Shown here one piece after another: positions 1 to 45,570 of a DNA stretch of 45,570 nucleotides (the stretch's first letter is position 1; each line of letters starts with the position of its first letter). Location: assembly GCA_903929355.1 (NCBI GenBank), contig CAIYUN010000001.1:1-45570 (forward strand), written 5' to 3'. Both the position numbers and the translations under genes were made by a program. Under the pieces are notes generated by a model. It worked only from the letters and a program-made list of their open reading frames with translations, made no database searches and was not told the origin of the DNA. This DNA comes from an uncultured Opitutaceae bacterium. GTDB taxonomy: Bacteria; Verrucomicrobiota; Verrucomicrobiia; Opitutales; Opitutaceae.

Positions 1-3
1 GCC

Positions 4-450
4 ATGGCGGAGCCCACCGCCAACCGCACGGCGATTTTTCAACTCGGCGGTCTGGTGGCGGTCGTGGGGCTGGTCATGGCCTTGGTGGTCTGGAGCCTCT
101 TCGGCCGGGGCAAGGGTGCCGCACCGGTGGCAGACGCCACCGCGAGCCCCCATGTCCTTCCGGTCGCCGATACCCCCGCGGCGCCGGCGGTCCCGGTCAA
201 CCAAGCGGTCATCGTGGCGTTGGCGGCGGTGACCGTGCAGGTCTGGGCGGAGAACACCGACGGCACCTACGGCAAAGTGTTGCTGCCCCAGACATCCCTG
301 CAGCAGGGGGAGAGTAGGGCGGTGCCGCGGAGCGGGCCCCTCTACATCATGGCTTCGGCCGGAGAAAAGCTGCGGATCGACGTGGCGGGCAAGCCGTTTT
401 TTCCGGGTGAAAAGGGCGTCAAGGGGAACCAGGCGTTTGAGCTGCGCTGA
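4..450 (+). CDS. Membrane-anchored protein with a RodZ-tail (DUF4115)-like domain, possibly truncated by the window edge
   Basis: The 148-residue reading frame starts at an ATG at the very edge of the window, so more N-terminal sequence may lie outside. Visible parts are one hydrophobic membrane segment (about residues 12-34), an Ala/Pro-rich linker to about residue 65, and a compact C-terminal beta-rich domain (about 68-148). That order and the C-terminal pattern (VTVQVWAE near the start, GPLYIMASAGEKLRI, then a final FELR strand) resemble the periplasmic DUF4115 domain of RodZ, a cell-shape protein that links MreB to the membrane. In RodZ an HTH domain precedes the membrane helix; here it would have to lie upstream of base 1. 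The family match is inference from pattern. A stand-alone secreted or anchored domain is equally possible. Confidence 0.5.
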   Translation: MAEPTANRTAIFQLGGLVAVVGLVMALVVWSLFGRGKGAAPVADATASPHVLPVADTPAAPAVPVNQAVIVALAAVTVQVWAENTDGTYGKVLLPQTSLQQGESRAVPRSGPLYIMASAGEKLRIDVAGKPFFPGEKGVKGNQAFELR

Positions 451-523
451 GGAGGGGGGGCGCGGGCCAGAGGCCAGAGCCGCCTCCGGCGGAATAGGGG
501 TCAGGCGGATTCCAGCCGGGGCC

Positions 524-1717
524 TCAAACCGGCGATTTCCCCGGCCGGTCTGCGGGCAAAAACACTGCACGGACTGTCTGCGTGAGATTGGCGCCCGCGT
601 TGCGCATCGCCGCTTCCTCCGGAGCACCGGCGGGCGTGATGAGGTGCAAGGTCGTCCCGGCGGGAATTGAAGCGACCTCGGACCGGCCGGCAAAAATATG
701 CGCGGGCCGGCCGAGCGCGCGGGCCCGGGCGGCGAGGGCGCCGGGGCCTTTGCCGGCGAGCGAGCTCGCGTCGAAACAGCCCTCGCCGGTGAGCACGAGG
801 TCGGCGGCGGCCAGCCGCGACTCCAAGCCCAGCCACGAGGCCACCAGCGCGCTGCCGGGCACCAGCCGCGCGCCCGCCGCACAGAGCAATCCGAAGGCCG
901 TGCCGCCGGCCGCGCCGGCGCCAGGCACGTCCATGAGTGTGTCCGACTGGCCGGAGAATGCCCCCAGCATGAGCGCGATCCGGGCGCTGGCGTGCTCGAG
1001 CCGGCGCAGATCGTCGGCGTGCAGACCCTTCTGGGGGCCAAAGACCGCCGCCGCACCCCGGCGGCCGAGGAGCGGGTGGTCCACGTCGCAGGCGAGTCGG
1101 AGCGGGGGGAGCGATGGCGGGAGCCGGCCGCCGATGCGGGTGAGCCGCGCCCAGAGTGCGGGCACGGGCGGCACGAGGGGTTCGCCCAAGTCGGAGTAAA
1201 ACTTTAGCCCGAGTGCGCCCAACACCCCCAGACCGAGGTCATGGGTCGCGCTGCCGCCGACGCCCAGCACGATGGCCCGCGCACCCAGGCCGACCGCAGC
1301 TTGGATCACCTGACCGGTGCCTTGCGTGGAGGTCTGCCACGGGTCGCGCCCCGCCGACGGCAGCCGCGCGAGCCCGCTGGCCTGGGCCAGCTCTACCATC
1401 GCGACATCGGCGTCGTCGGCGAGCGCCGGCAGGCCGAGCAAATCCCGGGCGGCGGCGGGGACCGCGCCGAAGCGCACGAGTCCGAACCGGGCGACGACGG
1501 GATCACCCCGGGGTCCGGCCGCCTCCACTTGGTGCAACGTGCCGCCGCCGGCGCGCGTGAGGATCTCCGCAAATCCCTCGCCTCCGTCGGTGAGGGGGCA
1601 GAGATCGAGCGCCCAGGAGGGATGCAGGCCGCGGAGCGCGGTCGCGGCCGCCTCGCATGCCTGCGCGGCGGTCAGGGAGCCCTTGAACTTGTCGAAGGCG
1701 AGGAGAACGCGGGTCAT
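524..1717 (-). CDS. glxK: Glycerate kinase (GK-I family)
   Basis: The 397-residue protein phosphorylates D-glycerate with ATP in the cytosol, feeding glycerate from sugar-acid or glyoxylate breakdown into glycolysis. It is recognised by the N-terminal FDKFKGSLTA motif, the CPLTDGGEGF motif near residue 43, the central VLGVGGSATHDLGLGVL stretch, CDVDHPLLG, and the C-terminal VLTGEGCFDASSLAGKGP signature. All are typical of the MOFRL-unrelated glycerate kinase type 1 family, and the length is normal (about 375-400). The start MTRVLLAFDKFKG fits the family N-terminus. It reads leftward, 48 bases downstream of the DUF1653 gene, so the two may share a transcript. The sugar-acid cluster about 19 kb away could supply its substrate, but there is no direct linkage. 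Confidence 0.93.
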   Translation of the reverse strand: MTRVLLAFDKFKGSLTAAQACEAAATALRGLHPSWALDLCPLTDGGEGFAEILTRAGGGTLHQVEAAGPRGDPVVARFGLVRFGAVPAAARDLLGLPALADDADVAMVELAQASGLARLPSAGRDPWQTSTQGTGQVIQAAVGLGARAIVLGVGGSATHDLGLGVLGALGLKFYSDLGEPLVPPVPALWARLTRIGGRLPPSLPPLRLACDVDHPLLGRRGAAAVFGPQKGLHADDLRRLEHASARIALMLGAFSGQSDTLMDVPGAGAAGGTAFGLLCAAGARLVPGSALVASWLGLESRLAAADLVLTGEGCFDASSLAGKGPGALAARARALGRPAHIFAGRSEVASIPAGTTLHLITPAGAPEEAAMRNAGANLTQTVRAVFLPADRPGKSPV

Positions 1718-1765
1718 GGCGCTGAATGGTTATGGCCCCTCGCTCATCGGGCCAGGGGCAGGGAC

Positions 1766-2011
1766 TCACTCCGGACCGACATGGGCGAAGCGGGGCACGG
1801 CCCGGCCGTTGACCACGACCGATTCGCCAAACATCGCCGCGGGACGGACCCACAGGCCGTGTTCGCCATAAAGGGCCTGATAGACGACGAGCGGATCCAA
1901 AGACTCGGAGTGGCGGGCGAGGCCGAGGACGCGGTAAGGTTGGCCCTTGTAATGCAAGTAGCGACCCGGGCGCGGTTCGGGGGGGAGAGGTGGCAAGGGC
2001 GGAGCATCCAT
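1766..2011 (-). CDS. DUF1653 domain protein
   Basis: This small protein (81 residues from the ATG at 2011) is built almost entirely of the DUF1653 fold. The conserved pattern is visible as GRYLHYKGQPYRVLGLARHSE, then VVYQALYGEHGLWVRP and the closing strand with VPRF. The family function is unknown; it occurs as a stand-alone cytosolic protein in many bacteria. An in-frame GTG at 2044 would add 11 residues (starting VPDPQDSQPRP), but nothing in the family supports that extension, so I prefer the ATG. The gene reads leftward into the glycerate kinase gene. Confidence 0.85.
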   Translation of the reverse strand: MDAPPLPPLPPEPRPGRYLHYKGQPYRVLGLARHSESLDPLVVYQALYGEHGLWVRPAAMFGESVVVNGRAVPRFAHVGPE

Positions 2012-2262
2012 GGGGCGAGGCTGGGAGTCCTGCGGGTCCGGCACAAGCCGAGTCCGCTGACCCGGGGCCAGGAAGGCAAGATTGGGCGACCGACAATGTC
2101 AACCATTAGTTTACAATTTAGGCCGGACATTGGATCCCCGCCCGGCGGCGGCGGGGAGAGGAAGGTGGCCACCTGGCCGAGAACGGGTGCGACCGGGGTG
2201 CCGCCTGGCGGATCCGCAGAAATGCGGATTGCGGCCGGCGGGGCTCTGCGCGATGACGGGGG

Positions 2263-3330
2263 ATGCTGCTGACCTGCCAGACCGGCTATGAGGACTTTCT
2301 TGCGCGCGAGCTTGTGGACACGGGCGGGCGCGTGGTCGAGCGCGGGCCGGGCTGGGTGAGGTTTTCAACGTCCAACCTCGAACGTCCAGCCACGAACGTC
2401 CAACCACCGGCAAACCCCGACGACCCGGCGGGCCGTCCCCCGGTTCCTGACCTCGCCTTTGCCCACCTGGCGATGCTGGAGCCGGTGGAAGTCACGGGGG
2501 AGTCGGTCAACGCGCTGGCGCAGCAGGTGCTCGATTTTTTTCTCACCAGCCTGCGGGGAGAGCAGGTGGGGGCGGAGTGGCCCTGCGTGTGGGCCGGGCC
2601 GCATGAAATCGTCGGGCTGGGCCGGCGGGTGGCGGCGGTCGAGGCGGCGTTTGGGGAGCTGCTGCGCAAACGACTGTCGCGCGTCGCCCGGCTGGCGCGG
2701 CCCGAACTGCCGCGCGGGGTGGTGGGCGGAACGCGGGGGCTGGTGGTTTTTTTCACCGACTTCCGGCGGGCGTGGATCGCGCGCTCAGCCTGGCTGGGTG
2801 GCCAGCGGCGGATGGCGGACGACCCGCTGGCGCCGTCCCGGAGTTATTTGAAAATGGAGGAGGCCTACGCGCTGCTGGGGCGCGAGCCGCGAGCCGGCGA
2901 AGTCGTCGCGGACCTGGGCGCGGCGCCGGGGGGGTGGAGCTACAGCGCGGCGAAGCGGGGGGCGCGGGTGATCGCGGTGGACCATGGGCCGCTGAAAGGC
3001 GGGGCGCTGGATCATCCGCAGATTGAGCACCGGATGGCGGATGCATTTCAGTTCCGGCCGGCGGCGGGCGAGGTTTTTGACTGGATGTTCTGCGACCTGC
3101 TGGAGGAGCCACATCATGTGGTGCGCAATCTCGTGACCCCCTGGCTGGCCGGCGGCTGGTGCCGGCAGTTTGTGATCAACCTGAAATTTGGGCGGGTGGA
3201 TCCGGTGGGGCTGCTGCACGAGCTGCGCGCGGCGGACGGGCCTTGGCAACGGGACGCGGCGGGGGTGCGGGTGCGGCACCTGTACCATGACCGGGAGGAG
3301 CTGACGGTGGTGGGCGGGGTGCGGGCGTGA
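2263..3330 (+). CDS. rlmM: 23S rRNA 2'-O-ribose methyltransferase, RlmM-like
   Basis: The 355-residue SAM-dependent enzyme matches RlmM, which methylates the 2'-O of C2498 in E. coli 23S rRNA before ribosome assembly. Seen: a short N-terminal ferredoxin/THUMP-like part (MLLTCQTGYEDFLARELV), then a FtsJ-type Rossmann domain from about residue 197 with the SAM loop VADLGAAPGGWSYSAAKRG. Catalytic K-D-K-E positions are visible in SYLKMEEA, MFCDLLEE, NLKFGR and HDREELTV. Length is close to E. coli RlmM (366). An odd insertion at about residues 36-60 is encoded by a tandem GTCCAACC-type repeat that otherwise occurs between genes (see repeat entry and finding). The ATG at 2263 gives the family N-terminus. 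Confidence 0.92.
   Translation: MLLTCQTGYEDFLARELVDTGGRVVERGPGWVRFSTSNLERPATNVQPPANPDDPAGRPPVPDLAFAHLAMLEPVEVTGESVNALAQQVLDFFLTSLRGEQVGAEWPCVWAGPHEIVGLGRRVAAVEAAFGELLRKRLSRVARLARPELPRGVVGGTRGLVVFFTDFRRAWIARSAWLGGQRRMADDPLAPSRSYLKMEEAYALLGREPRAGEVVADLGAAPGGWSYSAAKRGARVIAVDHGPLKGGALDHPQIEHRMADAFQFRPAAGEVFDWMFCDLLEEPHHVVRNLVTPWLAGGWCRQFVINLKFGRVDPVGLLHELRAADGPWQRDAAGVRVRHLYHDREELTVVGGVRA
2366..2408 (+). repeat. Short tandem repeat (AACGTCCAnCC type) inside the rlmM reading frame
   Basis: Three copies of a roughly 15-base unit (AACGTCCAACC / GAACGTCCAGCC / GAACGTCCAACC) lie in tandem and in frame, encoding SNLERPATNVQPP. The same word appears between genes upstream of recQ (GTTGGACGTTGAACATTG, about 17440-17462). 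It therefore looks like an intergenic repeat that has entered a coding region without breaking it. Confidence 0.75.
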
Positions 3331-3362
3331 GGCGGGAAGGGATCTGCCCGCCTTTCCGGCGG

Positions 3363-3387
3363 CCCGCGATGCCGGTTGCATCGCGGG
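3363..3387 (+). repeat. Perfect 9-bp inverted repeat between rlmM and the BASS transporter gene
   Basis: CCCGCGATG and CATCGCGGG flank a 7-base loop, in the 81-base gap between the rlmM stop and the likely start of the next gene. No T-tract follows, so it is not a classical terminator. It may be a REP-like palindrome or structure the leader of the downstream gene. Confidence 0.6.
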
Positions 3388-3411
3388 TGGAGCGGGGGTT
3401 TTCTCCCACCC

Positions 3412-4293
3412 GTGAAACCCGGTTTTATCCGAACGGCCGCGCTGCTGCTCGCCATGCTCCTTGGCGCACTGGCCCCCCAGGCCCATCTCTACACGGGGGC
3501 GATCCCGTGGCTCGTCGCAGGGATGCTGTTCATCGTGTTTCTCCAGACGCGGTGGGCGCGCGGGGCGCTGCGGCGGAGCCACGGGGCGCTGCTGGCGGTC
3601 AATGTGGCGATGGGCTTCGCCGGGTGGGGGCTGGGCACGCTGGTGGGCGGGGCCGACGTGGGGCGGGCCGCGTTTTTTGCCGGCATCAGCCCGACGGCGA
3701 CCGCGGCGCCGGTGATCATGAGTTTTCTGGGCGGGCAGGTCGAGTATGTGGTCGCGGCGTTTCTGCTCACCAACCTCGCCATCGTCGCGGGGTTGCCCGT
3801 CCTGCTGCCGTTGGTGCTGGGGCAGCCGTCGCCGGCGCTGTTCCGGCAGGTGGCGGGCACGGTGCTGCTGGTGGTCTTCACGCCGTTGGGCGCGGCGTGG
3901 CTCGTGCGCACTCTCCATGCGGGGGCGGCGGGGTGGCCGCGGCGGCTGCGCAACGTGTCATTTGGCGCGTGGTTGCTGGCGGTCTTCCTGGCCATGGCGA
4001 ACGCCTCGCACTACCTGCGCACCCAGCCGGTGCCGCCAGCGGTGCTCGCCGAAATCGCCGGGGTGACGGCGCTGGTGTGCGCGGCGAATTTCGCGCTGGG
4101 GCACCTGGTCGGTGGGCGGCACTTTGCCCGCGAGGGCAGCCAGGCGCTGGGGCAGAAAAACACCGCCTTCACCATCGCGCTTGCGATCCATTATGCGAGT
4201 CCCCTGGTCGCGCTGGGGCCCACCTGCTATGTGCTCTGGCACAACCTCTGGAACTCCTGGCAGCTGCACCGGGCCGCGCGGCGGGAAGGCTAG
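3412..4293 (+). CDS. Bile acid:sodium symporter (BASS/SBF) family transporter
   Basis: A highly hydrophobic 293-residue protein (from the GTG at 3412) with about nine membrane segments. The central GISPTATAAPVIMSFLGG stretch is typical of the BASS family around the discontinuous helix that binds sodium and substrate. The QALGQKNTAFTIALA stretch near the C-terminus is the second crossing motif. BASS proteins carry organic anions (bile acids, pantoate, pyruvate, keto acids) with sodium; the substrate here cannot be told. A TTG at 3376 would extend the frame by 12 residues through the palindrome, which seems unlikely. It follows rlmM on the same strand and a GT2 gene follows it. Confidence 0.8.
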   Translation: MKPGFIRTAALLLAMLLGALAPQAHLYTGAIPWLVAGMLFIVFLQTRWARGALRRSHGALLAVNVAMGFAGWGLGTLVGGADVGRAAFFAGISPTATAAPVIMSFLGGQVEYVVAAFLLTNLAIVAGLPVLLPLVLGQPSPALFRQVAGTVLLVVFTPLGAAWLVRTLHAGAAGWPRRLRNVSFGAWLLAVFLAMANASHYLRTQPVPPAVLAEIAGVTALVCAANFALGHLVGGRHFAREGSQALGQKNTAFTIALAIHYASPLVALGPTCYVLWHNLWNSWQLHRAARREG

Positions 4294-4411
4294 GGGTTAA
4301 AGGGGGCCACTGGGCAAAAGACCCTCGACAAGCCGGTGGTCTCCCCCTCACACCTGTCGGGACTCAAGCTTGACCCCCCGGCCGGCTCATCCGAGCGGTC
4401 ACACCTCCGCC

Positions 4412-5374
4412 ATGTTTTTTCTGAAACAACCCTCCGCCCGGATCGCGGTGCTTTTGCCGACGTTTAACTCGGCTCGTTACCTGGGCGAGGCCATCGAAAG
4501 CATCCTGCGCCAGTCCTGGACCGACTTGGAACTGGTGGTCCTGGATGGTGGCTCGACGGACGCCACGGCGGGAATCGTCCGCGCCCATGCCGCGCTGGAC
4601 CAGCGGGTGCGGCTGGCGGTGTTCCCGGGGGTGCATCCGACGCAGCGGGTGGATCTCTGGCTGCGACGCACCCGCGCGGAGTTTGTCGCCCTGCAGCATT
4701 CGGACGACATCAGCTACCCGCACCGTCTGGCGAGACAGGTCCGCGCCTTTGAGAAGAATCCGGCGCTCGGGGTCTGCAGCGCCGCGTACCGCTCGTTTTG
4801 GCATGACCGGGAGGGCCCGGCCCCGATGGAGGGCGCCACGATTCACCTCAAGCCCGCCACGCATGCGGAAATCAAGTCGCAGCTCCTGTTCTGGTGGGTG
4901 ATGCATGCCCCGACCCTGATGGTGCGCCGGGAAAAAATCCTGGCGGGCGGGCTGGCCTTCGCGAATGAGTTCCAGTTTGCCAACGATTACTGGCAGACGG
5001 TGACCAACATCGACCGGCTCCACTATCTCAACGTGCCGGAGGAGTTATCCGCCTACCGGCTGCACGCCGGCAGTGACGGGCCGCGCCACCGGGAGCACCT
5101 GCAGAGGGAGGAGCACGTGCTCAAGGAGCGCGTGCTGCGCCATTTTGGGTTTTCCTTCACGCCCCGCGAGCTGGAGCTGCATCTCGCGCTCAGGCTCATT
5201 CCCGACGGGCAGCTGCTCGTCCGGACGCGGGCGGAGCACGACGAGGCCCGGCAATGGCTGGAAAACCTGCGCGCCCAGAACGACCGGCGGCAGGTTTTTG
5301 ACGGGCCGCTGTTTTCCGCGCTGCTTGACCGGCTCGGGGGGCAGATCACGGAGTTGCAAAGCCGCGCGGCCTGA
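4412..5374 (+). CDS. Family 2 glycosyltransferase
   Basis: The 320-residue protein begins with the GT-A fold signature RIAVLLPTFNSARYLGEAIE and DLELVVLDGGSTDATAG, followed by an acidic metal-binding motif SDD near residue 96 (QHSDDISYPHR). These place it among family 2 inverting glycosyltransferases that move a sugar from a nucleotide donor to a glycan or lipid acceptor. No membrane segment is apparent, so it is probably cytosolic or peripheral. The ATG at 4412 is chosen because the preceding TTG (4370) would only add a non-conserved Pro-rich leader. Neighbours do not tell the glycan; the exopolysaccharide export genes lie 4 kb downstream. Confidence 0.85.
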   Translation: MFFLKQPSARIAVLLPTFNSARYLGEAIESILRQSWTDLELVVLDGGSTDATAGIVRAHAALDQRVRLAVFPGVHPTQRVDLWLRRTRAEFVALQHSDDISYPHRLARQVRAFEKNPALGVCSAAYRSFWHDREGPAPMEGATIHLKPATHAEIKSQLLFWWVMHAPTLMVRREKILAGGLAFANEFQFANDYWQTVTNIDRLHYLNVPEELSAYRLHAGSDGPRHREHLQREEHVLKERVLRHFGFSFTPRELELHLALRLIPDGQLLVRTRAEHDEARQWLENLRAQNDRRQVFDGPLFSALLDRLGGQITELQSRAA

Positions 5375-5448
5375 GCCCCCGCCCGTGGCCGACGCCCCCA
5401 GCCCCCGGCCCAGGGAGGCTCCGGAACCGATGGCGCGCCTGCGGCCGG

Positions 5449-5838
5449 TCAGTAGTCGTCCATTACCACCCACATCACCCAGGTGAGTGCGGCGCTGACG
5501 AAGGCCATGCCGGCGAGCGCGGAAACAAACGGGATGGGCACGGACGGACCGACCCAAATGGCGATGCCGCCGAAAAACAGATTGGTGGAAATGAGCAGCA
5601 GCCAGAAGTCGCGGCTCCGCCGGGAGCGGCGCGCGGGCGCGGGCGCGAGTTCGTTGAGGCCGGCCGCCCCGGCCCGGGCGACATTGTCGCGGAGAATCTG
5701 GCGCACGTCAACGGGCGGCGGGCCTCCGTCGGCGGGGGCGTTGACGCTTTCAAAGTTGGCGGTGCCCAGCCGGAATTTGGCCGGCACGCTGGCGCCGTCG
5801 GCGGGCGGGGTGGACGGAGCAGCGTCGTCAGGCGGCAT
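5449..5838 (-). CDS. Small membrane protein of unknown function (two membrane helices)
   Basis: A 129-residue protein with a Pro/Ala-rich cytosolic N-terminal half (to about residue 75) and two C-terminal hydrophobic segments (about 78-98 and 101-124), ending MWVVMDDY. I do not recognise the family. It is leftward and lies just after the double-ACT gene, whose stop is 27 bases away, so it may be the last gene of a leftward TPR / ACT / membrane protein transcript. Codon use and GC match the neighbours, which supports a real gene. Confidence 0.6.
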   Translation of the reverse strand: MPPDDAAPSTPPADGASVPAKFRLGTANFESVNAPADGGPPPVDVRQILRDNVARAGAAGLNELAPAPARRSRRSRDFWLLLISTNLFFGGIAIWVGPSVPIPFVSALAGMAFVSAALTWVMWVVMDDY

Positions 5839-5865
5839 GGGGAGGGGCGCAGGGAGGGCGGTGGC

Positions 5866-6393
5866 TCAGGCGGCGGGCGGGTGGAGCTGCACGTCCACCA
5901 TCAGGTCGGCGGCAATTTTCTCGAGCGCACCGCGCAGGACGGGGAAGGCGAGGCCGGGCGGCAGCCGCACGGTGGCGCGGGCCTGAAAGAGCATCGCACC
6001 GTCCATCGGAGAGCTGACCCGTTCGGTGGCCAGCTCCTCGACATTGACCGCATGGGCGGTCAGGACGGCGGAAACCTCGCGCAGGATGCCAGGGCGATCA
6101 TGGCCGACCAGCTCCAATCGCGCGAGCGTGTCGGCGGCCGGCGCGGCCGCCGCCGGCCCGGCGTGGGCCAGCACGCGGAGGCCGTCGGCCTCGAGCGCCG
6201 CAAGGGCGGCGAGGAGCGCGCCGGCGGCCCCGACCGGGACCTCAACGCGGACGAGGCCCGCGAATTGGCCCTCCAGATGACAGAGCCGGCTTTCGAGCCA
6301 GTTGCCGCCATGGGCCGCGACCCGGTCGGCCAGCAGCTGCACCAAGCCGGGGCGGTCGGCGCCAATCACGGTCATGACAAGCGTGGCGGGCAT
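5866..6393 (-). CDS. Double-ACT-domain regulator, GcvR-like
   Basis: The 175-residue protein (ATG at 6393) consists of two ACT domains in tandem. The first begins LVMTVIGADRPGLVQLLADRVAAHGGNW, the second LELVGHDRPGILREVSAVLTAHAVNVEEL. The GADRPG/GHDRPG turns and the following helix are the standard ACT ligand-binding signature. This arrangement matches GcvR, which in E. coli modulates glycine-cleavage expression, and related amino-acid-sensing regulators. The ligand is unknown. It starts 4 bases after the stop of the TPR gene and is probably co-translated with it. Confidence 0.8.
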   Translation of the reverse strand: MPATLVMTVIGADRPGLVQLLADRVAAHGGNWLESRLCHLEGQFAGLVRVEVPVGAAGALLAALAALEADGLRVLAHAGPAAAAPAADTLARLELVGHDRPGILREVSAVLTAHAVNVEELATERVSSPMDGAMLFQARATVRLPPGLAFPVLRGALEKIAADLMVDVQLHPPAA

Positions 6394-6397
6394 GAGC

Positions 6398-8089
6398 TTA
6401 AAGGGGGGTGGGGGTGCGGGCCTTGGCGGCATCAAGGGCCGTGCGCACCTGGTCGAGGAGAAAAGTGCGGTCGGGGTTGAAGAGGAAAATATCGCTGCCG
6501 AGCTTGTCGTAGGCGGCCTGCAGCGCGGTCGCGTCGGGCTTGCGCATGCCCAGCAGGCGGGGAATCTCGGCGGCGAGGCCCTCGGCGTTGTCGAGCTCGA
6601 CATCCAGCTTGATCAGGCTCGTGAGCGCCGCCTGGTTGAGGTGGTCGGTTTTAACGGCCTGGGCCAGCATCAGGCGGGCGGGACCGCGCGCCCCGATCGC
6701 CAGGAGGCGGTTGGACACGGCGACAAAATTCTCCGCGCGCACATTGGGCTGGTTGACGAAATTGGTGAGGAAAATCCGACCGGCGGCCTCGTCGCCGAGG
6801 CCGTACGAGGCGATGGCCTGGAGCCCGTTGAAAACGGCGTAGAACCGCTTGGCCCAGTCGGGGTTCGCGGCCAGCAGCAGATGCGCCAGATCGAGCGCGG
6901 CCTGGTAGTCCTTGGCGACGACCTCGGCCTCGACCGTCATGAGGGCGGGGTCCTCCCAATCGAGATGGCCACCGGGATCGTCCTTGCAATGCTCGTAGAT
7001 GCGGCGGGCGAGCGCGGCATCGCCGGAGTTGGCCGCGAAATCGGCCAGGGCGACCATCGCCTGGCTGTCCTGGGCAAAGTCCCGGAAGATCGACTCGACG
7101 CCCTCGCTTACCGCTGACTGGTCGCCGTCCTTCTGGTGGGCATAGAGCAGGTCGATGCGCGGGTACGCTTTATCGGGACTGGCAATCTGGCGGATCTGGC
7201 TCTCACTGCGCGCCTCGGCCTCGCGGCCCTCCTCGCGCAGATAGGTGACGGTCTGGCTGTAGACCTCGGGGTCCAGGGGGAGCAGCCGGGCCATCTCGCG
7301 CAGCTGGGCCAGCGCCACCGCATGTCCGCCCCGCTCCCATTCCAGGCGGATGGTGAGCAGCCGGCCGTCCCGAAACGCGGCCAGCTGGTATTCCGTGATC
7401 CGGTCCTCCGCCTGGTCGTAGTTGCCCCGGTAAAAACAGGCCTGGGCGTCGGCGAGGGCGATGAGCTGGTTACGCAGGTTCCGCACCGGCGGTTGCGGCA
7501 GCAGGCTGCGGGCGACCACCATGACCACCTGGTCCTGCTGCTGCTGCAGGAGGAAGGAAAAGAGTGAGTTCAGATAGGACTGGTCGTCGTGGTGCAGGGC
7601 CAGCCCGTCCAGCAGCAGGCGTTGCGCCTTGTCCGGCCGGCGGGTGGCGACAAAAAACTGGGCGAGCAGCAGCCGCCCCTCCAGGTTGCCCGGCGATTTG
7701 ACGACGCCGACCTCCAGGTCGTAAATCGCCCGCGCGGGCTTGCCCGCGGCCAGCTCCTCCTTGGCGCTCTTGATGAAAAAATCCCCGCGCGCGGTGTCGT
7801 AGGCCTCCCGCCGCCACGGCAGCAGCAGCATGTCGGCGAACCGGACCCCGGGAAAGCCCCGCTCGTATTTGATGAACAGATACGCCGCGCCGGCGAGCGT
7901 GACCCAGCCCAGGCCGCCCACCAGGGCCACGGCCAGCAACAGCCGGCCCCAGAAAACCCGGATGCGCCAGCCGTCGTCAGACCGCCGGACGGACAGTCCG
8001 GACACCCGCGCCCAGCCCTCCGGGTGGTCCCCCGCTGAAGGCGGGACCTTGAGGTCGTCGGCATTGGGTATGGGGGGGCCGGAGGACAT
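6398..8089 (-). CDS. TPR-repeat protein with one N-terminal membrane anchor
   Basis: A 563-residue protein with a hydrophilic N-terminus (1-47), one membrane helix (about 48-74, WGRLLLAVALVGGLGWVTLA) and a long helical region of tetratricopeptide-like repeats. Typical repeat pieces are AKEELAAGKPARAIYDLEVG, GNLEGRLLLAQFFVATRRPD and NSGDAALARRIYEHCKD. The TPR part would face the periplasm or outer face and act in protein-protein contacts; no enzymatic motif is seen. I choose the ATG at 8089 (MSSGPPIP); the upstream GTG-type start would add 7 residues. It is the first gene of a leftward pair with the double-ACT regulator. Confidence 0.75.
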   Translation of the reverse strand: MSSGPPIPNADDLKVPPSAGDHPEGWARVSGLSVRRSDDGWRIRVFWGRLLLAVALVGGLGWVTLAGAAYLFIKYERGFPGVRFADMLLLPWRREAYDTARGDFFIKSAKEELAAGKPARAIYDLEVGVVKSPGNLEGRLLLAQFFVATRRPDKAQRLLLDGLALHHDDQSYLNSLFSFLLQQQQDQVVMVVARSLLPQPPVRNLRNQLIALADAQACFYRGNYDQAEDRITEYQLAAFRDGRLLTIRLEWERGGHAVALAQLREMARLLPLDPEVYSQTVTYLREEGREAEARSESQIRQIASPDKAYPRIDLLYAHQKDGDQSAVSEGVESIFRDFAQDSQAMVALADFAANSGDAALARRIYEHCKDDPGGHLDWEDPALMTVEAEVVAKDYQAALDLAHLLLAANPDWAKRFYAVFNGLQAIASYGLGDEAAGRIFLTNFVNQPNVRAENFVAVSNRLLAIGARGPARLMLAQAVKTDHLNQAALTSLIKLDVELDNAEGLAAEIPRLLGMRKPDATALQAAYDKLGSDIFLFNPDRTFLLDQVRTALDAAKARTPTPL

Positions 8090-8375
8090 GGTGCAAGGAC
8101 GGGGTGCCACGTTGCACGCCTTCCGCCCCGGGCCAAGCCCAACCGTAACCTAATCGTCAGAAATTAACGCTTGCGTCCTTCACCAACTTGCATCCTGCTG
8201 GCCCTGATAGCCTGTCCACCACCATGATTCCAATGTCATCCATCTCCACTCGCCCAAATGGCCCGGCTCAACCGTCCGGTCCCTCCGGCCGGATCGGGAC
8301 GCGGGATGGCACCTTGTGAAGATTCCGCCAGTTTTCCCCTCAAAATCACCTTAACGTTCAAACCCAACCAGTCCC

Positions 8376-9503
8376 ATGAAAAAACTAGCCCTTGGCTCCT
8401 TGGTCGCAACCACCCTCGCCGGAACGGCCTTCGCCGCCTTCTCCATTGGTGACAACGCCACCGTGATCTTCAACGCCGACGCCAGCGTGCGTTACGACAA
8501 CAACATCCAACAGCAGCAGGCTGGCCCCGGCAAGATCAAGGACACCATTTATGAGCTCGATCCCGGGGTGACGATCACCAACGCGAAGGCCGCACCGCTC
8601 CAGGCCAGGCTCACTTACACCGAGGCCATCACCCGTTACACGGACAACACCAACTTGGACACCAATCTTGGGATGCTCAACTTCACCAGCACCTACACCG
8701 ACCCCAAGAACAGCGCGAACTTCAACGCGGGCTTCGAGCAACTCAACCAAAACACCCCCATTTCGGGCCTGCCCGGCCTGCTCCGGCGCGACTCGACCAC
8801 CGTGGATGGTGGCGATATTTACAAGATCAACGAGAAGTCCAAGTTCGGTTTGGATCTGAGCTATGATCGGACCAAGTATGCGGTCGCCGGGTTGGCCAAC
8901 AGCCAGGTTTACACGGTGCCAGCCACCTATTATTATGTCTTGTCGCCCAAGTTGGACGCGACCCTTGGCCTTCGCTACCGGAAGACCGACCTGTCCGGCG
9001 GCAATCCTTCCTACACCGACTACTACTACAATCTGGGCTTGAGCGGTGAATTTAACCCCAAGTTGAACGGGAGCATCACGGTCGGCGTGAACGAGCACCG
9101 GGGTGCGAGCACGGCTTTCGCGGGCGGCAATGCCACCTCGATCGGTTTGGACTCCAAACTCACCTGGCAGGAATCCGCCGTCAACACCTTCAATTTCACC
9201 CTCAGCAACGACTTTGGCGCCGCCGCGTCCGGCCAGGAGCAGCAAACCTTGGCTTTGTCGGCCGGGGTGCAAAGCCAGTTGAGCGAGCAACTGATTGGTT
9301 TCGGCAGCGTCGGATACAATATCATCAACTACAGCGGTCCGCGCAAGGATAACTATTTTACCGGCAGTGTGGGGGTGCGGTATAATCTCAGCCGCACTTG
9401 GTCGATCACCGCCGCGTACAATTACTTGGACAACGGTTCCAATGCGGCTGGCAACAGCTTCTCGGACAACACGTTGACCCTGAAGGTTTCGTTGACTTAT
9501 TGA
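8376..9503 (+). CDS. Secreted outer-membrane beta-barrel protein of the exopolysaccharide export block
   Basis: The 375-residue protein has a clear signal peptide (MKKLALGSLVATTLAGTAFA, cleavage about residue 20). The rest is dominated by alternating, aromatic-capped beta strands, ending in LTLKVSLTY with the terminal aromatic residue expected for outer-membrane barrels. Strand pairs such as TLGLRYRKTDL / YYYNLGLSGEF and VGVRYNLSRTW / ITAAYNYLDN are visible. It resembles the barrel proteins encoded next to Wza/Wzc-type exopolysaccharide genes and may guide polymer across the outer membrane; the role is inferred from context. A strong terminator follows. The leader from 8090 to 8375 holds no other gene. 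Confidence 0.75.
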   Translation: MKKLALGSLVATTLAGTAFAAFSIGDNATVIFNADASVRYDNNIQQQQAGPGKIKDTIYELDPGVTITNAKAAPLQARLTYTEAITRYTDNTNLDTNLGMLNFTSTYTDPKNSANFNAGFEQLNQNTPISGLPGLLRRDSTTVDGGDIYKINEKSKFGLDLSYDRTKYAVAGLANSQVYTVPATYYYVLSPKLDATLGLRYRKTDLSGGNPSYTDYYYNLGLSGEFNPKLNGSITVGVNEHRGASTAFAGGNATSIGLDSKLTWQESAVNTFNFTLSNDFGAAASGQEQQTLALSAGVQSQLSEQLIGFGSVGYNIINYSGPRKDNYFTGSVGVRYNLSRTWSITAAYNYLDNGSNAAGNSFSDNTLTLKVSLTY

Positions 9504-9532
9504 TTTTGAAGGCGGCCTTTATGGCGCCCGTG

Positions 9533-9568
9533 CGGAGGGATTCCCCGGGAATCCCTCCGTTTTTTTTT
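9533..9568 (+). terminator. Rho-independent terminator after the beta-barrel gene
   Basis: A perfect 13-bp inverted repeat (CGGAGGGATTCCC / GGGAATCCCTCCG, one base between the arms) is followed directly by nine T residues. It lies 30 bases after the barrel stop codon and only 16 bases before the next ATG. The barrel can thus be transcribed separately from the export genes, or read-through may be controlled here. Confidence 0.92.
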
Positions 9569-9583
9569 AAGAATTATCGCTCA

Positions 9584-9820
9584 ATGAAGAAACTGCTGTG
9601 CATTTGCTTCTTAATCATGGGTCTGTCCCTGATTCGTGCGGCTGATCATGGATTCGCTCCTGTCGGCGGTGGCAATGAACATTGTTTTAAACCTGCGGTG
9701 GCCCAAATGGATGGGGAGATCGTCAGTTCGCAGGTGAATTTGTCCGATCGGTTTCTCCTCTCGGGGGGCCGGGCTTTCCTTCTGAATGCGTGGAACAAAC
9801 GGTCGCTACGGTCGGACTAA
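9584..9820 (+). CDS. Short secreted ORF resembling a decayed copy of the next gene's N-terminus
   Basis: The 78-residue frame starts MKKLLCICFLIMGLSLIRAAD, a good signal peptide that closely parallels that of the Wza-type protein 274 bases downstream (MKMFFCLCFALSGLSLLHAAD). After cleavage only about 58 unremarkable residues remain (DHGFAPVGGG, then VSSQVNLSDRFLLS). I recognise no domain. It may be a small secreted protein or a remnant left by tandem duplication and loss of the export domain. It is sandwiched between the terminator and the Wza-type gene, and its last codons overlap the untranslated leader of that gene. Confidence 0.45.
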   Translation: MKKLLCICFLIMGLSLIRAADHGFAPVGGGNEHCFKPAVAQMDGEIVSSQVNLSDRFLLSGGRAFLLNAWNKRSLRSD

Positions 9821-9857
9821 GGAGATTCATTTCCAATCCTCCCTCGACACTTTTCCC

Positions 9858-10520
9858 ATGAAGATGTTTTTTTGCCTGTGCTTCGCTTTGTCCGGTTTGA
9901 GCCTTTTACATGCCGCCGACGCTCCCGCCGCCAGTCGTGATGCTGCGGGCCGGGTCACCTCCCAAACATCGGCGCTGGCGGGCACATCGGCTGACTACGT
10001 GCTGGCGCCTTCCGATTTGATCGAGGTGAAGGTCATGGGTGAGCCAGATTTGTTGGCCGACGTGCGCATCTCCAGGGACGGCACCATCAACCTGAACCTG
10101 ATTGGCGAGATCAAATTAACGGACATGTCCTTGCGGCAGGCGGAGGACATTATTCGTAATCTCTACGGCAAGGACTATCTGGTGAATCCGCAGGTCAACC
10201 TGATCGTGAAGGAGTATTCCAAACGCACGGTGACGGTGCTCGGCGAGGTCGCCCACGCCGGTCCGGTTTCCTTTCCACTGGAGCAGGGGTTAACTTTGGT
10301 TGATGCCATTTCAGCGGCCGGAGGCCTGACGCCGTTGGCCAAACTTTCCAATGTCAAAGTCACCCGGCCCAAGCCAAATGGCGACTCCGAGATTTTCGTC
10401 ATCGACTTTAATGCCTTGATCAACGGGGACAAAAACAAGGGCAAGGGCGAGAAGAAGAATGACTTTCCTTTAATGATCAATGACATCGTATATGTTGACC
10501 AAATTTTCTTTGTGAAATAG
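9858..10520 (+). CDS. Polysaccharide export protein, Wza/BexD family
   Basis: A 220-residue secreted protein (signal peptide about 1-20) with the Poly_export domain starting YVLAPSDLIEVKVMGEPDLLAD and continuing through DGTINLNLIGEI. An SLBB-type domain follows (VTVLGEVAHAGPVSFP, then LVDAISAAGGLTPLAKLSNV). These are the hallmarks of Wza-like outer-membrane polysaccharide export channels. It is shorter than E. coli Wza (379) and lacks an obvious lipobox cysteine at the cleavage site; such short one-SLBB forms are common outside enterobacteria. It starts at the ATG at 9858 and is 15 bases upstream of the Wzz/BY-kinase gene, its expected inner-membrane partner. Confidence 0.9.
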   Translation: MKMFFCLCFALSGLSLLHAADAPAASRDAAGRVTSQTSALAGTSADYVLAPSDLIEVKVMGEPDLLADVRISRDGTINLNLIGEIKLTDMSLRQAEDIIRNLYGKDYLVNPQVNLIVKEYSKRTVTVLGEVAHAGPVSFPLEQGLTLVDAISAAGGLTPLAKLSNVKVTRPKPNGDSEIFVIDFNALINGDKNKGKGEKKNDFPLMINDIVYVDQIFFVK

Positions 10521-10535
10521 TTAGGATCCAATCTG

Positions 10536-12800
10536 ATGAGCTCAAATCCCAACAAAAAATCCTCCTCCTCCGGCGATCACGGCTACGGTGGTTACGGTGG
10601 CAATTCGGCGCCCGGCTATGGGGGTTATGGCTATGGGGGTTATGGCTATGGCGGCTACGGTGGCTACGGCTACGGCTCAAAACGCGACGGGGCGCTGCAA
10701 CGTACCTTTCAAGACTATCTTCTCATCTTGCGGGAGCGCGTTTGGTATATCATTGTGGTGTTCTTGGTCGTCTTTTCTTCGGCTTTGGTTTACACGCTCA
10801 GCCAGACAAAAATCTACCAGGCAACGGTCAGCCTGAAAGTCAGCCGGCATGCGCAACAGGTCATTCCTGGCCAGCCGGTTGACCCAGATAATCAGGGTAT
10901 TCTCACAGCGGAGGAGCTCAACACTCTGATCAAGGAGATCGAGAGCGCACTCATCGTTAAAAAGGTGGCCCAGCGTCTTACGGGTGATGACTTGCGGTCG
11001 TTTATGGCGCCGTATGAGACGGGCGGGGCCAATGACCCGAGCGGGCCGGAGCAGATCCTGTTCGACAACCGACAGGTCACACCGCAGCGGTTGAGTTTGT
11101 TGCTTTTGATCCAATACCGGCATCCGAATCCACAGGTCGCAGCCAAGGTGGCCAACATGTTCGCCGAGGAGTACGGCAACTACACCGCCAACCAGCATGT
11201 GAATCAAATCGGCGAAGCCGATCAGTCATTGAAGCTCGCGGTCGAGCAACAGGAAAGGAAAGTCAAGGATCTCGCGAGCCAGCTCCACGAATACACCCTG
11301 AAGAACGGGTCAGTGGACAGCAGGCGGGACATCATCACCCAGGAGCTGAAAGTCCGCAACGAACTTGTGATCACCGCGAAGTCCCGACTCGACGAGGCTC
11401 TGGCCTGTGAGCAACAGTTGGCGGAATATCGCAAGGCCGGCAAGGATCTGCAGGAACTCTTCTTTATCTCGAGCCAGGGTCAGATTGCCAGTCTGGCCAA
11501 GGACATCACCAGTAAAAAGATTGCGATTTCCGGGTTGCAGCAACGGTACAAACCACTGCACCCAACCATGATCGAGAACAACAAGAATCTGGCCACGGCG
11601 GAGGATGAACTGCGGAAGGCGGTTGAGCAAGCGGCGGCCTCGGTCGACGCCACCTACGACAACGCGAAGCGCAATTACGACGATGCCAACGCGCACCTGC
11701 AGGAGGCCAAAGCCAGTTCCCAGGAATTGGACCGGCTGCTGGTGGATTACAGCGAGCTGCAGAGGCAGCTGGACATCAACGAGAACACCTTGAAGGAGAT
11801 GGTCGCGCGCCTGAACTCGATCAACTACCAGGCCGGGGTCAATCCCAACGTGGTGACGGTCCTCGACCCGGCCGCCCCACCCTCCGAGGATAATTATGTG
11901 TCGCCCAACATGGTGGTGAATCTGGGGCTGGGGATCTTCGGTGGCCTCGGCCTGGGCATGGCGTTTGCCTTCTTTGTGGCTTACATCGACGACCGGGTGA
12001 AGAGCTCGTTTGACATCGAGTCGGTGGTGGGCGTGCCCCTGATCGGGATCATTCCGCAGATCAAAAAGATGGAGCAACCCGACAAGGCCCAGATCGTGGC
12101 CAACAATTCCGACCGCCAGGTATCCGAGGCGTTCCTGACGCTGCACTCCGCGTTGCGTCTCAAGGACGAGAGTAAAAACGGCCAGTGCATCCTGATCACC
12201 AGCACCATCCCGGGCGAGGGCAAGTCCTTCGTGACGACGAATCTGGCGCTCACGTTTGCGGCCCACGGGGAGCGCGTGGTGGTGGTGGACTGCGATTTGC
12301 GCAAGCCCAATGTCCACAAGTCATTCCGCGTCGAGAACCTCAAGGGGGTGATTGATGTGATCGCCGGGGCCGCGACCCTCGACGATGTGACCATCAAGCA
12401 GTTGCATCCCAACCTCGACGTCATCACCAGCGGGGGACGGGCCAAGAATCCCACCCAGGTGTTGAACAGCAAAAAATTCGAGCTGATGATCTCGGACCTG
12501 CGCAAGCGCTATGACCGGATCTTTTTTGACACCCCGCCCCTGGCGGCCGTGAGCGACGCGTTGGTGATCCTGCCCTTGGTGGATGGGGCGCTGTTTGCGA
12601 TCTTTTTCAACAAAGTGCGCCGCAAAGCCGCGCAGTTTGCCGCCCAAAAGCTGCTGGAGTCCAATGTGCCGATCTACGGGGCGATTCTCAACGGCCTCAA
12701 CCTCGCCGTGTCCGGTTACTACTACGCGCAGTATTACGACAAGTCCTACAAGGATTACTATGTCGTGATGTCCAAGCACGAGCCCGAGCAAAAGGGTTGA
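10536..12800 (+). CDS. Wzz/GumC-type chain-length determinant fused to a BY-kinase (Wzc-like), with tyrosine-rich ends
   Basis: This 754-residue inner-membrane protein combines a polysaccharide co-polymerase and a bacterial tyrosine kinase. Order: Gly/Tyr-rich cytosolic head (about 16-48, ten tyrosines), membrane helix 1 (about 69-89), Wzz periplasmic domain with long coiled coil (about 95-450), membrane helix 2 (about 458-482), and a cytosolic kinase. The kinase has Walker A (STIPGEGKSFV, about 556-566), Walker A' (VVVDCDLRKPN, about 581-592) and Walker B (RIFFDTPPLAAVSDA). The tail ends in eight tyrosines (SGYYYAQYYDKSYKDYYVV), the usual autophosphorylation cluster. By family knowledge, cyclic phosphorylation of the tail controls polymer length and export with the Wza partner encoded just upstream. 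The Tyr/Gly repeat at the N-terminus is unusual. Confidence 0.92.
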   Translation: MSSNPNKKSSSSGDHGYGGYGGNSAPGYGGYGYGGYGYGGYGGYGYGSKRDGALQRTFQDYLLILRERVWYIIVVFLVVFSSALVYTLSQTKIYQATVSLKVSRHAQQVIPGQPVDPDNQGILTAEELNTLIKEIESALIVKKVAQRLTGDDLRSFMAPYETGGANDPSGPEQILFDNRQVTPQRLSLLLLIQYRHPNPQVAAKVANMFAEEYGNYTANQHVNQIGEADQSLKLAVEQQERKVKDLASQLHEYTLKNGSVDSRRDIITQELKVRNELVITAKSRLDEALACEQQLAEYRKAGKDLQELFFISSQGQIASLAKDITSKKIAISGLQQRYKPLHPTMIENNKNLATAEDELRKAVEQAAASVDATYDNAKRNYDDANAHLQEAKASSQELDRLLVDYSELQRQLDINENTLKEMVARLNSINYQAGVNPNVVTVLDPAAPPSEDNYVSPNMVVNLGLGIFGGLGLGMAFAFFVAYIDDRVKSSFDIESVVGVPLIGIIPQIKKMEQPDKAQIVANNSDRQVSEAFLTLHSALRLKDESKNGQCILITSTIPGEGKSFVTTNLALTFAAHGERVVVVDCDLRKPNVHKSFRVENLKGVIDVIAGAATLDDVTIKQLHPNLDVITSGGRAKNPTQVLNSKKFELMISDLRKRYDRIFFDTPPLAAVSDALVILPLVDGALFAIFFNKVRRKAAQFAAQKLLESNVPIYGAILNGLNLAVSGYYYAQYYDKSYKDYYVVMSKHEPEQKG
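10583..10677 (+). repeat. In-frame tandem repeat encoding GYGGYG at the kinase N-terminus
   Basis: About 95 bases of imperfect repeats based on GGCTATGGGGGTTAT and GGCTACGGTGGTTAC encode the Gly/Tyr-rich head of the BY-kinase. The repeated 15-base unit makes it prone to slippage and length change without frameshift if whole units change. Confidence 0.8.
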
Positions 12801-12814
12801 GGTCGGACGGGGCC

Positions 12815-15388
<2,574 letters not shown>

Positions 15389-15524
15389 GGGAGATGGCAG
15401 GGTGATAGCAAGGTTCGGGCCGAGGCGGTCGGGTGGCACGCTTATTTTGAGGGGCGGGGACGGAAGAAAGGATGAATGATGAAAGCCAGACCGGCCTTCG
15501 CGGGGCGGCGGCGCGGCCCGGGGG

Positions 15525-17306
15525 CTATTTGGAGAAGCGGCGGGAAATTTCGGCGTGGGAGAGCTCGATCAGGGTCGGCCGGCCCGCCGGGCTGGTGAGC
15601 GGTGCCCGGCAGGCAAAGAGCGCGGCGACCAGCGAGCGGGTCTCGGCCTCGCCGGCGGCGGGCAGCCGGATGGCGCGCGCGGCGGCGAGGCGGGCGAGCT
15701 GCTCACCGGCCGCCACCGCGTCGGCCCCCGCGAGGCGGCCGTCCCGCAGCGCCCCCAGCAGGTCGCGGGCAAACGGCTCCGCATCGGCCGGTTCCAGCCA
15801 GTCCGGCACCGCCTCGATGCGGAAGAAGTTGCGGCCAAACTCGGCCACCTCAAACCCATGCGCCCGGAGAAACTCGCGCCCGTCGAGCAGCAGGGCGGTG
15901 GCCACCGGGTCGAGCTCGAGCGGCACCGGCAGCAACAGCCGCTGGCCCGCCACCGGGCCGCCGTGGAACTGCGCCTGCAGCCGTTCATACCACACCCGTT
16001 CATGCGCCGCGCGCCGGTCGAGCAGCAACAAGCCCGCCGGCGTCTCGAACAGGGCATAATCGCCGTGGGCGACGCCGAGAAAACGCCAGTCGGGCGGCGC
16101 CGCCGCCCGGCTGGAACGATCCATGACCCCTGACCCCTGACCAAAGGCTGAAGGCGCGGAAGGGGTGGCGGCCGTTGACGGGGCGGGGCGGGGCGGGATC
16201 GCAGGGGAGGGGGCGGGCACGGGGCCCGCATGCAACGGCCCGGGCGGCCCCGGCGGCCGCGGGAGGAGGCCACCGGCCAGGCTGGCGGACGGCACGCCGC
16301 CGCCCAGGGGCCCCGCCCCCAATTCCCGCAGGCGATTCAGCACGGCGCGGACGACAAACCCGCGCACGGCCGGCTCGCAGCGGAAACGCACCTCGCGCTT
16401 GGCGGGATGCACGTTCACATCCACCGCCGCCGGATCAAGGTCCAGAAACACAAATGCCGGTGGGTAGCGGCCTTTCGGCACCGAATCGTGGTAACTCTCG
16501 ATCAGTGCGTAGGTGAGCGTGCGGCTGTCCACTGGCCGGGTGTTGACGAAGGTCACCAGCTCGTGCCGCGTGGCGCGCCCGAGACCGGGTCGACCGATCA
16601 GGCCGTGCAGCCGCAGCCCCGGCTCCGCCGCCTCGATGGGCACCAGCTCGGCGGCGAGCTGCTGGCCGAAAATCTCCGCCACCCGGGCGGCCAGGTCGGC
16701 GCACTCCGGCGAGCGCAGCACGGTGCGCCCGTCCTCCACCAGGGTGAACGCCACCCGCGGGAACGCGAGCGCGTAGAGCCGCACGCAGGCCACAATATGG
16801 GCCGACTCGGTCGCATCGGTTTTGAGAAACTTCCGCCGCGCGGGGACGGAGTTGAACAACTCCGCCACCTCGATGCGGGTGCCGGGCGGCCGGCCGCAGT
16901 CGCGGACGTGGACGAACCGGCCGCCGTTCACCAGGATCTCGGTGCCGGCGTCGTCGCCGGCCGCGCGGGTTTGCAGGGTGAATCGCGCCACGCTGGCGAT
17001 GGACGGCAGCGCCTCGCCGCGGAAGCCGAAGCTTGCGAGCCGGTCGAGGTCCTCGGCGACGGCGATCTTGCTGGTCGCATGGCGTTCGAGGGCGAGCAGG
17101 GCGTCGTCGCGCGCCATGCCGGCGCCGTTATCCTCGACGCTCATCAGGGCGCGACCACCATGGCGGAACTCCACCTCGATGCGGGTGGCGCCGGCGTCGA
17201 GCGCGTTTTCGACCAGCTCCTTGACCACCGCGGCCGGCCGCTCGATCACCTCGCCGGCGGCGATTTGATTGGCGACCCGGTCGGTCAGGATGCGGATTTT
17301 CGGCAT
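15525..17306 (-). CDS. mutL: DNA mismatch repair protein MutL with degenerate endonuclease motifs
   Basis: The 593-residue protein starts [24 protein letters not shown], the invariant MutL N-terminus. It contains the GHKL ATPase motifs [18 protein letters not shown] and [10 protein letters not shown], followed by a Pro-rich linker (about residues 340-410) and the C-terminal dimer domain. In repair MutL couples MutS mismatch recognition to strand incision. Where endonuclease-type MutL proteins carry DQHAxxExxxxE, this one has [12 protein letters not shown] (about residue 428). The C-terminal CPHGRP-like metal site reads SPAGRP (about residue 568). Like E. coli MutL it is therefore probably not an endonuclease (inference). 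It is divergent from recQ. Confidence 0.95.
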
Positions 17307-17460
17307 GGCGCGACAGCCAACCACGGAAACCCGGGGGGACGGAAGCGTGGAATCGCGGTGGCGGAAGCGGATCGGGGGGGCAGGAGGGAGGGAGCGAGGA
17401 GCAGGCCTCCGATTCGCTGGGCGCAATTGGTTCCCGCCCGTTGGACGTTGAACATTGAAG

Positions 17461-17478
17461 GTTGGCCCCCGGGCCAAC
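17461..17478 (+). repeat. Perfect 8-bp inverted repeat just upstream of recQ
   Basis: GTTGGCCC and GGGCCAAC, separated by CC, end 11 bases before the recQ GTG start. The palindrome follows a GTTGGACGTTGAACATTG word repeat. It could fold in the recQ leader and hide the initiation region, or be a protein-binding site; no T-tract follows. Confidence 0.6.
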
Positions 17479-17489
17479 AAATTCTCCGC

Positions 17490-19325
17490 GTGACCCACGA
17501 CGACCTGCTGCCGCTGCTTCAGACCACCTTTGGCTACCCGGCCTTCCGGCCGCTACAGCGTGAGATCATCGCGGCGTCGCTGGCCGGGCGGGACACCTTC
17601 GCGCTGCTCCCGACCGGCGGGGGCAAGTCGCTGTGCTTCCAGCTTCCGGCCCTGGTGCGGCCCGGACTCACCGTCGTCGTGTCGCCCCTGATCGCGCTGA
17701 TGAAGGACCAGGTGGACCAGCTCCAGGCCGCCGGCGTCGCCGCCACCTTCCTCAACTCGTCACTCGGCGAGGCCGCGGCGCGCTCGCGCCTCGCCGGTCT
17801 GCACCGCGGGGAGTGGCGGCTGCTCTACGTCGCGCCCGAGCGACTGCTGCTCGACGGGTGGCAGGAGAACCTGAAGGCCTGGAACATCAGCGCCCTCGCC
17901 ATCGACGAGGCTCACTGCGTCTCGGAATGGGGCCACGATTTCCGCCCCGAATACCGCCAGCTCACCCGGGTGCGCGACCTGCTCCCCGGGGTGCCGGTCA
18001 TGGCGCTCACGGCCACCGCGACCGACCGCGTCCGCGCCGACATCATCACCCAGCTGCGCCTGCACGAGCCGGCGGTGTTTGTCGCCAGCTTCAACCGGCC
18101 CAACCTCACCTACCGCGTCCTGCCGAAGGACGAGCCGCTGCGCCAGATCACGGATTTCGTCCACAAGCGCCCCGACGAGGGCGGCATCGTCTATTGCGCC
18201 ACCCGGGCAACGACCGAGCGGGTCGCCGAGTCGCTCGCCAAGCGCGGGCTCCCGGCCCGGGCCTACCACGCCGGCCTCACCCAGACCGAGCGGTCGGAAA
18301 ACCAGGAGCTGTTTCTTCGCGACGAGGTGCGGATCATCTGCGCGACCATCGCCTTTGGCATGGGGATCAACAAGCCCAACGTCCGCTGGGTCATCCACCA
18401 TGACCTGCCGAAAAACCTCGAGGGCTATTACCCGGAGACGGGCCGCGCGGGCCGCGACGGGCTGCCGGCCGACTGTCTGCTGCTTTTCAGCGGGGGCGAC
18501 GCGGCCAAGCAGACCCATTTCATCGACGAGATGACCGACGAGCATGAGCGCAACGTCGCCCGGGCGCAGCTCCGCCAGATGACCCACTACGCCGAAAACG
18601 CCGCGTGCCGCCGTCGCGAGCTGCTGGCCTACTTCGGCGAGACGTTCCCCCTGGACCACTGTGGCGCCTGCGACAACTGCCTCGAGCCGCGTGACACCTA
18701 CGACGGCACCGTGGTCGCGCAGAAATTCCTCTCCTGCGTGTATCGCATCCACGAGGCGGGCCGCTTCGGCGTCGGCGTCAATCACATCACCGAGGTGCTC
18801 ACCGGGGCCGATACGGAAAAAATCCGCCGCTGGGGCCACGCCAGGCTGTCCACCTACGGCATCGGGAAGGAGCTGGCGCGCCCGCAGTGGGCCGCCGTGG
18901 GCCGCGAGCTGATGCGGCTCGGCCACGTCGCCCAGAGCCAGGGCGAGTTTCCCGTGCTCGAGCTCACGGACGCCGGCCTCGCGGTGCTCCGTACCCGCCA
19001 GCCGGTCAGTCTCACGCGGCCGATGGAGTCGCCCAAGGCCCGCAAGACCATCCGCCGGGAGGGCGACATCGCGTGCGACGAGATCCTCTTTGCCCGGCTG
19101 CGCGAGCTCCGCAAAAAACTCGCCGACGAGCGCCGGGTGCCCGCCTATGTCATCTTCGGTGACGCGACGTTGCGCCAGATGGCGCGCGAGTATCCCGCCA
19201 CCGAGGCGGCGATGCCGGGCATGTTTGGCATGGGCGAGAAAAAGCGCGCCGAATTCGGCGCCATCTTCGCCGCCGCCATCCGCACCTTCCTCGAGCACAA
19301 TCCGCGCATGAAGTTCACCGCGTAG
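17490..19325 (+). CDS. recQ: ATP-dependent DNA helicase RecQ
   Basis: The 611-residue protein starts at a GTG (VTHDDLLPLLQTTFGYPAFRPLQ) and has the full RecQ order. Walker A is TGGGKS (about 42-47), followed by the DEAH box in AIDEAHCVSEWGHDFRPEY (about 138). Motif IV-VI stretches include FGMGINKPNVRWVIHHDLPK and GRAGRDG. The RQC zinc site has four cysteines (ACRR near 372, CGACDNC near 390), then a winged helix and a C-terminal HRDC domain (about 528-605). It unwinds DNA 3' to 5' in recombination and repair. Length matches E. coli RecQ. The open frame continues far upstream (to 16230), but that part is antisense to mutL and not conserved. It is divergent from mutL, a repair neighbour. Confidence 0.96.
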   Translation: MTHDDLLPLLQTTFGYPAFRPLQREIIAASLAGRDTFALLPTGGGKSLCFQLPALVRPGLTVVVSPLIALMKDQVDQLQAAGVAATFLNSSLGEAAARSRLAGLHRGEWRLLYVAPERLLLDGWQENLKAWNISALAIDEAHCVSEWGHDFRPEYRQLTRVRDLLPGVPVMALTATATDRVRADIITQLRLHEPAVFVASFNRPNLTYRVLPKDEPLRQITDFVHKRPDEGGIVYCATRATTERVAESLAKRGLPARAYHAGLTQTERSENQELFLRDEVRIICATIAFGMGINKPNVRWVIHHDLPKNLEGYYPETGRAGRDGLPADCLLLFSGGDAAKQTHFIDEMTDEHERNVARAQLRQMTHYAENAACRRRELLAYFGETFPLDHCGACDNCLEPRDTYDGTVVAQKFLSCVYRIHEAGRFGVGVNHITEVLTGADTEKIRRWGHARLSTYGIGKELARPQWAAVGRELMRLGHVAQSQGEFPVLELTDAGLAVLRTRQPVSLTRPMESPKARKTIRREGDIACDEILFARLRELRKKLADERRVPAYVIFGDATLRQMAREYPATEAAMPGMFGMGEKKRAEFGAIFAAAIRTFLEHNPRMKFTA

Positions 19326-19447
19326 GCGGAATTTGTCCCGCCTTGTCTGGTGGGGAGGGACGGTTGCAACCGGGTTGGAACAGGGGATGACTCAGGAAAC
19401 CAAGGTCTTCGGCGGCAGCGCGGGGACGGCGGACTTCGCCGGCCGCC

Positions 19448-20536
19448 TCACCACGACCGGCTGTTGGTGGCGGACTGGTAGTAATCGGTCCCGGCCCCGA
19501 GAATCTCCAGCACAGGATCGGTGATCCGGCTCAGCTCGGCCCGGATCGCGGGTGAGAGCGGGGTTTGCGCGGAGCGGACGTTGGCCTCGAGCTGGGCGCG
19601 GTTGCGCGCGCCGACCAGCGTACAGGTGACCGCAGGGTTGCTGATCGCCCACGCCAGCGCCAGGTCGCCCAAGGGCAACCCGGCCCGGTCGGCCACGGTG
19701 CGCAACTGATTGAGCGCCGTCAGGGTTTCACCCTCGCAGCCGGGACCCTCGTGTCGCGAGCCGGGCCGGTCGCCGCGGAAATGGCGCGTGCGGACGCGGA
19801 TCGGGGGCAGCTCGTCGAATCCGGAGAACTTCCCGGAGAGCAGACCCTGCGCGAGCGAGAAATAGCCCAGCACCCCCAGTCCGGCCCGGGCGCAGGCCGG
19901 CAGCAGCTCGCGCTCGATGGCGCGGGCGAGGAGGTTGTAGGGCAGCTCATTCAACGCGAGCGGCACGCCCACGGCGAGGGCCTCCGCCAGTTGGGCGACG
20001 CCGAAATTGCTTATCCCGAGATGGCGGATCTTGCCCTCGCGGCGCAGCTCATCCATCGCGAGCAGCGCCTCGCCGATGGCTGGCGGCTGGGCGAGTCGCG
20101 CGGCGTCCTCGGTGTAATGCTTCAGCGAGTTGGCGTTGAGCGGCCAGTGGATCATGTAGATGTCCACATGGTCGGTCCCGAGACGCGCGAGGCTGGCCTC
20201 GCAATGGCGGCGCACATCGGCGCGGTAGCAATGGTCGGGCTGGATCTTGGTGCAGATGATCGCCGCGTCGCGCCGGCCCTTCAAAGCCGCGCCGAGCGCG
20301 AGCTCGCTGGCGCCGCTGTTGTAGCTCTCGGCCGTGTCGAAGAAATTGACCCCGAGGTCGAGGGCGCGGGCGATCACCTCGTCCACGTCGCGCTGGCTTT
20401 GGTCGCCCCAGTAGGCGCCGCCACCAAAGGAGAAACAACCCACGCCCAGGACCGGCAGCTTGAGCGCGGCGGTGCCGCAGGCGCGCACCGGAAACGGGGA
20501 CGGGGAGGAGGGGACGAGGGGGGGCGGGTTGGGCAC
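19448..20536 (-). CDS. Aldo/keto reductase
   Basis: A 362-residue (beta/alpha)8 barrel NAD(P)H oxidoreductase. The catalytic tetrad is visible: Asp and Tyr in NFFDTAESYNSG (about 67 and 72), Lys in AAIICTKIQP (about 97) and His in VDIYMIHWPLN (about 130). The sequence LGVGCFSFGGGAYWGDQSQ near the start is typical of the Tas/YajO-like subgroup. Its substrate is unknown. It begins with GTG (20536) 3 bases after the stop of the double-length UxaA-family gene, so it is probably translated with it and may act on a sugar-acid intermediate. A TTG at 20545 overlapping the uxaA stop is an alternative start. Confidence 0.9.
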   Translation of the reverse strand: MPNPPPLVPSSPSPFPVRACGTAALKLPVLGVGCFSFGGGAYWGDQSQRDVDEVIARALDLGVNFFDTAESYNSGASELALGAALKGRRDAAIICTKIQPDHCYRADVRRHCEASLARLGTDHVDIYMIHWPLNANSLKHYTEDAARLAQPPAIGEALLAMDELRREGKIRHLGISNFGVAQLAEALAVGVPLALNELPYNLLARAIERELLPACARAGLGVLGYFSLAQGLLSGKFSGFDELPPIRVRTRHFRGDRPGSRHEGPGCEGETLTALNQLRTVADRAGLPLGDLALAWAISNPAVTCTLVGARNRAQLEANVRSAQTPLSPAIRAELSRITDPVLEILGAGTDYYQSATNSRSW

Positions 20537-20541
20537 AGACC

Positions 20542-23268
20542 TCAAGTGGACACGCCGAGCAGCCCGCGGGAAAGCTGAAAATCCACAAAACCGCCCGCGT
20601 TGGCCGCCGGGAGAAACTCATTTTGCGCAGTCGCCAGCAGCAGGCCCAGCACCGCGGTTTCGTCGGCCGCGGGATCGCCCGTGAGCACCAGGTCCACATC
20701 CGCCGCCGCCGCGGCGGGTAACGCTCCGCCGGACGCAATCTGCACCACGGGCAGCAACGGGTGCCCCTGCTGGGGGGTGTCGCCGACGAGGCCGAGGAAC
20801 AGGTGCGCGCCGCAGCCGCCCAGGCCCGCGAGATTCTCCACCCAGTGGTCCGAATCGGTCGCCACCAAGTGCAGCCCTGGCACGGTGAACGGCTGGCCGT
20901 AGGCGAGGGTCGCATGCGGGGGGGTGGGGCCGAGGAGCGTCGCGCGAAACTCCGCCACCGCCAGCAACGGGTCGCCCTCCGGCAGCAGCACCGAACCGCC
21001 GGCGGCGAGGACGGTGCGGGCCACGCGGGCGAGCACGGCCGCGCCCTCCGCCGCCACCGGGGCGGCGCTGAGCAGGCCGACGGTGAGCGCGCCCAAATTG
21101 GCGGTGACGCGCGGCGCCGGCTTGAGGCCGGTCTGCGCGAACCACGCCGCGACCTTGGCCAGCGCGAGGTCAATCCCGCCGTCGAGCTGCACGCTGGCCC
21201 AGCCGAACCGGTCGAGCGGCAGGCCGGCGTGCTCGAACTGGCGGCGCATGGCGTCGTTGGGAATTTTTTCGCAGCCGTGCTCCAGCAGCAGCGCGGCCGC
21301 GACATTCGGGTGCGTGGCGTAGCCGCGGTAGGTGCGCTGTAGCAGCTGATACATGGACTCGCCGCCAAAGCCGCAGCCTTCCGTGTGCGTCAGCGTCACA
21401 AACCGGTCGAGCCCCAGCGAGGCGGCCAGCCCGTGCTCATTCATGCGGTCGCTGGCGAGGCGCGCGATCTGCGCCGAACACATGCTCGTGGGCAGCACCA
21501 GGCCGACCCGCTCGGTGCCAAAACGGGTTTCATTCTTAAACAGGTGAAGCGCGTTGACCCCAACGCGCTGGGGGGCGGACGCTGGCGGCGCGTTGGGGTC
21601 AACGCGTTCCACCTTGAGCGGCCGGCCGTCGGGCACGGCGCGCGCGCGGATTTCCGCCAGGTGGGAGCTGTCGGTCTGCCGCCAGTTGCGCCAGAGCGAG
21701 GCCTGGGAGTGGCCGGCGAGCTCGCCGCGCGATTTCTGCCCCGACGCGGTGGCGAGGAGCAGCTCGAACCCCTCGGCGGCGAGCGTCTCCATCGGCTCGC
21801 CATCGAGGTAGCGGCCCGCGTTGAGATCCATCTCATGGACGAGGAGCTGGTGCCGGCGCGTGGTGGTGGTGAGCTTGAGCGTGGGCACAAAGGGGAAATT
21901 CGTGATGGAGCCGTTGCCGGTGACAAAGAGAAACAGGTTGCACCCCGCCCCCACCTGACCGGCGATGCCCTCCAGGTCGTTGCCGGGGCTGTTCATGAAA
22001 TAAAACCCGGGCGCGGTCAGCGGATCGGCATAGTCAATGACGTGGTCCACCCGGGTGCGCGGGTCCTTTTTATGGACGGCGCCGAGGGATTTGAGGGTGA
22101 TGTTGTAGAGCCCGCGGTACTTGTTGCCGGCGGAGGGGTTGCTCTCGGGCGTGATGCCATGCCAGGACAGGCGGGTGCGAAACCGGTCAATCGCGCCGAG
22201 CAGCGCGCGGGCCGTGGCCAGGTCGCGCACATTTTTCATCATGTAGGACTCGGCTCCGGCCAGCTCATCGGTCTCACACAGCACGCCGATCCCGCCGTGG
22301 CGCACGACCTCGTGCACCATCGCGCCGGCGAGAGGGTTGCCGGAGACGCCGGAAAACGCGTCCGACCCGCCGCACTGCAAGGCCACCCGCAACGCACTGA
22401 GCGGCGCCGGCGTGCGCGCCTGGGCGGCCACCACCGGCAGCCAGCGGCGGACGACGGCCTCGCCCTCCGCGAGCGCCGCGGCCAGCCCGGAATGAACACT
22501 GAGAAAGGCGTGCGGCACGTCGGCGAGCGGATAACCGTGCGCTGTCATGAAATCGCGCAGGCGGGCGTTGGTGACCGGCTCGACGCCGTAGTCCACGGCG
22601 AGCACCGCGCCGACATTGGGATGCACCATGAAGCCCGCGAGGGCGCGCAGCACCTCGGCGGCGTTGTTGGGCTCGCCGGGGCCGCCGCCCTCGGTGTGCG
22701 CCACCGCCACGATGCCGTCGAGCGCCGGAAACAAGCGGGCCAGCATCTGCAGCCGCGCCGCCAGCTGGCGCGCCAGGCTGGCGGTGCGCGAGGTGGTGCC
22801 GAGGATCACGATATAGTTGCGGGTGCCGACCCCGCGCCGGCCCGGGCGCACGTAGCCGTCAAACGTGCGCGGCTTCGGCACCAATGCCACCGGCGGCGCG
22901 GCGGTGATGGTCGCCGGGTCGAGGACGAAGGGGACCAGATGGTCGGCAAAATTGGGCCGCGGCGGCAGAGCGAAATCGGGCCGGCGCACGGCCAGCGAGT
23001 CGAGCATGGACTGGTTGCAGACGTAATCACCCGGCGCGATGGGGGTGAGCGCGTGGCCAAACGGCAGGCCCCACGAGAGCAGCGCCTCCCCCGGCGCGAT
23101 GGGACGGACGGCGAAGCGATGCCCCTCGAGCACCGTATGGGGGAGCGGGCGCGGCGCGCCGTCGAGCCCGATCACCGTGCCGGCCGCCAGCTGGCGGATG
23201 GCGATCGCGACATTGTCCCCGGGCGCGGGCAGGCGGCCGGTGGCGTGGAGGGTGAGCGGCAGGGACAT
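20542..23268 (-). CDS. Double-length UxaA/GarD-family sugar-acid dehydratase (tandem fusion)
   Basis: UxaA-family enzymes dehydrate altronate or galactarate and are normally about 500 residues; this one is 908. The first part (1 to about 560) is a complete enzyme. It has an N-terminal SAF-like domain (to about 85), the middle domain with RPGRRGVGTRNYIVILGTTS and VAHTEGGG, and the C-terminal domain with LQCGGSDAFSGVSGNPL and GQVGAGCNLFLFVTGNG. The second part (about 590-908) repeats the middle domain (VGLVLPTSMCSAQIARLASD, LTHTEGCGFGGESM, THPNVAAALLLEHGCE) and a decayed C-terminal domain (LGGCGAHLFLGLVGDTP) without a CGGSD-type motif. A perfect DNA inverted repeat lies at the junction. Start ATG at 23268. 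It is divergent from kdgD, pointing to hexarate catabolism. Confidence 0.88.
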   Translation of the reverse strand: MSLPLTLHATGRLPAPGDNVAIAIRQLAAGTVIGLDGAPRPLPHTVLEGHRFAVRPIAPGEALLSWGLPFGHALTPIAPGDYVCNQSMLDSLAVRRPDFALPPRPNFADHLVPFVLDPATITAAPPVALVPKPRTFDGYVRPGRRGVGTRNYIVILGTTSRTASLARQLAARLQMLARLFPALDGIVAVAHTEGGGPGEPNNAAEVLRALAGFMVHPNVGAVLAVDYGVEPVTNARLRDFMTAHGYPLADVPHAFLSVHSGLAAALAEGEAVVRRWLPVVAAQARTPAPLSALRVALQCGGSDAFSGVSGNPLAGAMVHEVVRHGGIGVLCETDELAGAESYMMKNVRDLATARALLGAIDRFRTRLSWHGITPESNPSAGNKYRGLYNITLKSLGAVHKKDPRTRVDHVIDYADPLTAPGFYFMNSPGNDLEGIAGQVGAGCNLFLFVTGNGSITNFPFVPTLKLTTTTRRHQLLVHEMDLNAGRYLDGEPMETLAAEGFELLLATASGQKSRGELAGHSQASLWRNWRQTDSSHLAEIRARAVPDGRPLKVERVDPNAPPASAPQRVGVNALHLFKNETRFGTERVGLVLPTSMCSAQIARLASDRMNEHGLAASLGLDRFVTLTHTEGCGFGGESMYQLLQRTYRGYATHPNVAAALLLEHGCEKIPNDAMRRQFEHAGLPLDRFGWASVQLDGGIDLALAKVAAWFAQTGLKPAPRVTANLGALTVGLLSAAPVAAEGAAVLARVARTVLAAGGSVLLPEGDPLLAVAEFRATLLGPTPPHATLAYGQPFTVPGLHLVATDSDHWVENLAGLGGCGAHLFLGLVGDTPQQGHPLLPVVQIASGGALPAAAAADVDLVLTGDPAADETAVLGLLLATAQNEFLPAANAGGFVDFQLSRGLLGVST
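21550..21608. repeat. Perfect 18-bp inverted repeat at the junction of the UxaA-family fusion
   Basis: CGCGTTGACCCCAACGCG and its exact reverse complement CGCGTTGGGGTCAACGCG lie about 21 bases apart inside the coding region, exactly between the two enzyme copies (encoding RVDPNA and RVGVNA with a PPASAPQ linker). Each arm is itself a hairpin with an ACCC/GGGT loop. The same hairpin design (CTGCGGCG-ACCC-CGCCGCAG) occurs in the noncoding stretch at 31243-31262. Confidence 0.85.
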
Positions 23269-23399
23269 CGGTCCAACGTAGCCGGAAGGCGGCAATAGTC
23301 AGGAAAATAATCCGGTGCGCCCGCGCTTGCCCTGCCCCGGCCGGGATTTCTCCGGCTTTCCTGGCTTCCCTCCATGAATTGCAGTGTCTTCCGGGGGCA

Positions 23400-23545
23400 T
23401 CTCCGCCGCCGGGCTCACTCTCGTCCCTCTGGCTCCGTCTCCGCGTTCTCCGCGACCTTCGGGTAAAACCTTCCGAACTGATTGCCTCTTGGCACTTGTT
23501 CCTTGTCACTTGTTACTTTCCCCTTCCCGCTTTCCCCCTCCCTCC
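23400..23545. repeat. Word-like repeat cluster upstream of kdgD
   Basis: The 277-base gap between the divergent uxaA-like and kdgD genes has no gene. It carries low-complexity word repeats: CTCCGTCTCCGCGTTCTCCGCGACC and then CACTTGTTCCTTGTCACTTGTTAC (about 23490-23515). The reading frame of kdgD stays open through it, but the translation is not conserved-looking, so I start kdgD at the ATG at 23546. Confidence 0.55.
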
Positions 23546-24457
23546 ATGACCCCCCCGGAACTGAAACAAACCATCTCGGCCGGACTGCTCTCCTTCCCCG
23601 TCACCGACTTCGACGCGGCCGGCGATTTCCGGCCCGCCACCTACACGCGCCGCCTGGAATGGCTGATGCCCTACGGGGCCAGCGCGCTCTTCGCCGCCGG
23701 CGGCACCGGCGAATTCTTCTCGCTCACCCCCCAGGACTACGGCTCGGTGATCCGCACCGCCGTGGACACCTGCCGGGGCGGCGTGCCGATCATCGCCGGG
23801 ACCGGCGGACCGACCCGCCAGGCCATCGCCTACGCGCAGGAGGCGGAGAAAATCGGCGCCCAGGGTATCCTGCTGCTGCCGCATTACCTCACCGAAGCCG
23901 GGCAGGAGGGGCTGGCCGCGCATGTCGAGGCGGTCTGCCGCTCGGTGCAATTCGGCGTCATCATCTACAACCGCGGCGTCTGCCGGCTGACCGCCGCCAC
24001 CCTGGCGCAACTGGCCGACCGCTGCCCGAACCTGATCGGCTACAAGGACGGGCTCGGCGAGATCGAGCTGATGGTCTCGATCCGGCGGAAACTCGGCGAC
24101 CGTTTCGCCTACCTCGGCGGCCTGCCGACCGCCGAGGTGTATGCCGCCGCCTACAAGGCCTTGGGCGTGCCGGTGTATTCGTCGGCGGTGTTCAATTTTA
24201 TTCCGAAGACGGCGATGGAGTTTTACCACGCCGTGGCGGCGAACGACCAGGCGACGATGAACCGTCTGCTGGACCAGTTCTTTCTCCCCTTGCTGGAGAT
24301 TCGCAACCGCAAGCCGGGCTATGCCGTGAGCATCGTCAAGGCCGGCGCGCGGCTGGCCGGCCACGACGCCGGCCCGGTCCGCCCGCCGTTGGTGGATTTG
24401 ACCGCCGAAGAGGGCGCGCGACTGGCGGAGCTCATGCGGGCGCTGGGGCCGCAATGA
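23546..24457 (+). CDS. kdgD: 5-dehydro-4-deoxyglucarate dehydratase
   Basis: The 303-residue class I aldolase-like enzyme converts 5-dehydro-4-deoxy-D-glucarate to 2,5-dioxopentanoate with loss of water and CO2, the step after glucarate dehydratase. It follows the DapA/KdgD pattern. The substrate loop [13 protein letters not shown] is near residue 51-63, IIAGTGG follows, and [12 protein letters not shown] carries the catalytic tyrosine. The Schiff-base lysine is in [14 protein letters not shown], and the C-terminal [10 protein letters not shown] is also present. The GEFFSL and YNRG spellings favour KdgD over DapA. Length is normal. It heads a rightward sugar-acid group with the MFS transporter 31 bases downstream. 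Confidence 0.93.
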
Positions 24458-24488
24458 GGTCATTGCCGGCCATGAGCTCCTGCGCCGC

Positions 24489-25826
24489 ATGAACGCCGTG
24501 GAAAAAGCGGCAAACCACCGCCCCACCCGGGTGAGGTATCTCATCCTCGCCTTCCTCTTCGTGGTCACGGCTCTGACCTACGCCGACCGGCAGACGCTCA
24601 CCATCGTCCAGAAGCAGGTGTCGGGAAAGTTCGGCTTCGATCCGGTGGTGATGGGTTACCTGATCTCGGCATTTTCCTGGGCCTATGCGGCGGCGCAAAT
24701 CCCGGGCGGGTGGCTGCTCGACCGGTTTGGGGCCAAACGGGTATATGGCTGGAGCATTGCGCTGTTCTCGTTTTTCACCCTGTTGCAGGGCCTCGTCGGG
24801 CTGCTCAACGCCTCCGCCGCGGTGATCGTGGTCATGTTCGGCCTGCGGTTTCTGCTCGGGCTGGCGGAGGCGCCAACGTTTCCGGCCAACAGCCGCATCG
24901 TGGCGACTTGGTTTCCCACGGCGGAGCGCGGCTTGGCCGCCGCGATCTTCAACTCGGCGCAATACGCCTCCACGGTGATGTTTGTCCCGGTCATGGGCTG
25001 GGTCGCGCAGTCATTTGGCTGGCCGCAGGTGTTCTGGTTCATGGGTGCGCTGGGCATCATCCTGGCCCTGCTCTGGCCACGGGTGGGGCAGGGGCCGCGC
25101 ACGCATCCGCTCGCCAACGCCGCGGAGGTCGCGGAGATCGAACGGGGCGGCGGCTTGCCGGATCTGGACGTGGCGGCCAAGAACGGGGGCGCGGGGATCC
25201 GCTGGTCGGCGGTGGGCGAACTGCTCCAAAGCCCCATGCTGCTCGGCATCTATCTCGGCCAGTACTGCATCAATGTGCTGTCCACTTTTTTCCTGCTCTG
25301 GCTGCCGATCTATTTCGTGCAGGCGCGCGGGCTGACCACCCTGGAGGCCGGGAAGGCCGTGGTGGGACCGGCGCTGTGCGGGTTGGCGGGCGGGGTGTGG
25401 GGGGGGGTCATCTCGGACGGGCTGCTCCGGCGGGGCTGTTCGCTGACCGTGGCGCGCAAGTTCCCCATTGTCGGCGGCCTGCTGCTCTCGGCGTGCCTGA
25501 TTGGGTGCAATTATGTGCAATCCGAGCGGGCCGTGATCACGCTGCTGTGTTTCGCCTATTTCGGCAAAGGAGTGGGCTCGCTCGGCTGGTCGGTGGTGGC
25601 CGACGCGTCGCCCAAGGAGATCATCGGCCTGAGCGGCGGGCTGTTCAACATGTTCGGCAACGTCGCCGGCATCACGACCTCGATTGTCCTGGGCTACAGC
25701 ATCAAATACAGCGGCGCCTACAATGGCGCGCTCTGGTTTGTGACCGCGCACGCGGTGATCGGGGTGGTCAGTTTCCTGTTCGTCGTCGGGGAGATCAAGC
25801 GCGTCGAGCTGCGAAAAAAAACCTGA
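24489..25826 (+). CDS. MFS transporter, anion:cation symporter family (glucarate/galactarate type)
   Basis: A 445-residue, 12-helix inner-membrane protein. The N-terminus LTYADRQTLTIVQKQV, the loop GWLLDRFGAKRVYG between helices 2 and 3, and GLAEAPTFPANSRIVATWFP are characteristic of the anion:cation symporter group that includes GudP, GarP and ExuT. Gene position between 5-dehydro-4-deoxyglucarate dehydratase and glucarate dehydratase supports import of D-glucarate or galactarate with protons. Substrate is inference; galactonate or hexuronate carriers look similar. Starts at the ATG at 24489. Confidence 0.9.
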   Translation: MNAVEKAANHRPTRVRYLILAFLFVVTALTYADRQTLTIVQKQVSGKFGFDPVVMGYLISAFSWAYAAAQIPGGWLLDRFGAKRVYGWSIALFSFFTLLQGLVGLLNASAAVIVVMFGLRFLLGLAEAPTFPANSRIVATWFPTAERGLAAAIFNSAQYASTVMFVPVMGWVAQSFGWPQVFWFMGALGIILALLWPRVGQGPRTHPLANAAEVAEIERGGGLPDLDVAAKNGGAGIRWSAVGELLQSPMLLGIYLGQYCINVLSTFFLLWLPIYFVQARGLTTLEAGKAVVGPALCGLAGGVWGGVISDGLLRRGCSLTVARKFPIVGGLLLSACLIGCNYVQSERAVITLLCFAYFGKGVGSLGWSVVADASPKEIIGLSGGLFNMFGNVAGITTSIVLGYSIKYSGAYNGALWFVTAHAVIGVVSFLFVVGEIKRVELRKKT

Positions 25827-25841
25827 ACGGAGTTTCAACCA

Positions 25842-26095
25842 CGGATGGACGCGGATGAACACGGATCAATTCAGAAGCCATGAAGCCATGAATCGGAGTT
25901 TTAACACGGAGGACGCGGTGCGCACGGAGGGGGGGGACGAAGAGGACCATTGCCAGAACGTTTATCCGGGTTGATCCGTGGCACCGTAGTTCCGATTCCC
26001 GAGTTTGATCCGCCGCCCCAACCAAGCACCCTCCTGCACCAAGGCTCCAGAAGGCACGCCAGGCACCAAGAGCCAAGAGCCAGAAACCAGGAACC
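25842..26095. repeat. Word-like repeat cluster with a 10-bp foldback
   Basis: The 285-base gap after the MFS gene has no convincing gene. It carries CCACGGATGGACGCGGATGAACACGGAT repeats, GAAGCCATGAAGCCATGAA, and CCAAGAGCCAAGAGCCAGAAACC. A perfect inverted repeat CACGGATCAA (25860-25869) / TTGATCCGTG (25971-25980) encloses 101 bases. Such words recur in the other long gaps of this window. Confidence 0.65.
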
Positions 26096-26111
26096 ATCCC
26101 CCTTTCCTCGG

Positions 26112-26750
26112 ATGAAAAAACTAATTTCCTATTACCAACAACTTTTTTTGGACCACAAAAACTGGCTGCTGGTTGCCGTCGGCTGGTTTGCGCTCGGCGG
26201 CTGCTTTGGCGCCGTCGTAGGCGTGTTGTGGCCCGATCAGGTGATGGGTTTCATCAAGGGACTGGCGGAAAAATATGCGCATACGCCTCCCGCCGGATTC
26301 TCCGCCGCCCTGTGGCTTTTTCTGCACAATTTTCTGTCTGCCGCCCTGTGCATGCTGCTCGGCGTGGTCGTGGGGTTGGCACCGGTGTTCGAAATGGTGG
26401 CCAATGGCTTTGCCATTTTCAGCGTCATGGTCATCGCGCTGCATGGCGGCCACCACGGCGTTGGCTTTTCCCTGCTCTTCCTGGTGGTGGCGATATTGCC
26501 CCACGGCATCATCGAATTACCGACCACCATCCTAGCCGCGGCGATTGGGCTGAAAATCGGCTGGGCCTGGCTCAGCCCCTCCGCCGAGGGCAGGCGGCTG
26601 CAGGTTTTGAAAACCAATTTTATCGCCGGCCTGTGCGCCCTGCCGGGGATCGCCTCGCTCTTGTTCGCCGCCGCTTTGATCGAGGCCTTTGTGACTCCCT
26701 GCCTTATCCATCTCGTCATCGGCCCCAGCCCCCTGCACGTCGGGCCGTAA
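26112..26750 (+). CDS. SpoIIM-like multi-pass membrane protein
   Basis: The 212-residue protein (MKKLISYYQQLFLDHKNWLL) has about five hydrophobic segments and matches the SpoIIM/DUF95 family. Typical stretches are LFLHNFLSAALCMLLGVVVGLAP, FEMVANGFAIFSVM and LPHGIIELPTTILAAAIG, where the PHGIxE motif is the family hallmark. In endospore formers SpoIIM takes part in engulfment peptidoglycan remodelling. In non-sporulating bacteria the role of this widespread family is unknown, so spore function should not be inferred here. It sits between the glucarate transporter and glucarate dehydratase on the same strand, with repeat-filled gaps on both sides. Confidence 0.85.
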   Translation: MKKLISYYQQLFLDHKNWLLVAVGWFALGGCFGAVVGVLWPDQVMGFIKGLAEKYAHTPPAGFSAALWLFLHNFLSAALCMLLGVVVGLAPVFEMVANGFAIFSVMVIALHGGHHGVGFSLLFLVVAILPHGIIELPTTILAAAIGLKIGWAWLSPSAEGRRLQVLKTNFIAGLCALPGIASLLFAAALIEAFVTPCLIHLVIGPSPLHVGP

Positions 26751-26770
26751 TCCTTCGACGCCCTAAAGGG

Positions 26771-26794
26771 GTTGAATCATGCTTGGAAGCATGA
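26771..26794. repeat. Imperfect inverted repeat upstream of gudD
   Basis: GAATCATGCTT and AAGCATGAATC face each other across GG (one mismatch), 20 bases after the spoIIM-like stop. It could be a weak terminator stem or a binding site; no T-tract follows. Confidence 0.45.
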
Positions 26795-26934
26795 ATCCGC
26801 CCCCTTCGTTCTCGTCCCTTGTCTCGCCAAAGCCTTGGCGACGGCGGGTCTTTCTCTGTATCTTTCTTTTCTCCCTCCCCCTCCTCTCCTTCTCTGTGTC
26901 CTCTGAGCCCTCCGTGTTAAAAAATCCGCCCTCC

Positions 26935-28287
26935 ATGACTCTGCCCCTCGCCGATCCAGCCACCCCCGTGGTCACCTCCCTGCGCGTGATCCCCGTGGCG
27001 GGGCATGACAGCATGCTGCTCAACCTGAGCGGCGCCCATGGGCCGTTTTTCACCCGCAATGTCGTGCTGCTGACCGACAGCGCCGGTCACACCGGCGCCG
27101 GCGAGGTGCCCGGCGGAGAGCGCATCCGGCAGACGATCGAGGACGCGCGGCCGCTGGTGGTCGGGCAGCCCGTCGGGGCCTGCCACGCGATCGTCAAAGC
27201 GGTGCAGGAACAGTTTGGTGACCGCGATGCCGGCGGCCGCGGCCTGCAGACGTTCGACCTGCGCACGACCATTCACGCCGCCACCGCCATCGAGGCGGCG
27301 CTGCTCGACCTCCTCGGACAGCACCGGGGAGTGGCGGTCGCGGACTTGCTCGGCGCGGGGCGGCAGCGCGACTCGGTCGCGGTGCTGGGTTATCTCTTTT
27401 ACATCGGCGACCGCCATAAGACCAACCTGCCCTACGAAAGTCCTCCGCCTGCCGCGGCGGCCGCTGACTGGCTGCGCGTGCGCCACGAGGAGGCGATGAC
27501 GCCGGAGGCCATCGTGCGGCTGGCCGAGGCCGCCCACGCACGGTATGGCTTCAACGACTTCAAGCTCAAGGGCGGGGTGTGGTCAGGCGACCGGGAGATG
27601 GAGGCCGTCGCGGCGCTGGCGGCGCGTTTTCCCCAGGCGCGCATCACGCTCGACCCCAACGGCGCCTGGTCGCTCGACGAGGCGGTGCGCCTGTGCCGGG
27701 GCCAGGGGCATCTGCTGGCCTATGCCGAAGATCCGTGCGGGGCGGAAAACGGACGGAACGGACGGGAGGTCATGGCGGATTTCCGCCGCGCCACCGGGTT
27801 GCCCACGGCGACCAACATGGTGGCGACCGACTGGCCGCAGTTGGAGGACGCCCTGCGGCTGCAGGCCGTGGACATCCCCCTCGCGGACCCGCATTTCTGG
27901 ACGATGGAGGGCTCGGTGCAGGTCGCGCAACGATGCCAGGCACACGGCCTGACGTGGGGTTCACATTCCAACAACCACTTTGACCTCTCACTCGCCATGT
28001 TCACCCACGTCGCCGCCGCCGCGCCCGGCCGGGTGACCGCCATTGACACCCACTGGATCTGGCAGGACGGCCAGCGGCTGACGAAAGAACCGCTCGTGAT
28101 CAAACATGGCAGCCTGCGCGTGCCCGAACGTCCGGGCCTCGGGATCGAGATTGATCACGCGCAGCTCGAAAAGGCGCACGACCTCTATCTTCGGCATGGG
28201 TTGGGCGCCCGCGATGATGCCGCCGCGATGCAGTTTCTGATCCCGGGCTGGAAGTTCGACCCCAAGCGCCCCTGCCTCGTCCGCTGA
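26935..28287 (+). CDS. gudD: Glucarate dehydratase (enolase superfamily)
   Basis: A 450-residue enolase-superfamily enzyme that dehydrates D-glucarate (and L-idarate) to 5-dehydro-4-deoxyglucarate. Seen: the N-terminal capping domain with [21 protein letters not shown] and GEVPGG, then the barrel with the KxK base motif in [10 protein letters not shown] (about 210-212). Metal ligands follow in LDPNGAWS and YAEDPCG, then TNMVATDW, and the His base in [16 protein letters not shown] (about 343). The FFTRN and SNNHFD spellings are specific for GudD. Length equals E. coli GudD (446). The frame is open upstream with a signal-peptide-like leader, but that part is encoded by word repeats, so I start at the ATG at 26935. 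Confidence 0.95.
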
Positions 28288-28314
28288 GGCTGATTCATCC
28301 TAGATTCAGTCATT

Positions 28315-28494
28315 GGCCACAGAGCAGCCACAGAGGGAAGATCTGAGGTCACAGAGAAATCCATCGGAAGGTGAGAAAGTTTTGATGTCACTCACCGGGT
28401 GCGATGCTTACCGTCACTCTGGATTATTTAAGGGGTTTGCTCCGTGAACTCTATGGCTGGGCTCTGTGTTCTCTGTGCAACCCTTCTGCGCTTT
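28315..28494. repeat. Word-like repeat cluster with a 9-bp foldback
   Basis: The 207-base gap between gudD and the convergent membrane-protein gene has no gene. It holds CACAGAG words in both orientations: CACAGAGCAGCCACAGAGG and TCACAGAGAA on the left, GGCTCTGTGTTCTCTGTGC on the right. The pair CACAGAGAA (28350-28358) / TTCTCTGTG (28469-28477) is perfect and encloses 110 bases. Confidence 0.65.
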
Positions 28495-29835
28495 TTAGGT
28501 TGATCCGAGGTGGGGTGAGTCGCGCCGGTCGACCGGAACTGCATCCACCGGCGGCCCGGCCCCGACCAGCCCGCGCAGGCCGTCCCAGACGAACGCACCC
28601 ACGAACACGGTCAGCGCACCGCAAAAGAGCCAGGTGGCGGCCTGCACCACCGTCCAGGCGGCCAGATTTACGCGCCACGGCGGCGCGTGGCCGGCGGCCT
28701 GCAACGGGTTGTAGATCAGAAAATAAATGCAACCGCCCCAGAGCGCCGGCCAGTAGGCTGTGCGCGCCACCCGCCACCAGCGGCGGACCGCGACCGGCAT
28801 CGCCGCCGGATCCACCGGCCGCCACAGGAACGGCGCGAGCCAGAGCGCGAACACCCACCGGTACGCCCAGCTCATGCCGGTCCAGAAACACCCGGCGAGC
28901 AGTGCCGCGCCGAGGATGAACTGCAGCCATTGCTCGTTGCCCGCCATCCGTCTCAGCCAGCCCGCCCATCCACGCGTGAAGACCGCCCCCAGCCCGAGCG
29001 CCAGCCCGGCCAACAGTCCGGTCCGGCCCTGCCACGCGGCGGGCACCCCGAGCACGTCCAGCCCGGCACACGCGCCAAAACCGAGGTAGCCCTCGACGGT
29101 CGGCTGGGTTTCGGCGATGTGCCGCAGGTCGTCGCCCACGCTGAGCCCCACCATGACCAGGAGCAGGGCCAGCACTCCCAGCCGGAACCGTCGGTCGCGG
29201 AGCCCCGGTTCGGCCAGCAGCATCAGGGCGGCCACCAGCGGATAGTATTTCAGGCCGGTGGCGACCGCGATCAGAAAGGGCGGGATCAGCCGCACCAAAC
29301 GCGAGGAATGCAACAGGCACCACGGCAGCGGCGCGAGCAGCACAAACACCACCAGGTCGTTGTTGGCCCGGGTGGTGGCCAACAGCACCGGGGCCGAACA
29401 GGTGGTCCCGAGCAGCCACCAGAATTCCCCTGCGGCCCGCACCCGCAGCCGGGTCGCCGCCGCCACGGCAAAGGCCAGCACGAACAGCGCGCCAAACCAA
29501 GGGTTGTCCGCCCGGGTGAGCCCCCAGTCGCCCAGCACGAACCACCAACTCGAGTAGCTGTGCTTGCGATGATAGGGATCGAGCGCCATGTGCTGAAACG
29601 CATCGCCACCCAGGTGATGGGTCTCGGCCGCCGCGAGCACCGCCATGGAGTCGATGAAGAGCGGGTAGCTCATGCGGGGACCGCTGAAGCCGAAAAGTTG
29701 CAGCCACGGGGGCGAAACCATGAAGATCCCGTGCCAGCCAACGGTCAGCAGCACCAGCCACAGGCGCCACCGCGCCGGGGCTGGGCCGGGGCTGAGCGTG
29801 GTTGGCGAAGAACGAAGGGTGCCCACAGCGCCCAT
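28495..29835 (-). CDS. GT87/DUF2029-like multi-pass membrane protein (second of a coupled pair)
   Basis: A 446-residue hydrophobic protein with about ten membrane helices. Features of the polyprenyl-phosphate-dependent GT-C (GT87/DUF2029) group are visible: an early periplasmic acidic loop (SYPLFIDSMAVLAAAETHH), the TTRANNDLVVFVLLAPLPW segment and LKYYPLVAALMLLAEP. Such proteins transfer sugars from lipid carriers in the periplasm; the acceptor is unknown. Its ATG (29835) shares one base with the stop of the preceding gene (TGATG), so it is probably translated by coupling. An upstream GTG at 29907 would create a 24-residue overlap and is less likely. The upstream gene is a paralogue. Confidence 0.75.
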   Translation of the reverse strand: MGAVGTLRSSPTTLSPGPAPARWRLWLVLLTVGWHGIFMVSPPWLQLFGFSGPRMSYPLFIDSMAVLAAAETHHLGGDAFQHMALDPYHRKHSYSSWWFVLGDWGLTRADNPWFGALFVLAFAVAAATRLRVRAAGEFWWLLGTTCSAPVLLATTRANNDLVVFVLLAPLPWCLLHSSRLVRLIPPFLIAVATGLKYYPLVAALMLLAEPGLRDRRFRLGVLALLLVMVGLSVGDDLRHIAETQPTVEGYLGFGACAGLDVLGVPAAWQGRTGLLAGLALGLGAVFTRGWAGWLRRMAGNEQWLQFILGAALLAGCFWTGMSWAYRWVFALWLAPFLWRPVDPAAMPVAVRRWWRVARTAYWPALWGGCIYFLIYNPLQAAGHAPPWRVNLAAWTVVQAATWLFCGALTVFVGAFVWDGLRGLVGAGPPVDAVPVDRRDSPHLGST

Positions 29836-31058
29836 CAATAACACGAAAGAGGCGCTGCGCGGGAAGCTGAATCCGCCGGTGGCCGGACCTCCCGCCACCG
29901 GCGCCACCCCCAGCCGGTCAGGCTGATGAGCAAGGCTGCGGTCACGGCGGCGACCAGCGCCTGTTCGACCCCCAGGATCACCGCCAGGCCAAGATCAGCC
30001 CACGGCCGGAGGCCGAGCCGCGAGGCGCACCACGATTTGACGGGCAGCAGCCAGACCATTACCACGCAGGCGGCGAGCAGCGCCCGGGCGGTGCCGGCGG
30101 CCCGCCGATCGGTCCCGTCGGTCTGATCGAGCCACAACCGCGCCGGCAACAGCAGCAGCGTCGCCCGGTAGAGATAGTTCGAGTTGACCAGATAACAAAA
30201 GCACCACGCCGACGCCGCGGCCACAAACCACGCCGTGACTGCCCCCGTGGGCGGCACCGCCGCCCACAGTGCCGCCGCCCGGCGGAGGAGCCACACCCCC
30301 GCCCCGGCTGCGACGACCCCAAACACCACCGCCAGCCAGATCATGGCCGTCGGGCCCGGCCAATCCCACATCCACGCCAGCACCTTCACCCCGTAGGCAA
30401 AGATGGACCGCGGCCGCGGCGCGATCGCCAGGGCGCGGGTGTAGTCGGTGTGCCAGAGCAGGAAGACCAATAGGCAGCCGCCCCCGACCGCACCCATCCA
30501 GGCCAGCGCGGCGCGGCGCTGGGCCGGTCGCGCGGCCAGCGCGGCCCCGTTGGCCGCGGGCTGGCGGGGCCGCGTCAGCAGTTCACCGGCCAGGACGAGC
30601 AGCACAAAAACGACCAGGTCGTTGTTGCCGCGCTCGAGGGCCAGCAGCACCGGCGGGGAGGCGAGCAGGAGGAGAGCAATGGCGGCCGGTCCCGGACGGC
30701 GCGGCGCGAGCACTGCGACGGCCGAGACAATGAACGCCAGCCCGACCAACGGGCCCAGCCAGCGCGCGTCGGCGATCGTCAGGCCGAGCGGCCCGGTCAG
30801 GAGCCACCATGGCCCGTAGACATGCGGCCGGCCGAACGGATCGAAGGGGTTGCCCTTGGCCTGGTCATAAATATCCAGCCCGGCATGCCAGGCCTGACCT
30901 GCCGAAAGCACCGCGATCGTGTCCAGAAAATAAAAATCATAGTGTTCGATGCCCAGCCAGGCCCACGTTCCCTCATGCCCCATCAGGGCGAACCACACCA
31001 GCAGCGTTCCCGCCGCCAACGCCACCCGCCAGCGCAGTCGTTCCCAGCGGGAGTTCAT
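29835..31058 (-). CDS. GT87/DUF2029-like multi-pass membrane protein (first of a coupled pair)
   Basis: A 407-residue hydrophobic protein with about ten membrane helices starting MNSRWERLRWRVALAAGTLL. It shares with its downstream partner the early acidic loop (HYDFYFLDTIAVLSAGQAWH) and the ERGNNDLVVFVLLVLAGE segment, so the two are paralogues from an old tandem duplication. The group is related to mannosyl/arabinosyltransferases that use polyprenyl-phosphate sugars outside the membrane (family knowledge). The stop overlaps the next ATG as TGATG. What glycan they serve cannot be told. Confidence 0.75.
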   Translation of the reverse strand: MNSRWERLRWRVALAAGTLLVWFALMGHEGTWAWLGIEHYDFYFLDTIAVLSAGQAWHAGLDIYDQAKGNPFDPFGRPHVYGPWWLLTGPLGLTIADARWLGPLVGLAFIVSAVAVLAPRRPGPAAIALLLLASPPVLLALERGNNDLVVFVLLVLAGELLTRPRQPAANGAALAARPAQRRAALAWMGAVGGGCLLVFLLWHTDYTRALAIAPRPRSIFAYGVKVLAWMWDWPGPTAMIWLAVVFGVVAAGAGVWLLRRAAALWAAVPPTGAVTAWFVAAASAWCFCYLVNSNYLYRATLLLLPARLWLDQTDGTDRRAAGTARALLAACVVMVWLLPVKSWCASRLGLRPWADLGLAVILGVEQALVAAVTAALLISLTGWGWRRWREVRPPADSASRAAPLSCY

Positions 31059-31242
31059 CAGTGAGGCCGTGGCCGGCGGACCGGGCGGGTGGCGGGACGA
31101 CGCGGAGGGAACATGGCGTCATGCTCAGGGCCGGCCCGTGCCGCGGCAACCTTTGAAAACCGCCCAAGGGCAGCGGCGGCGCCCGGGTTGCCGTGCGCTG
31201 CGTCGTCAAAGGCTTCGCGACGATGGGCGTTCTGCGCTGGAG

Positions 31243-31321
31243 CTGCGGCGACCCCGCCGCAGGGTTTTCCCAGGTCGGCTGCACTCCACGGTCGGACCAA
31301 ACGTCGCGCCCAGCGGGCGCG
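31243..31321. repeat. Two REP-like palindromes in a noncoding stretch
   Basis: In the 299-base gap between the GT87-like pair and the esterase gene, which has no gene of its own, two compact hairpins stand out. CTGCGGCG-ACCC-CGCCGCAG is at 31243-31262 and CGCGCCC-AGC-GGGCGCG at 31305-31321, the latter flanked by GCCCTACCCACT. The first has the same ACCC-loop design as the palindromes inside the UxaA-family gene. Confidence 0.7.
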
Positions 31322-31357
31322 CCCTACCCACTGAAACAGGCAACCGCCTGCACCAGA

Positions 31358-32506
31358 TCAGGGCACCGGTGCGGGTTGGGCCGCAGGTGCGCCCGGCGTG
31401 GGCGTGGCACCCGCCCCGCGCCCGCCCCGGCGCCCACCGCGTCCGCCGGCCACCACCGACGAGGCGGCCTGCTGCGAGAGAGCGCCGACGTTGTAATTGG
31501 TCGGCGTGCCCGGCTTGCCAAGAAACCCCAGATCGCGGAACCACTCCACAAAACGATCCTGCCAGGTGCCGAACGGGATGCCGTTGCGGTCCTTCATCCC
31601 GTTGGCATGTCCGCCGTGGGCATACAGGTGGATTTCGACCTGGGTGGCGCCCGCCGCCAGCAACGCGGAGGCGAGGGCCAGCGACGGGGCCGCATGGCCG
31701 GCGTCATCCTGACCGGCCACCGTGATGAAGGTCGGCGGTGCATTGCGTGGCGCGGCGGCGACGTTGCCCGATCCATAGACATCCAAAATAAAATCCGGGC
31801 GGGAGCTGGCCCGGGCGACCGGGTCGGTGGCCATGGGGTCGCCGGCGTCGAAAGCGGTGATGACGTGGGCCACCCGCTCACCGCCGGCCGAGAAGCCGGC
31901 GAACCCGATTTTTTTCGGGTCCAGCCCCCATTCCGCCGCGTGCGCCCTCACCAGGCGGATGGCCTGGATCGCGTCGGCGTTGGCGTTGCCACCTGTGCCA
32001 CCGAGGCTGTAGCGGAGGATGATGGTGTTGACGCCGAGATTGTAGAAGAACGGCACCAGGTCCGTGCCCTCGGTGGCGACGTTCAGCTCGGAGTTCCCGC
32101 CGCCCGGGGCCAGGATGATCGCCGCGCCGGTGTTGATGTCAGGCGAGACCCGGTGGATCTCGATGGAGGGATTGGTGACACCATAGACCTTTTCCACGCG
32201 CTCGGGCACGTTGTCCGTGAGCTTGTAGGTTTCCGGCGCGGTGAGGGCCCGGGGATTGAAGCCGGCCGAGCCGGGCGCCCACAGCGCCAGCACCGGCGCG
32301 TTGGCCAGCAGCGGCATCGGGGGTGGCGGCAGCCCGGCGGCCTGAGCGGCGGCGTTGGCGGCGGCCGCCGCCACGGGAATGATGTGGGCAGGCGCCGGGG
32401 CGAGGTTTTGGGCGAAGCCGGTTCCCGCCGCCAAGGCGGAGAGGAACAGCCCAACCGGGAATGCCCCGGGATGTTTTCCAATCACACGTGGGGTGGGTGT
32501 CTTCAT
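31358..32506 (-). CDS. Secreted alpha/beta-hydrolase, acetyl-esterase-like
   Basis: A 382-residue protein with a signal peptide (about 1-33, VGLFLSALAAGTGFAQ) and an alpha/beta-hydrolase domain. Seen: oxyanion stretch AAIILAPGGGNSEL, nucleophile elbow GFAGFSAGGERV (Ser near 205), acid in VAGQDDAGHA (about 265) and catalytic His in YAHGGHANGM (about 298). The arrangement is like bacterial endo-1,4-beta-xylanase B/acetyl-xylan esterase-type hydrolases secreted to remove acyl groups from plant polysaccharides; the substrate is inferred. The last 35 residues are Gly/Arg/Ala/Pro-rich (GGRGGRRGGRGAG) and likely disordered. It stands alone on the minus strand. Confidence 0.85.
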   Translation of the reverse strand: MKTPTPRVIGKHPGAFPVGLFLSALAAGTGFAQNLAPAPAHIIPVAAAAANAAAQAAGLPPPPMPLLANAPVLALWAPGSAGFNPRALTAPETYKLTDNVPERVEKVYGVTNPSIEIHRVSPDINTGAAIILAPGGGNSELNVATEGTDLVPFFYNLGVNTIILRYSLGGTGGNANADAIQAIRLVRAHAAEWGLDPKKIGFAGFSAGGERVAHVITAFDAGDPMATDPVARASSRPDFILDVYGSGNVAAAPRNAPPTFITVAGQDDAGHAAPSLALASALLAAGATQVEIHLYAHGGHANGMKDRNGIPFGTWQDRFVEWFRDLGFLGKPGTPTNYNVGALSQQAASSVVAGGRGGRRGGRGAGATPTPGAPAAQPAPVP

Positions 32507-32584
32507 GGTGAGCGCAAGGCTGGAACAGTGCGACCGGCCACGGCAAGGAAATCCCGGCCCAAGGGCGGAGGCCGGGGCGCTGCC

Positions 32585-33394
32585 TCACCCGCCCGTCAGC
32601 TCCGGCGCGGGCGTCGTTTTGCCGCGCAGCCACACCCATAGCCCCCCCAAGCGTTCCCGCACTGCGGAGGAGCTGCGCTCCAAAGCCCTCACATCCCAGC
32701 TGAAATCATCAGAAAAGCTTTCCATTGTGTTTGGCGGCGCGGTGAAGTCCGCCGGGCACGCCAGCACCCTCACCCCCGCATGCCGGCACAAGGCCACCGC
32801 GCGGGGCATATGCACGGCCGAGGTGACCAAGGCGACCTGCGCCGTGCCGGTCAACCGGCGGAGCTCGACCGACTCATCCTCGGTGTCCCGGGCCGTTTCG
32901 ATCCGTGTGATCCGGTCGGGCGCCACGCCAAAGGCGATGGCGGTCCGGCTGAGAATCTCCGCGTGGGTGGCGTGGCCGGGCAGGCCGGGCCCGCTCACGA
33001 TGAGCCGCGCCTCCGGCAGCGCCCGCAGCAGCCGCACGCCCTCGACGATCCGCGCGAGCGCCGGGGGGGAGAGCTCGTTGTTGGCGGAGAACCCCGGAGC
33101 GTCGGCATGGCCGCTGCCCAGCACGGCCACAAAACGGCAGGCGGCCAGGGCGGCCGGCACGGGGACGCCCGGCGGCAGTTCCGGGATCGGGGGGAACTGC
33201 GCCTCCAGCGGCCGCACGAGTTGCGCGCCGATCCAGCTGTTGCCGAGCAGGAGGAGCCAGACAAAGCCGCCGCCGAACAGCCAGCGGCGGAGGCGCGGTG
33301 CGCGCCGCACCAGCACCAGCAAGCCACCGGCCAGCATCAGCGCCAGCGCGAATGGGAGCGGCTGGATGAAGTAGCCGATGAGTTTTTTCAGCAT
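32585..33394 (-). CDS. YdcF/ElyC-like (DUF218) membrane protein
   Basis: A 269-residue protein with two N-terminal membrane helices (about 8-30 and 40-60, FALALMLAGGLLVLV and LFGGGFVWLLLLG) followed by a DUF218 domain. The domain shows FVAVLGSGHAD, LIVSGPGLPGHATHAEI, ETARDTEDESVELRRL and ALVTSAVHMPRAVALC. That layout is found in ElyC, which affects peptidoglycan/lipid-carrier metabolism in E. coli, and in SanA/YdcF relatives; molecular activity is not settled. Starts at MLKKLIGYFIQP (33394); an in-frame ATG at 33403 gives three more residues. Confidence 0.85.
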   Translation of the reverse strand: MLKKLIGYFIQPLPFALALMLAGGLLVLVRRAPRLRRWLFGGGFVWLLLLGNSWIGAQLVRPLEAQFPPIPELPPGVPVPAALAACRFVAVLGSGHADAPGFSANNELSPPALARIVEGVRLLRALPEARLIVSGPGLPGHATHAEILSRTAIAFGVAPDRITRIETARDTEDESVELRRLTGTAQVALVTSAVHMPRAVALCRHAGVRVLACPADFTAPPNTMESFSDDFSWDVRALERSSSAVRERLGGLWVWLRGKTTPAPELTGG

Positions 33395-33480
33395 GAAGCC
33401 CATCGCCGGACCCAATCGAACCCTCCGCCAAAACTCAACCCTCGCGCACGATCGGTTCCGCTCCGTTTCCGTCCTTCCTC

Positions 33481-33504
33481 CCTCAACCCCTCAACCCTTC
33501 AACC
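33481..33504. repeat. Tandem CTCAACCCC / TCAACCCTT repeat
   Basis: A short run CCTCAACCCCTCAACCCTTC followed by AACC lies between the DUF218 and KimA-like genes. It belongs to the word-like repeats typical of the longer gaps in this window. Confidence 0.5.
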
Positions 33505-33509
33505 TCATT

Positions 33510-35480
33510 TCACCCCGCCACCCGCACCGGCAGCACCACCATCGGCAGGCCGCGCCATTGCAGCCGGCGTTGGATGGCAAACGCGCTTTCATTGTGCAGG
33601 ATGCGGGTGAACCAGGTCTCGTTTTGGAAAATCAGCTTTCCGCCGAAGAAGACCGCGCGCGGATACTCGGCCGCGATGCCGGCGCACAGCTCCTCCGCGC
33701 CCGACACTTGATCGGTGCCGACCAGATGGCGGGCGGTGGCGGGCAGGCCCAGCCGCCGGGCGAGCTCCACATAATGCTGCAGGTTCTCACCCGTTTGTTT
33801 TTCCAGCTCCGCCAGCTCGGCCTGCCCCTTGAAGCTGCCGGAATCAATCACCCCCACGCTGGCGAAGACCACCTGGTGGTAGTGTTTGGGAAAGGTCCGC
33901 ATCACCGCGAGCAGCGAGTGCACGCCCAGGCCGCTGTAGCTGGCGACCAGCAGGACGGCGGTCGGCGCGGATGGCGACAGCTCCGTGGGCACATCGGCCT
34001 TGGCCGTCGCCGGCAGATCCTCCAGGATCTTCGTGAGCTGCGCCACGCGGGTGCGGATCGCCTGATAGTGCCGCCGGATCATCATGCACATGACAATCAG
34101 GACCGCCGTCACGACCATCGTGATCCAACCGCCCTCGAAAAACTTCTCATAAACGACCATGGCCAGGATCAGGACGCACAAGGTCAGAGCCACCAGGTGC
34201 ATCCCCATGTCCCCTCTGCTCCCGGCCCCTTCCGACCGCTTGTGCCACCAGAAGCGCACCATGCCGAGCTGCGACAGGGAAAAGGTCACGAACACATTGA
34301 TCGAATACATCGTGACGAGGGTGTCCACTTGGCCGCCCGTGCCATACAGGCTGACCAGTGCGGCGAAACCGATGAGAATGACGCCATAGTGCATGGTCAG
34401 GCGTTCGGAGAGCGCGCTGAACCGGTGGGGCAGCCAGCCATCAACCGCCATGTTGGCCATCACGCGTGGGCCGTCGAGGAAACCGGTCTGCGCTGCCACG
34501 ATCAGCAGGCCGCCCTCGGCCACGAGGGTCAGGACGACAAACCATTCGCCGAACCCGAGCTTTTCGACCAGCACCGCGTTCAGGGTCTTGTCGCCATCGG
34601 GATGCACGCCGACCAGATAGTAGCCGATGAGAATCCCGCCTGCCGTGATGGCGAGCGAGGCCGCCATGTAGAACATGGTCCGCCGGGCGGTGGCGACCCG
34701 CGGTTCGCGCATGATCGGCACACCGTTGGACACCGCCTCGATGCCGGTGTAGGTGCCCGCGCCGCGCGAATAGGCGCCCATGAACAGGAGAAACACCGCC
34801 CAGAGCCCGAGGTTCTTCGTGTCGGTCTGGAGTGAGTGGGTGAAATCATGGGCCAGGATCGGAATCTGGTGCCCATACATCACCACACAGCCGACCAGCA
34901 CGATGATGTGGGTGATGATGAACAGCATGAACACCGGGACCACGATGGCGACCGATTCCTTGACCCCGCGCAGGTTCATGATCGTGAGCGCCACGATCAG
35001 CAGGCACTCCACCACGACCTTCACGGGCGCGAGATGGGTTTCCATCCAGGGCAAGCCCCAATGGTGATACGGCTCGGGAATGAAGCTGAAAATCTGGTCA
35101 ATCGCCGAGGCCATGGAGGTGGTGATGGTCAGGATATAATCCACCAACAGGGCGCAACCCGAGATCACCCCAAAGGTCGGTGAGAGGAGCTTGGTGGCGA
35201 CCACGTAGCCGCCGCCGCCGGCGGGGAAATGCTCGATCAGCCGGCTGTAGGCCAGCGAGATGATCAGGACCGTCCCAGCCGTGGCCATGGTCAGGAAGAC
35301 CGCAAGGTAGGGATGGTCCAAGATCGCCCGGTAGGCCTCGTCCGGACCGTAGGCCGAGGAACTCAGGCCGTCGGCGCCCAAGCCGACCCAGGCCAGGAAC
35401 GCGACGAGCGTGATCTTGTGATAGAGGGTGGGGTCGTGGATGTCCCGTGGCTTCCCCAGCAAAGTTTGTTTGAATGACAT
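33510..35480 (-). CDS. APC-superfamily permease, KimA/YdaO-like (probable potassium or amino-acid importer)
   Basis: A 656-residue protein with about twelve membrane helices and a cytosolic C-terminal domain (about 480-656). The N-terminus LVAFLAWVGLGADGLSSSAYGPDEAY matches the DxLSSxAYG motif of KimA (YdaO), a high-affinity potassium importer of the APC superfamily. SYSRLIEHFPAGGGGYVVAT-like and GAYSRGAGTYTGIEAVSNG stretches also fit. The C-terminal part has VLLVASYSGLGVHSLLAVM and a USP-like alpha/beta pattern. In Firmicutes KimA is controlled by c-di-AMP through a riboswitch and the cytosolic domain. Here a different structured leader is possible (see 35483-35605). The substrate is inferred. 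Confidence 0.82.
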   Translation of the reverse strand: MSFKQTLLGKPRDIHDPTLYHKITLVAFLAWVGLGADGLSSSAYGPDEAYRAILDHPYLAVFLTMATAGTVLIISLAYSRLIEHFPAGGGGYVVATKLLSPTFGVISGCALLVDYILTITTSMASAIDQIFSFIPEPYHHWGLPWMETHLAPVKVVVECLLIVALTIMNLRGVKESVAIVVPVFMLFIITHIIVLVGCVVMYGHQIPILAHDFTHSLQTDTKNLGLWAVFLLFMGAYSRGAGTYTGIEAVSNGVPIMREPRVATARRTMFYMAASLAITAGGILIGYYLVGVHPDGDKTLNAVLVEKLGFGEWFVVLTLVAEGGLLIVAAQTGFLDGPRVMANMAVDGWLPHRFSALSERLTMHYGVILIGFAALVSLYGTGGQVDTLVTMYSINVFVTFSLSQLGMVRFWWHKRSEGAGSRGDMGMHLVALTLCVLILAMVVYEKFFEGGWITMVVTAVLIVMCMMIRRHYQAIRTRVAQLTKILEDLPATAKADVPTELSPSAPTAVLLVASYSGLGVHSLLAVMRTFPKHYHQVVFASVGVIDSGSFKGQAELAELEKQTGENLQHYVELARRLGLPATARHLVGTDQVSGAEELCAGIAAEYPRAVFFGGKLIFQNETWFTRILHNESAFAIQRRLQWRGLPMVVLPVRVAG

Positions 35481-35482
35481 GG

Positions 35483-35605
35483 AAAAAAGGTCGGTAAGGA
35501 TCCTGACACGCGCCCACGGAAGCATTGGCGAAACCGAACCGGCGCGCGACCCGGGAGGAGCATCCCCCGTGCCGAGGCCGAACGGTGAAGACGGAAGTAC
35601 CGACC
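35483..35605 (-). promoter_or_regulatory. Candidate structured mRNA leader of the KimA-like transporter
   Basis: On the minus strand the 125 bases before the ATG can form a three-helix arrangement. Closing helix: GGTCGGTA (35598-35605) with TACCGACC (35489-35496), followed by TTTTTT ending two bases before the start codon. First inner helix: CGGGGGA (35563-35569) with TCCTCCCG (35552-35559), loop TGC, one bulge. Second inner helix: CGCGCGCC (35541-35548) with GGCGCGTG (35507-35514), 8 bp including one G-T pair. The final helix plus U6 looks like a terminator or start-codon-blocking stem. I cannot match it to the known c-di-AMP (ydaO) consensus. GC-rich DNA gives chance helices, so this is a hypothesis. 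Confidence 0.4.
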
Positions 35606-35890
35606 ACAAGCAGGAACCCGCGTTTGCATACTCTCACCCAAAAATTTAATCTTTTTTAACTTTCTCCGAATTCGAAGTTTATGATGAAAATTATTAATAG
35701 GGAAGAGAGGTGCCGGGTGGTCGGGTAATGCGACGACGGCGCTGCGGCACCAAAAGGGACGCGAGCTTTGATCAGGATGAAGGAATGAATCAGACTGGAG
35801 AACGAGGATGAGTTGAAGAACGGCTGGCTGGAACTGGAGCGCATGGCGGAAAGAGTGGGAGGGGTGGACGACCGGCCCGCCAATGGCGTG
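35606..35890. other. AT-rich noncoding stretch between the transporter leader and tRNA-Arg
   Basis: No convincing gene is seen. A conspicuous AT-rich patch at about 35640-35700 (AAAAATTTAATCTTTTTTAAC, then TTTATGATGAAAATTATTAATAG) contrasts with the GC-rich surroundings and probably holds the promoter of the leftward transporter gene. The one open frame here (83 codons, minus) has a Ser/Phe-rich non-protein-like translation. Confidence 0.5.
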
Positions 35891-35923
35891 CCATCCGTAG
35901 CTCGCATGGCGAGCGAAGGATGG
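35891..35923. repeat. REP-like palindrome overlapping the CCA end of tRNA-Arg
   Basis: CCATCC-GTA-GCTCGC-ATG-GCGAGC-GAA-GGATGG forms a 33-base hairpin with two 6-bp perfect stems around a small internal loop. Its outer TGG (35921-35923) is the complement of the tRNA's encoded CCA. The structure therefore lies immediately at the mature 3' end of the tRNA transcript. No T-tract follows. It may serve as a processing or stability stem, or be a mobile palindrome that landed on the tRNA end. Confidence 0.75.
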
Positions 35924-35997
35924 TGCGATGGGCGGGACTCGAACCCGCGACCGACGGTTTAGAAAACCGTTGCTCTATCCGCCTGAGCTACCACCGC
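35921..35997 (-). tRNA. tRNA-Arg (anticodon TCT)
   Basis: On the minus strand GCGGTGGTAGCTCAGGCGGA begins a full cloverleaf. The acceptor GCGGTGG pairs with CCATCGC (one G-T). The D arm has AGCTCAGGCGGATAGAGC. The anticodon stem ACGGT/ACCGT holds a TTTCTAA loop with anticodon TCT, and the T arm is GCGGGTTCGAACCCGC. The discriminator A is followed by an encoded CCA. It reads AGA (Arg). The integrase operon begins 88 bases beyond its 5' end. Confidence 0.96.
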
Positions 35998-36051
35998 AAG
36001 TCATTCTTTACCAATGAATAACATTTAATTAAACCCTCGGTAAAAATAGGC

Positions 36052-36072
36052 TTGTAACCCGTTATTGTAACC
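36052..36072 (+). repeat. Direct repeat TTGTAACC x2 upstream of the integrase
   Basis: Two exact TTGTAACC copies, 13 bases apart start to start (36052-36059 and 36065-36072), end 13 bases before the integrase ATG in an AT-rich leader. They are candidates for arm-type integrase sites, an operator for the downstream HTH protein, or part of the promoter. Confidence 0.55.
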
Positions 36073-36085
36073 TTATGGTTTTGGC

Positions 36086-37174
36086 ATGGAAAACGACCCA
36101 AACGACCAGCCGGAAGCTTCCGAAAACGCCCTGTTTCGGAAGGTGGGAGAGTGCCTTTACCGTCACGTTCCATCGGGCAAGTATTACGCCCTGGTGAAGC
36201 GTTCAGGCAAGCAGTATCGCCGCTCCCTCAAGACCGACGACCGCAAGCTGGCCGAGCGCCGTTTGTCGGAGTTCCGGGAGAAGGTCGGCAAGCTCTCGCA
36301 CACCGCCACGGCCCGCCAGCTTACCTTCTCCGACCTTGCGTCGCGGTGGGTGGAGACGCTGCGCCCCACCTTGAAGGCGTCCTCCTTTACCCGTCGGCAG
36401 AACAGCCTTGCCCAAATCGCGCCCTACCTTGGCAACCTTGGCCTGCGGCATTTCACCGCGCGGGTGTGCGAGGAATGGGCGGGGAAACGCAGCCCCGAGA
36501 TTGCCGCGTCCACCTACAACAACGAGCGCGACACGATCATTGCCGTGCTGGCCTACGCGAAACGCGAGGGGCTGATACTGGACAACCCGGCGGAAGTCCT
36601 CTCCCGGCGGAAACTCACGCGGAAGCAAATCGTCATCCCGACCAAGGAGCAGTTTTCAACCCTCGTGCGCACGTTGCGCGGGATGGACCGGCGCAGCCAC
36701 GAGGCGGCAAACCTGTTGGAGTTGCTGGCCTGTTCCGGGATGCGCCTGCGGGAGGCCACCGCTCTGCGCTGGCAGCACGTCAATTTCGACGCGGGGCGTT
36801 TCGCCGTCACCGGGGATGAACACGGCACGAAAAACCGGGAGGTGCGGGAGGTTCCGCTGTTCCCGGCCATGCGGGCGTTTTTGGAGAAGCTGCGCGGGGA
36901 GCGCCAACCCGCCGCCGGTGACTTGGTGATCGGCATCGCCAGCGCCAAGACGACGATGGAGACGGCGTGTGGCAAGGCCGGGCTGCCCCGGTTCACCCAT
37001 CACAGCCTGCGCCATTACTTCGTGAGCAACGCGATTGAGGCCGGGGTGGATTTCAAGGTGATCGCGGGCTGGGTGGGGCACCGGGATGGCGGCTTGCTGG
37101 TGGCCAAGACCTATGGTCATCTGCGGGACACCCACTCCTTTGAAATGGCCAAACGCATGACTTTTGCCGCATGA
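36086..37174 (+). CDS. Tyrosine recombinase/integrase of the island
   Basis: The 362-residue site-specific recombinase has an N-terminal arm-binding part (about 18-60, YRHVPSGKYYALVKRSGKQY), a SAM-like core-binding domain (about 75-175, ASRWVETLRPTLKASSFTRR) and a catalytic domain. The active-site set is complete: Arg220 (SGMRLREATALRW), His306 and Arg309 (HHSLRHYFV), His332 (GWVGHRDGG) and nucleophile Tyr343 (AKTYGHL). It should integrate and excise the element, probably near the adjacent tRNA-Arg, although no att repeats are visible in the window. Its stop overlaps the next ATG (ATGA at 37171), so it leads a polycistronic operon with replication genes. Confidence 0.95.
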   Translation: MENDPNDQPEASENALFRKVGECLYRHVPSGKYYALVKRSGKQYRRSLKTDDRKLAERRLSEFREKVGKLSHTATARQLTFSDLASRWVETLRPTLKASSFTRRQNSLAQIAPYLGNLGLRHFTARVCEEWAGKRSPEIAASTYNNERDTIIAVLAYAKREGLILDNPAEVLSRRKLTRKQIVIPTKEQFSTLVRTLRGMDRRSHEAANLLELLACSGMRLREATALRWQHVNFDAGRFAVTGDEHGTKNREVREVPLFPAMRAFLEKLRGERQPAAGDLVIGIASAKTTMETACGKAGLPRFTHHSLRHYFVSNAIEAGVDFKVIAGWVGHRDGGLLVAKTYGHLRDTHSFEMAKRMTFAA

Positions 37175-37905
37175 ACGAAAACGAAAACGCACTCAGCCAA
37201 CGCCAACTCGATGCGGCAAAAAGGATGGGGCGTGTTGCCGGACTGATAATGCTGGTTCAAACGCAACAACCAAGCAAGGTGCCGGCCTGGGTGATGACCT
37301 GCTTGCAGCGTGTTATGGAAGCGTGCGGCCCGGGCGGAGGGCAAGCAGTTGCAGATCTGAGCGGAGGTTCGCCCTACATGGTCGGTTTTGGCATGGGCAC
37401 GGTTGGACTCTTGGCTAGTTTCATTCGGAACCCGGACGAGAGCTGGGGTCAATCGCCGCGGCCATGGTTCGACGCCTATTTTTCAAGCATGTTTTCAACC
37501 ATTGGTGTCCTGCCGCCTCCAACTTTCTGGCATGATTTCAAGCAGACCATTTTTGATCTTTTCCTCTCAATGAACTACGAGCAAAAGCGCGGATTCATTG
37601 AGGGGTTAACTGCTGCAAACGAAGCCGAAAATGATTTCCGCACCGACAAGCGCCATGACACGGACGCGACGCCCCTCTATCTGGAACTCCTGCTGTATTG
37701 GCCGGAGATTAATGAAATGGAAAGCCTGCCGGAAGTATTTCGCCTTTTGGAGACGCGCTTTATGGATGCCCCCGCTAGGCTGGGAAGCTTTGAGCGCTTC
37801 CGACTTGCTGCCAACCGCATCAAATTAAGTTTCAAAGATCATATTCCCTTGGCTTTGCCCACGGTCAGCCCAAGCCCCCCGGTTGAACGTCCCCCTCCCG
37901 GTTGA
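37171..37905 (+). CDS. Unknown protein translationally coupled to the integrase
   Basis: I do not recognise this 244-residue protein. It begins MNENENALSQRQLDAAKRMGRV and ends in a Pro-rich tail (SPSPPVERPPPG). The middle is rich in aromatic residues and predicted helices (PRPWFDAYFSSMFSTIG, FWHDFKQTIFDLFLSMNYEQ, LYLELLLYWPEINEMESLPE). One Gly-rich hydrophobic stretch (PYMVGFGMGTVGLLASFI) might touch membrane but looks too polar for a true transmembrane helix. No signal peptide or enzymatic motif is seen. The ATGA overlap with the integrase implies coordinated production, suggesting a role in recombination directionality, replication or element control (inference). Confidence 0.7.
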   Translation: MNENENALSQRQLDAAKRMGRVAGLIMLVQTQQPSKVPAWVMTCLQRVMEACGPGGGQAVADLSGGSPYMVGFGMGTVGLLASFIRNPDESWGQSPRPWFDAYFSSMFSTIGVLPPPTFWHDFKQTIFDLFLSMNYEQKRGFIEGLTAANEAENDFRTDKRHDTDATPLYLELLLYWPEINEMESLPEVFRLLETRFMDAPARLGSFERFRLAANRIKLSFKDHIPLALPTVSPSPPVERPPPG

Positions 37906-37913
37906 ACGTCCCC
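37881..37913 (+). repeat. Direct repeat GGTTGAACGTCCCC x2
   Basis: Two exact 14-base copies with a 19-base period (37881-37894 and 37900-37913) span the end of the unknown 244-residue gene and its intergenic gap. They lie 50 bases upstream of the HTH gene start and could be an operator for that protein or an iteron-like site. Confidence 0.6.
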
Positions 37914-37963
37914 TTCATGCTGACCCTGATGCGCTGAACGAATCTGTGCGACTCTTAGGGCGT

Positions 37964-38182
37964 ATGCAAAACGCCACAAACACCCACAGCACCAACGGGC
38001 CAGCCAGACTTGCCCTTTCTCGTCACGAAGCTGCCGAAGTCCTCGGCATGAGTCCAATCAGTCTTGACCGGCTCGTAAAGCGCGGGCTTGTCCGGCCCTC
38101 CTGCGCCACCCGTCGTCCGCTCTTTCCCGTTTGGGAGTTGGAGCGGTTTTTACGGGACACGTCAAAGGAGGTCACGCCATGA
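37964..38182 (+). CDS. AlpA/excisionase-type helix-turn-helix protein
   Basis: A 72-residue protein (ATG at 37964, preceded by TTAGGG) with a single winged-HTH core of the MerR/excisionase type: LALSRHEAAEVLGMSPISLDRLVKRGLVRP, then LFPVWELERFLRD. Such small proteins act as excisionases or as activators of the integrase operon in satellites and integrated plasmids. Its stop overlaps the primase ATG (ATGA at 38179). An earlier TTG (37883) would add 27 residues through the direct repeat and is not favoured. Confidence 0.85.
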   Translation: MQNATNTHSTNGPARLALSRHEAAEVLGMSPISLDRLVKRGLVRPSCATRRPLFPVWELERFLRDTSKEVTP

Positions 38183-39168
38183 GCCGCGCGCCCTCAATCC
38201 CTGCCGCAACGCGCGCCCGGCTCGCCCACCCTGCCCCGCCCGGCCAGCGCCATGCCCAAATCGTGACCATTGCCGCCGCCCTGATTGCGGAGGGGTTCAA
38301 CGCCGAGGCCGCATTCCACCAGCTCCGCCCGAATTATGGCCCCGATTTGCCGGATGCCGAAATCCGGGCGGTCATTCGCTGGGCTGAAAGCGAAATGGCG
38401 GGGAAATGCCGTCTTGCGCCCCCGGCATCAAAAGCCCCGAGCCGTCGCCGGGGATGGAAAACACCCCCCGCCCCAATTACGCCCGCAATCACCCCGATTG
38501 CCGCAATTGAGCGTTTTCTAAATGGCTTTCGCTGCGAAGAAGCCGACCTTTGGGACCATTCCCCGATTCGCCTCGGGGAAACCTTTGGCAGCGATTCCGG
38601 CCTTTTAATCGATGCCCTTTATCGCCCCGGTGAAAGCGTGAACATAGTTTCCGCGCACGCGGTTTCCGGCGGAAAGGCGCACCCCGCTGGCCGGGGCATC
38701 AACCGCACCCGCGAAAATTGGCTGGCGGAAATGGCTCGCCATGGTCCGCCGCAAGGAGGGGCGGGGGTCTGGATTCGCCCGAATCCGACCAATGGCCGGG
38801 GCGTTTCCGATGCCGACGTGACCGCACACCGTTTCCTTTTGGTGGAATTCTACGCGGTTCCCCTTCCGCTGCAATTGGCGTTTATTGCCCGATTGCCGCT
38901 GCCGATTTCCGCCGTAATCGCCAGCGGAGGCAAATCGCTGCACGCATGGGTGCGAATTGACGCCGCAAACGCTGCCGAATACCGCGCCTTTGCCAGCGAA
39001 ATTTTCGCCCGGCTCTCCCCTTTTGGGGCTGATCCGGCCAACCGCAACCCGAGCCGTTTGAGCCGCATGCCGGGCGTGCTCCGTCCGTCCGCCAGCGGAG
39101 GCGACAACCGCCAACGGCTCCTTTACCTCGACCCGCACCCCGAAACTGCCGGGAGGATTTTCCCATGA
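38179..39168 (+). CDS. AEP-type (RepB-like) DNA primase
   Basis: A 329-residue protein with an N-terminal helical part (about 1-75, QIVTIAAALIAEGFNAEAAF, then RWAESEM) and a C-terminal archaeo-eukaryotic-primase-like domain. Visible family pieces are GVWIRPNPTNGRGVSDADVT, the acidic strand FLLVEFYAVPLPLQLAF, VIASGGKSLHAWVRIDA, and NRNPSRLSRMPGVLRP near the end. The SGGKSLHAWV and RLSRMPG motifs are typical of plasmid and phage-satellite primases. By family knowledge it makes primers at the element's origin with the RecA-fold helicase encoded by the next, ATGA-coupled gene. The usual second metal-binding Asp appears to be replaced by Tyr (VEFY), which lowers certainty about catalysis. Confidence 0.78.
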   Translation: MSRAPSIPAATRARLAHPAPPGQRHAQIVTIAAALIAEGFNAEAAFHQLRPNYGPDLPDAEIRAVIRWAESEMAGKCRLAPPASKAPSRRRGWKTPPAPITPAITPIAAIERFLNGFRCEEADLWDHSPIRLGETFGSDSGLLIDALYRPGESVNIVSAHAVSGGKAHPAGRGINRTRENWLAEMARHGPPQGGAGVWIRPNPTNGRGVSDADVTAHRFLLVEFYAVPLPLQLAFIARLPLPISAVIASGGKSLHAWVRIDAANAAEYRAFASEIFARLSPFGADPANRNPSRLSRMPGVLRPSASGGDNRQRLLYLDPHPETAGRIFP

Positions 39169-40256
39169 ATCCCGTTATTAACCTTGAACCCTTGAAAACG
39201 GAGACCTCCGCCGCCTTCTCCCCGGACTCGCCCCCGGCCCTCCCCGTCATCGAATTCTTCACCCCGTCGCAACTCCGTGCCTACCGCCCGCCGCCCGGTG
39301 CGGTGCTGGTGGGGCAAAACCATCTTGTGCGTGGCGCAACCTTCATAATCGGCGGCGCGCCTGGTGTCGGCAAAAGCCGGGCCGGTACGGCACTGGCGGT
39401 GGCGGGTGCGACCGGGCAACCGTGGTTTGGTCTCCAAGTCACCCGACAGTTCCGTACCCTCATCATTCAAAACGAAAACGGGCCACTCCGTCTCAGCGAT
39501 GAGTTTTTCGCCCTGCCATGCGAAAAGCTGGACGCATGGGTGAGCGTTTGTCCCCCACCTCCATTCGGCCTCGCCATTCGCCACCCCGAATTCCGCAAGG
39601 CGGTCATGGATGAAATTGACCGGTTCAATCCCGACGTGGTTTTGATTGATCCGTGGAATGCGGTCGCCCAGGACGACAAGGCCCGCGATTACCTCGATAC
39701 GTTTGAGATGTTGCGTGGTATGATTCCCGCCAAAGACGATTCTCCGGCCCTCGGCATCATCGCGCACACTCGCAAGCCAAAGCATGACGAACGCGCCAGC
39801 GGGCGCGGTCTGCTCAATCTGCTCGCCGGTTCCTACGTTCTCGCCTCCGTCCCCCGCTCTGTCTTCGTGCTCCAGCCCGCAACCGACGATCCCGATGACG
39901 GCCGCGTGGTTTTTACCTGCTGCAAAAACAACGATGGCGAGATGGGCAAACCTTCCGCATGGACGCGCCGCAACGGCTTGTTCGCCCCCGTGCCGGACTT
40001 TGATTGGGAGGAATTCCACGCGCCGACCGCCAACCGATCAACGATCACCGCCGACGACGTGGCCGCCGCCCTCGCGCACGGCGAGCGCGCCGTGACCAAA
40101 CAAGACGCCGTCAAAGCTCTCATGGACGCCACCGGCTGCGGGCAAGCCGCCGCCTATGGCGCGTTGAAAAATGACGGGCGTTTCAAAGATCATCTGCGCG
40201 AGGAGGGCCGCCCGGTGAAACTCCGTTGGCTACCCGTCCAAAAAATGTCTGCATGA
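39165..40256 (+). CDS. RepA-like RecA-fold ATPase/helicase
   Basis: A 363-residue AAA_25/RepA-type ATPase. Walker A is IIGGAPGVGKSRAG (about 62-72), Walker B is VVLIDPWNAV (about 156-165), and IIAHTRKPKHDERASGRG is the sensor-like stretch of hexameric plasmid helicases such as RSF1010 RepA. The C-terminal 70 residues (TADDVAAALAHGERAVTKQD, then GCGQAAAYGALKNDG) look like a small winged helix. Coupled by ATGA to the primase gene, it probably forms the element's own replication helicase. The next gene begins 4 bases after its stop. Confidence 0.87.
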   Translation: MNPVINLEPLKTETSAAFSPDSPPALPVIEFFTPSQLRAYRPPPGAVLVGQNHLVRGATFIIGGAPGVGKSRAGTALAVAGATGQPWFGLQVTRQFRTLIIQNENGPLRLSDEFFALPCEKLDAWVSVCPPPPFGLAIRHPEFRKAVMDEIDRFNPDVVLIDPWNAVAQDDKARDYLDTFEMLRGMIPAKDDSPALGIIAHTRKPKHDERASGRGLLNLLAGSYVLASVPRSVFVLQPATDDPDDGRVVFTCCKNNDGEMGKPSAWTRRNGLFAPVPDFDWEEFHAPTANRSTITADDVAAALAHGERAVTKQDAVKALMDATGCGQAAAYGALKNDGRFKDHLREEGRPVKLRWLPVQKMSA

Positions 40257-40260
40257 CCCC

Positions 40261-41256
40261 ATGCCAGCCCCGCCGCTTCGCCTGCCGCCAGTCGTTTATG
40301 ACGACGGGTTGGCCTCGTTTATAACCCTGCTGGGGTTGCACGCGGGCCGAGCCGTTGGGCAACCCTTGGTCTTGGACATGCAGGAAGTCAGGTTTTACAC
40401 GCCCGGAGCCATTGCTGGATTGCTGGCGATTTTACACCGCTGGGTGAGGGAAGGCAGGGAGGTGCGGCTGCAAAACGCGGAATTTGCCCCCGCCTTTGGC
40501 TACCTGCAACGCATGGATTTTTTCACGCTCTGCGGGCTGAACCTGCCGGAGTACTTTCGCCGCCATGAGGCCCACGGCCGGTTTGTCACCCTGCGGCGAA
40601 TTGATTCCAGCCTGACCGGACAGGTTGACACCGTGGCGGCTGAAATCGCCCGGTGTCTGTACCCCGATCAGGCCGACTGCGACGACCCCGCCGCCACCGG
40701 CCCGCATGACCTCGTGCTCTACGCCGCCGGCGAACTCATCAACAACGTGCTGCAACACGCTCGCGCGGGCGGGTTCACGCTGGCGCAGGTGTATCCGCAG
40801 CTTGGCATGGTGCGCGTTGCCATCGCTGATTTTGGCATCGGCATCCGGGGCAGTTTTGAGGAGACCCGTCCTCCGTTTTGGGATGATGCCGCCAGCGACC
40901 TTGATACCGTCCGCGTGGCCCTTGAACCCAAGGTTTCGTCAAAACTCCACGTCACCTCACCCTGGGGTGAAGGCGTCAATGTCGGGGTGGGGCTTTCCAT
41001 CCTCAAGGAACTGGCTCGCGATGCCGAGGGAATCTTCACGCTCGCCATTCAGGCCGGTTTCCACCAATGGAATCACAGCGAAAGGCACGACTTCCCCTCG
41101 GAATTGTCGCTGCCTGTCTCCTACCCCGGCACGGTTTGCGCTGTGCAAGTCAACCAGTCCAAGCTCGTTGATCAACAAGCGACCCTCATGCGGGCCAAAA
41201 CTCGCTTACACTTGCTGGACAATTCCGCTCCGTTCGACGACCTTTTTGAACCATGA
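40261..41256 (+). CDS. STAS-like plus GHKL ATPase regulator
   Basis: A 331-residue protein with two parts. The N-terminal part (about 20-90) has a STAS-like pattern (QPLVLDMQEVRFYTPGAIAG, LHRWVREGREVRLQN). The C-terminal part (about 140-300) is a GHKL ATPase: N box AGELINNVLQHARAG (about 155-168), G1 ADFGIGIRGSF (about 189-199) and G2 GEGVNVGVGLSILKEL (about 236-250). This resembles anti-sigma kinases of partner-switching systems rather than two-component kinases, since no phosphoacceptor histidine domain is seen. It is ATGA-coupled to a STAS-like DUF4325 gene, the expected antagonist or substrate. Function inside an integrated element is unknown; regulation of induction or a defence/abortive role are possible inferences. 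Confidence 0.8.
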   Translation: MPAPPLRLPPVVYDDGLASFITLLGLHAGRAVGQPLVLDMQEVRFYTPGAIAGLLAILHRWVREGREVRLQNAEFAPAFGYLQRMDFFTLCGLNLPEYFRRHEAHGRFVTLRRIDSSLTGQVDTVAAEIARCLYPDQADCDDPAATGPHDLVLYAAGELINNVLQHARAGGFTLAQVYPQLGMVRVAIADFGIGIRGSFEETRPPFWDDAASDLDTVRVALEPKVSSKLHVTSPWGEGVNVGVGLSILKELARDAEGIFTLAIQAGFHQWNHSERHDFPSELSLPVSYPGTVCAVQVNQSKLVDQQATLMRAKTRLHLLDNSAPFDDLFEP

Positions 41257-41567
41257 ACCACGAACTCTACCTTGCTCAGGACATCGGCACCTATTTGGCC
41301 GAAGGTGCGCGGATGGCCGAGTATCGCCTGCGGGCCATTGAGCCGTTTTTCGGCGTTTAAGGCGTCTTCGTTCTGGATTTTTCCGACGTGCGGGGCGTTA
41401 ACAGCTCATTTGCGAACGCCTTGATTGTGCCCCTTTTCGCCCAGCATGGCCCTGTGGCGTTGCAAAAACTCCGCTTCCGTCACTGCAACCCCGTGGTCAA
41501 GCTCATGCTGGAAAGCGCGTTAACGCTCGGCTTGGAGGCAGCGCACTGCAATAAAGCCCATGTTTAA
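41253..41567 (+). pseudogene. STAS-like (DUF4325) partner gene interrupted by an in-frame TAA
   Basis: Starting at the ATG that overlaps the previous stop (ATGA), 35 codons (MNHELYLAQDIGTYLAEGAR, ending RAIEPFFGV) are followed by TAA at 41358-41360. The same frame then continues for 68 codons (GVFVLDFSDVRGVNSSFANA, LRFRHCNPVVKLMLESALT, ending HCNKAHV) to TAA at 41565. The second part is the core of a STAS-like DUF4325 domain (LDFSxVRGVxSSFAN). A single G-to-T or C-to-T change (GAA or CAA to TAA) would explain the break. It may be a recent pseudogene, a sequencing error, or a read-through product. The full protein would be 104 residues. Confidence 0.82.
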
Positions 41568-41596
41568 CCCTACCCGACGCAGGCTGATCGTCCAGC

Positions 41597-41640
41597 CATT
41601 CCATTCCACATGATTGCATGGGGACGGGTGGAATGGAATG
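41597..41640. repeat. Perfect 13-bp inverted repeat downstream of the island operon
   Basis: CATTCCATTCCAC (41597-41609) and GTGGAATGGAATG (41628-41640) enclose an 18-base loop containing CATGATTGCATG-like sequence. It lies in the 247-base gap between the broken STAS gene and the cargo, where GC content begins to fall. It could be a terminator without T-tract, a replication origin structure, or a cargo boundary. Otherwise the gap holds no gene. Confidence 0.7.
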
Positions 41641-41814
41641 TTCAACAGAACAGGGGGCGTGTAGCCACTGACGGACCACCTAACGCATGGGGGCCAGGGT
41701 TGGGCCGTTGCCAATCATGGGTTAAGGATTCCTCTACTTTCCCCTTGACCGCAGCTAATACCTGAAACACTCTACGCTTCGCACCGTTTGACCAATCTCC
41801 ATACCTTCACATTT

Positions 41815-42609
41815 ATGCCCACCAAGCGTTCCGCCCCGAAACACGTCGCAACTCCAACGCCTGTCAAAGCCATAGCTTCCCGCTGGATCACGGCCGCGCA
41901 GCACGCCGAGCTTATGGCCCTCATGGCAGATGAAGGAGGTTCATGTCGCTACTTAATCACTTTTGAGAGAGTCAGCGGTGACCATATGACAGTTGAACCG
42001 CACACCACACCGCCGTTGCCGCCACCTGGATCCGCTGGAGATATGGTATGGGACGGGGGAGCAGGTGATCCCTCAACATCATGGGCAAGCGGCTCCCGAA
42101 CTCCGCTATCCCCGCCTGGACCGCTCTATGGTTCAAATTCCATGAGTCTTGAAGTTGATGCATTCTCAGATTGCGTTCAATTTCCAACACCATCTGGAAA
42201 AACCTTGAATAATCTTCAATGGAGCGGCGAACTGCAATACAATATCTTTATCACACCTTATGGTTGCGATCTAAGTCAGAAATGTAAGATAACCTACAAC
42301 GTGGATAGCTCATTTTCTTTGAATTATTTGCCCGATGTCACATGGGATTCAAATGCAGAATCCAAGACGATAGTAAATTACATTCCATTTTCAGGTATTG
42401 CTGGCGGACAAGTTGGAGACATAAACCCGTTTGATTCCTATAACACATCGCCCGGTGTGCAGACTGGTACAACCAACCCAATCACATTAACTGGAAGGAC
42501 GCAAGTAGGGCAAATATTTGTCGGACACAATTGGTATCAATTGACAGGGAGAGGGTTGAGCTCAACGGCCAGCTCAACGATTACTATTAGTGTTAGTAAG
42601 GTTCCGTGA
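41815..42609 (+). CDS. Unknown low-GC cargo protein
   Basis: I do not recognise this 264-residue protein. It begins MPTKRSAPKHVATPTPVKAI, has a short helical part (about 25-50, ITAAQHAELMALMADEG), a Pro/Gly/Ser-rich middle and a beta-rich C-terminal half with many Asn/Thr/Ser (LEVDAFSDCVQFPTPSG, LNYLPDVTWDSNAESKTIV, TNPITLTGRTQVGQIFVG). No signal peptide or membrane helix is evident. GC content is far below the chromosome and the replication operon, suggesting separate acquisition. The beta-rich C-terminus recalls secreted or surface modules, but without an export signal this is only an impression. Confidence 0.55.
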   Translation: MPTKRSAPKHVATPTPVKAIASRWITAAQHAELMALMADEGGSCRYLITFERVSGDHMTVEPHTTPPLPPPGSAGDMVWDGGAGDPSTSWASGSRTPLSPPGPLYGSNSMSLEVDAFSDCVQFPTPSGKTLNNLQWSGELQYNIFITPYGCDLSQKCKITYNVDSSFSLNYLPDVTWDSNAESKTIVNYIPFSGIAGGQVGDINPFDSYNTSPGVQTGTTNPITLTGRTQVGQIFVGHNWYQLTGRGLSSTASSTITISVSKVP

Positions 42610-42679
42610 TACCTTCAAAGTTGCTTCATGTATCCCCGCCTGAACTCAATAAGATCATCCCTCACTCACAAATATTAAG

Positions 42680-43258
42680 ATGACGACAAAACAGAAATAT
42701 TTTTTTTGGGGGGGGATTTCGGTTGCGGTAGTTTTAGCTTCCCTCTTATTTATTTTCGACCATTCCAAACTAAAGGATGAACGGGCTGTGCGCAACCACT
42801 TCTTAAGTCTTGTACGCACATTCGAAGCAGGTGTTGATATCTATCGCTCGGCAAATGGCCAGTATCCAAAGTCGTTTGATAGAATGCCGCATTTGACAGG
42901 TGGTCTAATCACGCCGATATTATCTTCGGACGTGGGTCGGGGAGCATGCGACATGATTTATGAGATGAGACCGAAACTAACAGGGTTAGCCGACGAGCCT
43001 TATTCAAATATAAGACTTTGGTTCGACAGTAAAAATAGAGAATCTTCGGATTTTCAGCAGTTTCCCCATTATTGGATTGCATTCAATGTGAATGGCGAGA
43101 ATTATATATATGTCGATAATACTGCGGAGTTCGGTTCCAATTTTATTCTTCCGGTTGTTTTCTTAGAACATCTAAGGGTCGTGCAATCTAAGGCGCTAAA
43201 GGCTGGAGTTCCTTTTGATAATACGCAAGTTACCTACCTTGAAGCAATAATTAAATAG
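42680..43258 (+). CDS. Unknown membrane-anchored cargo protein
   Basis: A 192-residue protein with a short cytosolic start (MTTKQKYFF), one membrane helix (about 10-27, WGGISVAVVLASLLFIF) and a soluble remainder. The region just after the helix (VRNHFLSLVRTFEAGVDIYRSANGQYPKS) resembles the first helix and loop of pseudopilin-type proteins (general secretion G-like: helix, then NGxYP). It lacks a prepilin leader with the usual GFTLIE motif, so the match is weak. AT-rich codon use like the preceding gene suggests common foreign origin. Confidence 0.55.
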   Translation: MTTKQKYFFWGGISVAVVLASLLFIFDHSKLKDERAVRNHFLSLVRTFEAGVDIYRSANGQYPKSFDRMPHLTGGLITPILSSDVGRGACDMIYEMRPKLTGLADEPYSNIRLWFDSKNRESSDFQQFPHYWIAFNVNGENYIYVDNTAEFGSNFILPVVFLEHLRVVQSKALKAGVPFDNTQVTYLEAIIK

Positions 43259-43285
43259 CACCTAACAATGAGTTTATCCATGGCA

Positions 43286-43483
43286 TTACAGAGCAGCTTT
43301 AATTTGGGCCAAGTGAGATCGCAATTCCTCCTGTGGTGACCACTCGCACAAATCATTGTCCACGCCATAACCTAACTCTATTACCGACGATTCTATGAAT
43401 TCCAAGGAAGTGCGACCCCTCAGTATAGATTTAGTCTTTCGCCAAGGGTGCATTGGGGTTCTCCATCGATCAATGGAAAACAT
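43286..43483 (-). CDS. Possible small unknown protein
   Basis: A 65-codon frame on the minus strand (MFSIDRWRTPMHPWRKTKSI, ending SHLAQIKAAL) fills the 267-base gap between the anchored cargo protein and the GT31-like gene. Its composition is protein-like (balanced acidic, basic and hydrophobic residues), but there is no recognisable domain or clear ribosome site. An internal ATG at 43453 is an alternative start. It could be a chance frame. Confidence 0.25.
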   Translation of the reverse strand: MFSIDRWRTPMHPWRKTKSILRGRTSLEFIESSVIELGYGVDNDLCEWSPQEELRSHLAQIKAAL

Positions 43484-43525
43484 AGACAGGTGTCACACTA
43501 TTTAATCACTTAAATCTTTCAATCT

Positions 43526-44431
43526 ATGAGCCAGAATATCTTGGTTGCAATCTGCTCATCGCACCTCCACGCCGCGCGACGCGAGGCGGTGCGTGACACT
43601 TGGCTTCGTCGACTTCCAACCACAATCCAAGCCCGCTTTTTCTTGGGCGACGGACCAAATGTAACCGAGAATGATTCTGTGCTTTTCCCCGTGGACGACA
43701 GCTATGAGGCCTTGCCGGCTAAGGTGCAGGCTTTTTTCCAGCACGCGCTAGAGCACTATGATTTTGACTATCTTTTCAAGTGCGATGAAGACACGTACCT
43801 TTATCCTACTCGACTTCAGGAGCTAGTGGCACCAAATTGCGAGCTTCTTGGAAGCCAGGATGGAGCGCAGCATTGTTACGCATACGGCGGAGCAGGCTAC
43901 CTACTCACGCGAAGGGCAGTTCAGATTGTCGCCCAAGCTCCGACTCCCGAAACTGGAGCTGAGGACGTATGGGTAAGTCGGACACTGATCGCGGCAGGGA
44001 TAAAACCTTACTACACACCGCGTCTTGTGGGCACCCGTCGGGATTTCCCCCGCCCGACCAACGATCTGGTTACCTCCCACCATTGTTCGCCTGCGCTCTT
44101 GCGCTTAATCGACGAGGGCTTTGATAATCCAGAAGCTATCACAGTGGCTCACTCGTTCACACTAGAAACACCTGTTGGCACTTGGTCCGTCAATCTCTTA
44201 CGCAACGGCGTTTTTGCCTCCACGACCAATGGGCTGCTAGGCCGCTGGAGGCATTTCACCAATGAGGAGGCAATTGAGTTGGAGTGGAGTCTGACGGCTA
44301 AGGCACCAGACGTGTTGCGGAAATCCACTACCGGCTACGAGAACGCCGACATCAGCCTGACACCCATGCAAGAGCATCGTTTGCAGGCGGGCATCTGCCT
44401 CCCAGCCACAGGAGAGCGATCATCCGCCTGA
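43526..44431 (+). CDS. GT31-like (beta-1,3-galactosyltransferase/Fringe type) glycosyltransferase
   Basis: The 301-residue protein carries the signature series of eukaryotic-type GT31 enzymes: ARREAVRDTWLRRL (about 16-29), ARFFLGDG, DDSYEALPAKVQAFF, the metal-binding acidic motif YLFKCDEDTYL (about 82-92), YAYGGAGYLLTRRAV and AEDVWVSRTLIAAG (about 145-158). Family members add galactose or GlcNAc in beta-1,3 linkage to glycans. There is no signal anchor, unlike the Golgi enzymes, so it would act in the cytosol on nucleotide sugars. It directly precedes another glycosyltransferase on the same strand. It is unusual in bacteria, and its place in low-to-mid-GC cargo supports transfer. Confidence 0.82.
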   Translation: MSQNILVAICSSHLHAARREAVRDTWLRRLPTTIQARFFLGDGPNVTENDSVLFPVDDSYEALPAKVQAFFQHALEHYDFDYLFKCDEDTYLYPTRLQELVAPNCELLGSQDGAQHCYAYGGAGYLLTRRAVQIVAQAPTPETGAEDVWVSRTLIAAGIKPYYTPRLVGTRRDFPRPTNDLVTSHHCSPALLRLIDEGFDNPEAITVAHSFTLETPVGTWSVNLLRNGVFASTTNGLLGRWRHFTNEEAIELEWSLTAKAPDVLRKSTTGYENADISLTPMQEHRLQAGICLPATGERSSA

Positions 44432-44436
44432 ATCCC

Positions 44437-45291
44437 TTGCGCCCTTGGCCACAGTCTGGCTTGGGGCGAAAGAACCTACGCCCGAGTCCATCACCAATCC
44501 GTCCCGTGCTGCTCATCGTCCCCATTAATGACCGGATCGAACTCCTTCCCTATTTTTTGCGCTATTATTCCTCGCTAGGCGTGACGGAGTTTGTCTGCGC
44601 CCTGTTCAATGGGGGGAGCAATCCGCACTATCCTGCAATCAAGGCATGGTCCACCCGCTACCAACTTAAGATACGCAATTCTGTATTCGCCGACCTGAAA
44701 GTCCGCAATTCCGTGATTGCGGGCAAAGCGGACCATTACTGCTCAGACATTGACAGTCTGGGCATAGACCGGATTCGCGAGGAGGTCGCCGCTGACCATC
44801 GTTGGTATGCCATTGCCGACTTGGATGAGTTTCACTCATTCGGAGGGCCGACTCTGCCGGAGGCGGTGGAGGAGGCGGAGCGGCGCGGCTGCGAGGCGGT
44901 GCATGGGGTGTTTTGTGACCGGATCAGCGCCGACGGCAGTTTTCCCGAAATCAATGGTCCGCTGGACGATACCTTTCCGCTCGCGTGCAACCTGACCGCG
45001 CGCACCGGCCATTGTCGCGAGAAAATTGTCTTGGCCCGCAGCCATGTGCGGATCACGAGTGGCCACCACTCGGCGGCGGCCAAGGTCTGGCGCAACGTGG
45101 CGCTGGTGCATCATTTCAAATGGAGCCGGGGCGTGGACGCGCGAGTCGTGGCGAATTACCGCACCGCGCAGGCGAAAGGCATCGCCTGGATGCTCCATGC
45201 CCTTCCGCCAGTGCTGGAGGTGATCGCAAATGGGGTGAACCTCAGCGATCCGCGCCTGCGCGTGGCACCGGCGCCGAAGCTGGGAATCTGA
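44437..45291 (+). CDS. GT2/GT92-like glycosyltransferase
   Basis: A protein of up to 284 residues with a GT-A core: PVLLIVPINDRIELLPYFLRYY, then GVTEFVCALFNGG, and the acidic motif WYAIADLDEFHSFGG in place of the DxD. This matches the Glyco_tranf_2_4/GT92-like group often found with surface-glycan genes. The exact start is uncertain: TTG at 44437 lies 6 bases after the previous stop, while GTG at 44506 begins right at the first beta strand. The C-terminal part (HHFKWSRGVDARVVANYRTA) is typical of the group. GC content rises to chromosomal level within the gene. It is probably co-transcribed with the GT31-like gene. Confidence 0.78.
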   Translation: MRPWPQSGLGRKNLRPSPSPIRPVLLIVPINDRIELLPYFLRYYSSLGVTEFVCALFNGGSNPHYPAIKAWSTRYQLKIRNSVFADLKVRNSVIAGKADHYCSDIDSLGIDRIREEVAADHRWYAIADLDEFHSFGGPTLPEAVEEAERRGCEAVHGVFCDRISADGSFPEINGPLDDTFPLACNLTARTGHCREKIVLARSHVRITSGHHSAAAKVWRNVALVHHFKWSRGVDARVVANYRTAQAKGIAWMLHALPPVLEVIANGVNLSDPRLRVAPAPKLGI

Positions 45292-45339
45292 AAGGTGCGA
45301 GTCTCGCTAGTGTAGTGTCCCGCAAATAGGTGCCCATAC

Positions 45340-45430
45340 GGGCGAAACCGGCAAGGCGTCAGCAAAAACACGATCCAACGGGCGTGGCAGAACCACGGCC
45401 TCAAACCGCATCTGACGAAGAGCTTCAAGC
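45340..45430 (+). mobile_element. IS630-family transposase remnant
   Basis: One frame encodes GVSKNTIQRAWQNHGLKPHL and continues TKSFK (to 45429), the HTH and following segment of IS630-family transposases. No start codon or downstream catalytic part is present; the sequence is cut at 45430 where an IS66-type end begins. The left limit of the remnant cannot be fixed. Confidence 0.75.
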
Positions 45431-45570
45431 GTAAGCGTCCGGCGCTCGACCTACTATTCGGCAGCGGGGCGGCGGTGTAAGCTGCGAGGATGGCAACCAT
45501 CACAACGGAAGTTTTAGACGGAGAGAGAAAACAGGACACGCGCGGGCGTCGGATCGTGAACGCCGAGCGC
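45431..45570 (+). mobile_element. Left end of an IS66-family element (continues beyond window)
   Basis: GTAAGCGTCCGGCGCTCGAC begins with the GTAAGCG terminus known for IS66-family inverted repeats and directly interrupts the IS630 remnant. The first IS66 gene starts 59 bases inside. The 8-bp target duplication and the right end lie outside the window. Confidence 0.8.
45490..45570 (+). CDS. IS66-family accessory protein (TnpA-like), N-terminal 27 codons only
   Basis: The frame starts at an ATG preceded by GCGAGG (MATITTEVLDGERKQDTRGR) and runs off the window. The position 59 bases inside a GTAAGCG end, and the basic, polar N-terminus, fit the first small gene of IS66 elements, which precedes the TnpB/TnpC transposition genes. 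The product cannot be confirmed from 27 residues. Confidence 0.55.
   Translation, partial: MATITTEVLDGERKQDTRGRRIVNAER

Follow-up and report, generated by a model that had tools for sequence, protein, structure and literature searches.

The DNA described here very probably contains an integrative element of Verrucomicrobiota that targets the 5' half of tRNA genes and has exchangeable replication and defence genes, a STAS/GHKL gene pair being damaged cargo. This reading, drawn from sequence comparison, concerns a window of 45,570 nucleotides, the whole stretch analysed, from an uncultured Opitutaceae bacterium. Seven same-strand open reading frames, from the integrase gene (int) to a STAS-like gene, occupy positions 36086-41567 (Table 1). 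Four junctions are ATGA overlaps (int/244-aa gene at 37171, HTH/primase at 38179, primase/helicase at 39165, GHKL/STAS at 41253), a 4-base gap (40257-40260) separates the helicase and GHKL genes, and a 58-base gap (37906-37963) lies between the 244-aa and HTH genes. An earlier note had described a compact coupled operon, and its frames and junctions all match; it had missed, however, an in-frame TAA at codon 36 of the seventh frame in the assembled sequence, which interrupts the STAS-like gene. The same note had proposed the gene set as a candidate new integrative element or satellite. In the neighbourhood searches of this analysis the seven genes were found together at no other locus, which goes part of the way to the refutation that the note itself had set out. 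The int, protein X and HTH genes recur in relatives.

Table 1. Features at the left end of the element and in its cargo, in window coordinates (C10 is another contig of the same assembly)
Feature	Position	Strand	Evidence
Intact tRNA-Arg (TCT anticodon); target of integration, restored at the element's left end	35921..35997	-	ARAGORN, Rfam
Left attachment repeat, 41 bp (tRNA nt 1-39 + 2 upstream)	35959..35999	.	Exact copy G000:C10:1494-1534 (L006)
Arm-type repeat pair in the tRNA-int spacer (GTAACC, 13-bp spacing)	36052..36073	.	Pair also at C10:1349-1368, before right repeat
Tyrosine integrase, 362 aa	36086..37174	+	Pfam PF00589, PHROG, residue conservation
Protein X, 244 aa, no database family	37171..37905	+	Family members adjoin integrase in relatives
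AlpA/HTH_17-like DNA-binding protein, 72 aa	37964..38182	+	Pfam, PHROG, relatives
AEP-type primase, 329 aa	38179..39168	+	PHROG 2597; relatives
RecA-fold helicase (AAA_25, RepA-like), 363 aa	39165..40256	+	Pfam; relatives
STAS-GHKL kinase-like protein, 331 aa, VapK/CapK-like; cargo	40261..41256	+	Pfam, family motifs, family profile
STAS-like DUF4325 gene, VapS-like, broken by in-frame stop 41358-41360	41253..41567	+	Frame, Pfam, family profile
Cargo ORF, 273 aa, no family	41788..42609	+	ORF list, Pfam
Cargo ORF, 192 aa, no significant family	42680..43258	+	ORF list, Pfam
Cargo ORF with Galactosyl_T domain, 301 aa	43526..44431	+	Pfam
Cargo ORF, 284 aa, no Pfam family	44437..45291	+	ORF list, Pfam
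8-bp target duplication left of IS copy	45423..45430	.	Identical 8 bp at C10:142-149
Left end of multi-copy IS, assembly break	45431..45570	.	Element resumes at C10:142-1534

Repeats at the borders support the view that the operon forms the left end of an integrative element. The copy of the left attachment repeat on C10 is identical at 41/41 positions and confined to the tRNA 5' half, and beyond it metabolic genes follow (alpha-galactosidase, cobalamin adenosyltransferase, arabinofuranosidase). Near both ends lie the paired GTAACC repeats, which we infer to be integrase arm sites; paired repeats occupy similar places in other elements of the family. The two ends sit on separate contigs of a 91-contig assembly. 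The 8-bp duplication CTTCAAGC flanks the IS on both sides and links the window contig (C1) to C10; because this target duplication surrounds the IS copy, the contigs were joined into an element of 10.8 kb without the IS. Three other IS-flanked contig pairs, compared by eye, matched their own partners only. An integrated mobile element, as the earlier note had suggested, is supported by attachment repeats, arm-type repeats and relatives of the same architecture, and is now delimited. When an empty site was sought through the host flanks, the first right-flank protein occurred in just one genome besides its own among 24 genomes, none of the flank genes was near tRNA-Arg(TCT) in 13 relative loci, and the search yielded no empty site sharing these flanks. 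A promoter scan of the spacer between tRNA and int returned one minus-strand site against 0.2 expected, and was given no weight.

The integrase (PF00589, E 3e-18, a strong Pfam match) belongs to a Verrucomicrobiota clade, for which 23 integrase loci were found on genome contigs. In 18 of the 19 relatives retaining both the int start and upstream sequence, a tRNA gene stands just before int, antisense and with its 5' end towards int, 54-122 bp from the Int match; in the nineteenth, L143, a tRNA-like stretch interrupted by Ns lies at the equivalent place. Both end repeats were mapped in 11 of 20 distinct elements, in four tRNA species, and they cover the tRNA 5' half in all 11; two further tRNA species occur in the clade, with 5'-side placement given by orientation only. 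One relative, G014:C91, carries on a single contig two exact 39-bp repeats separated by 11,853 bp, with an Int 57% identical to that of the window, an HTH gene and a helicase 49% identical, and a named carrier, Pelagicoccus mobilis KCTC 13126 (element at L153:9853-17846), also has both ends on one contig. Arm-type repeats, integrase, protein X and HTH recur in the family, and replication genes and cargo are exchanged, the cargo of relatives including type I restriction-modification (RM), Cas9-Cas1-Cas2 and type IIG-like genes. Two int fragments agree less closely with this pattern: L157 lies on the other side of a tRNA gene, and L158 shows the usual layout, but a second repeat is missing from the 10 kb examined.

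In most tRNA-gene islands it is the 3' end of the gene that is restored, and the native promoter stays where it was. Such an arrangement, with the element on the tRNA 3' side, was ruled out here, the repeat being the 5' half and the integrase lying on the 5' side. The island encloses its tyrosine-family integrase and is bordered by a complete tRNA gene on one side and by a same-orientation fragment on the other, an arrangement seen on single contigs in relatives; in the window this fragment corresponds to tRNA nt 1-39, the 5' portion, and the intact gene has the element on its 5' side. Islander reports a 5' fragment in 159 of 3919 tRNA-gene islands (PMC4383910), and integration of this kind is "seldom encountered" in bacteria according to the available part of a review (PMC8371274). 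As far as the available parts of these two sources describe them, Islander 5'-fragment islands and pTN3-like archaeal integrases resemble the element in the tyrosine integrase, in the pairing of a complete tRNA at one border with a 5' fragment at the opposite one, in the element-side sequence upstream of the rebuilt tRNA, and in a repeat which ends at the anticodon region. The present family differs in that it forms one Verrucomicrobiota clade with the 5' half used by every end-mapped element (11/11); moreover, the pTN3 integrase is counted among those split by integration (PMC8371274), whereas the window integrase gene stays whole. Recombination by the integrase would fall within the anticodon-loop portion of the tRNA gene, and attP would carry tRNA nt 1-39, leaving the integrated tRNA gene whole at the integrase end. 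The region upstream of the rebuilt tRNA, and hence probably its promoter, would then be the 88-bp tRNA-int spacer of the element.

Whether this copy is still mobile bears on the strongest alternative, a dead genomic island representing an old insertion that has lost mobility, which we regard as a real possibility somewhat short of even. The interrupted STAS gene, the IS inserted in the element, the transposase remnants at its right end (C10:419-1327) and the broken or partial integrases of relatives L151, L154, L155, L157 and L158 all point that way, and the copy may be dead because of the remnants and the interrupted gene. Against this, the integrase frame is open and R220, H306, R309, H332 and Y343, which we take to be the catalytic residues, are conserved; furthermore, the attachment repeats are identical and the paired repeats are retained near both ends.

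The earlier calls of integrase, primase (PHROG 2597, E 8e-34) and helicase (AAA_25, E 2e-12, strong in Pfam) hold, and the replication module proposed with them is corroborated both by these domains and by relatives in which integrase, HTH and either primase/helicase or HUH Rep follow in the same order. Copying of the excised circle is probably the task of the primase and helicase, and the genes behind the helicase would be exchangeable cargo. In Pfam the AlpA-like call is weak, HTH_17 staying under the cut-off at E 5e-4, but it agrees with a resemblance to the excisionase-type PHROG 66 (E 1e-5), and the protein probably regulates excision or int. Protein X, which from its constant place probably helps Int or the HTH protein, matched nothing in Pfam, PADLOC, PHROGs or NCBIfam at the thresholds used. 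A held-out profile of its family recovered the window X (E 1e-10, database size 1000) and failed in L153, L142 and the more distant L055, L056 and L058; in L141, X was detected by BLAST only (2e-4). An AlphaFold2 model from six sequences is helical, with a mean pLDDT of 56, and was not used for a fold search.

Compact sets of integrase, HTH and primase/helicase also characterise P4-like and PICI satellites. A phage satellite of this type, excising on helper infection and packaged by the helper, would accord with the size of about 11 kb, the Int-HTH-primase-helicase core, the defence-type cargo of relatives and the PHROG match of the primase. It is nevertheless rather unlikely: no packaging, capsid-size or terminase family was found among the window proteins scanned (ten in Pfam, nine in PHROGs), all integrase matches in phage records are below 60% identity (below 30% among the 15 matches listed), and viral contigs gave two distant matches only (28%; 45% over 51 residues). 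A relaxase domain, which like oriT or conjugation genes would mark an ICE or IME, was likewise not found among the window proteins scanned. By description, tycheposons share with the element the tRNA at the border, the tyrosine recombinase and the variable cargo (PMC10872708, in the part available).

The STAS and GHKL domains of the 331-aa protein each fall under the Pfam cut-off individually, and the earlier STAS plus GHKL ATPase call is carried by its family, which counts 14 members with the window protein: STAS_2 in 7 and HATPase_c in 7 at E 1e-3 or better, conserved GHKL ATP-site motifs, and a family profile which reaches STAS and CheA/histidine-kinase structures and, weakly, anti-sigma F. 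A single-sequence structure model of the protein (pLDDT 36) was discarded. For the partner, a frame of about 104 codons, the DUF4325 match (E 2e-9) comes from the piece after the stop, which was the piece searched.

In the published VapK-VapS-VapC and CapK-CapS systems, a kinase senses single-stranded DNA, with an aromatic residue in the STAS-GHKL groove (CapK W68, VapK F54), and phosphorylates a conserved serine of its STAS partner (Chambers et al., EMBO J 2026, PMC13373217). So far as the available part of that paper shows, the window pair is alike in its gene order, the STAS-GHKL kinase standing before a STAS-domain partner, and its family in RM/defence neighbourhoods and in a DUF4325 profile matching Escherichia VapS (9z7o_A, E 1e-16). 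This structure is still the top match (E 0.006) for the subset without vapKSC members, a single STAS partner (L016) found nothing in PDB, and a Ser pair aligns with the VapS site. VapC-like PIN genes of relatives L183, L184 and L190 match 9z7o_C (E 4e-51, joint profile). CapK-CapS, as described there, differs by an N-terminal HTH on the kinase and a C-terminal wHTH on the partner: the STAS match of the window kinase starts near the N-terminus, and its short partner has no room for a wHTH. A STAS-GHKL kinase without HTH, as in the window, is what VapKSC has, with a VapC-like PIN gene third in the operon; no PIN family was found in the cargo ORFs after the window STAS gene, itself interrupted. 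W61 of the 331-aa kinase is invariant in six close relatives and not across the 14. The pair would be a VapK/VapS-type kinase-substrate switch in which, by analogy with the published and distantly related pair, the kinase would sense single-stranded DNA and phosphorylate the conserved serine, freeing whatever the partner restrains. In this element the pair is most likely an inactive relic, because neither a type I specificity gene nor VapC was found in it and the STAS gene is interrupted.

The pair occurs in 15 other distinct loci, whose integrases are never more than 26% identical to that of the window. The count is 16 and not 17 because L068, a single fused 357-aa frame of GHKL and DUF4325, was dropped; 7 of the 16 lie near RM genes, and three pairs elsewhere are vapKSC operons. 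The RM density control, whose P value is rough because the width of the neighbourhood was set with the loci already in view, covered 17 loci with L068 still included, assumed 2 specificity-domain matches for G082, which is outside the class sample, and counted genomes without a match among those listed as 0. The earlier view that the partner switch controls induction of the element draws on the operon position of the pair, which comes immediately after the helicase across a gap of 4 bases, and on its ATGA coupling, and could call on other integrase and HTH_17 genes near the pair in L182, L187 and L193. It has become very improbable, since BLAST found no GHKL or DUF4325 gene at the 23 integrase loci or on the longer stretches L123 and L179 (an absence firm only for elements with both ends, because several loci end soon after int), the pair elsewhere lies inside RM operons, and its STAS half is broken here. 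Judging from these neighbourhoods, the pair is separable from the element and looks like borrowed defence-type cargo, not its control core.

That the C10 repeat arose by chance or through faulty assembly, the operon being an ordinary chromosomal cluster, as ends on separate contigs of a 91-contig assembly might suggest, is hardly credible given 41/41 identity limited to the tRNA 5' half, the adjoining paired repeats, the target-duplication link and the equal layout on single contigs in relatives.

Taking the Verrucomicrobiota element as the preferred reading, a broader interpretation is offered tentatively. Phylum-restricted, modular, defence-carrying elements may seize the promoter side of tRNA genes (four species, two more suggested), making host tRNA supply dependent on an element-borne divergent int/tRNA spacer; separately, a STAS-GHKL kinase with a minimal STAS partner, lacking VapC and wHTH, may add a third branch to the DNA-damage kinase switch, one that tunes restriction within RM operons. 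One integrase clade of a single phylum uses the rare 5'-half mode at several tRNA genes, and reading of a host tRNA gene from element-side sequence is directly testable, given the mapped ends and P. mobilis as named carrier. RM-embedded kinase/STAS pairs would widen the regulatory switch published in 2026.

As for the GHKL protein itself, PADLOC matches it to the DrmA model (E 7e-10), and a scan of viral contigs with its family returned one relative.

The operon lies on an integrative element, as the earlier note proposed, and this reading is well supported by copies of a tRNA half at both ends, by an insertion sequence (IS) linking two contigs and by related elements. A search of the assembly containing the window with 201 bp around its tRNA-Arg(TCT) gene returned a single other exact match, on the same strand of contig C10, corresponding to tRNA nucleotides 1-39 plus two upstream bases, while three further matches reached only about 75%. 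C10 (7370 bp) carries a DDE-transposase remnant before this repeat and genes for an alpha-galactosidase, a cobalamin adenosyltransferase and an arabinofuranosidase after it. Copies of a multi-copy IS, whose ends are imperfect inverted repeats, stand at the end of the window and at the start of C10, and both contigs have the same 8 bp (CTTCAAGC) outside these ends. From these sequences we take C1, the contig that the window spans in full, and C10 to be joined through one IS insertion; with the IS subtracted, the two repeats bound an element of 10,816 bp. Three more pairings of this type were recognised by eye (C36-C66, C28-C2 and C39-C75), and the end of C78 had, also by eye, no partner among the IS-flanked contig ends. 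The 8-bp target duplications of this IS can be used to scaffold contig ends of the assembly.

Features of the element and of its junction with contig C10
Feature	Position	Strand	Remark
tRNA-Arg(TCT)	C1:35921-35997	minus	5' end 88 bp from integrase
Left tRNA-half repeat	C1:35959-35999
Integrase gene	C1:36086-37174
19-bp sequence, two direct copies	C1:37875-37912		3' end of X gene
STAS-GHKL gene	C1:40261-41256		331 aa
DUF4325 gene	C1:41253-41567		seventh frame
In-frame TAA	C1:41358-41360		within seventh frame
8 bp outside IS	C1:45423-45430
IS copy	C1:45431-45570		contig end
IS copy	C10 (fetched as L006):1-141		contig start
8 bp outside IS	C10:142-149
Right tRNA-half repeat	C10:1494-1534

In a tRNA search of 24 genomes (own included), the relative G014 proved to have another half copy next to its tRNA-Arg(TCT) gene; one of its contigs holds both repeats, exact over 39 bp and at a distance of 11,853 bp (fetched stretch L123:3702-3740 and 15555-15593). 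Its element encodes an integrase 57% identical to that of the window, an X-like protein, an HTH protein and a helicase, followed by type I restriction-modification (RM) genes. Among 13 fetched tRNA-Arg(TCT) loci of relatives, a window-type integrase is present at two and absent at 11. Scanning the integrase alignment against genome_contigs yielded 23 loci (numbered with L, as all fetched stretches), including those of G014 (L141) and G097 (L144), all labelled Verrucomicrobiota except L136 (bacterium only) and the fragment L156 (proteobacterium). The position of the tRNA was scored at 19 of them, leaving out L152 and L156, which start inside the integrase gene at a contig end, and L157 and L158, which hold only C-terminal integrase fragments (the former on the other side of tRNA-Lys, the latter in the usual layout beside tRNA-Arg). 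At 18 of the 19, ARAGORN placed a tRNA gene (Arg-TCT, Arg-CCT, Met (CAT), Lys-TTT, Thr-TGT or Ile-TAT) antisense to the integrase gene, 54-122 bp separating the tRNA 5' end from the integrase match; the 19th, L143, has at the same place a tRNA-like stretch broken by Ns.

A second repeat, sought in 22 entries with L143 left out, is present in L136, L137 (32 bp, at the contig end), L139, L146, L148, L153, L154, L155 and L123, and in L179, the longer stretch of L140 (38 bp, 11,910 bp apart). Counting the window (via C10) with the 19 others as 20 distinct elements, 11 have both repeats, on Arg-TCT, Arg-CCT, Met and Lys-TTT, and each of these repeats is the 5' part of the tRNA. No second repeat was found in L138, L142, L144/L134, L145, L147, L149 and L150, whose contigs end 0.9-10.3 kb behind the start of the integrase match, nor within the 11 kb searched in L151 (broken integrase) and the 10 kb searched in L158. 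A tree of 16 integrases accounts for the four Met rows with a single change (support 59/90), and its Arg-TCT and Arg-CCT rows interleave. In the available text of the Islander report, 3760 islands have a 3' tRNA fragment and 159 a 5' fragment (PMC4383910), and the 5'-half situation is "seldom encountered in bacteria" in the available part of a review (PMC8371274). Repeats resembling GTAACCC, in many cases GTCACCC, were noticed by eye in pairs at 12-14 bp spacing near both element ends, the left pair just before the integrase gene and the right pair starting about 140-155 bp before the right repeat. We read them as putative arm-type integrase sites; again by eye, they occur in the window with C10, L123, L136, L137, L139, L146, L148, L153 and L154, with a degenerate pair in L155. 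A 1.7-kb unit in L139 (9871-11605) has little beyond an integrase between perfect 42-bp tRNA-Arg(CCT) repeats. Against phage and plasmid records every integrase match is below 60% identity, the 15 rows listed for each being below 30%, and viral contigs gave two distant matches. No publication on this family appeared among the matches listed, from a literature search thin in subscription journals.

The reading frames, four ATGA overlaps, 4-base gap and 58-base gap are as first described, and domain and family searches bear out the integrase, primase and helicase. Judging from its gene content, the element likely replicates by its own genes; it may also be a satellite. The replication genes vary, from primase plus helicase in the window to an HUH-type Rep (PF23343) in L149 and, by eye, similar frames in L145, L146, L153 and L179; in the G014 element a helicase is present and no primase was detected. 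More distant elements of the class (L055, L056 and L058) have the order integrase, middle gene, HTH, primase, helicase, the helicase of L055 and the HTH of L056 being placed by eye. An HTH resembling that of the window occurs at 10 of the 23 integrase loci, on the opposite strand in L136. X is a family found in part of the elements only: a profile built from L145, L146, L148 and L149 matches the held-out window X (E 1e-10), L144 (1e-19) and L179 (2e-8; E values for a database of 1000), L141 was detected by BLAST alone (2e-4), L153, L055, L056 and L058 score at or near control level, and L142 gave no match. The 19-bp direct copies in the window X gene are possibly a small duplication changing the C-terminus. 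Cargo comprises type I RM in G014, Cas9, Cas1 and Cas2 in L149 (13534-17655; uncultured Verrucomicrobia, contig ending before the right attachment repeat), and, in L148, a protein combining Mrr and a helicase that PADLOC matches to type IIG (E 3e-73); L154 carries Fic, L153 YaaC and L179 PIN. Closely alike PIN-type frames lie between integrase and X in two different elements (L146:11344-11766 and L179:7832-8260; by eye, PIN_3 in L179).

The partner switch, which the earlier note saw as possibly sensing host state or controlling induction or defence, is not supported as part of the element's core, no GHKL or DUF4325 member having been seen by BLAST in the 23 integrase loci, L123 or L179. The seven-gene operon stands in part: the in-frame TAA in the seventh frame leaves six open genes and one interrupted gene, whose DUF4325 match is confined to the part after the stop. 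STAS and GHKL domains are weak in the single 331-aa protein and gain support from the conserved motifs, profile and member domains of its family. Because the STAS gene is interrupted and the own genome gave 0 matches to the type I specificity domain, the pair is probably non-functional in the window. In PADLOC, the STAS-GHKL protein hits the DrmA (DISARM) model over residues 80-230 (E 7e-10), which may mean that some DrmA proteins contain a related domain.

Counting the own genome, 6 of 141 relatives have the GHKL protein, two of them as weak matches, and 28 of 286 genomes of the class have DUF4325. The two genes adjoin at 16 distinct loci, window included, a count that leaves out L066, L091, L085 and L019 (partial or weak GHKL), nine DUF4325 loci without GHKL and the fused L068; at 10 of the 16 they share an NTGA overlap. 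In L068 (646-1719; G151), a 357-aa protein unites a MarR-like start, HATPase_c_2 and DUF4325, a fusion of kinase and STAS partner. Within the fetched stretches, no integrase above 26% identity to that of the window lies near the other 15 pairs. Neighbourhoods were read as frame lists, with selected proteins searched. Seven of the 16 have RM genes within about 7 kb of the pair: type I in L180, L181, L185, L186 and L190, an N6_N4 methylase and a ResIII protein in L193, and an Eco57I-type methylase in L182. Five type I loci compare with about 0.19 expected from the specificity-domain density of those genomes (P about 5e-7, a rough value with L068 included). Proteins without Pfam match lie between the type I specificity gene and the pair in L186 (8087-9403) and L180 (4693-6018). 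Integrase and HTH_17 genes stand near the pair in L182, L187 and L193, an integrase in L189 and, at a distance of about 5 kb, a serine recombinase in G074. The pair thus does move with mobile elements other than this one; in G082 it is surrounded, by eye, by housekeeping-like genes.

According to the available text of Chambers et al. (EMBO J 2026; PMC13373217), ssDNA activates CapK, which phosphorylates CapS and so relieves repression of an immune operon; VapK, for which a model with ssDNA is given, controls VapS, and VapS is the antitoxin of VapC; of the 443 capKS pairs, 88 are found directly downstream of RM. Set against that text, the window pair is of the same kind as CapK-CapS and VapK-VapS-VapC but lacks the HTH of CapK, the wHTH of CapS, and VapC, and is therefore assigned to neither. 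A third gene accompanies the pair in L183, L184 and L190, and its joint profile matches the Escherichia VapC of PDB 9z7o (E 4e-51). The DUF4325 profile (12 members) matches VapS of that structure (E 1e-16), and VapS is still the top match (E 0.006) of a seven-member subset without vapKSC members, in which a Ser pair aligns with the published VapS phosphorylation site (numbered as in the paper, with the tag offset counted by hand); a single member as query gave no structure match. For follow-up, the interest lies in the 5'-half integrase clade and the RM-embedded kinase pair. DUF4325 is mentioned in two papers found by the same thin literature search, and in the available part of a Francisella phage table a 293-aa unknown protein precedes a DUF4325 protein near a repressor and an integrase (PMC7924643). 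On a 59-kb viral contig of IMG/VR (L196:3767-5179), a GHKL relative is followed, by eye, by a DUF4325-like frame.
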